Positions 1 to 64,000 of a DNA stretch of 64,000 nucleotides are shown here, piece after piece; the first letter of the stretch is position 1; every line of letters starts with the position of its first letter. Made by a program: the position numbers and the translations under genes. Under the pieces are notes generated by a model. The model had not been told where the DNA came from. It searched no databases and saw only the letters and a list, made by a program, of their open reading frames with translations. The DNA comes from an uncultured Pseudomonadales bacterium. GTDB taxonomy: Bacteria > Pseudomonadota > Gammaproteobacteria > Pseudomonadales > Azotimanducaceae. The stretch covers positions 2,480,001 through 2,544,000 of the forward strand of contig OY282447.1 of assembly GCA_958296165.1 (NCBI GenBank), read 5' to 3'.

Positions 1-104
1 GTGGCCCCTTGTCGGCGCTGGGCTGGGGACTAAGGCGCTGCGCCAAAACAAACATTATGGTAGGTCGTTCTGATCGACAATGGGAGAGGTCATGGAAGAC
101 CCGA

Positions 105-2003
105 CAGGGTGATTTCACGCTGACGAGCGGTTGTGCCAGGCGGTCCTCGCTGAGGCGTCGCATGTCGAAGGAGACCGGCGGGGCATGTCCGATGAACGGG
201 ATTGCTGGTTTTCGCGGAACCGGCGCGCCCTGTCGACGCGTGGTTGGGCGAGGCGAACGACCCCGCGCGCGAGGCATTGCGGCGCGGGAACGGATTCCGG
301 GCGCGGGGACGCTTCAGTCGGGCTTGAGGATGGCGTCGAGGGCGTCGCCGCGTCGCATCATGAAGTGGAGGTTCGCATCGGGCACGTGGCGGAAGCCGCG
401 GTGGAAGACGACGGCGAGCGCGATGTTGTTGAGGGTGGCGTTGTTGGCGGGCGCGTGTCGCGCGCGGATGCGGCTGGCGTCCTCGCCGAAGGTGGCGTCG
501 CGGCGGCAGTGGTTGCCGTTCTCGACCTGCCAGTGGCCGCGGTTCCAGGCCAGCAGGCGGTCGGGGCCGGCGCGCTCGGCGTTCGCGGAGGCGATGCCGT
601 AGGCGGTCTCGGCGGAGGGCGTGCCGGGCAGCAGGTCGCGGGCGGCGATGCGGCGGGTCTCGATGCGGCCGTGCGCCTTGGCCGGGCCGTCGACGTGTCG
701 GCGCACGGCGGGCGCGTCCCAGTCGATGGCGCGGAGCTGCGCGAAGGCGTCGGGGCAGTTGGCCTTGACGTCGAGCGCGTAGTCGGCGCCGTGGACGTCG
801 ACGATGGCGCGCTCGGTGTCGGCGCAGGCGTGCAGGGCGTCGAGCGTGATCGCGCAGCCGCGCAGGTCGACGTCTTCGAGCAGCGCCCGCAGCGCGGCCG
901 TCTCGCCGCCCTTGTCGCGGCAGCACCGGCTCGCCAGCGGGCGGCCGCCGTGGGTGACCAGGGTGGCGGTCTCGAAGCAGGCGCCGTCGCCGGCGCGGTT
1001 GGCGCCGCGGATGCGCTTGCCGTCCGCGGCGAGGGCGGGCAGGTCGGACGACTCGGCGAGGCGCGGCGCGCCAGGCCCCCAGGGCGCGCAGTTCGCGCTG
1101 CTCGAGGCCGCGCGCGAACCGTTCCGTCGCCGCCGGCCCGCGCTGCCCCGCGAGCCGCGCCAGGGCGCAGATCGACAGCACCGTCGCGAGGCCGTGCTTG
1201 CGCCCCTGGCCGCGCCGGCTGTCCGGCGCCGCCGCGAACGGGTCGCGCAGCGAGCGCAGCTCCGTCGCCGCGTAGCGCACCGGCGTCGCCCGGCACGACC
1301 ACTCCGCGCGGTCGACCGGATCCGACAGCCGCGCCGCGGCGTCCGAACGCAGCGGACGCACGAACATCTCCTTCGGCACCGAGTGCGGGTCCGTGTACGC
1401 GCCGTTGTGCCGCGCGAACCCCTTCGTGCGGCCCACCCGCCGCCAGTTCGAGGCCGCGTAGCAGACGCCGCGGAACCGCGACGGATCCACGAACGTCTCC
1501 GCGAGCTCCAGCGGGCGCCCGTGCGCCGCGCGCCAGTCCGCGCTCAGCCGACGCAGGCTCGGCCCCAGCGTCCGCGACGCCAGGTTCCTCGTCCCTGCCG
1601 CCTCCGGCAGGATCACGAACCGCGTGTTGTTGCCGATCAGATGCAGACGCCGGAACTGCACCGAACGGTGCCAGCCCAGCCAGCGATCCCGCGGCGCGCA
1701 CTTGAACGCGCCCGACTGCCAACCCGCCAGCGCCAGCCAGTGCCCGCGCCACACCGCGACGTGCCGCAGCCCGCGACCCGCGAACTGCCGGAACCCCAGA
1801 TAGTGGTGCGCCGCCATCAGCGCGTCCCACCGACGCCGCTCGTCCCCGCGCGCCGGACGAACCTCCACCTCCCGCAACGACACTTCCGCCTTGTCGAACA
1901 CGCCCGCCATCGCCCCTCTCATAGGGCATCCATCGACAAATAGCCAGCACTTCCTCAACGCCTACGCCCGTCAATGCCTTCCCGCTAGCGTGAAATAGCC
2001 CTG
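105..2003 (-). mobile_element. ISAs1-type insertion sequence with 10-bp target duplication
   Basis: Both ends are visible. The left inverted repeat is 105-127 and the right one 1981-2003, matching at 18 of 23 positions and both beginning CAGGG followed by ATTTCACGCT. The flanks are a perfect direct repeat GAAGACCCGA at 95-104 and 2004-2013, as expected for a 10-bp target duplication. The single gene inside is a minus-strand transposase with an extra N-terminal domain. Removing the element and one repeat copy restores an ISAzo13 transposase start, so the insertion landed in another IS. Confidence 0.88.
314..1910 (-). pseudogene. DruA-like (DUF4338) / ISAs1-family transposase fusion, frameshifted
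   Basis: The first ~210 residues match the DUF4338 family (DruA of the Druantia defence system) as I know it: HHYLGF, RWLGWH, NNTRFVILP, LSADWRAAHG and AETFVDPSRFRG appear in order. The frame then enters ISAs1-type sequence (RFARGLEQRELRALG) and shifts near 1060-1083, close to a run of five G on the coding strand. The transposase continues in another frame with LAADGKRIRGAN, RNRGHWQVENGNH-like (WNRGHWQVENGNH) and HAPANNATLNNIAL, ending at 314. Only about 15 residues lie between the first block and the DGK motif, fewer than I expect for ISAs1 enzymes, so there is probably a deletion as well. Start taken at ATG 1910; ATG 1922 or an earlier start is possible. Programmed frameshifting is less likely than decay because of the apparent deletion. 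Confidence 0.75.
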
Positions 2004-2015
2004 GAAGACCCGATC

Positions 2016-3227
2016 GTGCGAACGATACTTGAGAAATACATGACGTTGATGCCGCTGCTGAACGAGCGGACGGCGCGGATTTGGGCGGCGACGGAGGCGC
2101 GGGCGCTGGGACGGGGCGGCGTGACGCGGGTGATGGAGGCGACGGGGATGTCGCGGCGGCGCGTCGCGGCGGGCGTGCGGGAGATCGAGTCGCGCGGCGG
2201 CGTCGCGGAGCCGACGGCGCGGCAGCGGGCGCCGGGAGGCGGTCGGAAGCGGCTGACGGAGCGGGATCCGGGTCTGGCGGCGGATCTGGAGAGGCTGGTG
2301 GATCCGGCGACGCGGGGCGACCCGGAGGGGCCGCTGCTGTGGACGAGCCTGAGCACGGCGAAGCTGGCGGCGGCGCTGGCGGAGCGGGGCCGCGAGGTCA
2401 GCGGTCGGACGGTGGCGCGGATGCTGCGCGCGATGGGCTACAGCCTGCAGGCGAACCGCAAGACGACGGAGGGGAGGCAGCATGCGGACCGGGACGCGCA
2501 GTTCAACCACGTCAACCGGCGGGCGCGGGCGTTCCAGCGCCGCGGCGACCCGGTGGCGTCGGTGGACGCGAAGAAGAAGGAGCTGGTCGGCGACTTCCGC
2601 AACGGCGGGCGCGAATGGCGACCGCAGGGCGACCCGGAGCGGGTGCGCGTCCACGACTTCAAGGACGGGGCCCTGGGCAAGGCCATTCCCCACGGCGTGT
2701 GCGACCTGTCGGCGGACGCCGGCCGGGTGAGCGTCGGGGTCGACCACGACACGGCGTCGTTCGCCGTGGAGACGCTGCGGCGCTGGTGGCGGAACATGGG
2801 AAGCGGGGCCTGCCCGGACGCCGGCCGGCTGCTGGCCACCGCCGACGCCGGCGGCTCGAACGGCGCCCGCAGCCGGCTGTGGAAGGCGGAACTGCAGCGC
2901 TTCGCCGACGAGACGGGGCTGAAGGCGTCGGTGTGCCACTTCCCGCCCGGCACGAGCAAGTGGAACAAGATCGAGCACCGGATGTTCTGCCGCATCACGC
3001 AGAACTGGCGCGCCCGACCGCTGGCGAGCCGCGAAGCGGTGGTGGAGCTCATCGCCAACACGACCACCGCCAAGGGGCTGACGGTGCGCGCCGAACTGGA
3101 CGACAACGAGTACCCCACGGGCCGCAAGGTGACCGACGAGCAGATGGCGGCCCTTTCGCTTTCCAGAGACAAGTTCCATGGCGACTGGAACTACATGATC
3201 TCGCCAATTCGCAAAACCGAAGAATAA
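2016..3227 (+). pseudogene. ISAzo13-family transposase, 5' end split by an insertion
   Basis: The protein (403 residues from GTG 2016) resembles the ISAzo13 / Rhodopirellula-type DDE transposases: an N-terminal helix-turn-helix region (about residues 1-130), then SVDAKKKELVG, VGVDHDTASFAVE, TADAGGSNGAR and NKIEHRMFCRIT in the catalytic half. The natural start appears to be ATG 92, preceded by GGGAGAGG at 82-89. Joining 92-104 to 2014 onward gives M-E-D-P-I-V-R-T in frame with this ORF. The ISAs1-type element splits codon 5. Nearly the whole protein could still be made from GTG 2016 or ATG 2040 if a promoter in the inner element supplied transcription, so loss of function is likely but not certain. 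Confidence 0.85.
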
Positions 3228-3309
3228 ATCGTTTATTTTGTCTGGAGTCCTAAGCGAGTCGAAGCCGCACGTGTGGCGACCTGCCCGCTGGAGCAAGGCG
3301 CTGCATCGG

Positions 3310-3564
3310 ATGCGGACGGGGAAATCCATATTCAGCGCCAAACGGCGGTTCGACGCCTACTGCCGGCTGCAAGAGAACGAAATCTGGAAGGCCGTGCTGC
3401 CGTTCTTCGATAGCCGGTATGTGCTGCTGCTTGGAATGCTCGACGTTGCCCTGACTCGCCTTCTGCTCGATGGCCGCATCAGAGGGAGTTTCGCGGCCCA
3501 ACACGCGCGGCATCTACTATTGGAGCCTGATCTGGTCGGGTTGATCGCTAGCAAGGCTAAGTGA
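3310..3564 (+). CDS. Small protein of unknown function beside IS end
   Basis: An 84-residue frame from ATG 3310; the same frame is open back to TTG 3238, which overlaps the presumed IS end. The composition looks protein-like: a charged N-terminus (SAKRRFDAYCRLQENEIWK) followed by an aliphatic stretch (VLLLGMLDVALTRLLLDG). There is no family I recognise. Because it abuts the ISAzo13 end it may be the 3' remainder of a gene cut by that element. No ribosome binding site is clear. Confidence 0.35.
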   Translation: MRTGKSIFSAKRRFDAYCRLQENEIWKAVLPFFDSRYVLLLGMLDVALTRLLLDGRIRGSFAAQHARHLLLEPDLVGLIASKAK

Positions 3565-3584
3565 CGCCACGCGGCGAGCAACGC

Positions 3585-4394
3585 TCAGCCCAACGCCAAT
3601 CCCCGCAGCAGCTCCACCCGCTCGCCAAACTCAGCCGCATCCCGATAGCGCCCGCCGTGGACGAACCGCTCTGCGCCGGCTTCATGGTACGCCTGCAACA
3701 ATTCGGCGGCGGCCGTTCGGTCGTGCAAAGGCAGCGCACCCATCACCGTGGCGGGGCCGGCGGCGCGGCCAGCGTCCGCGCAGAGCTGGCGATACGTTGC
3801 CAAATGCACCGCGAGCTTGTCCGGGCGCAGCGCCATAGGCAGCCAGCCGTCGCCGTAACGGGCCGCGCGGCGCAGGGCGTGCGGCGGCCCGCCGCCGATC
3901 AGCACGGGCGGCTTGGCGGGACGCGGCTTGAATAGGAACGGCTGCCCGTTCTGCACCACTTGGTCGTCTTCGAAGCAGCGATTGAGAAGATCGAGCGTGG
4001 CATCCGTCGCCTTGCCGCGCTTGGAACGATCCATGCCCAACGCCTTGAACTCTTCCGCCATCCAACCGACGCCAACGCCCAGAATCAGCCGTTCGCCAGA
4101 GAGTTCCTGCACCGAGGCGATCTGCTTCGCGGTCGGCAGCGCGGAGCGATAGGGCAGAATCAGCACGCCTACGCCCAGCCGAATGCGCTGCGTGGCGCCG
4201 GCCAGCCAAGCCAATGTGACGAGCGGGTCCACGTAGCGCCCGCCGGAGCCTTCTGCATCGTCTGGCGGAATGGCGATGTGGTCTACCACCCAGATGGATT
4301 CCAAGCCGGCCTCTTCCGCCAGCGCCGCGCACCGCAAGAGCGTCTCCGGCGTGGATTGCGCGCCCATGTTGCGCAGGGTTACGCCCAAATGCAT
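3585..4394 (-). CDS. LLM-class (luciferase-like) flavin/F420 oxidoreductase
   Basis: A 269-residue TIM-barrel protein of the bacterial luciferase-like superfamily. Characteristic pieces are the N-terminal MHLGVTLRNMG, ESIWVVDHIAIP, the RIRLGVGVLILPYR strand, GERLILGVGVGW and the PPVLIGGG phosphate-binding loop near residue 190. It resembles the F420-dependent TIGR036xx group more than alkanesulfonate monooxygenases, but cofactor and substrate cannot be read from the sequence. The start is ATG 4394 because AAGAGG lies 7 bases upstream; an upstream ATG at 4427 lacks such a site. It lies downstream of ffh on the same strand with a gap of about 90 bp. Confidence 0.8.
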   Translation of the reverse strand: MHLGVTLRNMGAQSTPETLLRCAALAEEAGLESIWVVDHIAIPPDDAEGSGGRYVDPLVTLAWLAGATQRIRLGVGVLILPYRSALPTAKQIASVQELSGERLILGVGVGWMAEEFKALGMDRSKRGKATDATLDLLNRCFEDDQVVQNGQPFLFKPRPAKPPVLIGGGPPHALRRAARYGDGWLPMALRPDKLAVHLATYRQLCADAGRAAGPATVMGALPLHDRTAAAELLQAYHEAGAERFVHGGRYRDAAEFGERVELLRGLALG

Positions 4395-4486
4395 GAGATG
4401 TCCTCTTAAAGCGTGAGATACCGCCATTATGCGGCTATGGGCTGGCGCTTTGGCCGCTGCGCACCGGCGCAGAAGTGCCGGAATCC

Positions 4487-5869
4487 TTAGCGGCGGCGGC
4501 GGCCTCTAGGCACCGCTTGGGGTGCCCGCTGCATGGCCTCGATGCCGCGCATCATGCGCTGCATGCCGCCCTTGCGAGTCACCTTCTTAACCGTTTTCTG
4601 CATGGTCTTGTGCTGCTTTAGCAGGCGGTTCACATCTGGAATGGTGGTGCCGCTGCCGGCCGCGATGCGGCGTTTGCGGGCGCCGTTGATGAGATCCGGA
4701 TAGCGGCGCTCCTGCGGCGTCATGGAGTTGATGATGGCGTCCATGCGGCGGTATTCGCGTTCGTCGAACTTGTCGCGCACCGGCTGCGCGATCTGCCCCA
4801 TGCCGGGCATCTTGTCGAGAAAGGCGTCCACGCCGCCCATGCCGAACATCTGCTGGATCTGATCTTGGAAGTCCGCCAAATCGAACCTCTGGCCGCGCTG
4901 CACCTTCTTGGCCAAGCGCACGGCCTTGCGCTTGTCTACCTTGCGCTCCGCCTCTTCGATGAGCGTTAGCACGTCGCCCATGCCGAGGATGCGCGAAGCG
5001 ATGCGATCCGGGTGGAACGCCTCGAGCGCATCGGTTTGTTCGCCAACGCCTAGAAACTTGATCGGCTTGCCGGTGACCGCGCGTACGGAGAGCGCCGCGC
5101 CGCCGCGCGCGTCGCCGTCTGCCTTGGTGAGCACCACGCCGGTGAGCGGCAAGGCGTCGTGGAATGCTTTGGCAGTGATGGCTGCGTCTTGGCCGGTCAT
5201 GGCGTCTACCACGAACAGCGTCTCGATGGGGTTCAACACGCCGTGCAAGGCTTTGATTTCCGCCATCATCTGTTCGTCGATGGCGAGCCGGCCGGCGGTG
5301 TCTACGATGAGCACGTCGTCGAATTGGGTGCGGGCGTCGGCGATGGCGCGTTGCGCGATGGCGGTTGGCGCTTCGTCCGCTGCGCTCGGCACGAAGCGAG
5401 CCTGCGCTTCGCGCGCCAAGGTCTCGAGCTGATCGATAGCGGCCGGGCGGTATACGTCCGTGCTCACCACCGCCACGCGCTTGCGTTCGCGTTCCTTAAG
5501 GAAGCGTGCCAGCTTGGCTACGGTGGCTGTTTTCCCGGCCCCTTGCAGGCCAGCCATCAGCACCACCGCGGGTGGATTGACCGCCAAGTTCAGGGCGTCG
5601 TTGGCCTCGCCCATCAGCCGGACGAGCTCCTCGTGGACGATCTTCACGAACGCCTGGCCGGAATCCAACGATGTGGCCACGCCTTGGCCGATGGCGCGTT
5701 CTTGAACGTCCCTCGTGAACTCGCGCACCACCGAGAGGGCAACGTCCGCTTCGAGCAGCGCTAGGCGCACCTGCCGTACGGAGTCGCGGATGTTGTCTGA
5801 CGTTAGCCGTCCGCGCCCGGAAACCGAGCGCAGAGCATTGGTTAGGCGATCGCTGAGATTCTCGAACAT
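4487..5869 (-). CDS. ffh: Signal recognition particle GTPase Ffh
   Basis: A 460-residue SRP54-type protein that binds 4.5S RNA and signal peptides and targets nascent membrane proteins to FtsY. The helical N domain (MFENLSDRLTNAL, ALLEADVAL) is followed by the GTPase domain with GLQGAGKT near residues 105-112, DTAGRL, TKADGDARGG and GVGEQTDAL. The methionine-rich M domain runs from about residue 300 (MFGMGGVDAFLDKMPGMG, RRYPDLINGARKRRIAAGSG) and ends in a basic tail. Length and all motifs are normal. Start at ATG 5869; the longer frame upstream lacks family similarity. It stands alone between the helicase and the LLM gene. Confidence 0.97.
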   Translation of the reverse strand: MFENLSDRLTNALRSVSGRGRLTSDNIRDSVRQVRLALLEADVALSVVREFTRDVQERAIGQGVATSLDSGQAFVKIVHEELVRLMGEANDALNLAVNPPAVVLMAGLQGAGKTATVAKLARFLKERERKRVAVVSTDVYRPAAIDQLETLAREAQARFVPSAADEAPTAIAQRAIADARTQFDDVLIVDTAGRLAIDEQMMAEIKALHGVLNPIETLFVVDAMTGQDAAITAKAFHDALPLTGVVLTKADGDARGGAALSVRAVTGKPIKFLGVGEQTDALEAFHPDRIASRILGMGDVLTLIEEAERKVDKRKAVRLAKKVQRGQRFDLADFQDQIQQMFGMGGVDAFLDKMPGMGQIAQPVRDKFDEREYRRMDAIINSMTPQERRYPDLINGARKRRIAAGSGTTIPDVNRLLKQHKTMQKTVKKVTRKGGMQRMMRGIEAMQRAPQAVPRGRRRR

Positions 5870-5977
5870 GCGCAAGCCACGCCGATCGTGTGCGCAAGAT
5901 TGTAGCGGACTGCGGCCTGCCAATCGGTGCGGCGACGAGCTTGCGCGGTGGGCGCTCGCCCTGGACGATGTCGCCGC

Positions 5978-8900
5978 CTACTGCCGGCCAACGACCCCTA
6001 GCGGCTCGCGCAAGAGGTCGAGCAATTCATCCGCGTTCAACCGTCCCGGCGCATCCGTGCCGTCGAGCAGTTGATCCGCCAAATCGCGCTTGCGGTGGTG
6101 CAAATCCACGATCTGCTCTTCGATCGTGCCTTCGGTGACGAGGCGGTAGATGGTCACCGGGCGCGTTTGGCCGATGCGGTGCGCACGATCCGATGCTTGA
6201 TCCTCCACGGCCGGATTCCACCAAGGATCCATGTGGATGACGTAGTCCGCGGCGGTGAGGTTCAGGCCCACGCCGCCGGCCTTGAGGGAAATGAGGAATA
6301 CGTCGCCATCGCCGGACTGAAAAGCGTTGATGCGCTGGGTGCGAGCTTTCGCCGGCGTAGAGCCGTCGAGGTACTGATAGCCAACGCCAGCGCTCTGCAG
6401 ATATTCCTCCACCAGTTTCAAGTGCTTCACGAACTGCGAGAACACGAGCACTTTGTGGCGATTCTGCAGCAGCTCCTCAAGCGTGGTGGCGAACGTGGCG
6501 AGCTTGGAGCTACGCGGAGCGCTCTTGGAATCGAGCACCAAGCGCGGGTTGCAGCAGGCCTGGCGCAGGCGCGTGAGGTGCGCGAGAACTTGCACGCGGC
6601 GGGCGCCTTCGCGGACGTCCGGGCCTTCCTGCCGCGCCGCTTCGAGTTCCTCTACCGCCCGCTGGCGCAGCGCTTCGTACAGCGTCGCTTCCTCGGCGGA
6701 CATCTCCACATGCAAGACGATCTCGGTACGCTCCGGCAGATCGTCGAGCACATCGGCCTTGAGGCGGCGCAGCACGAAGGGCGCGATCAAGCGGCGCAGG
6801 CGGCCTTGCGCCCACACGTCGGCGTCGCGTTCGATGACGGCCGCGAAATTGGCGCGAAACTGCGCCAGCGAGCCGAGCAGCCCTGGGTTTGCGAAGCTGA
6901 ATAGCGAGTGCAGATCGACGAGGTTGTTCTGAATGGGCGTGCCGGTGGTAATCATGCGGAAATCCGCCGGCACTGCCCGTGCGGCACGTGTGCGTTTGGC
7001 GGCAGGGTTCTTGATCGCCTGCGCCTCGTCCAAGACCGCACTGTGCCATTGCACCGCCGCCAGCTGCTCGACGTCGTTCTGCAACACGCCGTAGGTAGTG
7101 AGATAGAGGTCGAACGGCCCCGGGGCTTGCAGCAGCTCGGCCCGCGCAGCGCCCGGCCCGACGTAGTGCTTCACGTTCAAGGTCGGCGCGAAGCGACGCG
7201 CTTCGTCGGTCCAGTTGGCCACTACCGAAGTAGGCGCCACCACCAGCGCCGGGCCGCCCGGCGCGCGATCGAGCAGCACGGCCAAGGTCTGCACGGTTTT
7301 GCCGAGGCCCATGTCGTCGGCAAGGCAGGCGCCAGCGCCCCATTGGCTCAAGCGCACCAGCCAACGAAAGCCCTCCACCTGGTAGGGGCGCAGTTCCGCC
7401 TGCAACGTGCTCGGCAGCGTGGGTTCGAAGGATTCGGCAGCGGCGAGGCGGGCTTTCAGATCGCGCCAGTCTTTATCCGACTCCACTTCCGCATCCGTCA
7501 GCAGGTCGTCCAGTGCCAAGGTGGCCAGCGGATGGAGCTTCATGGCGCCCTGCGCCGCCGGCGCGGACAGCGCCGCCAAATCGTCCAGCTGGCGGCGGAA
7601 GGTGCCGGTGAGCGCCAAGAACTCGCCGCCGCCCAGTTCCAAGAAGCGCGAACCGGGGCTGGCTTCTAGCAGGGCGAACAGGCGCTTCAAGTCCAGCACG
7701 CGCTGATCGTCGATGGCGAGCTTGCCGGATGCCTGCAACCACTCGGCGGCGGATTTCACCGTTAGCGACAGCGACGCCGTGGAGGCTTGTGCGACGATGC
7801 GGAACGGCTCGCCTTTCGGCCACTTGCAGCGCGCTTGCGCGGCGCGTAGCTGTTCGAGCAACTCAAGGCACTGCAACGGCTCAGACAGGATCAAGGGCCG
7901 AAGTTCAGTGGGCCGGGACGCGAGCGGCGGGCAGTGCGCCGCGAGACGCTCGGCATGCAGTCGCTCGGCGTCGAGATCGCGCCTGGTTTGCACGTTGTCG
8001 CCTTCTCGGTTGGCGAACACCGTCGTGCCGCCGGCGCCGGGTTCGAAACAGATGCCGGAATCCGGGATCGGTTCTACCACCAGCGCCACCGTTAGGCCGG
8101 CATCCAATGGCTCCAGCCGCACCCAAGGTTCTTCGTCTGCTTCGATCTGCATTGCCCCGGCCGCGCCGTCAGCAGTGGCGCTCTGTACGCGGATGTCCGA
8201 GGCGAGAGCGGCCACCGCCTCCAGCAGCCTCGATTTGGCACCGGTCGGCAGCGCCAACCCGTCCTCGGGGATGGCCTCCAACAGGCGCTCGTGTTCGGGC
8301 TTGAAGCGGGTGACTTCACAGCGCCGCTCCGTCACCATCTCGGCGATGTAGTCGCCATCGAACTCCGAGCGGTAGGGTTCTAGGTGTACCACCACGCTGC
8401 CGTCGTCGTCTTCTTCAATGGACAGCTCCGGTTCCCGTTCCACTACTTCCACGGCGTCGCCTTGGCGGTTGTACACGTGCGGATGGCCAGCCAAGGCGTG
8501 CAGGCTGCGGTTGCCCGGGTAGAACATCGGGCTGCCGCTCCAGTACTGGGTGGAGAGCGCGGCTATGGCGGCGCGGTCTTGCGGCAGCAGAAAGTCCAGC
8601 TGCGCCGCTTCCGCGACCAAGCGCTTTGCCGACAGGCGACGGCCCTTGCTCCACGAGCCGTTCTTGTTCTGGCGCTGTTCGCGTACCTCCACCATGTTCG
8701 AATGTTCGCCGCACAACTCCCACGTCAAGCGCCGTTTCGGATGTGCTTTATCGGACTTGCCGGGCTTCTTGCCGCCGGCCTTGTAGGCGAGCTGCTCGAT
8801 GGCTTTAAGGGAGCGTTCCCAATCCGCAACCGGCGCCGCGAGAGTGGCCAGGGTGACGGTGCCAAGTTCGGCATGGCCATTGCGGTACTCGGCTGCTTCG

Positions 8901-10144
8901 CCGCCGTGTCGCATCGCGTAGCGCCGCAGCACTTCGTCGCATTCCGCGGCCGCCCACGCGAAGCCGTTGGCGACGGCGCGGTCGCGGTATGGCAACAGCA
9001 AGCCGCGGCGCTTCTTGCGCTCGGGGTTGAAGTCGTCCAGCCAGCAGCTCACCAAGCCGTCGAACAGCATCTCCAGGCACGGGCTGTCTGGCGTGTGGCC
9101 GAAGGCGCCGACGTTGTTCTTCACGCGCAGCGCGTTCTCCACAAAGGCGATCTCGCGCATGCCGCGCAAGTCTAGGCGCCGTGCGGTGCGCAACAGATCA
9201 TCGAGTTCTTGACGCGCTTGCGGCGAATCCACCCGCACCAGCGCCAAGAGCGCCAGTGCGAAGGTGCGCAGCGCTGGGAACACCAGCCGTCGGCGCGTGC
9301 CGAGCTTGTCGGCAGCGATCGTGCGGCCGATATGCAGCCGCGCCGCCTCGTCGTCGCCCTTGAGGAGGGCGATCAGCGCTTGCGTTGCGGCTAGGCCGGC
9401 TGTGGCTTGCTTGGAGTTCCGATTGCTCGCCGGCAATGCCGCGAACACCGCCTCGGCGGCGTCGAAGCGGCCCTGCAGCACGCGGATGAAGGCGATGTCG
9501 GCGGCGTGTTCCCACGGCGCCGGGCTCATGGCGTGGCAAGCGTCGATGATCGGCTGCGGCGGGGCGGCGCTGCGAATGACGTGATCCAAGCAGGAGGCGA
9601 AGGCATGCTGCAGGTGGCTCTTGGGGATCTGCCGCAGCAAGTCCAGCGCCGGCGGTTCGGCCAGGAAGCTCCAATCCATCGAGCCTAGGTTGTCGTCGAT
9701 CAAGTCGTTCAGCCGCGCGACGTCGCCCGCCACCAGATAGCCTCGCAGCAGCGCTGTGTCTTCCATGGGGTCGTACCACTGCTCGGCTTGGATGGCCTCG
9801 AAGGCGCCGAGCAGCGACTTGAGGTGGCCCTCTTGGTGCGCGATGCGGGTCAATCGCAGGGCCCACTGGGGCGCGGCCAATGAGCTGTGCTTCTCGCGCA
9901 CCACCATCTTCGCGCGCGTCAGCTCGTCAGTTGCCTGCTCGATCTGCCTAGCATTGAGAGCGCGATCGAGCAATTTCACCTTGGCCTTGGCGAGCAGGTC
10001 GCGCGTGCGAGCTACGCGCAGGGGTTGCGGCGCCACCACGCCATATGCCTGCGCGACTAGACGGGCGGCGGGGGAGAGGTCGGAGTAGGAGTTGGCGGCG
10101 CTAGGCACGATGCGGAGAATGCCCGCCAGCACGTTTGGCGTCAA
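5978..10144 (-). CDS. Very long SNF2-family helicase-like ATPase
   Basis: 1388 residues. The C-terminal ~450 form a SNF2/SWI2 motor: ADDMGLGKT (motif I, about residue 940), LDEAQ (motif II, about 1038), TGTPIQNN (III), VFSQF, and a C-lobe with DPWWNP and DRAHRIGQ near 1320. This is the double-stranded-DNA translocase type, not RapA by layout. The first ~900 residues are unusual. Residues 1-400 look like a helical solenoid (alternating A/L-rich helices such as ARLHIGRTIAADK and FALALLALVRV). Residues 430-900 contain a KPGKSDKAHPKRRL patch, a WSGSPMFYPG segment and an acidic region (SIEEDDDGSVV). The start is TTG 10144; GTG 10132 is possible. It is divergent from the redoxin/cytochrome gene. 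Substrate unknown; repair or mobile-DNA control is inference. Confidence 0.9.
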   Translation of the reverse strand: MTPNVLAGILRIVPSAANSYSDLSPAARLVAQAYGVVAPQPLRVARTRDLLAKAKVKLLDRALNARQIEQATDELTRAKMVVREKHSSLAAPQWALRLTRIAHQEGHLKSLLGAFEAIQAEQWYDPMEDTALLRGYLVAGDVARLNDLIDDNLGSMDWSFLAEPPALDLLRQIPKSHLQHAFASCLDHVIRSAAPPQPIIDACHAMSPAPWEHAADIAFIRVLQGRFDAAEAVFAALPASNRNSKQATAGLAATQALIALLKGDDEAARLHIGRTIAADKLGTRRRLVFPALRTFALALLALVRVDSPQARQELDDLLRTARRLDLRGMREIAFVENALRVKNNVGAFGHTPDSPCLEMLFDGLVSCWLDDFNPERKKRRGLLLPYRDRAVANGFAWAAAECDEVLRRYAMRHGGEAAEYRNGHAELGTVTLATLAAPVADWERSLKAIEQLAYKAGGKKPGKSDKAHPKRRLTWELCGEHSNMVEVREQRQNKNGSWSKGRRLSAKRLVAEAAQLDFLLPQDRAAIAALSTQYWSGSPMFYPGNRSLHALAGHPHVYNRQGDAVEVVEREPELSIEEDDDGSVVVHLEPYRSEFDGDYIAEMVTERRCEVTRFKPEHERLLEAIPEDGLALPTGAKSRLLEAVAALASDIRVQSATADGAAGAMQIEADEEPWVRLEPLDAGLTVALVVEPIPDSGICFEPGAGGTTVFANREGDNVQTRRDLDAERLHAERLAAHCPPLASRPTELRPLILSEPLQCLELLEQLRAAQARCKWPKGEPFRIVAQASTASLSLTVKSAAEWLQASGKLAIDDQRVLDLKRLFALLEASPGSRFLELGGGEFLALTGTFRRQLDDLAALSAPAAQGAMKLHPLATLALDDLLTDAEVESDKDWRDLKARLAAAESFEPTLPSTLQAELRPYQVEGFRWLVRLSQWGAGACLADDMGLGKTVQTLAVLLDRAPGGPALVVAPTSVVANWTDEARRFAPTLNVKHYVGPGAARAELLQAPGPFDLYLTTYGVLQNDVEQLAAVQWHSAVLDEAQAIKNPAAKRTRAARAVPADFRMITTGTPIQNNLVDLHSLFSFANPGLLGSLAQFRANFAAVIERDADVWAQGRLRRLIAPFVLRRLKADVLDDLPERTEIVLHVEMSAEEATLYEALRQRAVEELEAARQEGPDVREGARRVQVLAHLTRLRQACCNPRLVLDSKSAPRSSKLATFATTLEELLQNRHKVLVFSQFVKHLKLVEEYLQSAGVGYQYLDGSTPAKARTQRINAFQSGDGDVFLISLKAGGVGLNLTAADYVIHMDPWWNPAVEDQASDRAHRIGQTRPVTIYRLVTEGTIEEQIVDLHHRKRDLADQLLDGTDAPGRLNADELLDLLREPLGVVGRQ

Positions 10145-10200
10145 CGCAAAGCGCCCACATCGTCTACGATAGGGCGCTCGGACATCTCACGGACCGCACC

Positions 10201-11952
10201 ATGCGCACCATGCATAAGATCACTTTGGCCCTGGCGAGCCTGCCGATCGGCTTCGCGTCCTTCGCTGCCGCCGGCATCGCCGCCGGCGACCGAGTGGACA
10301 ACTTCGAACTGCTCGATCAACGCGGCCAAGCGCGCGAGCTGCACTATCTCTCCGATGCCCGCGCGGTGGTGCTCATGGCACACACGTTGGCGTGTCCGTC
10401 GTTCGCCGGCGACCTTGCCGCGTTCGAGGCCGCAGCCGCCAGCTTCGGTCCACAAGGCGTTGCATTCCTGATGGTCAACTCGGACGCCACCCTAGAGCGA
10501 CCCAGCTTGGCAGGAACGACCTTGCCCGTGCTGATCGACGACGCGCACATCGTCGCCGATTCGCTCGGCTTGGCCGCCGCTGGCGAAGTGTTGGTGATAG
10601 ACACCCAGCAGTGGCGCTTGGCGCATCGCGGCGGCGGTGCCGACGTCGGCGGCGTGCTCGAAGACCTGCTGGCTGGCCGCACCCTTGCGCCCGCTGCCGA
10701 AGTGCCGCACAGCTGCCCGCTGCAGCGCCCAGCCAACCGCACGGACATCACCTACAGCCAGCACATCGCGCCGATCTTGCAGCAGAACTGCGTCACCTGC
10801 CATCGGCAAGGCGGCATCGGGCCTTGGGCGATGACCGGCTACGACATGGTGCGCGGCTTCGCGCCGATGATCCGCGAAGTGATTCGCACCCGGCGCATGC
10901 CGCCTTGGCATGCGGATCCGCAATACGGCCATTTCGCCAACGACAGATCCCTTAGCAGCGAAGAGGTACGCACGCTGGTGCAATGGGTGGAAGCTGGCGC
11001 GCCACGCGGCGAAGGCCCAGACCCCTTGGCAGCGGAGGACCGCAGTTGGCCGGAATGGCAGCTTGGCGAACCGGACTTGGTGCTCGACATCCCAGCCTTC
11101 GACGTGCCCGCCACCGGCGTGGTGGCCTACCAGTACCAGCGCATTCGCAACCCGTTGGATCGAGACGTCTGGGTGCGTGGCACAGAGATCGTGCCGGGCG
11201 ACCGTTCCGCGCTGCATCACGTGATCACCAGTTTCGCCGTTCCAGAGCCGGCCGAGAAGGCGCAGAAAGGCGGCAGGAATGCACTCGGCAACGCCGCCGA
11301 CGGCCGCGCCACGCGGCGTGGCGGCGGCTTGGGCGGCTACGTGCCAGGTTCGGTGGCCGATGTGTTCCCGGACGGCACCGGCACGCTGTTGCCGGCCGGT
11401 GCCGTGCTGATCTTCCAGATGCACTACACGCCCTACGGCAAGGCGGTGACGGATCGCTCCAGGCTCGGCCTTTACTTCCACGACGAACCGCCCCGGCACC
11501 GGCTCGCCAGCGCCGTGCTGATGAACAATCGAATCCTCATTCCCGCCCACGCCAAGGCGCACCGCGAGACCGCCGAGCGCACGTTCAAGCGCGACATCCT
11601 CGTGTACGACATGCTGCCGCACGCGCACTACCGCGGCAAGGCGTCGGAGTTCCGCGCCTATTACCCGGACGGCACCGAGGAAGTGCTGCTGTCGGTGCCG
11701 AACTACGACTTCAACTGGCAGACCAGCTATGTGCTAGAGGAACCGAAGGTGCTGCCGGCGGGCACGCGCGTGGTGCATACCACTTGGTGGGACAACTCGG
11801 CACAGAATCCTGCCAATCCAGACCCTAACCGCGAAGTGCCTTGGGGCCTCCAATCTTGGGATGAAATGCTGTTCGGGGCGATCGGCTTCCGCTACTTGGC
11901 TGCAAAGGCACCGGCGGAAGGGCCGGCGAAGGCGGCTGCCGGAGCGGAGTGA
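10201..11952 (+). CDS. Secreted redoxin / cytochrome c / Cu-monooxygenase-like fusion
   Basis: 583 residues starting at ATG 10201 or 10210, with a signal peptide (ITLALASLPIGFASFAAA). Residues ~25-165 form a thioredoxin-fold redoxin domain (DRVDNFELLDQRG), but only one cysteine is present where a CxxC would be (TLACPSFAG), so it is probably not a classical disulfide reductase. A cytochrome-type heme site CVTCH is at residues 197-201, with the downstream methionines of MPPWH and WAM. The C-terminal ~270 residues resemble type II copper, ascorbate-dependent monooxygenases: SALHHVITSF, FQMHYTPYGKA and LPHAHYRGK supply paired His/Met ligands. A periplasmic copper/heme redox enzyme is likely; the substrate is unknown. 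It is monocistronic. Confidence 0.8.
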   Translation: MRTMHKITLALASLPIGFASFAAAGIAAGDRVDNFELLDQRGQARELHYLSDARAVVLMAHTLACPSFAGDLAAFEAAAASFGPQGVAFLMVNSDATLERPSLAGTTLPVLIDDAHIVADSLGLAAAGEVLVIDTQQWRLAHRGGGADVGGVLEDLLAGRTLAPAAEVPHSCPLQRPANRTDITYSQHIAPILQQNCVTCHRQGGIGPWAMTGYDMVRGFAPMIREVIRTRRMPPWHADPQYGHFANDRSLSSEEVRTLVQWVEAGAPRGEGPDPLAAEDRSWPEWQLGEPDLVLDIPAFDVPATGVVAYQYQRIRNPLDRDVWVRGTEIVPGDRSALHHVITSFAVPEPAEKAQKGGRNALGNAADGRATRRGGGLGGYVPGSVADVFPDGTGTLLPAGAVLIFQMHYTPYGKAVTDRSRLGLYFHDEPPRHRLASAVLMNNRILIPAHAKAHRETAERTFKRDILVYDMLPHAHYRGKASEFRAYYPDGTEEVLLSVPNYDFNWQTSYVLEEPKVLPAGTRVVHTTWWDNSAQNPANPDPNREVPWGLQSWDEMLFGAIGFRYLAAKAPAEGPAKAAAGAE

Positions 11953-12023
11953 TGTGACTTCTCGGTCGTGTGACGGGCTGCGCGGTTCGCTTTAGCTACG
12001 CTAGATACGGGCTTTAGTGACCG

Positions 12024-12701
12024 CTAGCGGCGGCACAGCACTTTCTCGCACGGCACGCCGTCTTTGTCGCCGTCCATGCTCGTCACGTTGCACTGGCGCA
12101 AGAACGCCAGCGCTTCGCCGCAGGACTTCATCTCTCGACACGTGCGCTTGGTGCCGCAGCGCACGCGGGGCACGGTGGCTTGCGCGATGCTCACCAGCGC
12201 CTGCGATGTCGTCCTTGCCTCCGTACGCGGCGCAGCGCTGTTGCCGCGCCGTGCGCGACGCCACAGCCAAGGCGCCGTTGCGTTCGGATCCGCCCACAGG
12301 CCGCGCCGCGCGGCGCGCGCTTCGTCTTCATGGCGCACCAGCCCCGGCGCCGGGTCATAGCTGCGCCGCACCCACGCGAGCCCTTGGCGCACCATCTCCG
12401 CATTGACGTCCACGCCGTCCACGAAAACATGCGCGACAACGCGCCGGTAGGCGTCTCCGCCCACAAGCTGTAGCTGCACCTCCCGGCCTTCTACCAATGA
12501 ACGCAGCGCGGCGCGGGCTTCGTCGCCGCCCGGCTGCCGGTGCTCAGGCGCGTCGATGTCTGCCAAGCGCACATCCACTTGCCGACCGCCGGATTCGACC
12601 ACGAAACTGTCGCCGTCCTTTACACGCAGCACCTGTTCGGCATGTGCGGCGACGTTCAACAACAACGCTGCCAGTGCCGCGAAGACCGCTTGAGAAGCCA
12701 T
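12024..12701 (-). CDS. Secreted thermonuclease-like protein with Excalibur domain
   Basis: 225 residues: signal peptide (VFAALAALLLNVAAHA), a staphylococcal-nuclease fold from about residue 22 to 150 (VKDGDSFVV, VRLADIDAPE, DAYRRVVAHVFVDG, VNAEMVRQGLAWV), a basic linker, then a C-terminal Excalibur calcium-binding module (CREMKSCGEALAFLRQC and DGDKDGVPCEKVLC, with an aspartate-rich loop). The catalytic Arg/Asp/Glu pattern of the family seems present (RLADIDAPEH). It probably degrades extracellular or periplasmic nucleic acid in a calcium-dependent way. Start ATG 12701. It converges with the redoxin gene across a 71-bp gap. Confidence 0.88.
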   Translation of the reverse strand: MASQAVFAALAALLLNVAAHAEQVLRVKDGDSFVVESGGRQVDVRLADIDAPEHRQPGGDEARAALRSLVEGREVQLQLVGGDAYRRVVAHVFVDGVDVNAEMVRQGLAWVRRSYDPAPGLVRHEDEARAARRGLWADPNATAPWLWRRARRGNSAAPRTEARTTSQALVSIAQATVPRVRCGTKRTCREMKSCGEALAFLRQCNVTSMDGDKDGVPCEKVLCRR

Positions 12702-12816
12702 TGATCTTGCCGTGTTTCCTCAACTTGTGAGGCATTATCCAACGGCTTTTGCACAGGGACAACCGATATGGCGGTGTTGGGCAAATCACGATCGGGAGTG
12801 ACGGTGCTGCCTTCTG

Positions 12817-13046
12817 CTCCGCATCGGACGCCTGCACTGGGCGCTCGACGTGTCTATGGACGAGGACCGGGCGCGCAACCGCAAGGGCAACGGCGCGGCC
12901 TGCGTGGCCGTGATCCGGCGGCTGGCTTAAGAACATCGCCCGGATGCATCCGGACAAGGCGGTCCATCCGCCGCAAGTTCCTGCACGCGCAGCGAAAGCA
13001 GGAGTTCCTCATCGACATGATCCGCCGCATCCGCAGGTCGGAGTAG
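12817..13046 (+). pseudogene. Decayed C-terminal fragment of an ISAs1-family transposase
   Basis: Translating 12817-12930 gives RLHWALDVSMDEDRARNRKGNG, the ISAs1/H-repeat signature just before the C-terminus. It ends in a stop (TAA) after VIRRLA. The family pattern resumes one frame over as LKNIARMHPDK and, after another shift, RRKFLHAQRKQEFLIDMIRRIRRS before a stop at 13044-13046. At least one nonsense or frameshift change and loss of the N-terminal two thirds make this a relic. The rest of the gene-free stretch 12702-13221 shows no convincing frame, hairpin or repeat. Confidence 0.7.
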
Positions 13047-13221
13047 CCCCCGATCTCAAATGCGATTGCCCTGGCATGTGTGTCCGCCCCGCGCGTACAG
13101 CGGTGCGCGTAGTAGGCTTGGCCGCAGCCCAATCGCTAGCTTGGCTGAGTATTCCGCTGTGCAGCCTCTGCTCCGCCCGCCAAGCGAGCCTGGGCTTGCA
13201 GGTAACTCGACTGCGCTCAGT

Positions 13222-13752
13222 TCACGCCCTATGCGACTTAGCCGCGCCGAGCCTTCGGAAGAACCGTGCCAGCACCCGTTCGTTGATGTGCAGTGGATTA
13301 GCCTTCTGCATCCGACGGGCGATGCTCTCCGCGCGTCGCCGATCAATAGCCCCGCACGCCACCAAGTCCACCATGAGGCTTAGGCCATAGCGCACTTTGA
13401 CGTGGTGGCGATGGCATAGATGGCGCAGAGCTCGGTCGTTGGTTACGCATGTCCACCTCCGCTCGCGGCACACGAGGAAGCAGAGGCGGTCATTGAACGA
13501 GACCTGGGCTTCTCCCTCAGCTGCGGCGAGCAGCATCGGCGTCTCCACCTCGATCACCTTGATGCCGAGGGCGGCACAGTCCTCTTTGGTTACGTCGTGG
13601 ACCTCGTCCAAGGTGTGCGACAGCACGGCCACCCGAGCAATTCGCTCTCCGACGTCCTGCAGAACGGAGATGTCTGAGTCACGATAGTCGATAAGTACAT
13701 CCGCGTCCGCCAGCAATACGTTAGGGGCTTCATCTGTTGCTACTTCGCCCAC
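13222..13752 (-). CDS. PIN-domain-like protein, probable toxin or nuclease
   Basis: 176 residues from GTG 13752, which overlaps the 3' end of the metallopeptidase gene by 13 bp, so the two are translationally coupled. The N-terminus VLLADADVLIDYRD provides the first acidic residues of a PIN ribonuclease; SHTLDEVHD, SFNDRLCFLVCRERRWTCVTNDRALR and HHVKVRYGLSLMVDLV match the later PIN pattern in which an Asp precedes a helix and T-N-D sits on a strand. Cleavage of RNA is the family activity; which RNA is not predictable. Its position directly after an XRE-metallopeptidase gene suggests a toxin-antitoxin-like or regulatory pair (inference). Confidence 0.75.
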   Translation of the reverse strand: MGEVATDEAPNVLLADADVLIDYRDSDISVLQDVGERIARVAVLSHTLDEVHDVTKEDCAALGIKVIEVETPMLLAAAEGEAQVSFNDRLCFLVCRERRWTCVTNDRALRHLCHRHHVKVRYGLSLMVDLVACGAIDRRRAESIARRMQKANPLHINERVLARFFRRLGAAKSHRA

Positions 13753-14879
13753 TCCGCTGCCAACCTCCTCATGTCCTCGCGGTCACGGCCTAGGATTTCG
13801 GCAGCCCGTCCTAGAGAAACACGCCCACCCTCAACCGCAAGCCGGACAAGGCGATGTAGGCGATCCTCCATGAAGTCGTGGCGGGTTAGGCCCGCGGGTT
13901 CGCCGGCGCGTCCCCAATTCCATGCAAATTCGCTCTTTCCAATAGCCCGCGGCTCGTCGGCCTTGCGCAGCGTCTTGCCAAAGTGGTCACGGTGCTGGCT
14001 CTGAAAGGTCTGCCAGACCTTCGATGTCTCCCTGCCCGACTGCACCAGCCGGTAAAGCACGGTCTTGTAGCTCACGCGGAAGATGCGTTTCACCTTGAGC
14101 ACGCGAGCAAGCAACGAGTGCCCCCAGGTCGCCTCCCACTCTCCCTCGAACGCTTGATCCGGCATCAAGAACTCGCTGGCGAACTCGTCGGCTTCGCGCT
14201 CGGCGTCTTCCGGGAGCGCCGTGGCGTCCCGTTGGTACTCGTGAGGGTGCAGCAGGAGATGCCCCAATTCGTGCGCCGCTGTGAATATCCAGCGCTCTAC
14301 AGAGATCCGATCCCAAGTGTTCACGACAACCGCCGGGCCGCCATCACGTTGGCCAACGCTTAGGCCGAAGAAGGAGTCTCGCTTGGTCTCAAGAAGGAGG
14401 ATCTTCACGCCGCCGCCCTCCAACAAGCCGCAGATGTCATGCACGGCTGCGTTGGGGGGCACATCAACGGTCTGGCGGGCTGCCCGCGCTACTGCGACGG
14501 GCACCAACTCGTCGGGCGCCGGCCGCGCCTTATCGAAGCTGAAGGCTGGCCGTTCGCCAAGGTCATCCTCCAGCCAAGCGTACGCTTGCAGCCACTTGGA
14601 CACTTCCGCAAGGATCTGCTCCCGGGAACGCACCTGCGCCCTAGCACGAAATCGCACGCTCTCAAGCGGGCGGACCGGCGTAACCAGATCGCCGACCGGC
14701 ACCGCCAGCGCCGTAGCCAGCGCATGAAGGGTCTTCGCTCTGGGGAGGACAGCCCCTCGCTCGATCCGCCCAAGCGCCACCCGCGATAGGCCTGCTCTCA
14801 AGGCCAAGCCCTCCTGCGTTAGATCCTTGTCCAGCCGCAACCGCGCCAAATTAGCCGCTATGCACGCGCCGTCAGCCAT
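13740..14879 (-). CDS. XRE regulator fused to ImmA/IrrE-family metallopeptidase
   Basis: 379 residues. Residues ~8-65 are an XRE helix-turn-helix (NLARLRLDKDLTQEGLALRAGLSRVALGRIERG). From about residue 170 there is a zinc-peptidase domain of the ImmA/IrrE (COG2856) type: AAHELGHLLLH contains HExxH at 203-207, followed by a downstream acidic helix (EREADEFASEFLMP) that supplies the third ligand. The C-terminal ~110 residues are family-typical for HTH-peptidase regulators. Such proteins sense stress or a partner and cleave or release a repressor. Here it precedes a PIN gene, and a palindrome overlaps its own promoter, suggesting autorepression. Start ATG 14879. Confidence 0.85.
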   Translation of the reverse strand: MADGACIAANLARLRLDKDLTQEGLALRAGLSRVALGRIERGAVLPRAKTLHALATALAVPVGDLVTPVRPLESVRFRARAQVRSREQILAEVSKWLQAYAWLEDDLGERPAFSFDKARPAPDELVPVAVARAARQTVDVPPNAAVHDICGLLEGGGVKILLLETKRDSFFGLSVGQRDGGPAVVVNTWDRISVERWIFTAAHELGHLLLHPHEYQRDATALPEDAEREADEFASEFLMPDQAFEGEWEATWGHSLLARVLKVKRIFRVSYKTVLYRLVQSGRETSKVWQTFQSQHRDHFGKTLRKADEPRAIGKSEFAWNWGRAGEPAGLTRHDFMEDRLHRLVRLAVEGGRVSLGRAAEILGRDREDMRRLAAEWAK

Positions 14880-14915
14880 TGCTCTTCCCTACGCTTTGAC
14901 GAAAACCGGAAACAA

Positions 14916-14947
14916 AAAGTACCTTAATCACATATTTTGTCAATATG
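14916..14947 (-). promoter_or_regulatory. Promoter with overlapping palindrome upstream of XRE-peptidase gene
   Basis: On the minus strand TTGACA (14943-14938) is a perfect -35 box and TACTTT (14921-14916) a plausible -10 with a 16-bp spacer. A 17-bp palindrome, CATATT-5 nt-AATATG with perfect 6-bp arms, spans 14931-14947 and covers the -35 box. The region is AT-rich in a high-GC neighbourhood. An operator bound by the XRE domain of the downstream protein would fit. Binding is inference. Confidence 0.6.
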
Positions 14948-15037
14948 GATTGAATAGTAAAGAGCTAAACCGTTGCAGAAGTGTGGTTAGAGAGGCAGCT
15001 GGCGACGTTTGGTGAGCCTTCGCGCGATCGTGGCGCG

Positions 15038-15286
15038 ATGGAAGACAACAGCCGCAAAGAGTTTCTTCGTGCGAGCAACACGTGGGCACCGTACATCGCC
15101 ATCATCGTCACTATCGTCATCGCCGTTGGTGGCGCGGCATGGTGGATCAGCGGGGGCCTGGCGCAGCTGGGCGCTGATCCTCGCTGGAGTGAGATAAGAA
15201 GGCTTCCTCGGGCGGCAAGGTCTGGGTGTTCCGTTCGTAAGCGTGGTCTAGGTCAGCGACCCATGTGCGCTAACTTGATTTTCTGA
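15038..15286 (+). CDS. Possible small membrane protein, truncated by IS4-type element
   Basis: A frame from ATG 15038 encodes a short polar N-terminus (MEDNSRKEFLRASNTW) and one clear membrane segment (IAIIVTIVIAVGGAAWWISG). After about residue 55 the sequence becomes arginine-rich and loses protein character, and the last residues come from the IS. No ribosome binding site is visible. It may be the 5' part of a gene damaged by a frameshift or insertion, or not a gene at all. No family recognised. Confidence 0.25.
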   Translation: MEDNSRKEFLRASNTWAPYIAIIVTIVIAVGGAAWWISGGLAQLGADPRWSEIRRLPRAARSGCSVRKRGLGQRPMCANLIF

Positions 15287-16584
15287 AAAATGGAAAGTAG
15301 TCCAGAATTTGTCGTCGACGTCTGCGCGGCGGGTCGGCGAGGGAGCGGGAGACGACGTTCCAGGTCTCGAACATGCGCGCCAGCGAAAACGCCGGCTCGA
15401 CGGCGCGCTGCACCTGGTGGAGCGCGAAGTCGAAGTCACGCCAGGGACTGCTCCGGCAGGACTCGGCGGAAGTCGAAGCCCCAGGGGGAAAGGGCCGCCG
15501 CGTGGCGGAGCGTCTTCTCGACCAGCAGCGCCGTCAGCAGCTTGCCGTACAGCCACGCCCGGGCGCTGTCGGAGCCGCGCTTCGGCAGATGGCCCAGCCC
15601 GGCCAGCGACTTGAAGCGCTTGAACACGAGCTCCACCTGCCAGCGCAGACGGTACCAGCGCAGAACCGCCGCGGCGTCGAACTCGGACTCCGGGAACGTC
15701 GTGAACACGATCACGTACCTGGCGTACTGCAGCGTCTCCGGGCGCAGCCGCTGCCCATTGCTCGACGCCCGGCGCGCCGCCTCGCGGGTCTTGCGGATGG
15801 CGCACACCCGTCCCGCCACCGCCTCGCCGCCCTCGACCGCCACCGCCGCCGGCCAGCCGCCGACGTCGCCGGCGCGCTTCAGCGACGACACCGCCCGGCG
15901 CAGGTCGAACGGCTCCCCGTCCGCTTCGCGCAGCCGCAGCACCTGGGGGTTCACGCGCACCGCCACGTGGCCGCCGCAGTCCGCCACGTGGCGCAGACCC
16001 GATGCGGTCGAACAGCCCCGGTCCGCCAGCACCAGATCGCCCGGCGCCACCGGAAAGCGCGTCAGCGTCTCGCCCGTCCCGGCCCCCTTCGCCGGCGTCA
16101 GCTCGAAGAAGTCGCACGCCAGCGACGGCAGCCGTACGCCGTAGTGCAGCCGCCACTGCGAACCCCGGCCCGGCTCCCGCACGATCGTGCCGTCCACCGC
16201 GCGCGCCGACGCGCCGTCCTCCGCCTCGACCCCGTTCTCCCGGAACAGCTCCACGCACATCCGGCGCAGCCACTCCGACGACTTGCGCAGCCGCTCGGCA
16301 GCGCCGCGTCCGACAGGTCCGCAAGCCCCGCCTCGCGCGCCCGCACCGCCGTCTCCCGCAGCGAACGACCGCAGCCCAGGTGGATCAGCAGCGTCCGCAG
16401 CAGGGAATCCGCCGACTTGTCCTTGCGCAGCCCCTTCAGCGCGCCCGTCTCCGCCGCCAGCTCCCCGGCAGCAGCGAGGACAGCAGCTCCCAGTCCCGAT
16501 CCGCCATCTCCATCGCCCGACCTCCCTGTCAAGACGATCCGCACCATATCCAACTCGTTCATCGAAAACAAGTTAGCGCACATG
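15262..16584 (-). mobile_element. IS4-type insertion sequence with 11-bp target duplication
   Basis: The ends are perfect inverted copies of CATGTGCGCTAACTTG (left 15262-15277, right 16569-16584). The direct repeat GGTCAGCGACC at 15251-15261 and 16585-16595 is the target duplication. The single minus-strand transposase has an IS4-type DDE layout but is broken by two frameshifts. Insertion occurred at the 3' end of a TIR-domain gene. Confidence 0.85.
15270..16562 (-). pseudogene. IS4-family transposase with two frameshifts
   Basis: Three frames join into one IS4-type transposase. Frame one from ATG 16562 gives LRKDKSADSLLRTLLIHL and SLRETAVRAREAGLADLSDAAL. A shift near 16285-16300 moves to the second frame, ERLRKSSEWLRRMC, the first catalytic Asp in ARAVDGTIV, the second in LVLADRG, and YRLRWQVELVFKRFKSL around the catalytic Glu. 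This frame hits a stop at 15436 after LPEQS. A one-base shift in a CCC tract restores WRDFDFALHQVQ and a normal C-terminus ending at 15270. All three DDE positions survive, so the element could only move if helped in trans. Confidence 0.75.
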
Positions 16585-17037
16585 GGTCAGCGACCCAATC
16601 CCCCCACCACCACGACCACCACGCTCGCGGTCGAGGCGGTGAATGGCGTCCGCAATCGGCCGTACTTCAGGAACACCGATTTCGTGGTCATCCAAGTGCA
16701 TCCAAGGCATTCGCCGAACGATCCACGGGATATTCTCGGTAGAAACTCGCTTGGGGTCACCAACCACGACTGGTACTAGCCGGTTGCTGTAGTTCCTCGC
16801 GCCAAGCGCGTACTCGATTTCGTGCTTCACATGGGGGGAGTCGACCGCCGCGGGCGTCAACAGAACCACCATCTCTTCGGACTCTTCCAACGCACGCCCC
16901 ACCATCGCGGCCCAGTTGTCGCCTGGGAGGTGATCGAGGTCTGGATCCCACACCTCCAGCCCTCATTTTCGAAGTCCATCAGATACGAGAGCTGCTAGCG
17001 GCGCATCCGCATGGGAGTGGCTGACGAAGACCTTCAT
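16573..17037 (-). pseudogene. TIR-domain protein with early nonsense codon and IS at its 3' end
   Basis: From ATG 17037 the frame reads MKVFVSHSHADAPLAALVSDGLRK, a standard TIR first strand, then TGA at codon 25 (16965-16963). The same frame continues with GLEVWDPDLDHLPGDNW, MVVLLTPAAVDSPHVKHEIEYALGA (the last Glu matches the NADase catalytic Glu) and RLVPVVVGD. About 150 residues in all, a stand-alone TIR domain. The IS4-type element replaces the stop: without it the sequence would read G-S-L-T then TAG. TIR proteins usually act in anti-phage or toxin systems by hydrolysing NAD; no partner gene is left here. A GTG restart at 16953 would lack the first strand. Confidence 0.8.
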
Positions 17038-17214
17038 CGACCTAGTTCCTTGTGATACTCAAGGCGAGAGTATCTGTTGCCCAACACCTAGCAAGATGAT
17101 GTGGATGATGTGTGATGTACCGCAACACCAAGGCAGTCGGCAATCGAAATCGTACCAGCGGACATCCTCATCCCGTAGATGGATGATGGCTCATCTGTCC
17201 GGGCGCTCCGCAAT

Positions 17215-18411
17215 CTAACGGCGCGCTCTCCGCCTCCCACTCCGATACGGATGCGCCGCCACCACTTCCTCGTTCAGTTCCACCCCAAGGCCCGGCTTGG
17301 TGGGCGGGATGATGTGGCCGTTCTCCCACTGGATGGGTTCCTTGAGTATCTCGGCGTGGAAGCCGTCGAAGCGGCCGATGCTCTCTTGGATGAGGAAGTT
17401 AGGGCTGCAGGTGTCCACTTGGATGTTCGCCGCCGCCTCGATGGGGCCGCAGTACAAGTGCGGGGCGATCTGCGCGTAGTAGGCCTCGGCCATGCCTGCG
17501 ATCTTGCGGGCTTCCAGGATGCCGCCTACTCGGCCAAGCGCCATTTGCAGGATCGCGGCGGCCTGCTTCTCCAACAGCTCGCGGAACTCGAACTTGGTGG
17601 CGAGGCGTTCGCCGGTGGCCACTGGGATGGTGGTGGCTCGCGCCACCCGCGCCATCTCGTCGCGGTTCTCCGGCGGCACCGGCTCCTCGAACCAAAGCGG
17701 GTCGTATTGTTCGATGCGGCGGGCGAAGCGGATGGTGCCGGAAGTGGTGGATTGGCCGTGTGTGCCGATGAGAATGTCGGCTCGGTTGCCCACTGCTTCG
17801 CGCACCGCACGCACCACGGCTTCGGCGTTGTCCAATCGGTCGAGAGGCGGCTCGCGCGGGTCGCGGTTGCCCATCACGTCGATGAGCGGGTCGAACTTCA
17901 ACGCCGTGAAGCCTTCCTCCACATGGGCGCGTGCGCTTGCCGCCGCGGCGTCCGGGTCGGTATGCGTGGGGCGGCGGCTGGTGTCGCCTGGTGCCGGCCA
18001 GAGGTAGGTGTAGGAGCGCAGTGTGTCGTGGTAACGGCCGCCGAGCAGGTTGTAGATGGGTTGGTTCAGGGCCTTGCCGACGATGTCCCAGCACGCCATC
18101 TCCAAGGCGCTGAGCACGCCGGTGAGCGCGTGGTCTGGATGCTGGTGATGGTCGTGGGATTCGTATCCTTCGCCGTAATACACGGAGCGCCACAGCCGCT
18201 CGATTTGAAACGGGTCGCTGCCTAGCACGTAGGTTTCGCCAACGTCCTCGATCATCTTGGCGACGGTGAGGGGATGAAAAGGCGCTTTGTACACCTCGCC
18301 AACGCCGACGACGCCATCATCTGTCGTGAGCTTTACGAACACCCAGTGTCGCCCGCCGCGGTGCGGTGGCGGCGTGCTGACCACGAGTGGCTGAACCGCA
18401 GCAACTTTCAC
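17215..18411 (-). CDS. Mandelate racemase / sugar-acid dehydratase-type enolase
   Basis: 398 residues of the enolase superfamily, with an N-terminal capping domain (residues ~1-125: HWVFVKLTTDDGVVGVGE) and a TIM barrel. Barrel features: TALKFDP (Lys near residue 185), WFEEPVPPEN and ATGERLA (metal Glu), IAPHLYCGP (His, general acid/base). The layout is nearest to galactonate/mannonate-dehydratase-like members. At the position of the first metal ligand I read IGTHGQ where GalD has DFHGR, so the acidic ligand may be replaced. The start is GTG 18411 because GGAGG lies 6 bases upstream. Substrate probably a hydroxy or sugar acid; not determinable. It stands alone. Confidence 0.8.
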   Translation of the reverse strand: MKVAAVQPLVVSTPPPHRGGRHWVFVKLTTDDGVVGVGEVYKAPFHPLTVAKMIEDVGETYVLGSDPFQIERLWRSVYYGEGYESHDHHQHPDHALTGVLSALEMACWDIVGKALNQPIYNLLGGRYHDTLRSYTYLWPAPGDTSRRPTHTDPDAAAASARAHVEEGFTALKFDPLIDVMGNRDPREPPLDRLDNAEAVVRAVREAVGNRADILIGTHGQSTTSGTIRFARRIEQYDPLWFEEPVPPENRDEMARVARATTIPVATGERLATKFEFRELLEKQAAAILQMALGRVGGILEARKIAGMAEAYYAQIAPHLYCGPIEAAANIQVDTCSPNFLIQESIGRFDGFHAEILKEPIQWENGHIIPPTKPGLGVELNEEVVAAHPYRSGRRRARR

Positions 18412-18485
18412 GTTTGCCTCCGCAACACGCGGGCGCACAGCTTAGGGACGAATGGGGTGCTCATGGGTTCCCTCCTCTAATTGCA

Positions 18486-18938
18486 TCAGTTTGTGCGGGC
18501 TTGCCGTGCAAGCGGCGATTGTTCGCGTCTTTCAGACGTACGTGCGGCGTTTTGGATGTGATAGGCGGCAATTGCCAATAGGAGGATTAGGATGATGAAG
18601 AAAATGGAGCCGAGCCTCGTGTCGCCGGCCAAGAGCGTAGCCATGCCGAGCAGCCACAATAGCGCCCCAACGCAACACAAGATCAAGAGCCATCTGGATT
18701 TCAGCCTACGCTCGACCGGGGCCGACGGGTAGACGTGCGCGAACCACCCGTATGCTTGGCGACGGCGGAGCGCCGGATATACCGCCCAACGCAAGTTGCA
18801 GAGCATCAGCAACGGTACGGTGCCAAGCAAAACCCATAGCGCGGAGTAGAGTCCGGCAACGAGCCACATCGCGCCCACCACAGTGCCGGCAGCCGCGGCT
18901 AGAAGCGTGCCGTAGATATGGCGGGCGATCCTAGTCAT
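18486..18938 (-). CDS. Integral membrane protein of unknown function
   Basis: 150 residues from ATG 18938 with four predicted membrane segments: TLLAAAAGTVVGAMWLVAGL, ALWVLLGTVPLLMLC, WLLILCCVGALLWLLGMATL and IFFIILILLLAIAAYHI. A basic loop (RRRQAYGWFAHVYPSAPVERRLKSR) separates the pairs. No family recognised. The upstream frame to 19010 is open, but it runs through an 18-bp tandem repeat and is unlikely to be coding. It precedes the enolase-family gene on the same strand with a 74-bp gap. Confidence 0.6.
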   Translation of the reverse strand: MTRIARHIYGTLLAAAAGTVVGAMWLVAGLYSALWVLLGTVPLLMLCNLRWAVYPALRRRQAYGWFAHVYPSAPVERRLKSRWLLILCCVGALLWLLGMATLLAGDTRLGSIFFIILILLLAIAAYHIQNAARTSERREQSPLARQARTN

Positions 18939-18978
18939 GTGAGCGCCACGAACGTTGGATACCGCATTGGCACACTCT

Positions 18979-19014
18979 ACGTGCTTCAGCACGCCAACGT
19001 GCTTCAGCACGCCC
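18979..19014. repeat. Two tandem copies of an 18-bp unit
   Basis: ACGTGCTTCAGCACGCC plus one base occurs at 18979-18996 and 18997-19014. Each unit holds a small GTGCTTCAGCAC inverted repeat (GTGCT/AGCAC). It lies between divergent genes, so it may be a regulatory or mobile-repeat scar; function unknown. Confidence 0.7.
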
Positions 19015-19227
19015 CGTCTTGGCCATCCTCCACATCAATGCTGATCCTTCCAAAACCGTTCTCTGTGCCCGCAGCAAAGGTGGGATGGAACCCTATCAGG
19101 TCGTAGTCTCCGGTCAAGGTTCCGTAGGGCGGCTCGGCCCTCGGCCTCAGAATCGGAGGGTGCCCAGTGTCGCCAAACCGTGGTGGTACACTCGCTGGAT
19201 GTCTCCAACACGCAGGTTGAAACGCGG

Positions 19228-20613
19228 ATGAGCGAATTGCTCCAAGCCCTCGGCGAGGTCGTCGGCGAGCGCGGCGTACTCACCGGCACCGATGTCTCCA
19301 ATCGCGCCAGCGGCATCTGGCGCAGTGAGGGCATAGCTGCCAAAGCCATCGTCCGGCCACGCTGTACCGCCGAGGTGAGCCAGGCGCTCGCCATCTGCAA
19401 TGAAGCGAGCCAGCCGGTGGTGGCGCATGGCGGGCTGACGGGCCTTGCGGAAGGGGCAATCGCCGGGCCGCACGAGGTGGTGCTCTCTTTGGAACGCATG
19501 AACGCGATTGAGGAAGTGAACCCAGTCGAGCGCACCATGACAGTGCAATCCGGCGCCGTTCTGGAGGCCGTTCAGAACGCCGCCGATGATGTCGGCTTGA
19601 TGTATCCGCTAGACATCGGCGGGCGCGGCAGCTGCACCGTGGGCGGCAATATCGCCACCAACGCTGGCGGCAATCGCGTAATCCGCTACGGCATGACGCG
19701 CGACATGGTGCTGGGCGTTGAGGCGGTGCTGGCGGATGGCACGGTGGTTTCGTCCATGAACCAAATGATCAAGAACAACGCCGGCTACGACTTGAAGCAG
19801 CTCTTCATCGGCACCGAGGGCAGCTTGGGCATCGTCACACGCGCAGTGCTGCGCTTGCGCGAAAAGCCCCGCAGCCAAGAGACCATGCTGGTGGCGGTGG
19901 AGAGCTTCGAGAAGGTAACGGCACTGCTCAAAGCCATGGATGCCGAGCTTGGCGGCACGCTCTCCGCCTTTGAGGTGCTGTGGAACAACTTCTACCGGCT
20001 CGTCACCACGCCGCCGGCCGCGCAGCGGCCCCCGCTGCCGCAAACCTATCCCTATTACGTACTGATCGAGGCCATGGGCGGCGATCAACAAACCGACCAC
20101 GCTCGCCTCGAAGCGGCCTTTGCCGAGAGCCATGCATCCGGGTTAATCGCCGATGCGGTGATCGCCAGCAGCGAAGCCCAACGCTTGGAATTGTGGGCAA
20201 TGCGCGACGATGTGGAACAGGTGAATCAATACAAGCCGATGTACATCTTCGACGTAAGCCTGCGCATCTCGAAAATGGAGGAATACGTTGCGGAAGTGAA
20301 TCGACGCCTAGAGGCCACTTTCGGAAACTATGTGAACTTCACTTTCGGCCACATCGGCGACGGCAATATCCACTTCGGCACTTCCGCCGGCGCGGACGAG
20401 AGCTCGCGAGACGGCGTGAAGAGCGCTGTTTACGAGCCATTGGCGGCAATCGGCGGTTCCGTTTCCGCGGAACATGGCGTGGGTTTGGACAAGAAGAAAT
20501 ATCTGCGCCTATCGCGCAACGACGAAGAAATTGCATTGATGCGCACACTGAAGAAGGCGTTGGATCCCACCGGCATTCTCAATCCCGGCAAGATTTTCGA
20601 CTTGGCCGCTTAG
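19228..20613 (+). CDS. FAD-linked oxidase, GlcD / D-2-hydroxyacid dehydrogenase type
   Basis: 461 residues from ATG 19228 (GTG 19180 possible). Residues ~40-215 form a PCMH-type FAD-binding domain (QPVVAHGGLTGLAEGA, DIGGRGSCTVGGNIATNAGG, FIGTEGSLGIVTRAVL). The rest is the C-terminal substrate/cap domain ending in FGHIGDGNIHFG, SAEHGVGLDKK and DPTGILNPGKIF, the usual metal-and-flavin signature of D-lactate/D-2-hydroxyglutarate dehydrogenases. It oxidises a D-2-hydroxy acid, passing electrons to a carrier; the exact acid is unknown. First gene of a three-gene operon, 9 bp before the amidase. Confidence 0.88.
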   Translation: MSELLQALGEVVGERGVLTGTDVSNRASGIWRSEGIAAKAIVRPRCTAEVSQALAICNEASQPVVAHGGLTGLAEGAIAGPHEVVLSLERMNAIEEVNPVERTMTVQSGAVLEAVQNAADDVGLMYPLDIGGRGSCTVGGNIATNAGGNRVIRYGMTRDMVLGVEAVLADGTVVSSMNQMIKNNAGYDLKQLFIGTEGSLGIVTRAVLRLREKPRSQETMLVAVESFEKVTALLKAMDAELGGTLSAFEVLWNNFYRLVTTPPAAQRPPLPQTYPYYVLIEAMGGDQQTDHARLEAAFAESHASGLIADAVIASSEAQRLELWAMRDDVEQVNQYKPMYIFDVSLRISKMEEYVAEVNRRLEATFGNYVNFTFGHIGDGNIHFGTSAGADESSRDGVKSAVYEPLAAIGGSVSAEHGVGLDKKKYLRLSRNDEEIALMRTLKKALDPTGILNPGKIFDLAA

Positions 20614-20622
20614 CGGCTGGCG

Positions 20623-21999
20623 ATGGACATTCACGCCCTTTCGCTCTCCGACGTTGCCAAGCGCGTCAAGAGCGGCGAACTCACCGCTCAGCGCGTCGCA
20701 GAGGCGATGCTCGAGCGCATCGCGCATCTCGACAGCCGGCTCGGCGCCTTCGTAGCGGTGTTGGGCGAGCAGGCGATGGAACGCGCCCATGCCTTGGACG
20801 CCAAGCGGCAACGCGGCGAACCGCTCGGTTTGCTGCACGGTGCGCCCATCGCGCTGAAGGACTTGCTGGCCACGGCAGGCTTTCCCACCACCTGCGGCAC
20901 ACGGGTACTCGCGAACTGGCAGCCCGGCCACAACGCTACAGTCGTGGAACGCTTGCAGGCGGCCGGTGCCTTGGTGCTCGGCAAAGTGAAACTCACGGAA
21001 GGCGCCTTCGCGGAGCATCATCCGTCGGTTTCGCCGCCCGTGAATCCATGGCGCTCCGATCGCTGGGTTGGTGCGTCTTCATCCGGTTCCGGCGTGGCGG
21101 TGGCCGCTGGTCTGGCCCACGGCGCGATCGGCACGGATACCGGCGGCAGCATCCGCTTCCCCAGCGCGGCGTGCGGGCTAGTGGGCCTGAAACCAACTTA
21201 CGGCAGGGTCAGCCGGCACGGCGTATTCCCGCTCGCGGAATCCTTGGATCACATCGGCCCGATCACGCGCCGCGTGGAAGATGCCGCCCGCATGTTCCAA
21301 GCCATGGCCGGTCACGATCCACTGGATGCGACCTCGTTGCAGGCGCCGGTGCCTGCCTATGCGCCGTTGGCTCGTTTGGATGGCGTGAAGATCGGAATCG
21401 ATTGGCGCTACGTTGCCGAAGATGTGGATCAGTCCGTGGTGCAAACCGTGCGCGATGCGCTGACGGCTCTGTGCGACATCGGCGCTACCGGCGTAGAAAC
21501 GCGAATACCGGATGCCACGGCGCTGATCGACGGCTGGTCGATCACTTGCGGCGTGGAATGCGCACGCGCTCATGCGGACACCTACCCTGCGCGCAAAGAG
21601 GAATACGGCCCGGCGCTCGCCGCATTGATCGAACTAGGGTTGCGGGCAGGCACCGACGAATACGATGCTTTGGAGCGCGAACGTGCCACCTTCCGCGTTG
21701 GCCTCAGCGACGTGCTGGCCGAAGTGGATGCCTTGATCGCTCCCTGCCTGCCGAGCCTTGTGCCCGCCGCCGAACGCACGCCTGCCGCCGCGCATGATCG
21801 CGCCGAGCGTTTCGTGCGCTTTACGGCGCCGGTCGACTATTCGGGGCATCCGAGCCTCACGCTCCCTCTAGATACCGGCGCGGACGACATGCCGCGCACG
21901 TTTCAACTCATCGGCAAACATCTAGACGAGGGGCGCCTGCTGGCCATCGGCAGCGCGTTCGAGGATGCGGCAGGGTTCGAGTACAAGACGTTGGCATGA
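20623..21999 (+). CDS. Amidase-signature family hydrolase
   Basis: 458 residues of the amidase-signature family. The Ser-cisSer-Lys triad is visible: K79 (ALKDLL), S152 (GASSSGSG) and S176 (GTDTGGSIRFPS). Around them LHGAPIALKD and GLVGLKPTYGRVS are typical. GatA is unlikely because no gatB/gatC is nearby and it sits in a catabolic operon. It hydrolyses a carboxamide to acid plus ammonia; the substrate is unknown. It lies between the flavin oxidase (9 bp upstream) and the aminotransferase (4-bp ATGA overlap), suggesting stepwise breakdown of a hydroxy/amide compound (inference). Confidence 0.9.
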   Translation: MDIHALSLSDVAKRVKSGELTAQRVAEAMLERIAHLDSRLGAFVAVLGEQAMERAHALDAKRQRGEPLGLLHGAPIALKDLLATAGFPTTCGTRVLANWQPGHNATVVERLQAAGALVLGKVKLTEGAFAEHHPSVSPPVNPWRSDRWVGASSSGSGVAVAAGLAHGAIGTDTGGSIRFPSAACGLVGLKPTYGRVSRHGVFPLAESLDHIGPITRRVEDAARMFQAMAGHDPLDATSLQAPVPAYAPLARLDGVKIGIDWRYVAEDVDQSVVQTVRDALTALCDIGATGVETRIPDATALIDGWSITCGVECARAHADTYPARKEEYGPALAALIELGLRAGTDEYDALERERATFRVGLSDVLAEVDALIAPCLPSLVPAAERTPAAAHDRAERFVRFTAPVDYSGHPSLTLPLDTGADDMPRTFQLIGKHLDEGRLLAIGSAFEDAAGFEYKTLA

Positions 22000-23270
22000 A
22001 CGTCGCTGTGACTTTCGCGCGGCACCGCAATAGGCCAGTCGAAACCATGAAAACCTACTGTGTCGACAAATCGAACGCGCTCTACGCTCGTGCCAAGAGC
22101 GTGATTCCCGGCGGCATCTTCGGCCACTACGGTGGCTCCGTGAGAGACGGCGGGCCGAAGTTCTTTTCGCGCAGCGAAGGCGCCCACTTTTGGGATGTAG
22201 ACGGCAACGAGTACATCGATTACATGTGCGCTTTCGGCCCGATGATCCTCGGCTACAACCATCCGGTGGTGGACGAAGCGGTGCGTGCGCAGCAGCGCCT
22301 CGGCCACGCCGTTAGCCTGGCTTCGCCGGTGATGGTGGAACTCGCGGAACGCTTGGTGGAGCAAGTAACGGCCGCTGATTGGGCGCTGTTCGGCAAGAAC
22401 GGCACCGACGCCACCGGCTTGGCGGTGATGATTGCCCGCGCCGCAACGGGACGCGAGAAGATCGTGCGGGTGGCGGGCGGCTATCACGGCGTGGCGGCAT
22501 GGATGCGGGCCGGCAGCGCTGGCGCGATACCGGCGGACAGTGCCGCCGTGCTAACGGTGGCTTGGAACGACGCCGATGCCTTCGAGCGGCTCATCAACGA
22601 GCATGGCAACACGATCGCCTGCTTCATTGCTTCGCCCTATCACCATCCCGCCTTGGCAGACAGCGAACTGCCAGCTAACGGCTATTGGCAGCGCATCGAG
22701 GCGTTGTGCCGCGCCAATGGCATCGTGTTGATTCTCGATGATGTGCGCGCCGGCTTTCGCGTCCACCTGGCTGGTTCCAACAGAGCCTTCGGCTTCACGC
22801 CAGACATGATCTGCTTCGGCAAGGCCATCGCCAACGGCCACCCGCTCTCCGCATTGGTGGGTGCGGATGCCTTGAAGCAAACGGCAAGCGAAGTGTTCTA
22901 TACCGGCACGCAGTTCTACAGCGGCGCACCGATGGCCGCCGCCATCGCAACCTTGGATGAACTCCGCAAGTTCGATGCGATCGGCCGAATGAACGCGTTG
23001 GGCGCCAAACTGAACAGCGGATTGATCGATGTTGCCAAAACGCACGGCTACGAATTGATCGCCTCAGGCGTGCCGGCAATGCCCTACTACCGGCTGGCGA
23101 ACGTGCCGCGCACCACCCACTTTGCGTGGATAGACGAATGCGTAAAGCGCGGCGTGTATCTACTCGGCTACCACAACCACTTTCTTTCCACTGCTCATAC
23201 GGAGGCGGACATAAAGCACACTTTGAACGTCGCCGATGCGGCATTCGGCGCCGTTGAGAAGCCGGCCTAA
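21996..23270 (+). CDS. Class III aminotransferase, glutamate-1-semialdehyde mutase-like
   Basis: 424 residues from ATG 21996, overlapping the amidase stop; ATG 22047 would give 407. Fold-type I PLP enzyme: YARAKSVIPGG at the N-terminus, FGKNGTDATGLAVMIARA, GGYHGVAAW, ILDDVRAGFR and the PLP lysine in CFGKAIANGHPLSALVG (K276), then YTGTQFYSGAPM. This is the GSA-aminomutase-like subgroup used both in heme synthesis and in many secondary pathways; the operon partners argue against hemL. A diverged fragment of a sister copy lies about 0.7 kb downstream. Confidence 0.88.
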   Translation: MNVAVTFARHRNRPVETMKTYCVDKSNALYARAKSVIPGGIFGHYGGSVRDGGPKFFSRSEGAHFWDVDGNEYIDYMCAFGPMILGYNHPVVDEAVRAQQRLGHAVSLASPVMVELAERLVEQVTAADWALFGKNGTDATGLAVMIARAATGREKIVRVAGGYHGVAAWMRAGSAGAIPADSAAVLTVAWNDADAFERLINEHGNTIACFIASPYHHPALADSELPANGYWQRIEALCRANGIVLILDDVRAGFRVHLAGSNRAFGFTPDMICFGKAIANGHPLSALVGADALKQTASEVFYTGTQFYSGAPMAAAIATLDELRKFDAIGRMNALGAKLNSGLIDVAKTHGYELIASGVPAMPYYRLANVPRTTHFAWIDECVKRGVYLLGYHNHFLSTAHTEADIKHTLNVADAAFGAVEKPA

Positions 23271-23277
23271 TCTACCC

Positions 23278-23298
23278 GCAGGCAGGCGGTCTGCCTGC
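23278..23298. terminator. Hairpin between convergent genes
   Basis: GCAGGCAG (23278-23285), a 5-nt loop and CTGCCTGC (23291-23298) make a perfect 8-bp stem in the 34-bp gap between the aminotransferase and the PPOX gene. There is no T-run on either side, so it is a plausible but not classical bidirectional terminator. Confidence 0.5.
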
Positions 23299-23304
23299 TC
23301 TACC

Positions 23305-23808
23305 TCAAGCGAAGCGAAAGCGAGTAGCGTCTCGATACAGAAGCGTCCAAGCCAGCACCTTGCGCGGCCGGAACATGCACGTTTCAGCCTCGTATTGCTC
23401 CGCCCCCGGCACCGCCCATTCGTACTTTTCTTCGGCGTTGGCGGCGAGCGCGGCGGCAAGCGCCGAATCCGGCGTCATCATCGTCACCGTCCCTTCCATA
23501 ATCACCGCGCCTTCCGCGTCTTCCAACGTCAGACAAACATTGGGATTTGCCTTTAGGTTGCGCATCCAACGCGAGCGCTCGTCACCGCCGAAATAGAGTG
23601 CGTTGGACACCCACATCCCGTCTATGGGGCGAGCGATGGGCACGCCTTTCGCGCTCGCGGTGGACAGCCAATAGTGCAGCGCCTTTTCCACCCGTGCCGC
23701 TACCTCGTCCCAAGATAAGAGCGGCGAATCTTCCGGCAGGCCGTAGTCTGCCGGCAGGATTGCCCGGCTGGCGGCCGGTGTGGCGCTTTTAGAAGCCAAT
23801 CGTGCCAA
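23305..23808 (-). CDS. PPOX-type flavin/pyridoxamine oxidase-like protein
   Basis: 167 residues of the pyridoxamine-5'-phosphate-oxidase-like split-barrel family: LHYWLSTASAKGVPIARPIDGMWV (first barrel strands), LYFGGDERSRWMRNLKANPNVCL (flavin-phosphate contact region) and GAVIMEGTVTMM. Such proteins bind FMN, F420 or heme; which one is unclear, as is the substrate. Start chosen at TTG 23808 because AGGA lies 6 bases upstream; the frame stays open to 24000, but that part is antisense to an aminotransferase fragment. It converges with the aminotransferase. Confidence 0.75.
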   Translation of the reverse strand: MARLASKSATPAASRAILPADYGLPEDSPLLSWDEVAARVEKALHYWLSTASAKGVPIARPIDGMWVSNALYFGGDERSRWMRNLKANPNVCLTLEDAEGAVIMEGTVTMMTPDSALAAALAANAEEKYEWAVPGAEQYEAETCMFRPRKVLAWTLLYRDATRFRFA

Positions 23809-23931
23809 GAAGTGTCCTGTGGAGCAGTGTCGCGCAGACAACCATATAGCACAGGCCCGTGCGTTGGCCGAGTACCGCACATGGCCTTGGCTCACTTGGG
23901 ACTCGCGGGATCGCAGTGTGCGGACGGCCGC

Positions 23932-24050
23932 ACTATGGTCTGCGTAGGCAAGGCCATCCCCAAGGGCCACGCATTGGCGCGGACGCCTCGAAGACCGCAA
24001 GCTACACGGGCATGCAGTTCTACAGCGGTGCTCAGATGGCCGCCGGTGCG
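23932..24050 (+). pseudogene. Fragment of a second class III aminotransferase
   Basis: DNA and translation match the lysine-loop region of the intact gene at 22806-22940. TMVCVGKAIPKGHAL corresponds to DMICFGKAIANGHPL and, after a frame change, TGMQFYSGAQMAAG corresponds to TGTQFYSGAPMAAA. The nucleotide match includes a long shared stretch around CAGTTCTACAGCGG. The rest of the gene is missing. Nothing else is seen in the gene-free stretch 23809-24187. Confidence 0.75.
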
Positions 24051-24187
24051 CGCCATCCGTCCGGGTCCTCTTGCCGCATGTGCCGTACTAGACATACCCA
24101 CAGTCACTTCATCCTGTGCTAGGCTCCGACATGCGTTGCTGATAGGCAACGCGCCACCAGACGTGGCATAGTTCTACGGAGACGTCA

Positions 24188-25039
24188 ATGACTTCCGACG
24201 GCCCAGTTTGTATCTCGGTGATTAACATGAAGGGCGGCGTGGGCAAGACTACGGTTGCGGCTCTACTAGGCCGCCATGCGTCCCTCGCCGGTCTCAAAGT
24301 TCTCGCGATAGATTTGGACCCGCAGGCCAACTTGTCACAGGCGTTTATGGGTGATCAGTACAAGCAGTTTCTGGCGGACAAGAAACCGTCCATCGTCGAG
24401 CTCTTCAATGGTTTCCGTCCACCAACGCCCACAACTCGATTACCCACGTCGATAGACGTCGAAGACGTTATGGTCAGCAATACCAGTCTCGGTGGCCGAA
24501 ATCTGAAGCTGATCCCATCGCGGTTTGATTTTTCCGATCAACTGATCGACGCCGTTCGTCCTGACCAGCGGGTCCTTGCAAATGTAATCGCCGATAGCTC
24601 CGAAGATTGGGACATAGTACTGATTGACTGTGCTCCTACGGAATCGATCCTTACTCGCGTCGCATATCAGGCGTCGCGCTACGTCCTCGTACCGGTGCGG
24701 CCTGAGTACTTCGCAACTATCGGATTCCCACTCTTGAAGGACTCCCTAGACGACTTCAAGGGCAGGAATAGAGGTCATACCATAGAGGTGGCTGGAATCG
24801 TTATAAACAACTCTTCGTATCACTACAGTGGCAACAGGGGAGGCCCGGAACGACGGAGATCCACTATCGAGATCAAGAGGGAAGGCCAGAAGAACGAATG
24901 GCACATATTCGAGCAAGAAATCCCCTTTTCTAGGGGCTTTCCGAAGATCATGCGTGGCGATTTCTCTCATCCGGGCGACGCCGTATTCTTCCCCGACTTT
25001 GCGAGAGAGTTCTTCGAGCACATTGGCTTGGATAGTTGA
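24188..25039 (+). CDS. ParA-family ATPase
   Basis: 283 residues. Deviant Walker A KGGVGKTT at residues 15-22, switch I-like LAIDLDPQANLSQ (residues 38-50), Walker B DIVLIDCAPTES, then VPVRPEYFATIGFPLL typical of the MinD/ParA dimer interface. A GGAG ribosome binding site sits 7 bases before ATG 24188. ParA proteins move plasmids, chromosomes or large complexes by ATP-driven DNA binding. Here there is no parB, no rep gene and no parS-like repeat; the only partner is the unknown gene overlapping its stop. GC content is visibly lower than in neighbours, suggesting transfer. Likely an accessory ParA, not the chromosomal one. Confidence 0.88.
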   Translation: MTSDGPVCISVINMKGGVGKTTVAALLGRHASLAGLKVLAIDLDPQANLSQAFMGDQYKQFLADKKPSIVELFNGFRPPTPTTRLPTSIDVEDVMVSNTSLGGRNLKLIPSRFDFSDQLIDAVRPDQRVLANVIADSSEDWDIVLIDCAPTESILTRVAYQASRYVLVPVRPEYFATIGFPLLKDSLDDFKGRNRGHTIEVAGIVINNSSYHYSGNRGGPERRRSTIEIKREGQKNEWHIFEQEIPFSRGFPKIMRGDFSHPGDAVFFPDFAREFFEHIGLDS

Positions 25040-25041
25040 TT

Positions 25042-25608
25042 GTGAAAGATAGGACCTTAACTGATGAACTTCGGCTGCTGGTCAGCCGCTACGGCCTCGA
25101 CAAGGTCGACGTCGAGTTACAGAGGCTGGTGGCTAGGCAACCTACCACCGTGACGCGAAGCAAGCCCAAACCGAACGGTGATGTGTCAAGGAAGGCACGG
25201 CGGCCTAGAGCGAGAGTTAAGGCGCCGGAATACGTTGCGAAAATGGACATCGAAGGCGACAGAATTGCCACTTTGTTGGCGTTGGCGGAACGGTTCGAGG
25301 CAAAGTCTTTCCTGCCAAGATGTGCCGACATCCGCAATTTCTGCCACATCCACGGCATCGACGAACCCGCCTCGAAGTCAAGGGCCGGGGCGATACCCAG
25401 GTTGTTCAAGCACTTAGCTGCCATGGATCCCAACGACATCCAGAGGCTTCTAGACGAAAACGCGTTCTCTGGGCCTGCCGAGTTAGGACCGCTAGCGGAC
25501 GCCATCCGTGAGCATGGAAGAGCGGCAAGGGGTCCAAACGCTGTGCGAGAGGCGAGCGCTACGTTCCGAGAGCCGCCGCTGCCGCAGGACGAAGCTGGCG
25601 TGAGCTAG
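25042..25608 (+). CDS. Unknown protein coupled to ParA
   Basis: 188 residues from GTG 25042 (TTG 25036 would overlap the parA stop). Residues 1-30 form a predicted amphipathic helix (LTDELRLLVSRYGLDKVDVELQRLV). Residues 30-65 are very basic (SKPKPNG, RKARRPRARVK), suggesting nucleic-acid contact. Residues 70-150 look helical (IATLLALAERFEAKSFLP, AGAIPRLFKHLAAM, IQRLLDEN). No ParB, CopG or HTH signature is recognisable. The coupling with ParA suggests the two work together; whether this is a DNA-binding adaptor is inference. Confidence 0.7.
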   Translation: MKDRTLTDELRLLVSRYGLDKVDVELQRLVARQPTTVTRSKPKPNGDVSRKARRPRARVKAPEYVAKMDIEGDRIATLLALAERFEAKSFLPRCADIRNFCHIHGIDEPASKSRAGAIPRLFKHLAAMDPNDIQRLLDENAFSGPAELGPLADAIREHGRAARGPNAVREASATFREPPLPQDEAGVS

Positions 25609-25663
25609 GAGCGCGCGCCGCAGAAACAGGTGTTCTACCGTGCGCTAGAGCACCTCGGCCACA

Positions 25664-26689
<1,026 letters not shown>

Positions 26690-26696
26690 CTAGAAT

Positions 26697-27200
26697 CTAG
26701 AGGCTGAGAATCTTGTCACCGCCGCGGCCGATGCCGGAAACTCCAGAACGGACCACTTCCAGAATCGTGCCGGCAGCCAGTGCGCGTATGAATGCGTCGA
26801 GCTTTTCGGTGGTGCCGACGAGCTGGATGGTGTAGGTGTCGCTCGAAACGTCCACGATCTGGCCGCGAAAGATGTCGCAGGTGCGCTTCACCTCGGGGCG
26901 CTCGGGGCCCACCGCGCTCACTTTGGCAAGCATCACTTCCCGTTCGATGTGATCGCCTTCGGTAAGGTCGATCACCTTCACCACTTCGATCAAGCGATTG
27001 AGATGCTTGGTGATCTGCTCCACCTTGCTAGGGTCGCCGCTAGTGGTGAGCGTCACGCGCGATAGCGTGGTGTCCTCGGTCGGCGCCACGGTAAGCGTTT
27101 CGATGTTGTAGTTGCGCTGCGCGAACAGGCCCACCACACGCGAAAGCGCGCCGGCTTCGTTTTCCAGCAGAATAGCCAGAAGGTGGCGTTCGTGCGTCAT
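26697..27200 (-). CDS. ilvH: Acetolactate synthase small (regulatory) subunit
   Basis: 167 residues with an N-terminal ACT domain (LLENEAGALSRVVGLFAQRNYNIETLTV, residues ~9-36) that binds valine for feedback inhibition, and a C-terminal regulatory domain (TCDIFRGQIVDVS, GTILEVVRSGVSGIGRG). It activates and regulates the IlvB catalytic subunit. Its start overlaps the ilvB stop by 4 bp (27197-27200), the classical arrangement. Size and ACT domain match the IlvH/IlvN family. Confidence 0.95.
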   Translation of the reverse strand: MTHERHLLAILLENEAGALSRVVGLFAQRNYNIETLTVAPTEDTTLSRVTLTTSGDPSKVEQITKHLNRLIEVVKVIDLTEGDHIEREVMLAKVSAVGPERPEVKRTCDIFRGQIVDVSSDTYTIQLVGTTEKLDAFIRALAAGTILEVVRSGVSGIGRGGDKILSL

Positions 27201-28975
27201 ACGTCCTCGCGGATGTCGTTCTCGCCAGGCTGCCGCGCAAGCACCATGTCTTTCATGGCGCCGCCTTTGATGGCCATGGGATAAACGTGTTCTTCGGGGT
27301 CTATATGGGCGTCTACGAACACCAGGTCGTCTTTGTGCTTCGGCCCGAATACATCTGCCATCACCGCGTCGAGTTCATCGAGCGCGTCTACGCGATAGGC
27401 GATGTGGCCGAATGATTCGCACAACGCCTTGAAATCCGGCAAGGCGTCGCGATAGGTGCTGTGCGAGTGACGGCCGCCGTATTGCATGTCTTGCCATTGC
27501 TTCACCATGCCGAGGGCTTGGTTGTTCAAGTTGACGATCTTGATGGGCAAGGCGTACTGCATGCAGGTGGAGAGTTCCTGCATGTTCATCATGAAGCTCC
27601 CCTCGCCGGTAACGCAGGCAACGGTGGCGTTGGGGTGCGCGAACTGAACGCCCATCGCGGCCGGCAGGCCGAAGCCCATCGTGCCTAGGCCGCCGCTGTT
27701 GATCCAGCGGCGCGGCGCATCGAACTTGAAATACTGCGCCGCGAACATCTGATGCTGGCCAACGTCGCTGGTAACGAAAGCATCGCCGCCGCTCGCTCGG
27801 TACATGGCCTGCACCACTTGCTGGGGCAGCAGGCTGCCGTTGCCGCCAGCGCGATGGCGCTGGTCGTGATCGAGGCCGTGTTCCTCCCGCCAACGGCGGA
27901 TGCGCTGCCACCACGCCGCCAGCGCTTGGCTGTCGATGCGATCCGGCTTGCTGGCCAGGGCCGCGTTTATCAGCCGGTGCATTTCGCCCAGCACTTGCAC
28001 GGCAGGCCCCACGATGGGGATGTCCGCATTCACGATTTTGGAGATCGATGCGGGGTCGATGTCTAGGTGGATGATCTTCGCTTCCGGCGCGAACAAGCTG
28101 GGGTTGTTGGTAACCCGGTCGTCGAAGCGCGCCCCAACGGCGAAGATGAGGTCCGCATGGTGCATCGCCATGTTGGCCTCGAACGTGCCGTGCATGCCGA
28201 GCATCCCTAGGAACTGTTCGTCGCTGCCGGGGAAACAGCCGAGGCCCATGAGCGTGTTGGTCACCGGATAGCCGAGCCGCTTTGCAAGATCGGTGAGCAG
28301 TCCTGTGCCTTCGCCTTGAATCACACCGCCGCCGGCGTAGATCACGGGCTTTTTGGCGTCGAGCAGCGCGGCGACGGCCTTCTTGGTTTGCCCGGCGTGC
28401 CCGCGCACGGCGGGCGAATAGGATCGCAGCGCCACCGTCGCGGGGTATTCGTAGTCGAACAGTTCGTTGGGGTCCGTGGTGTCTTTCGGCACGTCGATCA
28501 CCACCGGGCCGGGGCGCCCGGACGAGGCGATGTAGAACGCTTCCTTGACGATGTGCGGGATGTCCGCGGCGCTCTTCACCATGTAGCTGTGTTTCACCAC
28601 GGGGCGGGAGACGCCGACCATGTCGGTTTCCTGGAACGCATCGGTGCCGATGAACTCGTTCGGCACCTGCGCGGAGATGACGACGATGGGGATCGAATCC
28701 ATGTACGCGGTAGCGATGCCGGTGATGGCATTGGTGGCACCCGGCCCCGACGTCACCAGCACAACGCCCGGCCTCCCGGTCGAGCGGGCGTAGCCATCCG
28801 CCATGTGCGTGGCGGCCTGCTCGTGGCGCACCAAGATGTGCTCCAAGCGCTGCTGCTTGAAGATGGCATCGTAAATGTGCAGGGCGGCACCGCCGGGATA
28901 GCCGAAGACGTAATCGACGCCTTCGTCTTGCAGGGCGCGAACCAGCATCTCGCCGCCGGACAGGCGCTCGCTCAT
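27197..28975 (-). CDS. ilvB: Acetolactate synthase large (catalytic) subunit
   Basis: 592-residue thiamine-diphosphate enzyme that condenses two pyruvates (or pyruvate with 2-oxobutyrate). All three domains are present: an N-terminal Pyr domain with the catalytic Glu in VLVRHEQAATHMADGYAR (about residue 48) and GVVLVTSGPGATNAITG; a central FAD-type domain; and a C-terminal PP domain with GEGSFMMNMQELSTCM and NNQALGMV. First gene of the operon. Start at ATG 28975 just downstream of a promoter-like sequence; there is no room for a leader peptide. Confidence 0.96.
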   Translation of the reverse strand: MSERLSGGEMLVRALQDEGVDYVFGYPGGAALHIYDAIFKQQRLEHILVRHEQAATHMADGYARSTGRPGVVLVTSGPGATNAITGIATAYMDSIPIVVISAQVPNEFIGTDAFQETDMVGVSRPVVKHSYMVKSAADIPHIVKEAFYIASSGRPGPVVIDVPKDTTDPNELFDYEYPATVALRSYSPAVRGHAGQTKKAVAALLDAKKPVIYAGGGVIQGEGTGLLTDLAKRLGYPVTNTLMGLGCFPGSDEQFLGMLGMHGTFEANMAMHHADLIFAVGARFDDRVTNNPSLFAPEAKIIHLDIDPASISKIVNADIPIVGPAVQVLGEMHRLINAALASKPDRIDSQALAAWWQRIRRWREEHGLDHDQRHRAGGNGSLLPQQVVQAMYRASGGDAFVTSDVGQHQMFAAQYFKFDAPRRWINSGGLGTMGFGLPAAMGVQFAHPNATVACVTGEGSFMMNMQELSTCMQYALPIKIVNLNNQALGMVKQWQDMQYGGRHSHSTYRDALPDFKALCESFGHIAYRVDALDELDAVMADVFGPKHKDDLVFVDAHIDPEEHVYPMAIKGGAMKDMVLARQPGENDIREDV

Positions 28976-29002
28976 GGGGGTGATCCGAGAGAAACGGCGC
29001 GT

Positions 29003-29031
29003 ATTCTAGCAGTGCGAGGCCGCTCTGCCGA
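29003..29031 (-). promoter_or_regulatory. Likely sigma70 promoter of ilvBHC
   Basis: On the minus strand a -35-like TCGGCA (29031-29026) is followed after 17 bp by TAGAAT (29008-29003), 5 of 6 matches to the -10 consensus. Predicted transcription starts about 20 bp before ATG 28975, leaving no space for an attenuation leader. Confidence 0.45.
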
Positions 29032-29035
29032 AGCG

Positions 29036-29056
29036 AAAAAACGCACGTTCCGTGCG
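29036..29056 (-). terminator. Rho-independent terminator of the TonB-receptor gene
   Basis: Read on the minus strand: CGCACG, GAA loop, CGTGCG, then six T (29041-29036). The 6-bp perfect GC stem and T-run lie 44 bp after the stop of the receptor gene, isolating it from ilvB. Confidence 0.75.
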
Positions 29057-29099
29057 CTCGCGCACGCTCGGTGCCGCCGTTGCGGCCCGCGACTTCGGG

Positions 29100-31856
29100 C
29101 TACGAACCGCCGAACCGATAGCTCAAGCGCACGCCGGCCAGGCGCGGGCGGGTGAAGAAGCGCGTGTTGTCGAACTGCGTGATGATCTGTGCTGCTTCAT
29201 GCACATCGCCCGTCAAGTTGCTCACGAAGCCCTCCACGCGGAGCTTGCCGTTGCTGTGGGTGTAGCCGACGCCGGCGTCCACGGACCAGAACGACTCCAC
29301 GCGGTCATTCAAGCGCAGGCGCGGGTTCTCGGCCTGCAAGAAGTCGATGCTGTTGAAGATGGTGCGGAACTGCGCCGCGCGCCAGCCGAAGGAGACGACG
29401 TAGTCGACGGTGCCCCAGGGCGTGCCGAATAGCTGCGAAATGGAGGTATTGAATTGGAGCCTTGGAGTGTGCGGCAGGCGGCGACCGGCGATGGAGCGAA
29501 ACACCGCTTCTTCCGGTGCCACGTCGGCTTGGAAGCGGAAATCCTGAATGGGCTCGGCATCTTCGATCTGCGCGTCGAGCCAAAGCAGGGTCCAGTTCAC
29601 GTTGATGCCAGCCGGCAACTGCACGCCGCCTTCCAACTGTATGCCGTACATTGCGGAGTCGGCGGCGTTGTAGCTGAACGACACCACCAGCGAACCGGCG
29701 CCGGTGTCGGAAGGATCGACCAGGCGCACGCCGCCTGCGTTGAAGTTCAGCGCCTGTTCCACGGAGAGCAGCGATGTGAACACCTGATTGGTGTAGTCGT
29801 AGTAGAAAGCAGACGCATTGAAGTGCGCCCGGCGAGAACCCAACTCGAACTCGTTCTTCAAGCCGGTCTCGAACACCACCACTCGTTCCTCGTCGAAAGT
29901 AGGCGCTACCGGAAAACCCGTTTCGCCCGTAAAGGTGTCGTTGAAGCCGCCGGATTTATGCCCGGTGGAAATCATGGCGTAGCCAAAGCGGTTTTCGTCG
30001 AAGTCGTGACCGACGCGGATTCGCCAATCCACAAAGCTGTTCTCCATCATGCCGAACTGCGGCGTAATCGATGTGCTCGGATTGATGATCTGCACGAAAC
30101 TGAACAGGCCGTCTTCGGGACAGTAGAAGTCGTCTTGGTTGATCGTATCGACACAAGGCGTCTTGTCTTCCGCTGCGGCGCCGCCGCCATACATGCCGTT
30201 GTCGAGGATGGCCGGCAGATTGTCGCGCGCGCCGAATTGGGCGATGCCGTCGCGGTAGAACGCCAGATACTCGTCGTTGGTTACGTTGCCGTCGCCGTCC
30301 GCGTCTGCATTGAAGATGGTGCGGTCGCGGCCGGCGAAGCGGAAGCCTTCCGTGCCTAGCCGCACGCCGCCACAGCAACTGAAACCGCGCCCGCCTAAGG
30401 CGAACGCGTAGCGGGCGTTCACGCCCACGCGAGACTTCTCCTCATCGGTATAGCGCAAGCCAAACGTGAATTGCGTGTCGTTGTGGTGGTAGGTGAAGTC
30501 GCCGAACACCGCCGCGGTGTCGCTGTCCGTATCCGGCTGGTTGAACTCAATGCCTTGAAAGAACAAGCCGCGATCGCCGACCGAACCTAGGAAGGTGTAT
30601 TGCTCTTCTTCCAGCCAGAAGTAGCCGGCCGTCCACGTCCAATCGCCGCTGTCGCCGTAGACGCGCACTTCGTGCGTGTCCGACACGCTGTCCGTGATGA
30701 ATTGAAAGCGCGACCAGTTGTCGAAGACCTCGTCTACTGGCTGCAAGGTGTCCGCGATGCCTAGCCAATCGGGGCCGAGCGGTGTTACGCCATCGTAGTC
30801 GTACAGCAAGTCTCGATGGCTGCCAATGTACTGCAAGGTTCCCCAATCGAAATCGTAGGTTGCTTCCAGCTTGATGCCCCAGTGCTCCGTTTCCAAGTCC
30901 GGCGCGAAAGCGCGGGCATAGACGTCGCGCGGATCTTCAATTTCGCTGGGCTGAACGCCGTTGCCCAGCGGATTGGCATAGTTGGTGCCCGTATAGCCGG
31001 TGCCGCCTTCGTTCACCGAATCGCCAACCAGCAGCAAAGTGAGCCTGTCCGTGGCGTCCACCAGCAGTTGCAGCCGGTAGCCGCGATTGTCTTCACGCTC
31101 CGCAGTATCCAATTGCATCGGGCCGACATCGTTGTAGTAGGAATCGTGCTCTAGCGAGTAGGCAGCCAGGCGCAGAGCGGCGGTTTGGCCGAGCGGCACG
31201 TTCACCATGCCGCGCAGGACGCGCTGTTCGTAGTCGCCAGCCTCTACTTCCACGGCCGCATCCCAAATCTGCAAGCCCGGCCGCCAGGGGATCACGTTCA
31301 CCGAACCGGCCATCGCATTGCGGCCGCGCAGCGTGCCTTGCGGGCCAACGTTTATTTCCACCCGGGCAATGTCGAAGAACGCCGAACCAATGCCATTGGT
31401 GCGGGGAATGTAGACGCCGTCTAGATGCATGGCCGCAGCAGGATCGCCCAACTCCGTATTGTTGGACGAACCGACGCCGCGGATCCAAACCTCTACGTTG
31501 CCTCCTTTGTTGCCGATTTCCAGGCCCGGCGCCAACTCGCTCAAGTCTGTGAGATCCTGCACGCCCTGCATCTTCAAGCCTTCGCCGTCGAAGTTGTACG
31601 CCGTGACGCCAAGCTGCTGCAATGACTGGCCGCGCCGCTCGACGGTGACGCATTCAGGGTCGCTGCCACCGGCCGATTGATGGCGAGGTTTGTATGTGCC
31701 CCATTCGCTGCCGCCATCGTCCAAACGGGCGCAGACGGTGATTTCCTCGACCGCCGATGGGTCGGCGGTTTCTTGCTCTTCACCGGCGCTCGACACGGAC
31801 AGCGCAAGCAGGGGAACGATGGCGAAAACGCCGATCAACCGCTTTGTAATTTGCAT
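29100..31856 (-). CDS. TonB-dependent outer-membrane receptor
   Basis: 918 residues: signal peptide (LIGVFAIVPLLALSVSSAGE), plug domain (~residues 60-200: GLKMQGVQDLTDLSELAPGLEI, VEVWIRGVGSSNN, VEINVGPQGTLRGRNAMAGSVNV) and a 22-strand barrel ending in a terminal aromatic-rich strand (RLAGVRLSYRFGG). A TonB-box-like VEEITVCAR (residues 35-43) is near the N-terminus. The start is ATG 31856, but the AAGGAG motif touches it with no spacer. It lies 29 bp downstream of the GH16 gene, so import of beta-glucan oligosaccharides is a reasonable inference. Confidence 0.92.
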   Translation of the reverse strand: MQITKRLIGVFAIVPLLALSVSSAGEEQETADPSAVEEITVCARLDDGGSEWGTYKPRHQSAGGSDPECVTVERRGQSLQQLGVTAYNFDGEGLKMQGVQDLTDLSELAPGLEIGNKGGNVEVWIRGVGSSNNTELGDPAAAMHLDGVYIPRTNGIGSAFFDIARVEINVGPQGTLRGRNAMAGSVNVIPWRPGLQIWDAAVEVEAGDYEQRVLRGMVNVPLGQTAALRLAAYSLEHDSYYNDVGPMQLDTAEREDNRGYRLQLLVDATDRLTLLLVGDSVNEGGTGYTGTNYANPLGNGVQPSEIEDPRDVYARAFAPDLETEHWGIKLEATYDFDWGTLQYIGSHRDLLYDYDGVTPLGPDWLGIADTLQPVDEVFDNWSRFQFITDSVSDTHEVRVYGDSGDWTWTAGYFWLEEEQYTFLGSVGDRGLFFQGIEFNQPDTDSDTAAVFGDFTYHHNDTQFTFGLRYTDEEKSRVGVNARYAFALGGRGFSCCGGVRLGTEGFRFAGRDRTIFNADADGDGNVTNDEYLAFYRDGIAQFGARDNLPAILDNGMYGGGAAAEDKTPCVDTINQDDFYCPEDGLFSFVQIINPSTSITPQFGMMENSFVDWRIRVGHDFDENRFGYAMISTGHKSGGFNDTFTGETGFPVAPTFDEERVVVFETGLKNEFELGSRRAHFNASAFYYDYTNQVFTSLLSVEQALNFNAGGVRLVDPSDTGAGSLVVSFSYNAADSAMYGIQLEGGVQLPAGINVNWTLLWLDAQIEDAEPIQDFRFQADVAPEEAVFRSIAGRRLPHTPRLQFNTSISQLFGTPWGTVDYVVSFGWRAAQFRTIFNSIDFLQAENPRLRLNDRVESFWSVDAGVGYTHSNGKLRVEGFVSNLTGDVHEAAQIITQFDNTRFFTRPRLAGVRLSYRFGGS

Positions 31857-31885
31857 CTCCTTATACCTCGCGTCTGCCTGCCAAG

Positions 31886-34495
31886 TTACGGTGTCGGCAC
31901 GAAGCGCACGTTGTCGATGCGGCCGACGGCGCCGTTGGCATTGCCCCAGTCTGGAAAGAACAGCACCAGTTTCAGATCGCTCAAGTCGAGACCTTCGAAC
32001 TCCATATCTAAACCGAAACTGTAACTCTGCCAGCCAAGGCCGGGCTGCGGATTGCCGGCATCGGCCAGCAGCTTTTCCACCGCCGTACTCGCATTGCTGC
32101 TTTCCAGTTTCACGCGCCACACGGAACCCGCCGGCGGTGCGGCTACCTCTTGAAAGTCGAACTGCAACATGCCGCCCGCCAAGTGGCTGGCATCAACGCT
32201 GGTGACGGCCTGAAATCCCGCAACCGTTGCCCCCTCGTTGAAGGCTAGCTGCACGACCTTGCCCCGCTCATCGTCGTCGACTTCGTCAAAGCTGGCGCCG
32301 CCGCAGCAATCCCATAAGAACCACTCGTCCGAGACGCCCTCGTCGAACAGCACCACTTCGCCGGCGCCAGCGCCGCCGTCTTCGCTGGGCAGCCAACGGA
32401 CGTTGTCGAGCTGAAAGTTCAGCAGCACGTTCTGGTTCGTTGGGAAAACGACTATGCCCGTATTGACGCTGGCGAGATTCAGTCCGCCACTCAGCAAGCG
32501 CGCCACTGGCACCGTTACCGTTTCCCACGCGCCATCGCCAACCTTGCCGATCTGCTGATCGCCGCTGGTGCATGGAAAAACGCAGTCGATCTTCATCGTC
32601 ATGCCGGCGTCGTTGCCGCCGTAGTCGGGAACGAAGATATCGAAGCTCACCATGCCGGTGCCGTAGGCCGTCAAATCCACGCCGGCACTCGATTGGATGA
32701 ACCACACCCCGGTGGCGGCGCTGTCCGAGAACGTGATGTCGATGATCTGGCCGCGCTCCGGCGCGGCCACGATCTGCCATTGCACCTTGTTGGCAGGATT
32801 GTTGCCGTCTGTGTAATTGGCCCAGCCGGAACCGGAATCCGCAGCATTGATGCCGGCGTCCCAGAGCGGATCGACGGCGTCGACGAACACATCCTGTGGC
32901 GCTGCCGGCCCCGTAACCGGCGGAGCTGGCGGCGTGATGCCGCAACCGCCCGCCGAAGGGTGGGCGCAGAGAATCCTGATGTTGTCCACTTGCACATGCG
33001 CAGCGCCGGTGGGTTCGAATACGAACAGGCTCAGCACGCGGCCCAAATCCACCGGCCCGCCGCCGAAGTTGCCGGGGTTGTGCGCGATGTCGCTGATCTG
33101 CGTGGTCACCGTGGTCCACTCGTCCATGGGCAGGTCGGCGATGGCTAGTTCCACGAAGCCGAGATCGGGAAAGCGGCTGTCCAGCTTCACCTGCAGGCCA
33201 CTGTTGACGTCCGTGCCAGCGCTGAAAACGTAGAGATCGAACTGCAATTCGCCGGCGAAACTGGCTGCATCCGCAGCACTGCCCATGCCGAAGAAGTTGT
33301 GCCGCGACAGGTCTGTCGCGTGGATGGAGAAGTTGCCGCCGCCGGTAGTGTCCACGTCGATCACCCGGCCGCGTTCGCCGCCGTCGACCTCGGAGAGCCT
33401 CAACGCGCCGTTGTTGTCGTACACGCCGAAACTCAAGGCGACCGTTTCTTCCACATCGGGGAAAACAAGCGGCCCAACCGCGTCCTCATAGAGATCGTAC
33501 TCGGCGCGGAAGACGTCGCTTGGCGGTGCTGGCGTAACGCCGGGATCCACCAAATCCTCAAAGCCAGCGCACCCGACACCGGTAGCGGTGTCGATATTGC
33601 ATTGGTAGACGCGCACGTAATCCACCCGCATCTCGCCCGGCAGCGCACCCGGCGTCGGATCGCCGGGCAGGTTGCCGCCCACGGCCAAGTTCAGCAAGAT
33701 GTGAAAGGGCTGGTCGAACGGCGCCGAATCCGACCCTGCGACATGGGCGTTGGTGGCGGGGTTCTTGTAGTAGGACCAATAGGCGTTTCGGCCAACCGTG
33801 TGGAAGTGCGTGCCGTCCACGAACCAGCGAATCTGCTCGGCATCCCACTCCACCGCATAGGTGTGGAATCCGTCGGCGGGATCGATGCCCGAGTAGCGGC
33901 CGTCCGCATAGACGTTCAGCGGCCAAGCCATGCCATGATGGACGACGCCTTGCGTAAACGGGCTGGGGCTGCGCGTGTACACCTCCATGATGTCGATCTC
34001 GCCGCTGCTCGCCCAGCTGCCGTAGGGCGAGTTCTGCGGCAGCATCCAAAAGGCCGACCACAGGCCTTGGCCGGCTGGCACGCGAATGCTGGCTTCGATG
34101 CGCCCGTAGCGCACCACGAGGTTGCCGGCAGTATTGATGCGGCCGGAGGTATAGGCCCGATTGCCAGCCGCCTCGTGCCTCGCGCTAATGACCAGATGGC
34201 CGTCGGCGACGGAGACGTTGGCTGCCTGATAGCTCTGCAGTTCGTTGTTGCCCCAGCCCGGAATGCCCTCGGCCGTGCCATCTCCGATCTGGATGTTCCA
34301 GTTGCGCTGGTTCAGGGTGCTGCCGTCGAAATCGTCTGCCCACACCAGCTCCCAGCCACGCGGTGTTAGAACGCTCTGCGGCTGATTGCCACCCTGGGCC
34401 GCATCGTCGTTGCCGCCCCCGCAGGCGGCGAGCAGCACGCCAGCACAAAGACCACCGAGGCCCAGCCGGCGCCAATTGCGAACCACATCCGTCAT
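31886..34495 (-). CDS. GH16 beta-glucanase lipoprotein (laminarinase-type)
   Basis: 869 residues. A lipoprotein signal with lipobox LAAC (Cys near residue 25) implies a membrane anchor. Residues ~45-305 form the GH16 domain; the catalytic motif GEIDIMEV gives nucleophile E166, assisting D168 and acid/base E171. W-rich substrate cleft segments (LWSAFWMLPQ, WFVDGTHFHTVG) fit endo-beta-1,3(4)-glucanases. Three further modules of about 170 residues each (DVFRAEYDLYED, PLWDAGINAADSG, EVVLFDEGVSDEW) resemble carbohydrate-binding or jelly-roll domains. Start ATG 34495, with AGGGGG 5 bases upstream. Operon with the TonB receptor. Confidence 0.9.
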   Translation of the reverse strand: MTDVVRNWRRLGLGGLCAGVLLAACGGGNDDAAQGGNQPQSVLTPRGWELVWADDFDGSTLNQRNWNIQIGDGTAEGIPGWGNNELQSYQAANVSVADGHLVISARHEAAGNRAYTSGRINTAGNLVVRYGRIEASIRVPAGQGLWSAFWMLPQNSPYGSWASSGEIDIMEVYTRSPSPFTQGVVHHGMAWPLNVYADGRYSGIDPADGFHTYAVEWDAEQIRWFVDGTHFHTVGRNAYWSYYKNPATNAHVAGSDSAPFDQPFHILLNLAVGGNLPGDPTPGALPGEMRVDYVRVYQCNIDTATGVGCAGFEDLVDPGVTPAPPSDVFRAEYDLYEDAVGPLVFPDVEETVALSFGVYDNNGALRLSEVDGGERGRVIDVDTTGGGNFSIHATDLSRHNFFGMGSAADAASFAGELQFDLYVFSAGTDVNSGLQVKLDSRFPDLGFVELAIADLPMDEWTTVTTQISDIAHNPGNFGGGPVDLGRVLSLFVFEPTGAAHVQVDNIRILCAHPSAGGCGITPPAPPVTGPAAPQDVFVDAVDPLWDAGINAADSGSGWANYTDGNNPANKVQWQIVAAPERGQIIDITFSDSAATGVWFIQSSAGVDLTAYGTGMVSFDIFVPDYGGNDAGMTMKIDCVFPCTSGDQQIGKVGDGAWETVTVPVARLLSGGLNLASVNTGIVVFPTNQNVLLNFQLDNVRWLPSEDGGAGAGEVVLFDEGVSDEWFLWDCCGGASFDEVDDDERGKVVQLAFNEGATVAGFQAVTSVDASHLAGGMLQFDFQEVAAPPAGSVWRVKLESSNASTAVEKLLADAGNPQPGLGWQSYSFGLDMEFEGLDLSDLKLVLFFPDWGNANGAVGRIDNVRFVPTP

Positions 34496-34981
34496 GCTGC
34501 CCCCTGCCCAGCACAAGACCGTTGCACACCCTTTAACACCTTGTCTTGCGGCGAGCAAACTTATTTCTGGACGCGCCCGGTCAGAACTCCCTCGCACGGA
34601 CTAGCGGAGAGCAGGGAAGGAGAGACGTCGTGCGCGACGAGGAGGACGCGACGAAGGTATCGTCTTGCGCGTGGAGATTGGCGGTGGCCGCGTGGATCAG
34701 CCGAATCCAGCGCTCGCACCAGCCTAAGTAATCTGACAGCGTGTGCATCGGGCCGGCCCACTGCCCGGCAAGGTGCCGGTCATCGTCGAACCGCGCGAGA
34801 GGACGCGCTATGACGAACGTCTCGCCGCTGCCCTGCCGATTGGTTCGACGCACCGGCATGCGCTGGCACCTCGATGGCGCTAATCCCGTGCTCTGGCCGC
34901 GCACAACCAGCCGTTGATTCACAGCCCCGCATCGGCCATCATTTCCGGCTTGGATTTGTTGGCAGGGTCGGAGCGCCGCCA
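34496..34981. other. Gene-poor stretch upstream of GH16 operon
   Basis: 486 bp between the divergently arranged GH16 and HNH genes. A minus-strand frame, 34581-34991, is open but arginine- and serine-rich with no family match; only a 50-residue piece (GPMHTLSDYLGWCERWIRL) looks protein-like. No clear promoter pair, repeat or hairpin was found. It probably carries the divergent promoters and possibly gene debris. Confidence 0.4.
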
Positions 34982-35584
34982 ATGATGGCAACGCTTGACA
35001 GCTTTGAGAGCGTACCGCGGATTCTGCGTCTGAATGTCGCCGGCCATCCGGTGGACTGGGCGAGCTGGCAGGAAGCCGTGTGCCTATACGCCAGAGACCT
35101 CGTGGCGTGGACGCTCGGCGACGCCGTGCTGAGCTTGCGCGGCGGCCACTCGCGCATCGACGGCACGCAGACCGTGGTGAACATCCACAGCATCATCGCT
35201 TGCGGAGGGCGGCGTGTGCCGCAAGGACGATCGGCGCCGGCGCTAACCAACGCGGCTCTGTTCGGGCGCGACCACTTTCTGTGCTTGTACTGCGGTCGCG
35301 TATTCCAGCCCGGCGCGCTCACGCGCGACCACGTCGTGCCGAAGTCGCGCGGCGGCAAGGACGAGTGGGAAAACGTGGTGGCTGCCTGCAAGCGCTGCAA
35401 CCATCACAAAGGCAATCGTCTGCCGCACGAGTGCGGCATGGAGCTGTTGGCGCTGCCGTATGTGCCGAATACCGCCGAGTATTTGGCGCTCACCAATTCC
35501 GGGCGCATTCTTGGCGATCAGATGGATTTCCTCGCCAGCCAGTTCGGGCGCGGCAGAAGGGAGCGCGAAAGCCTGCTGCAATAG
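34982..35584 (+). CDS. HNH endonuclease-family protein
   Basis: 200 residues. The zinc-finger/HNH core is LCLYCGRVF (CxxC near residue 100), DHVVPKSRGGKDEWENVVAACKRCN (His of the DH pair; second CxxC) and HHKGNRLP. The N-terminal ~90 residues (LRLNVAGHPVDWASWQEAVCLYARDLVAWT) match the long N-terminal part common to many chromosomal HNH proteins of gammaproteobacteria. It is a predicted metal-dependent DNA nuclease; target and role are unknown. Start ATG 34982 (34985 equally possible) with a GGAG motif upstream. Confidence 0.85.
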   Translation: MMATLDSFESVPRILRLNVAGHPVDWASWQEAVCLYARDLVAWTLGDAVLSLRGGHSRIDGTQTVVNIHSIIACGGRRVPQGRSAPALTNAALFGRDHFLCLYCGRVFQPGALTRDHVVPKSRGGKDEWENVVAACKRCNHHKGNRLPHECGMELLALPYVPNTAEYLALTNSGRILGDQMDFLASQFGRGRRERESLLQ

Positions 35585-35605
35585 GCCGGTCCAAGGCCGA
35601 ATGGA

Positions 35606-37033
35606 TCAGGCGCCAGCGCCACGGCGCGCCAAGGCGAGCAGCGCGTGCGCCACGCATGCGGTCACGCGCTTGGCGGTGGCGATGTGCAGAAACTCGTTGG
35701 GGCCATGCGCGTTGGAGTGCGGCCCCAATACGCCGGTAACGGCGAACTGCACGTCGGCAAAGCGGTCGCCCAGCATCTTCATGAACGGGATGGTGCCGCC
35801 GGTGCCCATCGTCATCAGCGGCGCTCCGAAGTGGGCTTCGGAGGCCTGCTCCAACGCCGTGGTCAACCATGCCTCGCTAGCAGGAGCGTGCCAGCCCGTC
35901 TGCGGATGTTCAGGCTCGAAACGCACCTCCGCGCCGTGCGGCGGCTCGCTCTCGAAGATGTCCTGCACGGTCGTGGCGGCAAGGCCTGCGTCTAGCGTGG
36001 GCGGCAAACGGAACACGAGCCTGGCGGCTGTCGCGGGGCGCAGCGTGTTGCCAGCGTCGGCGATGGCCGGGGCGCCGTCCAGGCCGACCACGGCCAAGCT
36101 CGGTCGCCATGTATTCGCCAACACCAACTCGTGCGCTGCGACGGTGCCGGGGCCGGCGCTGGGATTGGTGCCGCCAGCCCAAGGGAAACGGCCCACGTTC
36201 ATCGTCCCGAGCACGTCGGCCACTTGCCGCGCTTGACCGCGCACGGCATCTGGAATGGGTACTTGCAGGGCATCGATCAAACGCCCGCTGGTGGCGCTTT
36301 CGACGCGCTCGATCAGCTGCCGCAGGAGCCGAAAACTCGATGGCACGATGCCTCCAGCCGCGCCCGAGTGAACGCCCTCCGTGAGCACTCGCACCGTCAG
36401 CGTGCCGGGCAGCATGCCGCGCAGGGAAGTGGTGAGCCAAAGCTGATCGTAGTTGCCGCACTCGGCATCGAGGCACACCACCAGATCCGGCGTGCCGATG
36501 TCTGCCGCCAGCGTGTCCATGTAGAAGGGCAGATCGAAGCTGCCCGATTCCTCGCAGCCTTCGATGAGCAATACGCAGCGCGGATGCGGCAGGCCTTGCG
36601 CTTGCAAAGCGGCGAGGGCGACAAGCGATGCGAACACGGCGTAGCCGTCGTCGGCGCCGCCGCGCCCATACAAGCGCCCGTCGCGCAATACAGGCGTCCA
36701 AGGTGCGAGGCCCTCTGCCCAGCCGGTGAACTCCGGCTGCTTGTCGTAGTGGCCGTACAGAAGAGCCGTACACGGGGCGCTGCCGGCGACTTCGCAGTAC
36801 AACGTAGGCGTGCGGCCCGGCAAAGCGACGATGCGGTGCGACAGGCCTCGCACGCCGCAGCGATCGACCCAGCGCTGCAAGTGTTCGGCGGCCTGCTGCA
36901 TGTGGCCGAGCGTTTGCCACTCCGGCTCGAAGTAGGGCGACTTGTTCGGAATGCGGATGTATTCCTGCAGCGCTGGCAGCACGCTGTCGTTCCACATTTC
37001 GGCGACGAATTGGCTGGTATGCTGCGTGTTCAT
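35606..37033 (-). CDS. M20-family metallopeptidase
   Basis: 475 residues. Di-zinc M20 peptidase: first-metal motif LLYGHYDKQPE (H and D near residues 91-93), GRGGADDGY with the bridging Asp, IEGCEESGS with the catalytic and metal Glu, and CLDAECGNYD. A dimerisation domain sits between residues ~215 and 330 (RVLTEGVHSGAAGG). It resembles the dipeptidase/carnosinase-like DapE-ArgE branch, and cleaves dipeptides or removes acyl groups from amino acids. Start ATG 37033; the frame continues 5' in another reading but without family similarity. It is divergent from the permease with a 105-bp gap. Confidence 0.9.
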   Translation of the reverse strand: MNTQHTSQFVAEMWNDSVLPALQEYIRIPNKSPYFEPEWQTLGHMQQAAEHLQRWVDRCGVRGLSHRIVALPGRTPTLYCEVAGSAPCTALLYGHYDKQPEFTGWAEGLAPWTPVLRDGRLYGRGGADDGYAVFASLVALAALQAQGLPHPRCVLLIEGCEESGSFDLPFYMDTLAADIGTPDLVVCLDAECGNYDQLWLTTSLRGMLPGTLTVRVLTEGVHSGAAGGIVPSSFRLLRQLIERVESATSGRLIDALQVPIPDAVRGQARQVADVLGTMNVGRFPWAGGTNPSAGPGTVAAHELVLANTWRPSLAVVGLDGAPAIADAGNTLRPATAARLVFRLPPTLDAGLAATTVQDIFESEPPHGAEVRFEPEHPQTGWHAPASEAWLTTALEQASEAHFGAPLMTMGTGGTIPFMKMLGDRFADVQFAVTGVLGPHSNAHGPNEFLHIATAKRVTACVAHALLALARRGAGA

Positions 37034-37138
37034 GCGGCGTGTGCTCCGGCTTGCTCCACCTGCTCGAACCACAACCCTCAACGAAAGCCGATTCAGCGTC
37101 AATGCGATATTTTTGCGGACAACGCATAGCGAGGTGAC

Positions 37139-37966
37139 ATGACCGCGAGAGGGCGAATGGAAAGGGTCAATCACGGCCTGCATCTGGTCTTTTGCGTGGC
37201 CGTGTTCGTATTCCTCATCGCGCCGATTCTGGTTGTGATACCGCTCAGCTTCAACGTGGAACCCTATTTCACGTTCACCGAAGGCATGCTGCGTTTCGAT
37301 CCGAGCGCTTATTCGCTGCGCTGGTACGCCAGCGTAGCCACGGACGAGAGTTGGCTGCGAGCGCTGGCCAACAGCTTCCTGATCGGCATAAGCGCGACGG
37401 TTTTGGCGACCGTGCTCGGCACGTTGGCAGCCCTGGGCTTGGCCAATCCAGCGATGCCAGCGCGGCCGCTGGTGATGGGGCTGCTCATCTCGCCGATGGT
37501 CACGCCCATCATCATTTCGGCGGCGGGCATGTTCTTCTTCTATTCCACAATCGGCCTCGCGCAGACTCACGCCGGCTTGATTCTCGCTCACGCGGCGCTC
37601 GGCACGCCGTTCGTGGTCATCACCGTCACCGCTACGCTGGCGAGCTTCGACAACAACCTCAGCCGTGCCGCGGCCAGCCTCGGCGCCGGGCCGTGGCGGG
37701 CGTTCCGCCAAGTGCAGCTGCCGCTGATTGCGCCGGGCGTTATCTCCGGCGCACTGTTCGCGTTCGCTACGTCGTTCGACGAGGTGGTCACCGTGTTGTT
37801 CATGGGCAGCCTGGAGCAGCGCACCATCCCGCGCGAGATGTGGGCCGGCATCCGCGAACAGATCAGCCCGGCCATCCTCGCCGTAGCCACCATGCTGATC
37901 GCCTTCGCGCTACTCCTGATGGCGGTGGTGGAGTGGCTGCGGCGGCGCGGCGCCACAGCCCGATGA
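37139..37966 (+). CDS. PotC-like ABC transporter permease (orphan)
   Basis: 275 residues with six membrane segments (LVFCVAVFVFLIAPILVVIPL first, ILAVATMLIAFALLLMAV last) and the EAA loop RAAASLGAGPWRAFRQVQLPL (about residue 180) that docks the ATPase. It is similar to PotC of spermidine/putrescine importers. No ATPase, binding protein or partner permease lies in the window, because the upstream gene points away. It overlaps the next gene by an ATGA, suggesting co-expression. Either the rest of the transporter is elsewhere or this permease has been separated from it. Confidence 0.85.
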   Translation: MTARGRMERVNHGLHLVFCVAVFVFLIAPILVVIPLSFNVEPYFTFTEGMLRFDPSAYSLRWYASVATDESWLRALANSFLIGISATVLATVLGTLAALGLANPAMPARPLVMGLLISPMVTPIIISAAGMFFFYSTIGLAQTHAGLILAHAALGTPFVVITVTATLASFDNNLSRAAASLGAGPWRAFRQVQLPLIAPGVISGALFAFATSFDEVVTVLFMGSLEQRTIPREMWAGIREQISPAILAVATMLIAFALLLMAVVEWLRRRGATAR

Positions 37967-39897
37967 CGTCCGACGGTCGCATGGCGGTGCCAGCCCACGG
38001 CGAGAACGCCGAGGCGGGGAATGCAACGCAATTCCGGCTGCTCGGCACGCGCCGCCTGCTGCCGTTGTTCGTGGCGCAGTTCCTCGGCGCGTTCAACGAC
38101 AACGTCTTCAAGCAGGCGCTCATCATTCTCTTTACCTACGGTGCGCTGCTCACCGCCACGTCCAACACCGGCATCTTCGTCAATTTGGCCGCCGGCCTGC
38201 TGATCCTGCCTTTCGTGCTGTTTTCCGCCACTGCCGGCACGCTGGCAGACAAGTTCGAGAAATCGCGGCTCATCCGCATCGTCAAGCTGGCCGAAATCGG
38301 CACGGTAGCGGCGGCTGGCATCGCGCTGTATCTCCAAAGCGTGCCGGTGCTGTTGTTCGCGCTGTTCTTGTTCGGCGTCCAATCGACCTTCTTCGGGCCG
38401 CTCAAGTACGCCATCTTGCCGCAGCACCTAGCGCCGGCCGAGCTGGTCGGCGGCAACGGCATGATCCAAATGGGCACGCTGGTGGCCATTCTGGTCGGCA
38501 CCAACTTCGGTGGCTTCCTCGCCGCCGACGCGGGCGAGGGAGGCGCGTCGGTGGTGTTGTTCGTTGCCATGGTAGGCATCGCCGCCATCGGCTACGCGGC
38601 CAGTCGCCATGTGCCTGCCGCACCTTCGACGCACACCGGCAAGGTGCGCTGGAACCCCATCACGGAAACGTGGGCGCTCGTTCGCATCGCCCGCGAGCGC
38701 AAGGCGGTATTCCTGTCGATCTTGGGCATTTCCTGGTTTTGGCTGTTGGGTTCGGTCAACTTGGCGCAGATTCCGGAACTGCTGCGCGGCCACTTGGCAG
38801 CCGGGCCGCAAGTGGCCACGCTGATCGTGACGTTCTTCACCATCACGATTGCCATCGGTGCGCTGCTGTGCGAACGCCTGTCCGGACGCCGCGTCGAAAT
38901 CGGCCTGGTGCCGGTCGGCGCGGCCGGGGTGAGCATCTTCGGCGTGGATCTGTACTTCGCCATCGGCGGCGTACAGGGCGAGGGGCTGCGCGATGCAGCC
39001 GCGTTTCTCGCTGGCGAAGGCACGATTCGGCTACTGGTCGACTTGGGGCTGATGGGTGTATTCGCTGGCCTCTTCGTGGTGCCGCTGCAGGCCAACATCC
39101 AAGCGCGTACGCCGACGGATCGACGGGCGCGCGTCATCGCCGCCAACAACGTGATGAACGCCGTCTTCATGGTCGGCGGCGCTGGCTTCGCCATCGCCTG
39201 GCTGAGCTCGGGCGGCTCGGTGCCGGCCATGCTGCTGGCGTTGGCCGTCATCAACTTGGGCGTCGCCGTGTTCATCTTCCACCAAGTGCCGGAGTTCACC
39301 ATGCGCTTTCTGGTGTGGGTGGTTTCGCACTCGGTCTATCGTGTCCATCACCGCAACTTGGCGGCCATCCCGGAACGGGGCGCGGCGGTGATCGTGTGCA
39401 ATCACGTGAGCTATGTGGACGCGCTGCTCTTGGCCGGCGCGGTGCGGCGCCCAATCCGCTTCGTGATCTACAAGGACATCTACGACATCCCGCTGCTGAA
39501 CTTCGTCTTCCGCACCAGCCGCACCATCCCGATCAGCGGTGAAAAGGAAGATCCCGTGGTATACGAAGCGGCGTTTGCCGCGATCCGCGAAGGTCTTGCC
39601 GCCGGCGACTTGCTGTGCATCTTCCCCGAAGGCCGCTTGACCGTCGACGGCGAAGTGGGGACATTCCGCAAAGGCATCGAGCGCATCGTCGAGGAAACGC
39701 CCGTACCGGTCGTGCCGATGGCGCTGAACGGCCTGTGGGGCAGTTTTTTCAGCCGCGAGGGCGGCGGCGCTTTCCGCAACGTGCGCAAGCGCGTGTGGCG
39801 GCGCGTAGACATCGCCGCCGCCGAGCCGGTGGTGCCTAGCGAGGCAAGCGCGGACGGGCTGCGCGAACGCGTGCTGGCGCTGGGTAGTGAGGCGTAA
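37963..39897 (+). CDS. MFS transporter fused to PlsC-type acyltransferase
   Basis: 644 residues. Residues ~25-410 are a 12-helix MFS protein like LplT (FVAQFLGAFNDNVFKQAL, GPLKYAILPQHLAPAELVGGNGM). Residues ~430-640 form a 1-acyl-glycerol-3-phosphate acyltransferase domain: NHVSYVDAL (HX4D), TIPISGEKE, FPEGRLTVDG (FPEG block) and VPMALNGLWGS. This resembles Aas without the AMP-ligase module. It probably flips and reacylates lysophospholipids in the inner membrane. Start ATG 37963 overlaps the permease stop. Confidence 0.9.
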   Translation: MTSDGRMAVPAHGENAEAGNATQFRLLGTRRLLPLFVAQFLGAFNDNVFKQALIILFTYGALLTATSNTGIFVNLAAGLLILPFVLFSATAGTLADKFEKSRLIRIVKLAEIGTVAAAGIALYLQSVPVLLFALFLFGVQSTFFGPLKYAILPQHLAPAELVGGNGMIQMGTLVAILVGTNFGGFLAADAGEGGASVVLFVAMVGIAAIGYAASRHVPAAPSTHTGKVRWNPITETWALVRIARERKAVFLSILGISWFWLLGSVNLAQIPELLRGHLAAGPQVATLIVTFFTITIAIGALLCERLSGRRVEIGLVPVGAAGVSIFGVDLYFAIGGVQGEGLRDAAAFLAGEGTIRLLVDLGLMGVFAGLFVVPLQANIQARTPTDRRARVIAANNVMNAVFMVGGAGFAIAWLSSGGSVPAMLLALAVINLGVAVFIFHQVPEFTMRFLVWVVSHSVYRVHHRNLAAIPERGAAVIVCNHVSYVDALLLAGAVRRPIRFVIYKDIYDIPLLNFVFRTSRTIPISGEKEDPVVYEAAFAAIREGLAAGDLLCIFPEGRLTVDGEVGTFRKGIERIVEETPVPVVPMALNGLWGSFFSREGGGAFRNVRKRVWRRVDIAAAEPVVPSEASADGLRERVLALGSEA

Positions 39898-39900
39898 GGC

Positions 39901-40269
39901 GTGAGCGCGGCGCTCGGCTATCGCGACGTGCGGATCTTCCCGCCCCGGCTGGATGAAGTACCCGGCGAGTTCGGCGACGGCTGCAACGTCGACGATGTAC
40001 GGGTCGCCAAGCTGAACGGTCGCGTGATCGGCGCGTATCGGCTGGCGCGAACGGTCGGCGGCCAAGTGCAGATACAGGCGCTCGCCGTGTGTCCAGCCCA
40101 CCGGCGTCAGGGCGTCGGGCGCTGGCTGCTGCGGCACGCCATCGGCATCGCCGAGGCACGCGGGGGGCGCGTCGTCGAAGCGCCGCGCGGCGCACCCGCG
40201 GCGTTCCTGCAGGATTCGGGATTCGAGTGCGAAGGCGGCACTTTCCGGCTGCGGCTAACGCCCGAGTAG
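39901..40269 (+). CDS. GNAT-family N-acetyltransferase
   Basis: 122 residues from GTG 39901, 3 bp after the acyltransferase stop. Compact GNAT fold: RLARTVGGQVQIQALAVCPAHRRQGVGRWLLRHAI holds the acetyl-CoA pyrophosphate loop (R/Q-x-x-G-x-G/A, here RRQGVG) at residues ~66-72; GGRVVEAPRGAPAAFLQDSGFE is the C-terminal half. It lacks features marking a particular substrate. It is apparently co-transcribed with the upstream genes. Confidence 0.8.
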   Translation: MSAALGYRDVRIFPPRLDEVPGEFGDGCNVDDVRVAKLNGRVIGAYRLARTVGGQVQIQALAVCPAHRRQGVGRWLLRHAIGIAEARGGRVVEAPRGAPAAFLQDSGFECEGGTFRLRLTPE

Positions 40270-40293
40270 TTCATCGGTTCGTAAGAGGCACCC

Positions 40294-40770
40294 ATGCAAC
40301 AAGCTATCGACGTCGACGCGCTGCCACCCCTCGATGGTGGCGCCAGAGTCGCCATCCTATGCTCCAAGTGGTACCCGGAAGTCGTGCAGTCCTTGCACGA
40401 CAAATGCACACAGGTGCTGCGTGCCAAAGGCGTACACAGGATCGAGAGCCACATTCTGCCTGGCTGCTTCGAGTTCCCCTACGCCGCCAGCGAGCTGACC
40501 GAGACGGCCCCACCGCCACTCGACGCCATCATTTGCCTGGGCGTGGTGCTGAAAGGCGATACGTACCATTTCGAGATGATCGTCGACGAATGCGTGCGCG
40601 GCTTGGGCGAAGTGTCCCGGGCGGCGCGGGTGCCGATCATCAACGAGATTCTGCCCGTCACCGATCTCGCCCAAGCGCAAGCGCGCGCTGCCGACGACGA
40701 GTTCAACAAGGGCATCGAAGCCGCCGCGGCAGCCATCGAGATCATCCATTGGCGACGGCAGATCAGCTGA
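40294..40770 (+). CDS. ribH: 6,7-dimethyl-8-ribityllumazine synthase
   Basis: 158 residues of the lumazine synthase family. Key elements: VAILCSKWYPEVVQSL near the N-terminus, PGCFEFPYAASEL (substrate loop), ICLGVVLKGDTYHFEMI with the catalytic His near residue 96, and a C-terminal AAAAIEIIHWRRQ helix. The family forms pentamers or icosahedra and condenses a ribityl-pyrimidine with dihydroxybutanone phosphate in riboflavin synthesis. No other rib gene or FMN riboswitch is nearby, which is unusual since ribH often sits with ribE or nusB; a second copy elsewhere is possible. Start ATG 40294. Confidence 0.88.
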   Translation: MQQAIDVDALPPLDGGARVAILCSKWYPEVVQSLHDKCTQVLRAKGVHRIESHILPGCFEFPYAASELTETAPPPLDAIICLGVVLKGDTYHFEMIVDECVRGLGEVSRAARVPIINEILPVTDLAQAQARAADDEFNKGIEAAAAAIEIIHWRRQIS

Positions 40771-40787
40771 CCACGCGCCCTTGGCTG

Positions 40788-42605
40788 ATGCCGCAGCCGC
40801 GCGACGTACGGCCGGGGCCGCCGCTTGCCTTCACGGCAACGCCGAATGTCCTAGCGCAAGACACCACGCCGCGACTCGAGCGAGCGGTGCGACGATTGCC
40901 GCCGCTGGGCTTGGCCTTGCGCTTGAATGTGCGCACACGGCCCAAGCCGGTGCCCGCTCTCGACGACGCTGCCGACTACCGGCTGCGTTTCGGCGCCGTC
41001 GTCACCGTAGACGCCGATTCCGAATGGGGTGCGCTAGCCGCCTTGGCGACGCTCGCGCAGCTAGGTGGCGCAGACTCGCCGGCGATTGCCGAAATACACG
41101 ACGCGCCACGGTTTCCTTGGCGCGGCCTGATGATCGATACGGCGCGCCACTTCATCTCCGTGCCGACGCTCAAGCGCACGCTGGACGCGATGTGGTTCTA
41201 CAAACTCAACGTGCTGCACTTGCACTTGACCGACGACCAAGGCTTCCGCTTGCGTTCCAACGCCTATCCTGACCTCGCGAGTACACAAGCTTACTCAGCC
41301 GCACAATTGCGCGACCTAGTGGCCTGCGCCGCCGACCGCGGCATTCGCGTGGTACCGGAGTTGGACATGCCGGGCCATGTCCACAGCTGGTTGTCCGCAC
41401 ACCCAGAGTGGGCGCTCGGCGACGCCGAAACGATCGCGCCAAGCCGCCGTTTCGGCGTTCACAAAGCCGCACTGGACCCCGCCAAGCCGGCCGTTCAGGA
41501 GGCTGTCGGTGCGCTGCTGGCCGAACTTGCGGAGATATTCCCAGACGAGTTCCTCCACTTCGGCGGCGACGAGGCGGTCGGCATCGAGCGGAACGCGCAA
41601 GCGCTGTTTCTTCGCCAAGTCGCAGGCAAGCTGCAAGCGCTTGGCAAGCGCCCCCTCGGCTGGGATGAATGCCTGCATCCCAACCTGCCACAGGCGACCA
41701 CCGTGCAGGTCTGGCGCGGCATGGGCGGGCGCGATGTGGCCCTGCAAGCAGGCTTCGATTGCATCGTCTCCGCACCCTACTACCTAGACCTGTTCTACCC
41801 GGCGGACGTCCACTACGCCTTCGACCCTGCCGCCGACTACCGCACGGCCGAAGCCGCCATGTTCGGCAATCCACGCTTGGCGCACGTGCGCGAGGGCTTG
41901 GGCTGGATGGCGGACTCCTTCGCCTTTCCGGACTTGGCCTCGCCCGACTCACACGGCAGGTCGGGCCGCCTATTGGGTGGCGAAGCCTGCATGTGGAGCG
42001 AACTGGTGACGGACGAGTTGCTCGATTGCCGGGTCTGGAGCCGCATGCCTGCCATCGCCGAGCGTCTTTGGAGCGCAGAGCAAAGCGATGCGCTGTACGA
42101 ACGGCTGGCGGCAACGCGCCGCACGCTCGCCCGGCTTGGCGCGATAGACGAAGATCGCGGCGTGCTCGACAGCTATCCGCATTTGGCGCCGCTGCTCGAG
42201 ATGCTCGAACCCGTCAAGTGGTATCGGCGGCTGCTCGGCGAATCGGCATATCAGGCGCGGCTGAATGGCCTGGGCGGCAGCGAAGCGACACGTCCATACG
42301 ATGCCCAGACGCCGCTGAACCGCATCGTAGACCGCATCCCGCCGGAGAGCTTGGCGTCGCGCCGCGCCGAAGCCGACCTTGCCAGCGGCGCTTCCATGCG
42401 GCACTGGACCGCCGGCTGGAGGCGGCAGCGCGCCGCTCTCGACGATCACCCGGCGCTGTTGCCGGAACTGCTGGCCGTTTCCGACGCTCTTGTGGAGATT
42501 GCCGCCATCGTCGACGGCGAGTCCAGCGCCGATGCCGCGCCGCTGGCTGGCCCTTTCGGCGAGTATCTGCTGCCCATCGCCTATGCCGTCCAAGCAAACC
42601 GCTAG
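40788..42605 (+). CDS. GH20 beta-N-acetylhexosaminidase
   Basis: 605 residues, starting at ATG 40788 or TTG 40749. A small N-terminal domain (residues 1-100) is followed by the GH20 TIM barrel: RFPWRGLMIDTARHFI, LNVLHLHLTDDQGFR, VVPELDMPGH and the HFGGDE catalytic pair D261-E262 (Asp polarises the acetamido group; Glu is the acid). GRLLGGEACMWSELV and AIAERLWS are also family marks. It removes terminal GlcNAc/GalNAc from chitin-type or glycoconjugate oligosaccharides. No signal peptide is visible, so it probably acts in the cytoplasm. It overlaps the kinase gene by 23 bp. Confidence 0.93.
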   Translation: MPQPRDVRPGPPLAFTATPNVLAQDTTPRLERAVRRLPPLGLALRLNVRTRPKPVPALDDAADYRLRFGAVVTVDADSEWGALAALATLAQLGGADSPAIAEIHDAPRFPWRGLMIDTARHFISVPTLKRTLDAMWFYKLNVLHLHLTDDQGFRLRSNAYPDLASTQAYSAAQLRDLVACAADRGIRVVPELDMPGHVHSWLSAHPEWALGDAETIAPSRRFGVHKAALDPAKPAVQEAVGALLAELAEIFPDEFLHFGGDEAVGIERNAQALFLRQVAGKLQALGKRPLGWDECLHPNLPQATTVQVWRGMGGRDVALQAGFDCIVSAPYYLDLFYPADVHYAFDPAADYRTAEAAMFGNPRLAHVREGLGWMADSFAFPDLASPDSHGRSGRLLGGEACMWSELVTDELLDCRVWSRMPAIAERLWSAEQSDALYERLAATRRTLARLGAIDEDRGVLDSYPHLAPLLEMLEPVKWYRRLLGESAYQARLNGLGGSEATRPYDAQTPLNRIVDRIPPESLASRRAEADLASGASMRHWTAGWRRQRAALDDHPALLPELLAVSDALVEIAAIVDGESSADAAPLAGPFGEYLLPIAYAVQANR

Positions 42606-43575
42606 GCGCGCTTTGCGGCATTGGCCCGGCGTGTCCGGCGCAATCCGCGTTTTGGCGGACGGCCATATCAACGACACCTACGTCGTCGGCGAGCGCCACA
42701 TCCTGCAACGCATCAATCGATCCGTGTTTGCGGACCCAACGGCCGTGATGCGCAACCTCGCCACGGCGCTTGCCCACACGGGCGGGCACTTGCTGGTGGC
42801 GCCTATTCCCAGCTGCGACGGCAGATCGTTCGCGCTGGATGCCGATGGCGACTGCTGGCGCCTGTTTCCGCGCCTGGCGTCGCGCAGCTTCGCGACGTTG
42901 CCAGATGCCTTCTTGGAAGCGGCCGGCGCCGCGTTCGGCGGTCTGCTGGCCACATTCGCGGATTTCGAGGGCACGTTGGAACCGGTCATCCCAGGCTTCC
43001 ACGACCTTGAACACTATCTCGCGCACTTGGACGGTGCCCCGAAGAGCGGAGAGGTCAGCGCCGAACTGCGCCAGATCGATGCTCTGCGCACCACATTCCA
43101 GCCAAGCGCGGAGCGGCGCGTCATCCACGGCGACTGCAAGATCAACAACCTGCTGTTCCATCCGCGCGAGCGTTCGGTACTGGCGATCATCGACCTCGAT
43201 ACGCTGATGTTCGGCGATCCCGCCTGGGACTTCGGCGACTTGGTGCGTTCGACGTTCGCTGGCAGCGAGGAAGCCAACGCCGCGGCAGCCCTCTCGCTGC
43301 AACGCTTCGAGCGCCTGTGCCGCGGCTTCCTAGCAGCCTTCGGAGACGTTGACGAGGTTGGCCGCTACGCCGCCGCGCCGGCGTACATGAGCTTCATGTT
43401 GGCCGTGCGCTTCCTCGCCGACCACCTGCGCGGCGATGCCTACTTCAAGGTGGCGCGCCGCGGCGACAATCTGCTGCGCGCCCGCTCACAGCTAGGCTTG
43501 GCGCAGCGACTGCACGCGGCCACGCCGGAACTGGCGCGCATCATCGACTCGGTCGCACGTGGCGATGGTCGGTGA
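42583..43575 (+). CDS. APH-fold kinase, N-acetylhexosamine 1-kinase-like
   Basis: 330 residues of the aminoglycoside phosphotransferase superfamily. The N-lobe motif ADGHINDTYVV resembles NahK (N-acetylhexosamine 1-kinase). The catalytic loop VIHGDCKINNLLF includes the catalytic Asp near residue 185, and IIDLDTLMFGDPAWDFGDLV binds Mg2+. Coupling to the hexosaminidase suggests it phosphorylates the GlcNAc/GalNAc that enzyme releases (inference). Start ATG 42583. Resistance-enzyme function is unlikely given the HINDTY motif and context. Confidence 0.78.
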   Translation: MPSKQTARRALRHWPGVSGAIRVLADGHINDTYVVGERHILQRINRSVFADPTAVMRNLATALAHTGGHLLVAPIPSCDGRSFALDADGDCWRLFPRLASRSFATLPDAFLEAAGAAFGGLLATFADFEGTLEPVIPGFHDLEHYLAHLDGAPKSGEVSAELRQIDALRTTFQPSAERRVIHGDCKINNLLFHPRERSVLAIIDLDTLMFGDPAWDFGDLVRSTFAGSEEANAAAALSLQRFERLCRGFLAAFGDVDEVGRYAAAPAYMSFMLAVRFLADHLRGDAYFKVARRGDNLLRARSQLGLAQRLHAATPELARIIDSVARGDGR

Positions 43576-43605
43576 GCCATCCAGTCCGTTGCCACCGGCG
43601 ATCCC

Positions 43606-45558
43606 TCAATGCGCGGATTCGTGAACGAGGTCGTGCTGAGCGGAGATTCCCGCGTCGTCGCGATAACGTTCCGCACGGTCGGGATCTTCCTGGTATGACG
43701 CCCAGTAGAGGTGTTCTGCCGCAGCTTGTCGTGCCTCCTTGCCGCGGATGCGCTTGTACATGCGCTCCGCGAAGTCTGGGTCGTCGTGTACCACAGCCCG
43801 CGCCAGCGCCGCGTATGCGGCGTCGCGCTGGGCGCGGGTGCCCAAGCGCTGGACATGCGCGGCTGCCTCGTCGCGATCCGTTTTCGCCCAAATGTCGAAC
43901 ACGCGCCCCTGCAAAGCCACCTTCTCGACGGGCGCAGCGGTGCGGCCAATCCAGGCCAGCGTCTCTGCCGGGTTGGCGGACGCCCAATAGCCAACGGCCG
44001 AATCGAGGGCTTGGTTGCGCACTTGGGGATCGTCGAGCACGTCAACGATGCGGCTGGCCTCGGCAAGCGACTCTGCTGCACGCACCACGGAGTACACGGC
44101 CCTCTCTTGCCGTTCGAGCGACTGCGCTTGCAGCCAATCCAATGCGTCGTCCATGTCCTCCTCTGCGTACCAGCGAGCGACAGCCGAGATGGCGGACAGA
44201 TTGACTTGCGCCGACGACCGTTGCAGCCAAGCCGCGGCTGCGCGCGGGTCGATGGGCGCCCACACCTCCAACACCGCGGTAACGGCTTCCACACGTCCCT
44301 TGGGCAGATCCAACGCTAAGTCAAGCGCCTCCACAGGTTGGTGTTCGGCGATCTTGCGCAGCGGTGCGACAGTCAGCCAGCTGTCTTGGCCGAGTGCATC
44401 TTGCCCCGATATCCAATCGAAAGCGGCATAGGGATCGACGCTCGCCCACTGATGTATGACGTTCGAGGCCGACCGTTCGGCGATGGCCGCGTCACCCAGC
44501 CCAGCCAGCGCCTCGGCAGCGCTGCGAGGATCCTGCCGCGCCCACACGCGCAAGACCGTATCGGCAGCGGCGCGGCGCTCGTTCACCGCTAGGTCCAGCG
44601 CGAAATCGAGCGCCTCGTGGGGTGTGCTCTGAGCGAGGCCCGAAACGAATCCGGCAGTCATCTCCGTGCGCTCGTTGGAAGGTGGCTGGGCCTGCAGCCA
44701 CATTTGCGCAGCGTCTCTATCCAGCATCACCCAACGCGTCATGAGGCCGCGCTGTAGAGAACTGCGCAAGAGCGACTGCCGCAACTCGCTGGTGGCAGCC
44801 AGCGCCTGCGCCGGGTTGCTTGCGCCCCAACCGTAAGCGACGTGGTACAGGGTGTTTTCGCGCTGCCGGCCCGGCGGCGCGGCGAGCGCCTGCTGCCAAG
44901 CGACTTGCGGGCTGGTGCCCATGCTCTCCTCGGCCTGCATGTGTTCTAGCTGCCCGCGCAGACCGAAGGTGGCGGCGATTTCGTCTCGTTGCGCCGGCAG
45001 GAAGTTCTCGCTGATGGCCAGAATGGCCGCGCCGGCAGCGCGTCGATGCAGCGGCGGCAAACTCTCGGCGCGGCGCCGAGCGGCCATGGGGTCGTACTTC
45101 GCCCAGGCTTGGAAGACTTGCGGCAGCAAGTTCTGCCCAATGCGGCCGTGCGCGATGATTCGCTCGACGGCCGCATTGGGGTCCAATTCGGCGTAGCGCG
45201 AATAGATGATGGATTTCGCGGCGCGGCCTTCGTGCCTTGGCCGCAAGCGATCGGCTTCGTCCAGCAAGCGTTCGAGCGCGTCGCGATCGGCGTCTGCCAG
45301 CAGCGTGTACAGAGTGAGAGTCTGCTGGAAGTCGCTCGGCAACAGCAGGATGTTGGCCAGCGTATCGTCGCCTATTGGCGCTTGCGCATCGGTTGCGATG
45401 GACGGTCGAGGGGTGGCTGGGTGCGTGGTTTGACGCGCCGCTACGGCTGGTAGGGCGGCGGGTTCCAAGGCGACGTTGAACCGCCATAGCACGCCAACGG
45501 TCACGCCCGCCACAACGCCCACCGCACACGCGGCGACAGCGAAGATCCACTTGGTCAT
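43606..45558 (-). CDS. Membrane-anchored protein with WAxxDPxAA repeats
   Basis: 650 residues: one N-terminal membrane segment (WIFAVAACAVGVVAGVTVGVLW, residues ~4-25), a Pro/Thr-rich linker, then a long helical solenoid. The motif [W/Y]AxxDPxAA recurs: YAELDPNAA, WAKYDPMAA, WARQDPRSA, WASVDPYAA, WAPIDPRAA, WASANPAET and WAKTDRDEA. The unit resembles TPR-like helix pairs but matches no family I can name. It would sit on the periplasmic side. It is downstream of the aminotransferase gene with an 11-bp gap, so probably the last gene of that operon. Function unknown; scaffold or protein-binding is inference. Confidence 0.75.
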   Translation of the reverse strand: MTKWIFAVAACAVGVVAGVTVGVLWRFNVALEPAALPAVAARQTTHPATPRPSIATDAQAPIGDDTLANILLLPSDFQQTLTLYTLLADADRDALERLLDEADRLRPRHEGRAAKSIIYSRYAELDPNAAVERIIAHGRIGQNLLPQVFQAWAKYDPMAARRRAESLPPLHRRAAGAAILAISENFLPAQRDEIAATFGLRGQLEHMQAEESMGTSPQVAWQQALAAPPGRQRENTLYHVAYGWGASNPAQALAATSELRQSLLRSSLQRGLMTRWVMLDRDAAQMWLQAQPPSNERTEMTAGFVSGLAQSTPHEALDFALDLAVNERRAAADTVLRVWARQDPRSAAEALAGLGDAAIAERSASNVIHQWASVDPYAAFDWISGQDALGQDSWLTVAPLRKIAEHQPVEALDLALDLPKGRVEAVTAVLEVWAPIDPRAAAAWLQRSSAQVNLSAISAVARWYAEEDMDDALDWLQAQSLERQERAVYSVVRAAESLAEASRIVDVLDDPQVRNQALDSAVGYWASANPAETLAWIGRTAAPVEKVALQGRVFDIWAKTDRDEAAAHVQRLGTRAQRDAAYAALARAVVHDDPDFAERMYKRIRGKEARQAAAEHLYWASYQEDPDRAERYRDDAGISAQHDLVHESAH

Positions 45559-45569
45559 CGTCTTCTTTC

Positions 45570-46721
45570 CTAGTCGAAGATCCCCCGAAACCCCTTTGCT
45601 GCATTGCTGGTGCGAGCCTCGCGCAGGCACTGCGCCAAGATCGGCATGCTCTCTGCGATGGCGTCGTCCGGCACGTGCCCGAACGCCAAGCGCAGATACG
45701 GCACGGCTTCGCCGTGGATATGGAAGTTGGCGCCGGGCGCGTAGAAGAACTGGCGCTCTGCCGCGATGCGCGCGAGCTTGTTCTGATCGACGTCCGCCGG
45801 GAAACGCACCCATACGAACAAGCCACCGCTCGGATTGGAACACGCGCAGACGTCCTCGCCCCACTCCGCCAAGCCATCCACCACTAGGTTCTTCTTCACT
45901 CTCAAGGCGTCGTTGAGTTCCTCGGTGAGCGCCCAGACGCCGTCCTTGTAGAGCTCGGCCACCACCGCCGCGGCGAGATAGTTGCCGCCGGCGTCGTGGC
46001 GGCGGGCGAGGATGGTCTCTAAGAGCTTCGGTTTGGCGATGAAATAGCCGAGGCGCAGGCCCGGCGCGAGGATCTTCGACAGCGAGCAGAGGTAGACGAT
46101 GCCCTCGTAGTCGGACAACGCGTAGAGCGCCGGCGGCTTGTCGCCGTCGTAGTGGACGTCTCCGTAGCAGTTGTCTTCGACGATGGGGATGTCTCGCTCG
46201 GCCGCTATGTCTATGAGCGCTCGGCGACGTTGCAGCGACAGGTTCGCGCCGGTGGGATTCTGGTAGGTGGTGAGTGCGTAGATGAACTTGGGCTTGCGCG
46301 CTGCGCCGAGTTCGTCGAGCTTGGCTTCGAGCAAGTCCACGCGCATGCCGTTCTTGTCCACCGGCAAACCGATCATCTTGAGGCCCAGTGCGCGGTAGGC
46401 GGCAATGGTGCCGCCGTAGGTGACTTCCTCGCAGATCACCGCATCGCCGGGCTGCGTCAACGCTTCGGCAATCAGTGTGACCGCCTGCATGGAGCCGTTG
46501 GTGAGCGCCAGGCTCTCGGCATCCACGGCCACGCCCTCGCGCTCCGACTCGCGTTGCGCCATCACTCGGCGCAACGGCGCATGGCCGAGCTTGCCGTGAT
46601 AGTTGGTGAGTTCCTCGTATTCGTTGGCGATGGCGGCGTGCGCCGCGCGTTGCACCCGCTGCACCGGGAAGGTCTCGGGGTTGGTGCGCCCGACCGCGAA
46701 ATCGTAGCGCCGCTCAAGCAT
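45570..46721 (-). CDS. Fold-type I aminotransferase, 2-aminoadipate/LysN-like
   Basis: 383 residues of the class I/II PLP aminotransferase superfamily, in the MocR/LysN-like branch: LTNGSMQAVTLIAEAL, YALTTYQNPTG, VEDNCYGDVHYDG and the PLP lysine K216 in LCSLSKILAPGLRLGY. No DNA-binding N-terminal domain is present, so it is an enzyme and not a MocR regulator. Substrates of the branch include aminoadipate, aromatic and branched amino acids. Its start overlaps the end of the upstream isomerase gene by 8 bp, so the two are coupled. Confidence 0.88.
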   Translation of the reverse strand: MLERRYDFAVGRTNPETFPVQRVQRAAHAAIANEYEELTNYHGKLGHAPLRRVMAQRESEREGVAVDAESLALTNGSMQAVTLIAEALTQPGDAVICEEVTYGGTIAAYRALGLKMIGLPVDKNGMRVDLLEAKLDELGAARKPKFIYALTTYQNPTGANLSLQRRRALIDIAAERDIPIVEDNCYGDVHYDGDKPPALYALSDYEGIVYLCSLSKILAPGLRLGYFIAKPKLLETILARRHDAGGNYLAAAVVAELYKDGVWALTEELNDALRVKKNLVVDGLAEWGEDVCACSNPSGGLFVWVRFPADVDQNKLARIAAERQFFYAPGANFHIHGEAVPYLRLAFGHVPDDAIAESMPILAQCLREARTSNAAKGFRGIFD

Positions 46722-47487
46722 CGGCGCCGGCGGCTAAGCCGTGGCTGGTGAGGTAGCGATAGCTTCTCTCCACCGCCGTCATCATGTCGGTGTCGCAGGC
46801 GTCGAGCTCCACGATCACCCACTCGAGCACAGCCGGGTCGGCTGCGTTGATGACGGCGGCGATGTCCATCTTGCCGTCGCCTACCGCCACATGTGCCTTG
46901 CCCTGCTGCAAGGGACCGTCTTTGATGTGCAGCAGCGGCACGCGATCCTTCACCCGCGCCACCTCGGCGGCTACGTCCACCGCGCCGAAGTTGGCGGCCC
47001 AGTAGGTATCCACCTCGAATTGCACCTGCGGGCACAGATCGACGATGTATTGGTGGCCGAGCCGGCCATCGATCATCGTGAACTCCCACCAGTGGTTGTG
47101 GAGAAACAGCGAGATGCCGTGTACGCCGAGCGCTTCGGTGAGGCCGTTGATCGTGTCCGCGGTACGTTTGACCGCGTCCAGATCCGCGAAATCGTCCGGC
47201 CCGAAGCCACCGGCCGCACGATTCAGGCCCAAGGCGCTCACCGTGTCCACCACCTCGTTGACCGGCGCCCTGTTGGCCCAAGGATGGTGGCTGGACGAAA
47301 TCGCGAGCCCTAAATCCTCCGCCTGGGACTTGAACGCCTGCGGGGTCTTGCCGTACAGGTTGAACGGCTCCACGCCCTTGTAGCCAATGGCGGCAAGGCG
47401 TTCGAGGACGGCGTCGAAGTTCTGCGCGGACTCTTCGCGCAGCGAGTAGAGCTGGACGGAAATCGGCTTCTTGGGCTTCTTGGACAC
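46714..47487 (-). CDS. Sugar phosphate isomerase/epimerase-family protein
   Basis: 257 residues of the xylose-isomerase-like TIM-barrel superfamily (AP endonuclease 2 fold). Metal-binding features: FLHNHWWEF (His), FEVDTYWAANFG (Glu/Asp), LLHIKDG (His) and VIVELDACDTD (Glu). The start is GTG 47487, placed by AGGAG just upstream; the frame upstream runs into the divergent PepSY gene. It probably isomerises or epimerises a sugar or inositol derivative (IolE/IolI or DTE-like). Coupled to the aminotransferase; the link between the two activities is unclear. Confidence 0.82.
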   Translation of the reverse strand: MSKKPKKPISVQLYSLREESAQNFDAVLERLAAIGYKGVEPFNLYGKTPQAFKSQAEDLGLAISSSHHPWANRAPVNEVVDTVSALGLNRAAGGFGPDDFADLDAVKRTADTINGLTEALGVHGISLFLHNHWWEFTMIDGRLGHQYIVDLCPQVQFEVDTYWAANFGAVDVAAEVARVKDRVPLLHIKDGPLQQGKAHVAVGDGKMDIAAVINAADPAVLEWVIVELDACDTDMMTAVERSYRYLTSHGLAAGADA

Positions 47488-47623
47488 GGCTCCTCTCCAC
47501 GCACGCTCAAGCCAAGCATACTCAAGTTCTTCGCGGCACACCGGCTTTCTCGCTGTCTGCCTCGCTGTGATGGCTCGCTGCCTTTCGCTGGTAGACTCAC
47601 CGCCTCTTTGCCGAGGTGTTGCC

Positions 47624-47914
47624 ATGTCGAAGTGGCCGCTTGCGTTGCTGTTCTCGGTGCTGGCCGCGCTGGCGCTCGCGGCCCAAACCGAGCAACCAAC
47701 GGAACAACCGCCGGCGTCGAAAGCGAGCATTTCGTTGAGCGATGCCACCGCGATCGTGCGCCAGACCTACGGCGGGCGGGTGGTGTCGGCGGTGGACGGC
47801 GAACGCGAAATCAAGGGTGCCAAGCAGCCCGGTTATTGGGTGCGGGTAGACGTAGACGGGCGCGTGAAGAAGGTCTTCGTCGACGAGCGCGGCCGCATTC
47901 ACGAGGACGAGTAA
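47624..47914 (+). CDS. Secreted PepSY-domain protein
   Basis: 96 residues with a signal peptide (WPLALLFSVLAALALAAQ) and one PepSY domain (SISLSDATAIVRQTYGGRVVSAVDGER, YWVRVDVDGRVKKVFVDERGRI). PepSY proteins often inhibit peptidases or act as input partners for two-component sensors. It is immediately upstream of the response regulator (3-bp gap), a common arrangement in PhoPQ-like operons, so it may modulate the kinase from the periplasm. Start ATG 47624; divergent promoters with the isomerase lie in the 136 bp before it. Confidence 0.85.
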   Translation: MSKWPLALLFSVLAALALAAQTEQPTEQPPASKASISLSDATAIVRQTYGGRVVSAVDGEREIKGAKQPGYWVRVDVDGRVKKVFVDERGRIHEDE

Positions 47915-47917
47915 ACC

Positions 47918-48595
47918 GTGCGGGCACTGATCGTCGAAGACGAAATGCTGCTGGCCGCGCAGGTAGACAAGCACTTGCGCGACAACGACTTCGTGGTGGA
48001 CCTGGCCTCGGACGGCCAGGAAGGTCTGCATTACGCCCGCGAGTACGGCTACGACGTCGCCATCATCGACTTGGGATTGCCCAAGCTCAACGGCATGCGC
48101 CTCATCGAGACCATGCGCCGCGACAAGGTCGACGTGCCAGTGCTCATCCTCACGGCGCGCGGCGACTGGCAGGACAAGGTGAAGGGGCTGGAGGCCGGCG
48201 CGGACGACTATCTCACCAAGCCATTCCGCATGGAGGAACTGCTCGCCCGCGTGCAGGCGCTGATTCGACGCAGCGGCGGTCATGCTTCGTCGATCATCGA
48301 ACGCGGCCCTTTCTGCCTAGACACGAGAGCCAAAGAGCTGCGCGTGGACGGCTGCCGAGTGGCGCTCACGGCATTCGAGTATCGCGTGCTGGAATACTTG
48401 GCGATGAATCCCAGCCGAGTGATCTCCAAAGCCGAATTGACCGATCACGTCTACGAGCAGGATCACGATCGCGACAGCAACGTCCTCGAAGTGCTCGTGA
48501 GCAGGCTACGACGCAAACTCGACCCGCGCGGCAACCTCAACCCCATCCGCACGGTGCGCGGCCAAGGCTATCAATTCACGGTAGCTGCCCGCTAA
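47918..48595 (+). CDS. OmpR/PhoP-family response regulator
   Basis: 225 residues. The receiver domain has acidic pocket E7-D8, phospho-acceptor D51 (AIIDLGLPK), T in ILTARG and K in YLTKPF. The C-terminal winged helix (residues ~125-225) includes the recognition helix region DRDSNVLEVLVSRLRRKLD and GQGYQF. Start GTG 47918. It most resembles PhoP/QseB-type regulators. It is between the PepSY gene and the kinase (3-bp gap). Regulated genes unknown. Confidence 0.94.
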   Translation: MRALIVEDEMLLAAQVDKHLRDNDFVVDLASDGQEGLHYAREYGYDVAIIDLGLPKLNGMRLIETMRRDKVDVPVLILTARGDWQDKVKGLEAGADDYLTKPFRMEELLARVQALIRRSGGHASSIIERGPFCLDTRAKELRVDGCRVALTAFEYRVLEYLAMNPSRVISKAELTDHVYEQDHDRDSNVLEVLVSRLRRKLDPRGNLNPIRTVRGQGYQFTVAAR

Positions 48596-48598
48596 AAC

Positions 48599-49990
48599 AT
48601 GGCCCAACTCGGCCTGCAATCCCGGCTGGTGCTGATCGCCATGCTGGTGCTGGGTGCCGGGTTGGGGGCCGTTGGCTGGGGCTTGGACAGTTCGTTCGAG
48701 AAGGCCGTCTTCGCGGGCGCCGAAGATCGGCTGCGCGCCGTGGTGTACAGCTTGCTGAGCGCGGCGCGCGAGCGCGACGACCGCTTGTTGTTCGACGAAC
48801 TGGGCGAACCGCGGCTTAGCCAAGGCAGTTCCGGGCTATACGCCTACGTCGATACCAGCAGTGGCGAGGTGGTTTGGCGGTCTCCATCCGTAGAGACGCT
48901 GAGCGGCAGCCGCATATCGATCCAGCCGCCCATCGCGCGGCGTCCCGCGCCGGGCGAGTTCCGTTTCGACCTCGCCCAGCTAGACCCCGACACGCCCCGT
49001 TTCGTCATGGCCTATAGCGTTTTCTGGGAGCCGCTCGATGCCGAGATGACGTTCTGGGTGTTGCTGGACAAACATCCCTACGTCGAGCGCATCGCGGTGT
49101 TTCGGCGCAATGCCGCCGGCGGTCTCGCGGCTGCCGCCGCCGTCTTCGTCGCCATACAGCTGGCGGCGCTGCGCTGGGGCTTGCGGCCGGTGCGCACCAT
49201 GGCGAATCGCGTCCGCGGCCTCGAAGCGGGCGCGCAAGGAGACATCGGCGACGACTATCCGCGCGAGCTCTCCGGTTTGGCTCGCAATCTGAACCGCTTC
49301 ATCGCCAACGAGAAAGCCAATCGAGAGCGCTATCGGCGGGCGATGGACGACCTCGCGCATAGCTTGAAGACGCCGCTGGCCGTGCTCAAGAACGCCGTGC
49401 TCGATCTCAATCGGCCGCAAGCGAAACTGTTCGGAGAGCAAGTGGAACGCATGGAAACCACGGTAGGTCACCAGCTGGCCCGCGCCGCCGCGGTGCGCAC
49501 CGTGCTGCCCACCGCGAGCGTCGCCGTATTGCCGGTGGCCAAGCGCATCGCACTGGCCTTGGAGCGCGCCTACCAAGACAAGCGCCTTGCCATCGAACTG
49601 CCGGACGACGACGCAGCGCAGGCGCAGCTTGCCGTGCAGGTGGACGAGCGCGACCTCTTGGAGATGCTTGGCAACCTGATCGAAAACGCCTTCAAGTACA
49701 CGCGCACGCAAGTGCGGATCGATGCTCGCGCCACGGCCGCGGGCGTGCTAGCGAGCATCGAGGACGACGGCAGCGGCATCGCCGCCGAGCAGCGCGACTT
49801 GGTGCTGCAGCGCGGTTTGCGCGCCGATGCGGCAACCAGCGGCCAAGGCATCGGCTTGGCGGTGGTGGCGGAGCTGGCCAGCCTCTACGAAGGCACGTTG
49901 AGCATTGGCGACAGCGATCTAGGCGGCGCGGCCGTATGCTTGGAACTGCCCTCCCGCGCCAAAGGGCCGAATGGCGCACTAAGCGGTTAG
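48599..49990 (+). CDS. PhoQ-like sensor histidine kinase
   Basis: 463 residues. Two membrane segments (LVLIAMLVLGAGLGAVGWGL near residues 10-30; GLAAAAAVFVAIQLAALRWGL near 172-193) flank a periplasmic sensor of about 140 residues. Then HAMP, DHp helix with phospho-acceptor H254 (DDLAHSLKTPLAVL), and ATPase domain with N box NLIENAFKYT, G1 EDDGSGI and G2 GQGIGLAV. The HSLKTPLAVL box is typical of the PhoQ class. Last gene of the PepSY-regulator-kinase operon; its end overlaps the convergent DUF349 gene by 4 bp. The signal may be cations, peptides or the PepSY protein (inference). Confidence 0.93.
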   Translation: MAQLGLQSRLVLIAMLVLGAGLGAVGWGLDSSFEKAVFAGAEDRLRAVVYSLLSAARERDDRLLFDELGEPRLSQGSSGLYAYVDTSSGEVVWRSPSVETLSGSRISIQPPIARRPAPGEFRFDLAQLDPDTPRFVMAYSVFWEPLDAEMTFWVLLDKHPYVERIAVFRRNAAGGLAAAAAVFVAIQLAALRWGLRPVRTMANRVRGLEAGAQGDIGDDYPRELSGLARNLNRFIANEKANRERYRRAMDDLAHSLKTPLAVLKNAVLDLNRPQAKLFGEQVERMETTVGHQLARAAAVRTVLPTASVAVLPVAKRIALALERAYQDKRLAIELPDDDAAQAQLAVQVDERDLLEMLGNLIENAFKYTRTQVRIDARATAAGVLASIEDDGSGIAAEQRDLVLQRGLRADAATSGQGIGLAVVAELASLYEGTLSIGDSDLGGAAVCLELPSRAKGPNGALSG

Positions 49991-52389
49991 TCAACGCGCC
50001 CGCCGGCCGCTCGTTGGCGCTCCACCACCACTCGGTCCGCATGTTGCAGCACCGCTTCGGCACGACGGCGCAGGTCTTTCGGCATCAGCTCCAAACCCTG
50101 TAGTTTGTGCTCGTACTCCGCGATGGTGTTGCGATCGAGTGCGGGGTCGATGTCCACGCGCCGCTCTAGCTCCGCGATCAGCGACTCCGCCGCGGCAACG
50201 GCGCGGCGCCGCTCCGCGTGGCGATCGTGTACCGCATTGCGCGCCTCGAAGACGGCCTCGCACTCGGCGCGGAAGATGGTCCAGAGACGCTGATCGACAC
50301 GCCTCGGCGACGGACCCACCGCCTTCCAGCGGCGCTGCAGAGCTTTCATGGCGTCTGCCTTGTCGGTGGCCGGGTCGTTGGACTCGCGCAGCTCCTTTGC
50401 TGCGGCAACGATCTCCTCCTTTTGCGCCACGTTGCGATCCCACTCCCCTTTGAGCTTGGCATACACGTCGTCCGTGAGTTCCTCGAAGCGAGCCGCCAGC
50501 GCTCGACCGGCCTTGCGATCCATGGGGTGATACTGGCGCCATTCGGCGCGCGCTTGGCGCAGCACCTTTTCCACGCCGCGCCAGTCGGCGTGCTGCCAGT
50601 CGTTGTCGGCGACGAAGCCCTCCAGAGCGGCGACGATGGCTTTGCGCTGCGCGAAGTTGTATTCGCGCCGTTCGGCCTGCTCCTTGAAGTGGCTGCGGCA
50701 AGGCTCGAACGCCTTCTCTGCGGCGCGATCGAAGCGCTTCTTGAGATCCCTTTCGCGGCGCGAGTTAGCGGGGCCTAGGTCGTTCCATTGCTGGCGCAGC
50801 GACTTCACTGCTTCCGCTTGTTCCTGAACGCTGAGCGGGTTGTCGGCCAGCGCCTCGGCTTGCTCGCACAGCGCTTCGCGCTTCGGCGCTTCCGCGTAGG
50901 TGCGCCAATCGCGCAGTGTACGCACTTGGGCACCGACCTCAGCGAGCTCGCTGGCTAGCGGCTGCACTCTTTCGCGCTGGTCTCGTGATTCGCGCGGGAG
51001 CTGTTTGAGCGCCTCGCGCAGCCGCTTCTCGAGTTCTGCGGCCTTGTGCAGTGCACCATCTTCAATGTGCTGGCGCAGCTCGGCAATGCCGGCCTCGGCT
51101 TCGGCAACCAAACTCTCCTCGTGCGCCACGCAGCGTTCCTGTGCCGCCGCCAAGTCGCGCTGACGCTGCTCGAGCGCCGCCACGAGAGGCACGCTAGGCA
51201 ATTCGGCGGACCAAGCGAGACGATCGAGCAAACGCTCTACGGCCGCGCCCTGGCGGCGAATGGCATGCCGGACGGCCTCGATGGATTCCGCCTCTTGGAC
51301 ATCTGGAATCGACGCGCTCAGGCAGTCGCCCGCCTCGGCAGCTAAGGACATGAGCCGTTGCACGGCGTCCACAAGGGTGTGCGCCTTGGCGAAGGCCGCG
51401 CGAAAACGAGCGCTCAGTTCCGCGGCTGGCGGCAGCACGTCTGCACCGACGCTCCAGCGATCGGCGAGCTCGTCGGCGCTGTGCTTGAACGCGACTAGGG
51501 CAGCCTCGTCTGGTTCGTCTGCCACGCTCGCGCCGATGGCATTGCAGAGCGCGTCCAAATCGACAAGCAGCGCCTCGAAATCCACGCTCACGTCGATCAC
51601 CACCACCTTCGGTGGCCGCCGTCGGGCTGGCAAGCGTCGGCGCAGAGCGTCTAGGTCTCGTGCCACCACGCCGAAAGGGGCAAGCGCGGCATCGGTGGCG
51701 GCGATGACTGCCAAGTGCGCGGCCCAATCGCGCTCGATGGCGTCGCGGCGAGCGTCGTAGTGCTGGTCGTCGTCGCGCAACGCCGCGGCGGCGTCGATGA
51801 TCCGCTCGCTGCTCGCATCTTCGTCCTCGCGTTCGGCGGATGCCGCTTTCAGCGACCTCAAGCGCTCGCGGGCAAGCTGGTTGATGGACTTGTCGCGGCC
51901 GCGCGTCGCCTTCTCCAGCGCCACAAGATGCGCCGGTTGCCAGCAGGATCCGGCGACCGCAACGCGTATCTCGGTGCGCGGATTGTCAACCAGCGCGGCG
52001 GCACGTTCGCCCGCATCGTCGATGCCGGCAGCGGCGGCAAGCGCGTCCGCGCAAGTCGACGCATAGGCCAAGCGGGCGCGACACACCGCCGGGTGGTTGC
52101 GAATGGCGGCGGGCGTATCCGCGTCGATCAAAGCGAGCAGGCGCTGCGCGACCGGCTCTGCTACATCGGCATCGACCAATGCCTGCACAAGCGCGTCCAG
52201 TTCAGTGACGCGCGCCAGCGCCGCCAACCGAACGTCTCGATTTTCATCGTGCAGCAATGCCTGCGCCAGCTGCGCCTGCTCATCTCCGCCAAGAGCGGCG
52301 ATGGCCTCGATGCGGTCCGCAGGGGCTGCCGCATCAAGACGCGGCTTGCTCTTGAAGGCGCGCCCGAGCAGGGTCTTGAACTTGAACAT
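49987..52389 (-). CDS. DUF349-domain protein with HEAT-like N-terminus
   Basis: 800 residues. The N-terminal part has HEAT-like helices (QLAQALLHDENRDVRLAALARV). Coiled-coil stretches follow (LEQRQRDLAAAQERCVAHEES, ELEKRLREALKQLPRESRDQRER). The C-terminal half contains repeated DUF349 units: LRQQWNDLGPANSRRERDLKKRF, AEWRQYHPMDRKAG and LQRRWKAVGPSPRRVDQ, each with the W-x-x-[LVY]-[GH]-P pattern. Length is normal for the family. DUF349 proteins are found across gammaproteobacteria; their role is unclear. Start ATG 52389. Confidence 0.88.
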   Translation of the reverse strand: MFKFKTLLGRAFKSKPRLDAAAPADRIEAIAALGGDEQAQLAQALLHDENRDVRLAALARVTELDALVQALVDADVAEPVAQRLLALIDADTPAAIRNHPAVCRARLAYASTCADALAAAAGIDDAGERAAALVDNPRTEIRVAVAGSCWQPAHLVALEKATRGRDKSINQLARERLRSLKAASAEREDEDASSERIIDAAAALRDDDQHYDARRDAIERDWAAHLAVIAATDAALAPFGVVARDLDALRRRLPARRRPPKVVVIDVSVDFEALLVDLDALCNAIGASVADEPDEAALVAFKHSADELADRWSVGADVLPPAAELSARFRAAFAKAHTLVDAVQRLMSLAAEAGDCLSASIPDVQEAESIEAVRHAIRRQGAAVERLLDRLAWSAELPSVPLVAALEQRQRDLAAAQERCVAHEESLVAEAEAGIAELRQHIEDGALHKAAELEKRLREALKQLPRESRDQRERVQPLASELAEVGAQVRTLRDWRTYAEAPKREALCEQAEALADNPLSVQEQAEAVKSLRQQWNDLGPANSRRERDLKKRFDRAAEKAFEPCRSHFKEQAERREYNFAQRKAIVAALEGFVADNDWQHADWRGVEKVLRQARAEWRQYHPMDRKAGRALAARFEELTDDVYAKLKGEWDRNVAQKEEIVAAAKELRESNDPATDKADAMKALQRRWKAVGPSPRRVDQRLWTIFRAECEAVFEARNAVHDRHAERRRAVAAAESLIAELERRVDIDPALDRNTIAEYEHKLQGLELMPKDLRRRAEAVLQHADRVVVERQRAAGGRVD

Positions 52390-52509
52390 GGTTCCACGCT
52401 CGTACATGGAACAATCGGATGGCGATTGTAGAACATCGGCGGCATCTTTCTCCAATCGAGGTGGCGCCGAGCTTGCCAATCAACCAGCCCAGCCAGACGG
52501 CATAGGTGT

Positions 52510-52800
52510 ATGCTTGTACACATGCTCGGCAACTTGAGCAACGCGTACCCACCGCCATGGGCCGGCGCAGACGCGCCCGACCATCCTCAAGTGCAGCATG
52601 GCCGGGCGACCCTGGCGCATGTGGACTGCACGCCGTGGCTGCGCCAGCAAGCGCCGAACTCCATCCACGCCGTAGTGACGGACCCACCCTACGGCGTGCT
52701 GGAGTACACGCCGAAGGAACAGGAGAAGCTGCACCGTGGCAAGGGTGGCGTGTGGCGACTGCCGCCCGCCTTCGACGGCGCTCGCCGGTCGCCGGTTGGC
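52510..52800 (+). pseudogene. N-terminal fragment of a DNA methyltransferase
   Basis: From ATG 52510 the sequence reads ATLAHVDCTPWLRQQAPNSIHAVVTDPPYGVLEYTPKEQEK. TDPPY is the catalytic motif IV of N4/N6 amino-methyltransferases (alpha or beta class). After about residue 95 (FDGARRSPV) similarity ends and the frame continues as nonsense to 53118. The S-adenosylmethionine motif FxGxG and target-recognition part are missing, so this is a broken gene joined to unrelated DNA. Confidence 0.7.
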
Positions 52801-53025
52801 ATCCCGGACCTCATCCCGAACGAGCTTCACATGGCGCCTCCACCGTGCGTCACGAGATGCCAGCGTCGTGAGCTCCGCCAGCTCGGACACGAGAAAGTGC
52901 GTGTCGAACAGCCTAGGCCTGTAGGGGTCCGGCGTGTCGGTATCGAACATCTCTTGCCACGCCAGCGCGATCAGCGCAGACGACTCGTTCGCGGAACCCA
53001 AGTCACCGCTTGTGGGGAAGTACAT
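52800..53025 (-). pseudogene. Fragment of an unrecognised gene, opposed to methyltransferase fragment
   Basis: A minus-strand frame from ATG 53025 gives MYFPTSGDLGSANESSALIA, WQEMFDTDTPDPYRPRLFDTHF and VSELAELTTLASRDARW, which reads like the start of a real protein. Protein character is lost around 52800, where the opposite-strand methyltransferase fragment ends, so a deletion or rearrangement has joined two truncated genes. Family not recognised. Confidence 0.4.
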
Positions 53026-53157
53026 TCTGTGAGGAAGGGATCGATGACCGCCCGCGAGTCCGCCCGTCTATTACGCCAAACAGCCACCGGACGAGCCATC
53101 GTCCCTATTTTCGGTTAGGTCGACAACCAACAGCATCAACCTAACCGGAGTGAGAGC

Positions 53158-53520
53158 TTGAAGTCAACGCTCGATCGGCGGCTCCCGTGGACAGCGCGGG
53201 CATTGAGGTGCCGGGCCGGCTGTTCAAGTACGCGGCGACGGGCGAGCGCGGCCACTGGCTGCACGCGGGCTGTGGGTCGTCGGGAGGCTGCGGCCTGGGG
53301 CGACGTGACGTGCGGCTGGAGGGGCCAGTTCAAGCGCGACGTGGCACCGCTGCTGCCGAAGGGCGAGTCGGCGACCTGGGTGCGCTACCGGCCGGCGAAG
53401 TGGAAAACGCCTTCGGCGCAATTCCCGCCTGCTTCACACGCTCGACAAGGCGTTTCTCGATCCCGAACCGCACGCGCCGCCTGCCCGACAGCCTGAACAA
53501 CCCTCTTCAGAGCGTTAACA
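53158..53520 (+). pseudogene. Frameshifted remnant of an unrecognised gene
   Basis: A continuous protein-like sequence can be followed only by changing frame: GIEVPGRLFKYAATGERGHWLHA, then AAWGDVTCGWRGQFKRDVAPLLPKG, ATWVRYRPAKWKTPSAQFPPA and finally FLDPEPHAPPARQPEQPSSE before a stop near 53520. Two or three frameshifts are needed, so the gene is dead. Tryptophan- and glycine-rich character suggests a single original domain; no family recognised. Confidence 0.4.
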
Positions 53521-53598
53521 GGGAATCTAGGTTCTTCGCGTTGACGCACGCACCCGACGGTATAGTGTGGCGACGACACGCCAGTCCGAGGTTTCATC

Positions 53599-54477
53599 AT
53601 GCTGGGAACCGACCGCGCTCACACGCCACGCCTTCGCCCGTTTTTCTTGTTGGCTCTTGCCGCCATCTGCACGTCGATCGTGCAAGCGTCGGACGACCAA
53701 GATGCGGCAGAGGAGCAAACTTGGAGCAGCGCTGCGGCGAGCGGAGCGGAGGAAGCGCTGCAGCGAGGGGAGCAGAAGCGGAAAGCATACGACGACGAAG
53801 CCTGGCGCTGGTACGAAGAGAACGCCGCAGACCCAAGCACGGTACAGAAACTCAGGGAGACCGTGGCGGACTACGCCGCCTACCAGATCATGTGGGCCAA
53901 GGCCGCGATGGAGGTGGACGAACTTGCACACGCAGTGTCGGGCGTCACGGCGGATTTCTTAGTGTCCTCAGTCGCCCACGAGCTGATTCGGTCGAAACAT
54001 GCCGACGTTTTGGCCGTCGGCTCGCTGCCAGTCGCGGCACTATCAGAATACCCAGTGTGCCTGCGCACTCCGCAGCCGGAGCTCGATGCCGTGCTATGGA
54101 CCGAGTACGACGACTTGCTCGGCGAGCATGCAGCGTTCCGAGACATGACCCCGAAACAGTCCGCAATCGATGTGTTGCGGGCGGTCTTCGCAGTGGAGAT
54201 GGACGAAGAAATGATGGAGCAGACCCACTTCTCAGCCTATGAGCTCATGGCGATGGTTGAATACCAAGTGATGCGCAAGATGACTGTGGACACGAGGATC
54301 CTTACCATCACTCAAGCCTGCGCTGGCGACCAGGAGGTCAAAGCAGGCCGCGATGTGAGAGGTTTCAGCCCAACGGCCTGCACGGACAACTACGAGTTGT
54401 GCAGCCAGAGCGCCCACGGCTCGCTTGGAATCTGCAAGGACGTACTACAACGGTGCCAGGGTTCGGCAGAACTTTAA
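53599..54477 (+). CDS. Secreted protein of unknown function
   Basis: 292 residues with a signal peptide (LRPFFLLALAAICTSIVQAS, residues ~11-30). The mature part is mostly helical and acidic (EEALQRGEQKRKAYDDEAWRW). The last ~70 residues contain six cysteines (QACAGD, TACTDNYELCSQS, GICKDVLQRCQG) that could form disulfides. No family recognised. The upstream gap holds only gene debris, so it is monocistronic. Start ATG 53599. Confidence 0.55.
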   Translation: MLGTDRAHTPRLRPFFLLALAAICTSIVQASDDQDAAEEQTWSSAAASGAEEALQRGEQKRKAYDDEAWRWYEENAADPSTVQKLRETVADYAAYQIMWAKAAMEVDELAHAVSGVTADFLVSSVAHELIRSKHADVLAVGSLPVAALSEYPVCLRTPQPELDAVLWTEYDDLLGEHAAFRDMTPKQSAIDVLRAVFAVEMDEEMMEQTHFSAYELMAMVEYQVMRKMTVDTRILTITQACAGDQEVKAGRDVRGFSPTACTDNYELCSQSAHGSLGICKDVLQRCQGSAEL

Positions 54478-54560
54478 CTACTGCACCTGTATGGACGGCA
54501 GCGCGACTGGCGCGGGCTTAGGAGAGGTAGGCACTAGGAGACAAGGGCTTAGGAGAGAAC

Positions 54561-55469
54561 ATGGCGCGATGGGACAAAGGCGGCAACGCAAACATTCCGG
54601 ATTGGTTTTGGCAGGCCGTGGAAACCGAAGCGGCGGAACATCGGGTGGAGGTGGAAGAATGCGACGTCGTCTACCGGCTGTGGGAGGGCGCTGCCGCCGC
54701 TACGCCCATGCTGCTGATTCACGGCATGAACGCGCACAGCCGCTGGTGGGATTTCATCGCGCCGCAGCTTGCCGACGAGTACCGCGTTGCCGCCATGGAC
54801 CTAACCGGCATGGGTGATTCGGACTACCGCTATTCCTACGACGCCGAGACCTACGCTGCGGAGATCGCCGCCGTTTGCGACGCCGCCGGCTTTGGCGAGG
54901 ACGTCGTAGTGGTCGGCCACAGCTTCGGCGGCATGATGGCTGCCAAGGCCGCCAACCTGCTGCCAAGCCGGTTCGGCAGTTTGGTGCTGGTGGATTCCGG
55001 CATTCGCCGGCCGGACGAGCCGGTGCCGGATCGGCCGCTCATGGGCGGCGGACGCGCCAAGACCTATCCAGACAGGCAAACCGCCGAGGCGCGGTTTCGG
55101 CTGTTTCCGCCGCAGCCGTGCGACAACGACTACATCATCGCCTACATCGCCAAGCAATCGCTGCTGCGCGTGGACGGCGGCTGGGCGTGGAAGTTCGACG
55201 AAGAGCTGCCGCTTACGCTCAAGGGCGGCGAGCGCCACCCGGAGGACTACTCGGGCTTGTCGCTGCCGGTGGGCATCGTGTACGGCGCTCTCAGCGAATC
55301 GTTCACCAAGCGCAGCTTGGAGTACATGCTGGAGCTGATCCCAGGCGAGGTGCCGGTGGCGGAGGTGGCAGACGCTCGCCACCACGTATTCCTAGATCAG
55401 CCGCTTCAGTTCGTGGCAGCGCTGCGCGAGGTGGCCGGCCAGTTGCGCCGCGCCCAAGGGGCTGCTTAG
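54561..55469 (+). CDS. Alpha/beta hydrolase
   Basis: 302 residues with the alpha/beta-hydrolase layout: oxyanion segment LIHGMNAHSRWWDFIAPQL, nucleophile elbow GHSFGGMMA (Ser near residue 118), a cap region, acid in GIVYGALSE and terminal His in ADARHHVFLDQP. It resembles epoxide-hydrolase or haloalkane-dehalogenase-like esterases. No signal peptide. The substrate is unknown. Start ATG 54561. It converges with serA, 9 bp between the stops. Confidence 0.88.
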   Translation: MARWDKGGNANIPDWFWQAVETEAAEHRVEVEECDVVYRLWEGAAAATPMLLIHGMNAHSRWWDFIAPQLADEYRVAAMDLTGMGDSDYRYSYDAETYAAEIAAVCDAAGFGEDVVVVGHSFGGMMAAKAANLLPSRFGSLVLVDSGIRRPDEPVPDRPLMGGGRAKTYPDRQTAEARFRLFPPQPCDNDYIIAYIAKQSLLRVDGGWAWKFDEELPLTLKGGERHPEDYSGLSLPVGIVYGALSESFTKRSLEYMLELIPGEVPVAEVADARHHVFLDQPLQFVAALREVAGQLRRAQGAA

Positions 55470-55478
55470 CAGCGCCGG

Positions 55479-56663
55479 TCAAGGCTCGATCGGGTCGAAG
55501 ACGCGCACGCTCAGCACTTCGTCTATCGCCTGCATCTGAGCGATCACCGCCGCACTCGGCGGCGTGTCCAAGTCGATCAGGTTGTAGGCCACATCGCCCA
55601 AGCTCTTGTTGATCATATCGATCACGTTGATGTTGGCGTCCGCCAGCACAGACATGAGCTGCCGCAACATGCCGGCAACGTTGACGTTCGTGACGCCGAT
55701 GCGGTGGCCGTCGGCCGGCTCTAGCGCTACGGCGGGAAAGTTCACGGAATTGGCGACGTTGCCGTAGCGCAGAAAGGCGGCGATCTGCTCCACGGCCATC
55801 GCCGCGCAATTCTCCTCCGCTTCGGCGGTGCTCGCGCCCAGATGGGGCGTGGCGTGGAACCCGGCCACCCCGGCCAACGCCGTGCTAGGGAAGTCGGCGA
55901 AATAGGCCCGCAACCGATCGCTTTCCAAGGCGGCCCGGACGGCCCTTTCTTCTACGATCTCTTGGCGGGCGAAGTTCAGCAGTACCGCTCCCGGCCTGAA
56001 ACCGCTTAGCGCCTTGGCGTCGATCAAGCCAACGTTCTCCGCGAGAGCCGGAATGTGCAGGGTCACGTAATCCGAGCGGGCGAACAGCGCCGCCATGTTT
56101 TCCATGCGCCGCACGTCGCTCGGCAGACGCCAGGCCGCGTCCACAGATAGCTTCGGATCGTAGCCGAGCACTTCCATGCCAAGATTCAACGCTGCGCTGG
56201 CAACCTGCGAGCCGATGGCGCCAAGGCCGACGATGCCGAGCGTTTGGCCGGCCACCTCGTGGCCCTTGAAGCGCCGCTTCTCCCGTTCCACCAGCCGATG
56301 CAGTTCGGCATCGTCCGCCACATCGGCCAGCGAGCGCACATAGTCGAAGCCGCCAAGCACATCGCGCGAGGTAAGCAAGAGCGCCGCCAGCACGAGCTCT
56401 TTGACGGAGTTGGCGTTGGCGCCGGGCGTGTTGAACACCACGATGCCGCGTTTCGTGCAGGCGTCCACCGGCACGTTGTTGACTCCGACGCCAGCGCGTG
56501 CGACGGCCACCACATCGGCGGCCAGATCTGCCACGGCGAGTCGGTGGCTGCGCAGCAGAATGGCGTGCGGATCGGCCAAATCCGGCCCCACCTCGAAGCC
56601 GTGATCGGGAAATCGCGCCAAGCCCTTGGCGGCGATTTGATTGAAAGTTCTAACTCTGTACAT
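55479..56663 (-). CDS. serA: D-3-phosphoglycerate dehydrogenase (short form)
   Basis: 394 residues of the D-isomer-specific 2-hydroxyacid dehydrogenase family, first step of serine synthesis. NAD-binding VGLGAIGSQVASAALNLGMEVLGYD near residues 145-170, substrate-binding loop residues in GVGVNNVPVDACTKRGIVVFNTPGANANSVKELVL, catalytic Arg/Glu/His in LNFARQEIVEE and ATPHLGASTAEAEENC. A C-terminal ACT domain (IGVTNVNVAGMLRQLMSVLADANINVID) provides serine feedback. The sequence fits the short SerA with one ACT domain. Last gene of the five-gene operon (16 bp after murG). Confidence 0.93.
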   Translation of the reverse strand: MYRVRTFNQIAAKGLARFPDHGFEVGPDLADPHAILLRSHRLAVADLAADVVAVARAGVGVNNVPVDACTKRGIVVFNTPGANANSVKELVLAALLLTSRDVLGGFDYVRSLADVADDAELHRLVEREKRRFKGHEVAGQTLGIVGLGAIGSQVASAALNLGMEVLGYDPKLSVDAAWRLPSDVRRMENMAALFARSDYVTLHIPALAENVGLIDAKALSGFRPGAVLLNFARQEIVEERAVRAALESDRLRAYFADFPSTALAGVAGFHATPHLGASTAEAEENCAAMAVEQIAAFLRYGNVANSVNFPAVALEPADGHRIGVTNVNVAGMLRQLMSVLADANINVIDMINKSLGDVAYNLIDLDTPPSAAVIAQMQAIDEVLSVRVFDPIEP

Positions 56664-56679
56664 CGCTTAGCGGCGATCC

Positions 56680-57792
56680 TTAAGGCGTGGCAGTGGCAGT
56701 GCCGCCCCGCATCGCCACGGCGCGTTCCAGCTCGGCAATGATGAGGCCCGTGCTGTCGCGCGTGGCGAACGTCTTAAGCCGTTCGCGGATGGCGGGCGAA
56801 AGGTCGGCGAGCTTAGCGACGCTGGCAACCAATGTCGTTGAATTGAGTTCATGTTCCTCGATTACCAAACTCCACTCTTGCGCGGCGGCGAAAGCGGCGT
56901 TCTCCAGCTGATCGCCACGGCTTGCCGACTTCGGCAATGGCACCAGCAGGTGCGGTTTGCCAAGCGCCAGCCACTCGTAGAGAGCGTTGGCGCCGGCGCG
57001 CGAGATCACCAGATCGGCTGCGGCGATGATGTCTCCCCAACCGTCGCCGACGTATTCGCGCTGGATGTAGTCGGCTTTGCCCGCAAATGCGGCATCGACC
57101 TTGCCCGGCCCGCGCACGTGTACCACCACGCAACCCTGCAACAGGTCGTCCAGCGCCGCGGCCACCGCTTCGTTGAGGGCAGCCGCACCCAGACTGCCGC
57201 CGACCACCAGCAACACTCTTCGGCCACGGCGCATTCCCTCGTCGATGCCGAGCAGAGCTCGGCCGCGTTCGGCATCGCCCTCGAGCAAGTCTTGGCGCAA
57301 CGGCGTGCCGGTCACCACCACGCGCTTGCGCCCGGCCTTGGCGGCCGTAGGCTCGAAGTTCACGCACAGCGAAGCGATGAAGGGCGTCGCAAGGCGATTC
57401 GCCAAACCGGGCGTGAGGTCCGATTCGTGCGCCACCACCGGGATGCGGTTGAGCCAAGCGCCGACCACCGCCGGAAAGGAGGCGAATCCACCCTTGGAGA
57501 ACACCACCTGCGGGCGCAGACGCCGCAGCAGCCACCACGCTTGCAGGATGCCGACGGGAATGCGAAAGCAATCCGCCAGATTCTCAAGCGACAGATAGCG
57601 CCGCAGCTTGCCGGTGCTGACGGCGTGATAGCGCAGCGGCAGGTGGGCGACGAGGGCCTGTTCAGGGCCGGCCTTGCCGCCGACGAAGTGCAACTCCGCG
57701 CCCCGCGCCATGAGTTTCTGCATGACCGGAATGGCTGGCACCACATGACCGGCCGTGCCGCCTCCAGTCGCCACCACGCGGCTTAGAGGCAC
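56680..57792 (-). CDS. murG: MurG-type glycosyltransferase
   Basis: 370 residues of glycosyltransferase family 28, GT-B fold. GGGTAGHVVPAIPVMQKL (first Gly-rich loop), VVFSKGGFASFPAVVGAW, VVAHESDLTPGLANRLA, VTGTPLRQDLLEGD, VGGSLGAAALNEAV, ISRAGANALYEWLALGKPHLLVPLP (UDP-GlcNAc site). These match MurG, which adds GlcNAc to lipid I at the inner membrane. It sits outside the division/wall cluster, between hda and serA, so it may be the only MurG or a paralogue. Start GTG 57792 overlaps the hda stop by 10 bp; GTG 57777 is possible. Confidence 0.8.
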   Translation of the reverse strand: MPLSRVVATGGGTAGHVVPAIPVMQKLMARGAELHFVGGKAGPEQALVAHLPLRYHAVSTGKLRRYLSLENLADCFRIPVGILQAWWLLRRLRPQVVFSKGGFASFPAVVGAWLNRIPVVAHESDLTPGLANRLATPFIASLCVNFEPTAAKAGRKRVVVTGTPLRQDLLEGDAERGRALLGIDEGMRRGRRVLLVVGGSLGAAALNEAVAAALDDLLQGCVVVHVRGPGKVDAAFAGKADYIQREYVGDGWGDIIAAADLVISRAGANALYEWLALGKPHLLVPLPKSASRGDQLENAAFAAAQEWSLVIEEHELNSTTLVASVAKLADLSPAIRERLKTFATRDSTGLIIAELERAVAMRGGTATATP

Positions 57793-58472
57793 AGCACTTC
57801 CTTGGCGAACGGGATCGTGATGCGGCGCTGCGTCGCCAGCGACGAACAATCCAGCCGATCCAGCGTGTTCAGCAATTCGCCCTGGCCGCGGCCGACGTGG
57901 CTGAGCAGAAAGCGCACCACTTCGTCGCCGAGCACGAGGCCGCGCTCGTGGGCGGCAGCGCACAGCAGCCGCGCCTTGTCGCAGTCCGCCAAGGGCGCGA
58001 CGTGGTAGCAGGCCGCAGCGCGCATGCGCGAGCCTAGATCGGCCAACGCAAACTCCAACTCCAAAGGCGAACGATCGGCGCTCAACGCCAGCAGAGCGCC
58101 GCCTGCGCGCATGTTGTTGTAGAAATCGAATAGGGCGATTTCGCTTCGGCGCTCGCCCAGCCAACGCGGCACGTCGTCGATGGCCACCACATCGATGCGG
58201 GCGCGGCCGTCGAGCGCCGTCGGCGCGAGATCTCCGGCAGGAATGTAGGCGGAGTTGGCGTGGCGCTGGCAAAGCGCCAACAGCAAGTGGGTCTTGCCAA
58301 CGCCGGGCGTACCGAACAGCCAGATGGCCTCGGCGCCTTGCCGCGGCGCTTTGAGGCGTTCCACCAACTCGCCGTTCTCGCCAGCCACGAAACGCTCGAA
58401 CGTGCTGCGCTTGCGCAGTTCGAAGGGCAACGCCAGCTGCTGCGTGGCGCGGCCTCCTTTGTTCGCCTGCAT
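57783..58472 (-). CDS. hda: DnaA-inactivating protein Hda
   Basis: 229 residues of the AAA+ Hda family. An N-terminal clamp-binding motif QLALPF (residues 12-17) ties it to the DNA polymerase beta clamp. Walker A FGTPGVGKTH (near residues 53-61), Walker B VVAIDDVPRW and sensor regions (LGSRMRAAACYHVAPL) follow. It promotes ATP hydrolysis by DnaA after replication starts. Start ATG 58472, placed by the clamp motif; the frame upstream of it lacks Hda character. It lies 20 bp after pgsA on the same strand. Confidence 0.93.
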   Translation of the reverse strand: MQANKGGRATQQLALPFELRKRSTFERFVAGENGELVERLKAPRQGAEAIWLFGTPGVGKTHLLLALCQRHANSAYIPAGDLAPTALDGRARIDVVAIDDVPRWLGERRSEIALFDFYNNMRAGGALLALSADRSPLELEFALADLGSRMRAAACYHVAPLADCDKARLLCAAAHERGLVLGDEVVRFLLSHVGRGQGELLNTLDRLDCSSLATQRRITIPFAKEVLCL

Positions 58473-58492
58473 CGTCTCGCTCAACGGGGCCG

Positions 58493-59119
58493 CTATGGCG
58501 CTTCGGCGGCTTTGCGGCGGCGGCTCTCGCGCCTTGCTCGGCGGCTCCACACCAAAACGTACTGACCGCCGGATAGAACGCTAGACACGGCTACCAGCAC
58601 GAAACCGGTCGGATCCACCCAGCCAGCCCACCCAGCGAGCGGCTCGCTGCCCGTCAAGTGCAGCAGCGTCAACAGCAACAGGGCGATCTGCACGCCCGTG
58701 TTGATCTTGCTCAGCAGCATCGGCGCGATCTCCAGATCGCCGAACAGCACGCGGTACGTCACCGCGCCGGAGACGATGACGACATCTCGCCCGACGACGA
58801 CGGCCAACAGCCAAATGGGGATGTGGCCTTGCAGCGTGAGCACCGCGAACACGACCATTATGAGCAGCTTGTCTGCAACCGGATCGGCCACGGCGCCAAA
58901 CTCCGTGCGCCAGTCGAAGCGGCGCGCCAGGGCACCGTCCACCGCGTCCGAAATGCCGGCGATGGCGATGAGCGCGAGCGCTTCGATCACGGCGTCCTGC
59001 CACAACAGCCAGCCAGCCGGAATCACCAACAGAAAGCGGAAAACCGTGATCGCATTGGGCAGCTGGCGCATCAGCGCAGCCCGGCCGGCAGTTCTCTGCT
59101 TGGGAGCGACTTCAGTCAT
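58493..59119 (-). CDS. CDP-alcohol phosphatidyltransferase (PgsA-like)
   Basis: 208 residues with five to six membrane segments and the CDP-alcohol motif DGX2ARX8GX3DX3D in DAVDGALARRFDWRTEFGAVADPVADK (near residues 58-84), all acidic positions intact. PgsA-like enzymes make phosphatidylglycerol phosphate, but the exact alcohol acceptor is not provable here. It sits between DUF2066 and hda, a conserved gammaproteobacterial order. Its start (ATG 59119, AGGA 6 bases upstream) overlaps the DUF2066 stop by 8 bp. Confidence 0.9.
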   Translation of the reverse strand: MTEVAPKQRTAGRAALMRQLPNAITVFRFLLVIPAGWLLWQDAVIEALALIAIAGISDAVDGALARRFDWRTEFGAVADPVADKLLIMVVFAVLTLQGHIPIWLLAVVVGRDVVIVSGAVTYRVLFGDLEIAPMLLSKINTGVQIALLLLTLLHLTGSEPLAGWAGWVDPTGFVLVAVSSVLSGGQYVLVWSRRARRESRRRKAAEAP

Positions 59120-60275
59120 CGGATCCTCGCCAGGAGAGTTCCAACGCGCCCGAGACCGGCTTGGAGCCCGGCAATTCGCCAAGCTCGCCGCCCATGACGA
59201 GGAGTTCGCGCAGCTGCGCGGGGCCGGAGCGCGAATGCACGCCGAGAGTCAACGCGTCCGGCTGCACGACGCGCACTTCAAGGCGTTCGACGTACTCGCG
59301 CGAGTGCAGGTAGCGCAGCAGCGAAGCGTAGCTGGCGACGCTGTCTATGCCGCGCACGACCAATGCCACGGCGTCCAGATCGCCGCGCACCGCAAAACGG
59401 CTGGCGAGCGCGTCCGCAACGCCGTCGAGTGCCGCTCGGGCCGCCTCGGCAGCGCTTTCGGAGCGGCGCTCGAAAGCCACGTCGATCACATGCTTGCTAC
59501 GCGGCGCGTAGGCGTCCATGGGATCGTAGAGGCCGCGCGGCTGGCCGGCACGGGAACGCAAGTGCCAATCGCTCGACCAGCTGCCGTCGTCGTCTTGACG
59601 CACGCGCCCGACCGCCAGCAGATCGGCGCCATAGCGCGCGGATGCGCGCTCGATCTCTTCCCAGAACAAGCCCCAAACGTCGCTGGCGGCGATGGCGAGG
59701 TCGGCCATGTCCATGAGCGGCAAGGACAATTCCAGGCCGCGTTCCCGGCTGCGGCTGGCCAGCGCGTCGGCAAAGGCGTCTGCGTTCGCCGAGATGAGTT
59801 CGCGCTGGCCGCGGTGGCCGTCGCGCTGCACGGCAACCCAGGCGAGCACGGTAGGACGATTCGCCGCCCACACCGGCAGGCCGGTGCGGCGCAGCAGGCT
59901 TAGCACAGCGCCGGGCTCGAACTGGATCGCAAGGAACGTCTGCTCGGCCGTTTCGTCCGCTGTTTCGTCCGCCGCTTCGTCCGCCGCCTCGCCGTCCTGC
60001 GACGATTCGCGGACGACGAAGTTGTAGCGTGAATAGAAGCTGTCCGGCCGCCTGAGCGCCGCCGTCAAGTCGGGATGCGCTGGCAGCTCGGCCATGCCCG
60101 TCACGCGCCGGAGCACTTCCGCCAACCCTGCGCGTGCGGCCCGCTGCCGCTCGGCGACGCTTTGCGAAGCCACCTGCACCTCTACGTCGTAGAGCCAACG
60201 CACAACATCGGCTCCGGCGGCGAACGCCGCGCCGGCAGCCGAGCAAATGATCAACAAGCGTACGAGGCCGGTCAC
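59112..60275 (-). CDS. DUF2066-family secreted protein
   Basis: 387 residues from GTG 60275, which gives a short signal peptide (LVRLLIICSAAGAAFAAG) and the family length; GTG 60344 would add 23 residues and crowd the purM promoter. Family features: WLYDVEVQVASQSVAERQ near the N-terminus, AVLAWVAVQRDG-like (TVLAWVAVQ), and DLLAVGRVRQDDDG. A low-complexity acidic insert, EAADEAADETADETAE, comes from a 12-bp tandem repeat. The role of DUF2066 is unknown. First gene of the operon DUF2066-pgsA-hda-murG-serA, divergent from purM. Confidence 0.85.
   Translation of the reverse strand: MTGLVRLLIICSAAGAAFAAGADVVRWLYDVEVQVASQSVAERQRAARAGLAEVLRRVTGMAELPAHPDLTAALRRPDSFYSRYNFVVRESSQDGEAADEAADETADETAEQTFLAIQFEPGAVLSLLRRTGLPVWAANRPTVLAWVAVQRDGHRGQRELISANADAFADALASRSRERGLELSLPLMDMADLAIAASDVWGLFWEEIERASARYGADLLAVGRVRQDDDGSWSSDWHLRSRAGQPRGLYDPMDAYAPRSKHVIDVAFERRSESAAEAARAALDGVADALASRFAVRGDLDAVALVVRGIDSVASYASLLRYLHSREYVERLEVRVVQPDALTLGVHSRSGPAQLRELLVMGGELGELPGSKPVSGALELSWRGSDD
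59950..59991. repeat. 12-bp tandem repeat inside the DUF2066 gene
   Basis: About 3.5 copies of a 12-bp unit (GTTTCGTCCGCT, GTTTCGTCCGCC, GCTTCGTCCGCC, partial GCCTCG). In the coding frame it encodes acidic ADET/ADEA units. Length may vary between strains by slippage without breaking the frame. Confidence 0.85.
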
Positions 60276-60374
60276 GGGCAGCGAGGCAGCGAAAGTGGAG
60301 TGGCGGTGCGGCAAGTTTAATGAAATCGGCAAACGGTCATACACTCATATGGCTCTGGATGACGGACCTCAAGC

Positions 60375-61409
60375 ATGCGTGGCCTCACCTACCGCGACGC
60401 CGGCGTGAACATCGAAGCCGGCAACGAACTCGTGCGCCGGATCGCCCCGCTTGCGGCGCGCACGCGACGCCCCGAGCTGCTTGCCGGCTTGGGCGGATTC
60501 GCCGCGCTCGCCACGCTGCCAACACGCTACCGGAATCCCGTGCTGGTTGCCGGCACAGACGGCGTGGGCACCAAGCTGCGGCTGGCCATCGACCACGGCC
60601 GGCACGATCAGGTAGGCGAGGATCTTGTGGCCATGTGCGCCAACGACGTGTTGGCGGCCGGTGCCGAGCCGCTGCTGTTCCTGGACTACTACGCGAGCGG
60701 CAGCTTGGATCTCGACGTCGCCGAGCGTGTGATCGCCGGCATCGCGCGCGGCTGCGAACTGGCCGGCTGCGCCCTGGCTGGAGGCGAGACCGCCGAGATG
60801 CCCGGCTTCCACCGCGAGGGCGACTACGAGCTGGCGGGCTTCTGCGTCGGCGTTGCCGAGCGCGATGGCTTGGTCACCGGCGCCGACATCGCGGTCGGCG
60901 ACACGCTGCTCGGCTTGGCATCGAGCGGTGCGCACGCGAACGGCTTTTCGTTGATCCGTCGCATCCTGGCCGACCAAGCCTCGCCCGTAGACGGCAACCT
61001 GCTGGATCGCCTGCTCGCCCCCACGCGCATCTACGTGCAGGCAGTCCTGCCCCTGCTCGACGACATCAAGGGCATGAGCCACATCACCGGCGGCGGCTTC
61101 GTGGAAAATCTGCCGCGCATGTTCGGCCCTGGCCTGGCGGCGCTGGTGGATCTGGATGCCTGGCAGCGACCGGCGCTGTTCGGCTTCCTGCAGCAGGCCG
61201 GCAACATCGGCGAGATGGAAATGCTGCGCACGTTCAACATGGGCGTCGGCTTCGTGCTGTGCGTGCCGGCGCAGCGGGCGCAGGCAGTGGTGGACCGCCT
61301 AAAGGCGGCCGGCGAGCAGGTTTGCGTCGTTGGCAGGGTGGTCGATCCCAACCAGCCCGTCGGCAGTGGCCAGCTGTTGGCGTCCGCGCAGGGTGCAACG
61401 CTCGGCTGA
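60375..61409 (+). CDS. purM: Phosphoribosylformylglycinamidine cyclo-ligase
   Basis: 344 residues, the full PurM length. It makes AIR from FGAM with ATP in purine synthesis. Family marks: LTYRDAGVNIEAGNELV, VAGTDGVGTKLRLAI (ATP/Mg2+), DLVAMCANDVLAAGAEPLLFLDYYA, GGETAEMPGFH, GLASSGAHANGFSLIR and SHITGGGFVENLPRM. purN, which often follows purM, is absent here; the next gene is metabolically unrelated. Start ATG 60375. Confidence 0.96.
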   Translation: MRGLTYRDAGVNIEAGNELVRRIAPLAARTRRPELLAGLGGFAALATLPTRYRNPVLVAGTDGVGTKLRLAIDHGRHDQVGEDLVAMCANDVLAAGAEPLLFLDYYASGSLDLDVAERVIAGIARGCELAGCALAGGETAEMPGFHREGDYELAGFCVGVAERDGLVTGADIAVGDTLLGLASSGAHANGFSLIRRILADQASPVDGNLLDRLLAPTRIYVQAVLPLLDDIKGMSHITGGGFVENLPRMFGPGLAALVDLDAWQRPALFGFLQQAGNIGEMEMLRTFNMGVGFVLCVPAQRAQAVVDRLKAAGEQVCVVGRVVDPNQPVGSGQLLASAQGATLG

Positions 61410-61539
61410 ACCCGCGCGAGCGCGGTTGAGGGACAGTTCAGCACGCGACGTCCGCCGAAGCGATGCGGCAGCGGTTCGCGTATGCTTCGCCGCTTCGTTC
61501 TGTCTTCCTTCTACCACGCTAATACGGAGTTCTTCACCG

Positions 61540-62811
61540 ATGAGAGACGAAACCATCGCCATCCACGCCGGCTACGAAACGGACCCGACCACTCATGCGG
61601 TGGCGGTACCGGTGTATCAGACAGTGGCGTACGAGTTCGACGATGCCCAGCACGGTGCCGATCTGTTCAACCTGGCAGTGCCGGGCAACATCTACACGCG
61701 CATCATGAATCCCACTCAAGCCGTGCTGGAGCAGCGCGTGACCGAGCTCGAGCACGGCGTTGGCGCGCTGGCGCTTTCTTCCGGCAGCGCCGCCGTGAAC
61801 TACTCGATCCTCAACCTAGCGGAAGTCGGCGACAACGTCGTCACCGTGCCGCAGCTCTACGGCGGCACGTACACGCTGTTCGCCCACATGCTGCCGAAGC
61901 AGGGGATCGATGTGCGCTTCGCCGCTGGCGACAGCCCGGCGGATCTAGAGAAGCTCGTCGACGGCAAGACCAAGGCCGTGTTCTGCGAGAGCATCGGCAA
62001 TCCAGCCGGCAACATCATCGACTTGGCCGCGGTGGCAGACATGGCGCACAGCCACGGCATCGCCACCATCGTCGACAACACGGTGGCGACGCCAGCGTTG
62101 CTGAAGCCCGTCGATCACGGCTTTGACATCGTCGTCCACTCGCTCACCAAGTACATGGGCGGCCACGGCAACTCGCTCGGCGGCGTGATCGTCGACGGCG
62201 GCAAGTTCTCCTGGCCCGACAACGCGGACCGCTACGCCATGTTCACCACTCCGGAACCGAGCTATCACGGCGTGGTGTACGCCGACGCGCTAGGTCCCGC
62301 CGCATACATCGGCCGCGCCCGCACCGTGCCGCTGCGCAACACCGGCTCGGCCATCTCGCCGTTCAACGCATTCCTGCTCTTGCAGGGCATAGAGACGCTC
62401 AGCCTGCGCATGGAGCGTCATTGCGACAACGCACTCGCCGCAGCCAAGCATCTGCAAGGCCACGCCAAAGTGGATTGGGTACAGTTCGCGGGACTGCCCG
62501 GCGACCGCTATTACGACTTGGCGCAGCGCTACATGAACGGCCGCGCCTCGGCCATTCTTACGTTCGGCGTAAAGGGCGGCTTCGACGCTGGCGTTAAGTT
62601 CTACGACGCCCTCAATCTCTTCAAACGGCTGGTGAACATCGGCGACGCCAAGTCCTTGGCGTGCCATCCGGCCTCCACGACCCACAGGCAGCTCACCGAG
62701 GAAGAACAGCGCAGCGTGGGCGTGCTGCCGGAGATGATTCGGCTCTCCATCGGCATCGAGCACATCGACGACATCATCGCGGACTTGGATCAGGCACTAG
62801 ACCAAGTGTGA
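61540..62811 (+). CDS. O-acetylhomoserine sulfhydrylase-like PLP enzyme
   Basis: 423 residues of the Cys/Met-metabolism PLP family. ETIAIHAGYETDPTTHAVAVPVYQTVAY is the N-terminal signature, YTRIMNPTQAVLEQRV binds PLP phosphate, and K204 in HSLTKYMGGHGNS is the Schiff-base lysine; SAISPFNAFLLLQGIETL and LACHPASTTHRQL are family blocks. It fits MetY (direct sulfide incorporation into homocysteine) better than MetB, based on length and the GHGNSLGG segment. Start ATG 61540. The 130-bp leader holds a small GC hairpin (CCGCGC GA GCGCGG near 61412) but no riboswitch I can recognise. Confidence 0.88.
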   Translation: MRDETIAIHAGYETDPTTHAVAVPVYQTVAYEFDDAQHGADLFNLAVPGNIYTRIMNPTQAVLEQRVTELEHGVGALALSSGSAAVNYSILNLAEVGDNVVTVPQLYGGTYTLFAHMLPKQGIDVRFAAGDSPADLEKLVDGKTKAVFCESIGNPAGNIIDLAAVADMAHSHGIATIVDNTVATPALLKPVDHGFDIVVHSLTKYMGGHGNSLGGVIVDGGKFSWPDNADRYAMFTTPEPSYHGVVYADALGPAAYIGRARTVPLRNTGSAISPFNAFLLLQGIETLSLRMERHCDNALAAAKHLQGHAKVDWVQFAGLPGDRYYDLAQRYMNGRASAILTFGVKGGFDAGVKFYDALNLFKRLVNIGDAKSLACHPASTTHRQLTEEEQRSVGVLPEMIRLSIGIEHIDDIIADLDQALDQV

Positions 62812-62830
62812 GCCTTCGCTGCGGCTTCGC

Positions 62831-63859
62831 ATGATGGATCGGGTGCTCGAGATCGGGGGCTACGCCGCCGGCTACTGCGGAAGACTGTTCGCGCAGGCAG
62901 GCCACGAGGTAGTGCGCGTGGAATCTGCCGTGCCAGCCCCAGCTTGGGTGAGCCAGGAGGCGATGAACCTTTACCTGCACGCCGGCAAGCGGCGCCTGCG
63001 CACCGACGACAAAGATCTCTTGGCGGAACTGGCCGCGAAGGCCGATGTGGTTGTCGCGGAAGCCGAAGGCGCGGATGCGCTGGACGCATTCGGCTTCGAC
63101 GATTTCAAAGCGCCCGTGCGAGTGGCGATCACGCCATTCGGGCGCAGCGGGCCGAAGCGCAACTGGCGGGCGTCGCCACACGTGCTGCTGGCAATGGGCG
63201 GCTACACCAATCTGATGGGCGACCCAGGCCGGGCGCCGCTCTCCCTGCCCGGCCACTACGTGGAGTTCCAAAGCGGCGGCTTCGCCTTCGCCGCCGCCAA
63301 CGCCTGCCGCTTGGCGAACCAGCGCAACAGCATCGACATCGGCATGTTGGAAGTGGTGATGGCGCTCAGCCAGTTCACCACGGTGATGTGGCACTGCGGC
63401 GGCGTAGTGCGCTCGCGCCACGGCAGCGACTTCTGGTCCGTAGTGCCCACCAACCTGTTCCGCTGCCGGGATGGCTGGCTGTACATCAACATCGTGCCCG
63501 GGTTTTGGGATTCTTTTACGGTCTTTCTGGATCGTCCCGAGCTGCTAATGGACGAGCGCTTCCTGAGCAACGAGAAGCGCATGTTGAACCGCGACGCTTT
63601 GCACGCGCTCATCGCCACCGCCCTTGGCGACAGAACGAAGGAGGAAATCCAGCACACGGCCGAGGAATGTCGGATACCGCTCGGCGTGGTGCAATCCTTC
63701 GACGACGTATTGGCGGACGCGCACTTGGCGACCCGCGACTTCTGGCAAACGCGGCCAACAGCCGAACGCTGCGCAATCCGCTCGCCACGGCCTGCTTGGC
63801 GCATCCATGGCGAGAAGCGGCCGTCGCTGCAGCTTGCCGCGTTGGAAACCTATGGCTAA
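62831..63859 (+). CDS. CaiB/BaiF-type CoA-transferase, first of a pair
   Basis: 342 residues of class III CoA-transferases. [31 protein letters not shown] is the N-terminal Rossmann-like start, followed by [13 protein letters not shown] and [32 protein letters not shown]; the [14 protein letters not shown] segment lies in the second half. The usual catalytic Asp of the family was not located with certainty. It overlaps the next gene by 8 bp, which is another member, so the two may form a heteromeric transferase. Substrate unknown. Confidence 0.82.
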
Positions 63860-64000
63860 CGGCCCGCTCCGCGGCCTGCGCATTCTCGACCTCACCCACG
63901 TTTGGGCCGGGCCGCTCGGCACGCGCATCCTCGCCGACTTGGGCGCAGACGTGGTGAAGATCGAAGCGCCGATGGGCCGCGGCCCGCGCCAATACCGTGG
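63852..64000 (+). CDS. CaiB/BaiF-type CoA-transferase, 5' part only
   Basis: 49 codons before the window ends. [40 protein letters not shown] is the classical class III CoA-transferase N-terminus, with the CoA-binding GADVVKIE block. It starts at ATG 63852 within the last codons of the preceding paralogue. The catalytic part lies outside the window. Confidence 0.9.

Follow-up and report, generated by a model that had tools for sequence, protein, structure and literature searches.

A decayed ISAs1-family insertion sequence encodes a transposase with a predicted Mom-like GNAT domain that recurs with several transposase families

The window analyzed here, a 64,000-nucleotide stretch of DNA from an uncultured Pseudomonadales bacterium, carries at positions 105 to 2003 a complete ISAs1-family insertion sequence with 17-bp inverted repeats and a 10-bp target duplication (Table 1). 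The initial annotation had placed the feature at 314 to 1910, which is correct for the coding part but not for the whole element. The insertion point lies just downstream of the ATG of another gene (window 92 to 94, 2016 to 3227), and joining the flanks minus one duplication gives the open reading MEDPIVRTILEKYM...; by inspection, the interrupted gene appears to encode an ISAzo13-like transposase. The flanks consist of this ISAzo13-like frame and other genes. On the minus strand, from 1910 to approximately 314, the element matches in order DruA (PF14236, DUF4338; E = 7e-18, 65 to 66 bits against a Pfam gathering cut-off of 27 bits), DDE_Tnp_1_assoc (PF13808), and DDE_Tnp_1 (PF01609), as expected from the proposal that a DUF4338 domain lies N-terminal to an ISAs1 transposase. 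The NCBIfam ISAs1 model (NF033564, cut-off 70 bits) scored 109 bits on the window copy when neighboring pieces were combined. The DDE triad (D331, D392, and E522), invariant in a 14-protein alignment (A4), is kept at all three positions in the window.

Relative to a sibling copy in the same genome (L012), to which it is 93.5% identical, the window copy has three deletions: one of 104 bp near 1070, one of 72 bp near 627, and one of 3 bp near 995. Its DruA and ISAs1 halves are out of frame relative to each other, and we regard the copy as dead because the 104-bp deletion shifts the frame. We conclude that the element is a degenerate ISAs1-family insertion sequence with a single gene for a two-module transposase.

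Table 1. Positions of the insertion sequence and its parts in the window
Feature	Position	Strand	Description
Target-site duplication, left	95..104		GAAGACCCGA, exact repeat of 2004-2013
Target-site duplication, right	2004..2013		GAAGACCCGA, exact repeat of 95-104
Terminal inverted repeat	105..121	+	CAGGGTGATTTCACGCT; 17 nt, 88% complementary to 1987-2003; sibling L012 has the same ends
Terminal inverted repeat, transposase-start side	1987..2003	-	AGCGTGAAATAGCCCTG; pairs with 105-121
Broken transposase gene (predicted DruA/Mom-like GNAT + ISAs1)	314..1910	-	Frameshift from 104-bp deletion near 1070
Predicted GNAT (Mom/DruA-like) domain core	1350..1874	-	PF14236 E = 3e-18; AlphaFold pLDDT 87.8; Mom Z = 15.0
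Invariant residues of GNAT core	H at 1803-1805, S at 1575-1577	-	Invariance from residue counts
DDE_Tnp_1-associated domain, start of ISAs1 transposase proper	1098..1238	-	PF13808 E = 2.9e-5, under curated cut-off
DDE transposase domain, matched part	416..955	-	PF01609 E = 5e-6
DDE triad	D 1022-1024 (just outside PF01609 match), D 839-841, E 521-523	-	D331/D392/E522 of alignment A4

Related elements are better preserved. The sibling copy has its own 10-bp duplication (GGGTACGATG); a single open frame spans its DruA domain and the greater part of ISAs1, with a frameshift of its own near the C terminus. In L085, L067, L079, and others, the two domains share a single open reading frame (ORF), with a length of approximately 590 amino acids when intact. 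With the NCBIfam ISAs1 model, the fused proteins scored about twice the cut-off (L012, 150 bits; L067, 155 bits; L216, 168 bits). The genome of the window contains eight PF14236 matches, two of them fragments, belonging to two element families of the same architecture with 10- to 11-bp duplications. A scan of the collection returned 60 further loci, about 35 of which encode both domains, complete or almost so, within a single ORF. Hosts of fused ORFs include Pseudomonadales, other Gammaproteobacteria, Alphaproteobacteria, Acidobacteriota, Verrucomicrobiota, and Candidatus Dadabacteria; several of the host metagenome-assembled genomes bear isolate names that, judged from the titles, suggest sponge or marine symbiont sets. 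The relatives are stand-alone insertion sequence copies at many sites. Copies within a genome share a mean identity of about 99%, and those with readable ends differ in their 10- to 11-bp duplications. Element L085, for example, measures 2,042 bp and has GGGCGAGGTG duplicated on both sides.

These elements share with the ISAs1 family scores above the curated cut-off of NF033564 in intact relatives, the DDE triad, inverted repeats of approximately 17 nt beginning CAGGG, and target duplications of 10 to 11 bp, which in this family are typically 8 to 10 bp. They differ from it in the addition of about 205 N-terminal residues, predicted to form a GNAT domain, and in an element length of approximately 2.05 kb. 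A tree built on the ISAs1 part places all the fused elements in one group (support 100/99); the lone "plain" row among them (L010) comes from a frameshifted fused copy, of which it is the C-terminal part. The fused ISAs1 elements are thus one clade that spans several bacterial phyla. The N-terminal domain is under purifying selection: dN/dS was 0.10 to 0.32 in eight of the nine pairs with an estimate and 0.63 in the other. Mean identity was 62% in this domain versus 48% in the ISAs1 part. Viral contigs gave three weak partial matches in one search and none in another. In phages, the fused protein was matched only at its ISAs1 part, and an ISKra4-associated DruA had no match; E. coli genomes gave no match. 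In the plasmid collection, a near-complete fused protein was found only in Candidatus Thiodictyon. A plasmid of Candidatus Thiodictyon also encodes a stand-alone "DUF4338 domain-containing protein" (L261:2677-3555), with an integrase and transposases of IS91 and IS4 in its vicinity.

The N-terminal domain, approximately 190 residues long, is predicted to adopt the GNAT fold and belongs to the DruA (PF14236) family, which matched all 23 members of an alignment of related domains (A3). Structure prediction, a check named in the initial annotation, was run with AlphaFold on the domain as encoded in the window; strands and helices in the model (pLDDT 87.8, pTM 0.82) follow the GNAT order. Foldseek matched this model to GNATs, with phage Mu Mom at rank 2 (E = 2e-7) and NAT10 among the matches. 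In a VIA-align comparison, Mom (PDB 8bv8) came first (Z = 15.0, rmsd 3.6, 168 residues, 18% identity; next match, Z = 13.6), and 890 of 999 aligned PDB chains reached Z >= 8, those listed being GNATs. In the full-length model of L085 (pLDDT 78.3), residues 12 to 198 likewise resemble GNAT/Mom (Z = 13.6), whereas residues 213 to 581 resemble the Tn5 transposase fold (Z = 18.6), which is covered by the ISAs1 module alone.

Sequence profiles point in the same direction. The Pfam Mom family (PF25680) matched 15 of the 23 related domains (best E = 9.5e-4; observed bit scores of 14.5 and 17.8 lie under the 27.1-bit cut-off), and no other GNAT family was matched. PHROG 1384, "Mom-like DNA modification protein," matched all seven insertion sequence (IS)-type proteins or domains (best 1.9e-5; window domain, 0.014); a Druantia-type DruA gave no match in the same search. 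Alignment by hhalign to a nine-protein Mom alignment gave a probability of 93.9 (P = 1.5e-7, 165 columns). As a specificity control, the same profile was compared with other GNATs, and all five Mom proteins outscored E. coli RimI, SpeG, and part of RimJ. On these comparisons, Mom, the DNA modification enzyme of phage Mu, is the most specific relative of the domain among families of known function, at a remote similarity of 18% identity. Phage Mu is a transposing phage, and Mom modifies its adenines. The IS-type domain shares with Mom and Mom-like proteins (PF25680, PHROG 1384, PDB 8bv8) the GNAT fold, as modeled, and specific sequence similarity; it differs in being fused to a transposase, whereas Mom is a free-standing phage gene. 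Mom has been described as a GNAT that acylates adenine at N6 (PMC7824862).

The likeness extends to aligned His, Arg, Ser, Gly, and Tyr residues. Across 36 dereplicated IS-type domains associated with five transposase families, H32, G41, R93, S108, G144, and W152 are invariant, and Y147 is present in 32 of 36. In profile alignments, H32, R93, G144, and Y147 align with Mom H48, R101, G146, and Y149, which are invariant in nine Mom proteins. S108 (in NLASR; 36 of 36 domains) aligns with the Mom serine (in NSESR) that is mutated in the PDB entry "inactive mutant S124A"; the role of S124 in Mom activity is taken here from that entry title. On inspection of the sequences, the canonical acetyl-CoA loop was recognizable neither in the domain nor in Mom.

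The same module accompanies several other transposase families, and this recurrence is what is most novel here. The IS-type domain is fused N-terminally to an IS4-family transposase (L018) and to Tn5-like transposases (L021, L140, L124, L107, and L078, the match in L078 being restricted to the Tn5-like N terminus). Elsewhere it is a separate, codirectional gene directly upstream of IS4/Tn5-like (L139), ISKra4 (L138), IS66 (L131; under the NCBIfam cut-off but over the Pfam cut-off), and IS1634 (L147) transposases. In every case examined, the module is N-terminal to or upstream of the transposase; for two IS-type domains (L217 and L218), no transposase was found nearby. The domain tree sets the ISAs1-fused lineage apart from the others as one clade (100/100 with three labels corrected); L078 and L107 (minus strand) are of the IS4_3 type and L051 is a truncated ISAs1 fusion. 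Placement of the domain ahead of the transposases of at least five IS families suggests that some transposons supply a DNA-modifying enzyme of their own.

Other features were observed at these loci. Proteins L018, L019, L217, and L218 (IS4 associated, IS66 associated, or orphan) have about 100 extra N-terminal residues that resemble a helix-turn-helix, an extension absent from the ISAs1-fused type. The two orphans share this helix-turn-helix-like N-terminal part, and the L218 protein has a P-loop ATPase-like ORF about 2 kb away. In L147, the DruA-like ORF (929-1903) and the IS1634 transposase (2724-5409) adjoin a type I-E cas1 gene.

PF14236 takes its name from the DruA component of Druantia. 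Family-level homology between the fused domain and Druantia DruA (PF14236, PADLOC PDLC00002) is detectable (hhalign of IS-type against Druantia DruA, P = 1.2e-9 over 60 columns) and includes an RDxWIGW region in common. The fused domain, however, lacks both terminal regions of the DruA model, and no Druantia genes were recognized near the IS-type loci examined. PADLOC DruA models gave no match to the ISAs1-fused proteins and 14 to 21 bits for other IS types. On sequence comparison, Druantia DruA is a distant cousin, its homology real but remote, and the ISAs1-fused domain belongs to a distinct subfamily that escapes the DruA models of PADLOC. Direct alignment of Druantia-type DruA with Mom gave no significant match (four sequences only), and we therefore claim the Mom link for the IS type alone. 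DUF4338 has also been called GNAT-like in DndF proteins (PMC10853773); these belong to the same Pfam family, but their N-terminal domains are fused to P-loop ATPases in counter-invader systems, whereas those described here are fused to transposases. Such a transposase fusion was described nowhere in the DUF4338 literature that we found.

Two further readings were considered for the domain. In one, a permissive Pfam model has mistaken an ordinary ISAs1 N terminus for DruA, or the fusion is a spurious product of GC-rich open frames; many long open frames do arise in GC-rich DNA, and the window copy carries a frameshift. We find this barely credible. The best ISAs1 matches in the same genome, plain transposases, are 383-amino-acid frames without the extra domain, from which we conclude that the domain is not the ordinary N terminus of the family, and ordinary ISAs1 alignments in tblastn start mostly near residue 215 of the fused protein. 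The initial view of the domain as more than such an N terminus accordingly holds, with the single clade of fused elements also in its favor; a chance fusion is excluded by dN/dS well under 1 together with the high-confidence GNAT prediction. In the other reading, the protein is a chimera or remnant of a Druantia defense system captured by an insertion sequence, to which the family name and the significant family match lend some color. This too we judge very unlikely, in view of the PADLOC result, the unmatched C-terminal part of the DruA family model, the occurrence of the module with five transposase families, and the lack of recognized Druantia genes beside the IS-type loci examined. The informative relative of the fused domain is Mom, not the Druantia system.

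As to function, we rate at about even the chances that the GNAT/Mom-like domain is an active enzyme that modifies DNA at or around the transposon during transposition. DNA as the substrate is suggested by the likeness to Mom, and adenine as the target by pure analogy with it. In this proposal, the C-terminal module would provide a complete ISAs1/Tn5-fold DDE transposase, and the N-terminal GNAT would be an acyl-CoA-dependent enzyme tethered to it that acylates DNA, on adenines if it acts as Mom does. The benefit might be that transposon or target DNA is shielded from host nucleases, or that a DNA mark regulates retransposition, much as Dam methylation tunes the transposition of IS10 and IS50. 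However, GNATs also modify proteins, small molecules, and RNA, and NAT10 was among the Foldseek matches; the unrecognizable acetyl-CoA loop, a trait of Mom as well, likewise speaks against the proposal. In a rival reading, the domain would be a GNAT fold without catalytic activity, retained for DNA binding, dimerization, or oligomerization and recognizing the transposon ends or target. This would fit the constant placement of the domain in the transposase polypeptide or in a codirectional gene just upstream, always N-terminal or upstream; enzyme folds are sometimes reused in this way. We nevertheless consider it unlikely, as the putative active-site residues H32, R93, S108, and G144 do not vary over five transposase families, in contrast to the diverging residues around them, the ISAs1 module by itself already covers the entire Tn5 transposase fold together with its DNA-binding part, and the plain ISAs1 elements of the same genome do without the extra domain. 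Somewhat more doubtful still is an active acyltransferase that acts on something other than DNA (its own transposase, a protein of the nucleoid or host, or tRNA) and regulates transposition or host interaction: the structural matches also include generic GNATs, protein acetyltransferases, and NAT10, but the top rank in the VIA comparison goes to Mom, the sole GNAT family matched in Pfam and PHROGs, and RimI, SpeG, and RimJ are unmatched by the profile.

A broader form of the DNA modification proposal is that a Mom-type base-modifying enzyme is carried in cis by a family of transposases and is associated with at least five DDE transposase families (ISAs1, IS4/Tn5-like, IS66, ISKra4, and IS1634), so that bacterial transposition would in general include, as an accessory step not described before, the modification of transposon or target DNA. 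We advance it tentatively and with less confidence than the narrower proposal. If the DNA modification proposal is true, the result would be a transposase with a DNA-modifying activity of its own, a testable role for much of the large "DruA/DUF4338" family, and, for the related defense protein, the hypothesis of a GNAT acting on DNA. Druantia has been classed among systems that discriminate by DNA modification (2026 review, PMC12904381). The initial annotation had suggested that DruA-type proteins share ancestry with, or were recruited from, transposon proteins. The kinship stands as family homology; recruitment of DruA from transposons is not supported as stated, since the fused subfamily is PADLOC negative, no suitable root is available, and its affinity is to GNATs, specifically Mom. 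The expected lead on what DruA binds gives way to one on a possible enzymatic activity on DNA.

In a phylum-wide sample, 17 genomes had a Pfam DruA match; by our classification, 12 carried the IS type and six the defense type, with one carrying both. The label "Druantia DruA" for PF14236 proteins therefore overstates the number of defense systems. Four full-length PF14236 proteins from related genomes (L134, L135, L136, and L137) had strong PADLOC DruA scores; HerA-like genes lie near the PF14236 genes of L135 and L137, and a TnsB-like gene is present in L137. At two further loci (L144:2304-6194 and L145:3-3233), PF14236 domains lie in frames of 1,077 to 1,297 amino acids that also match P-loop ATPase and DndF/SspF models.
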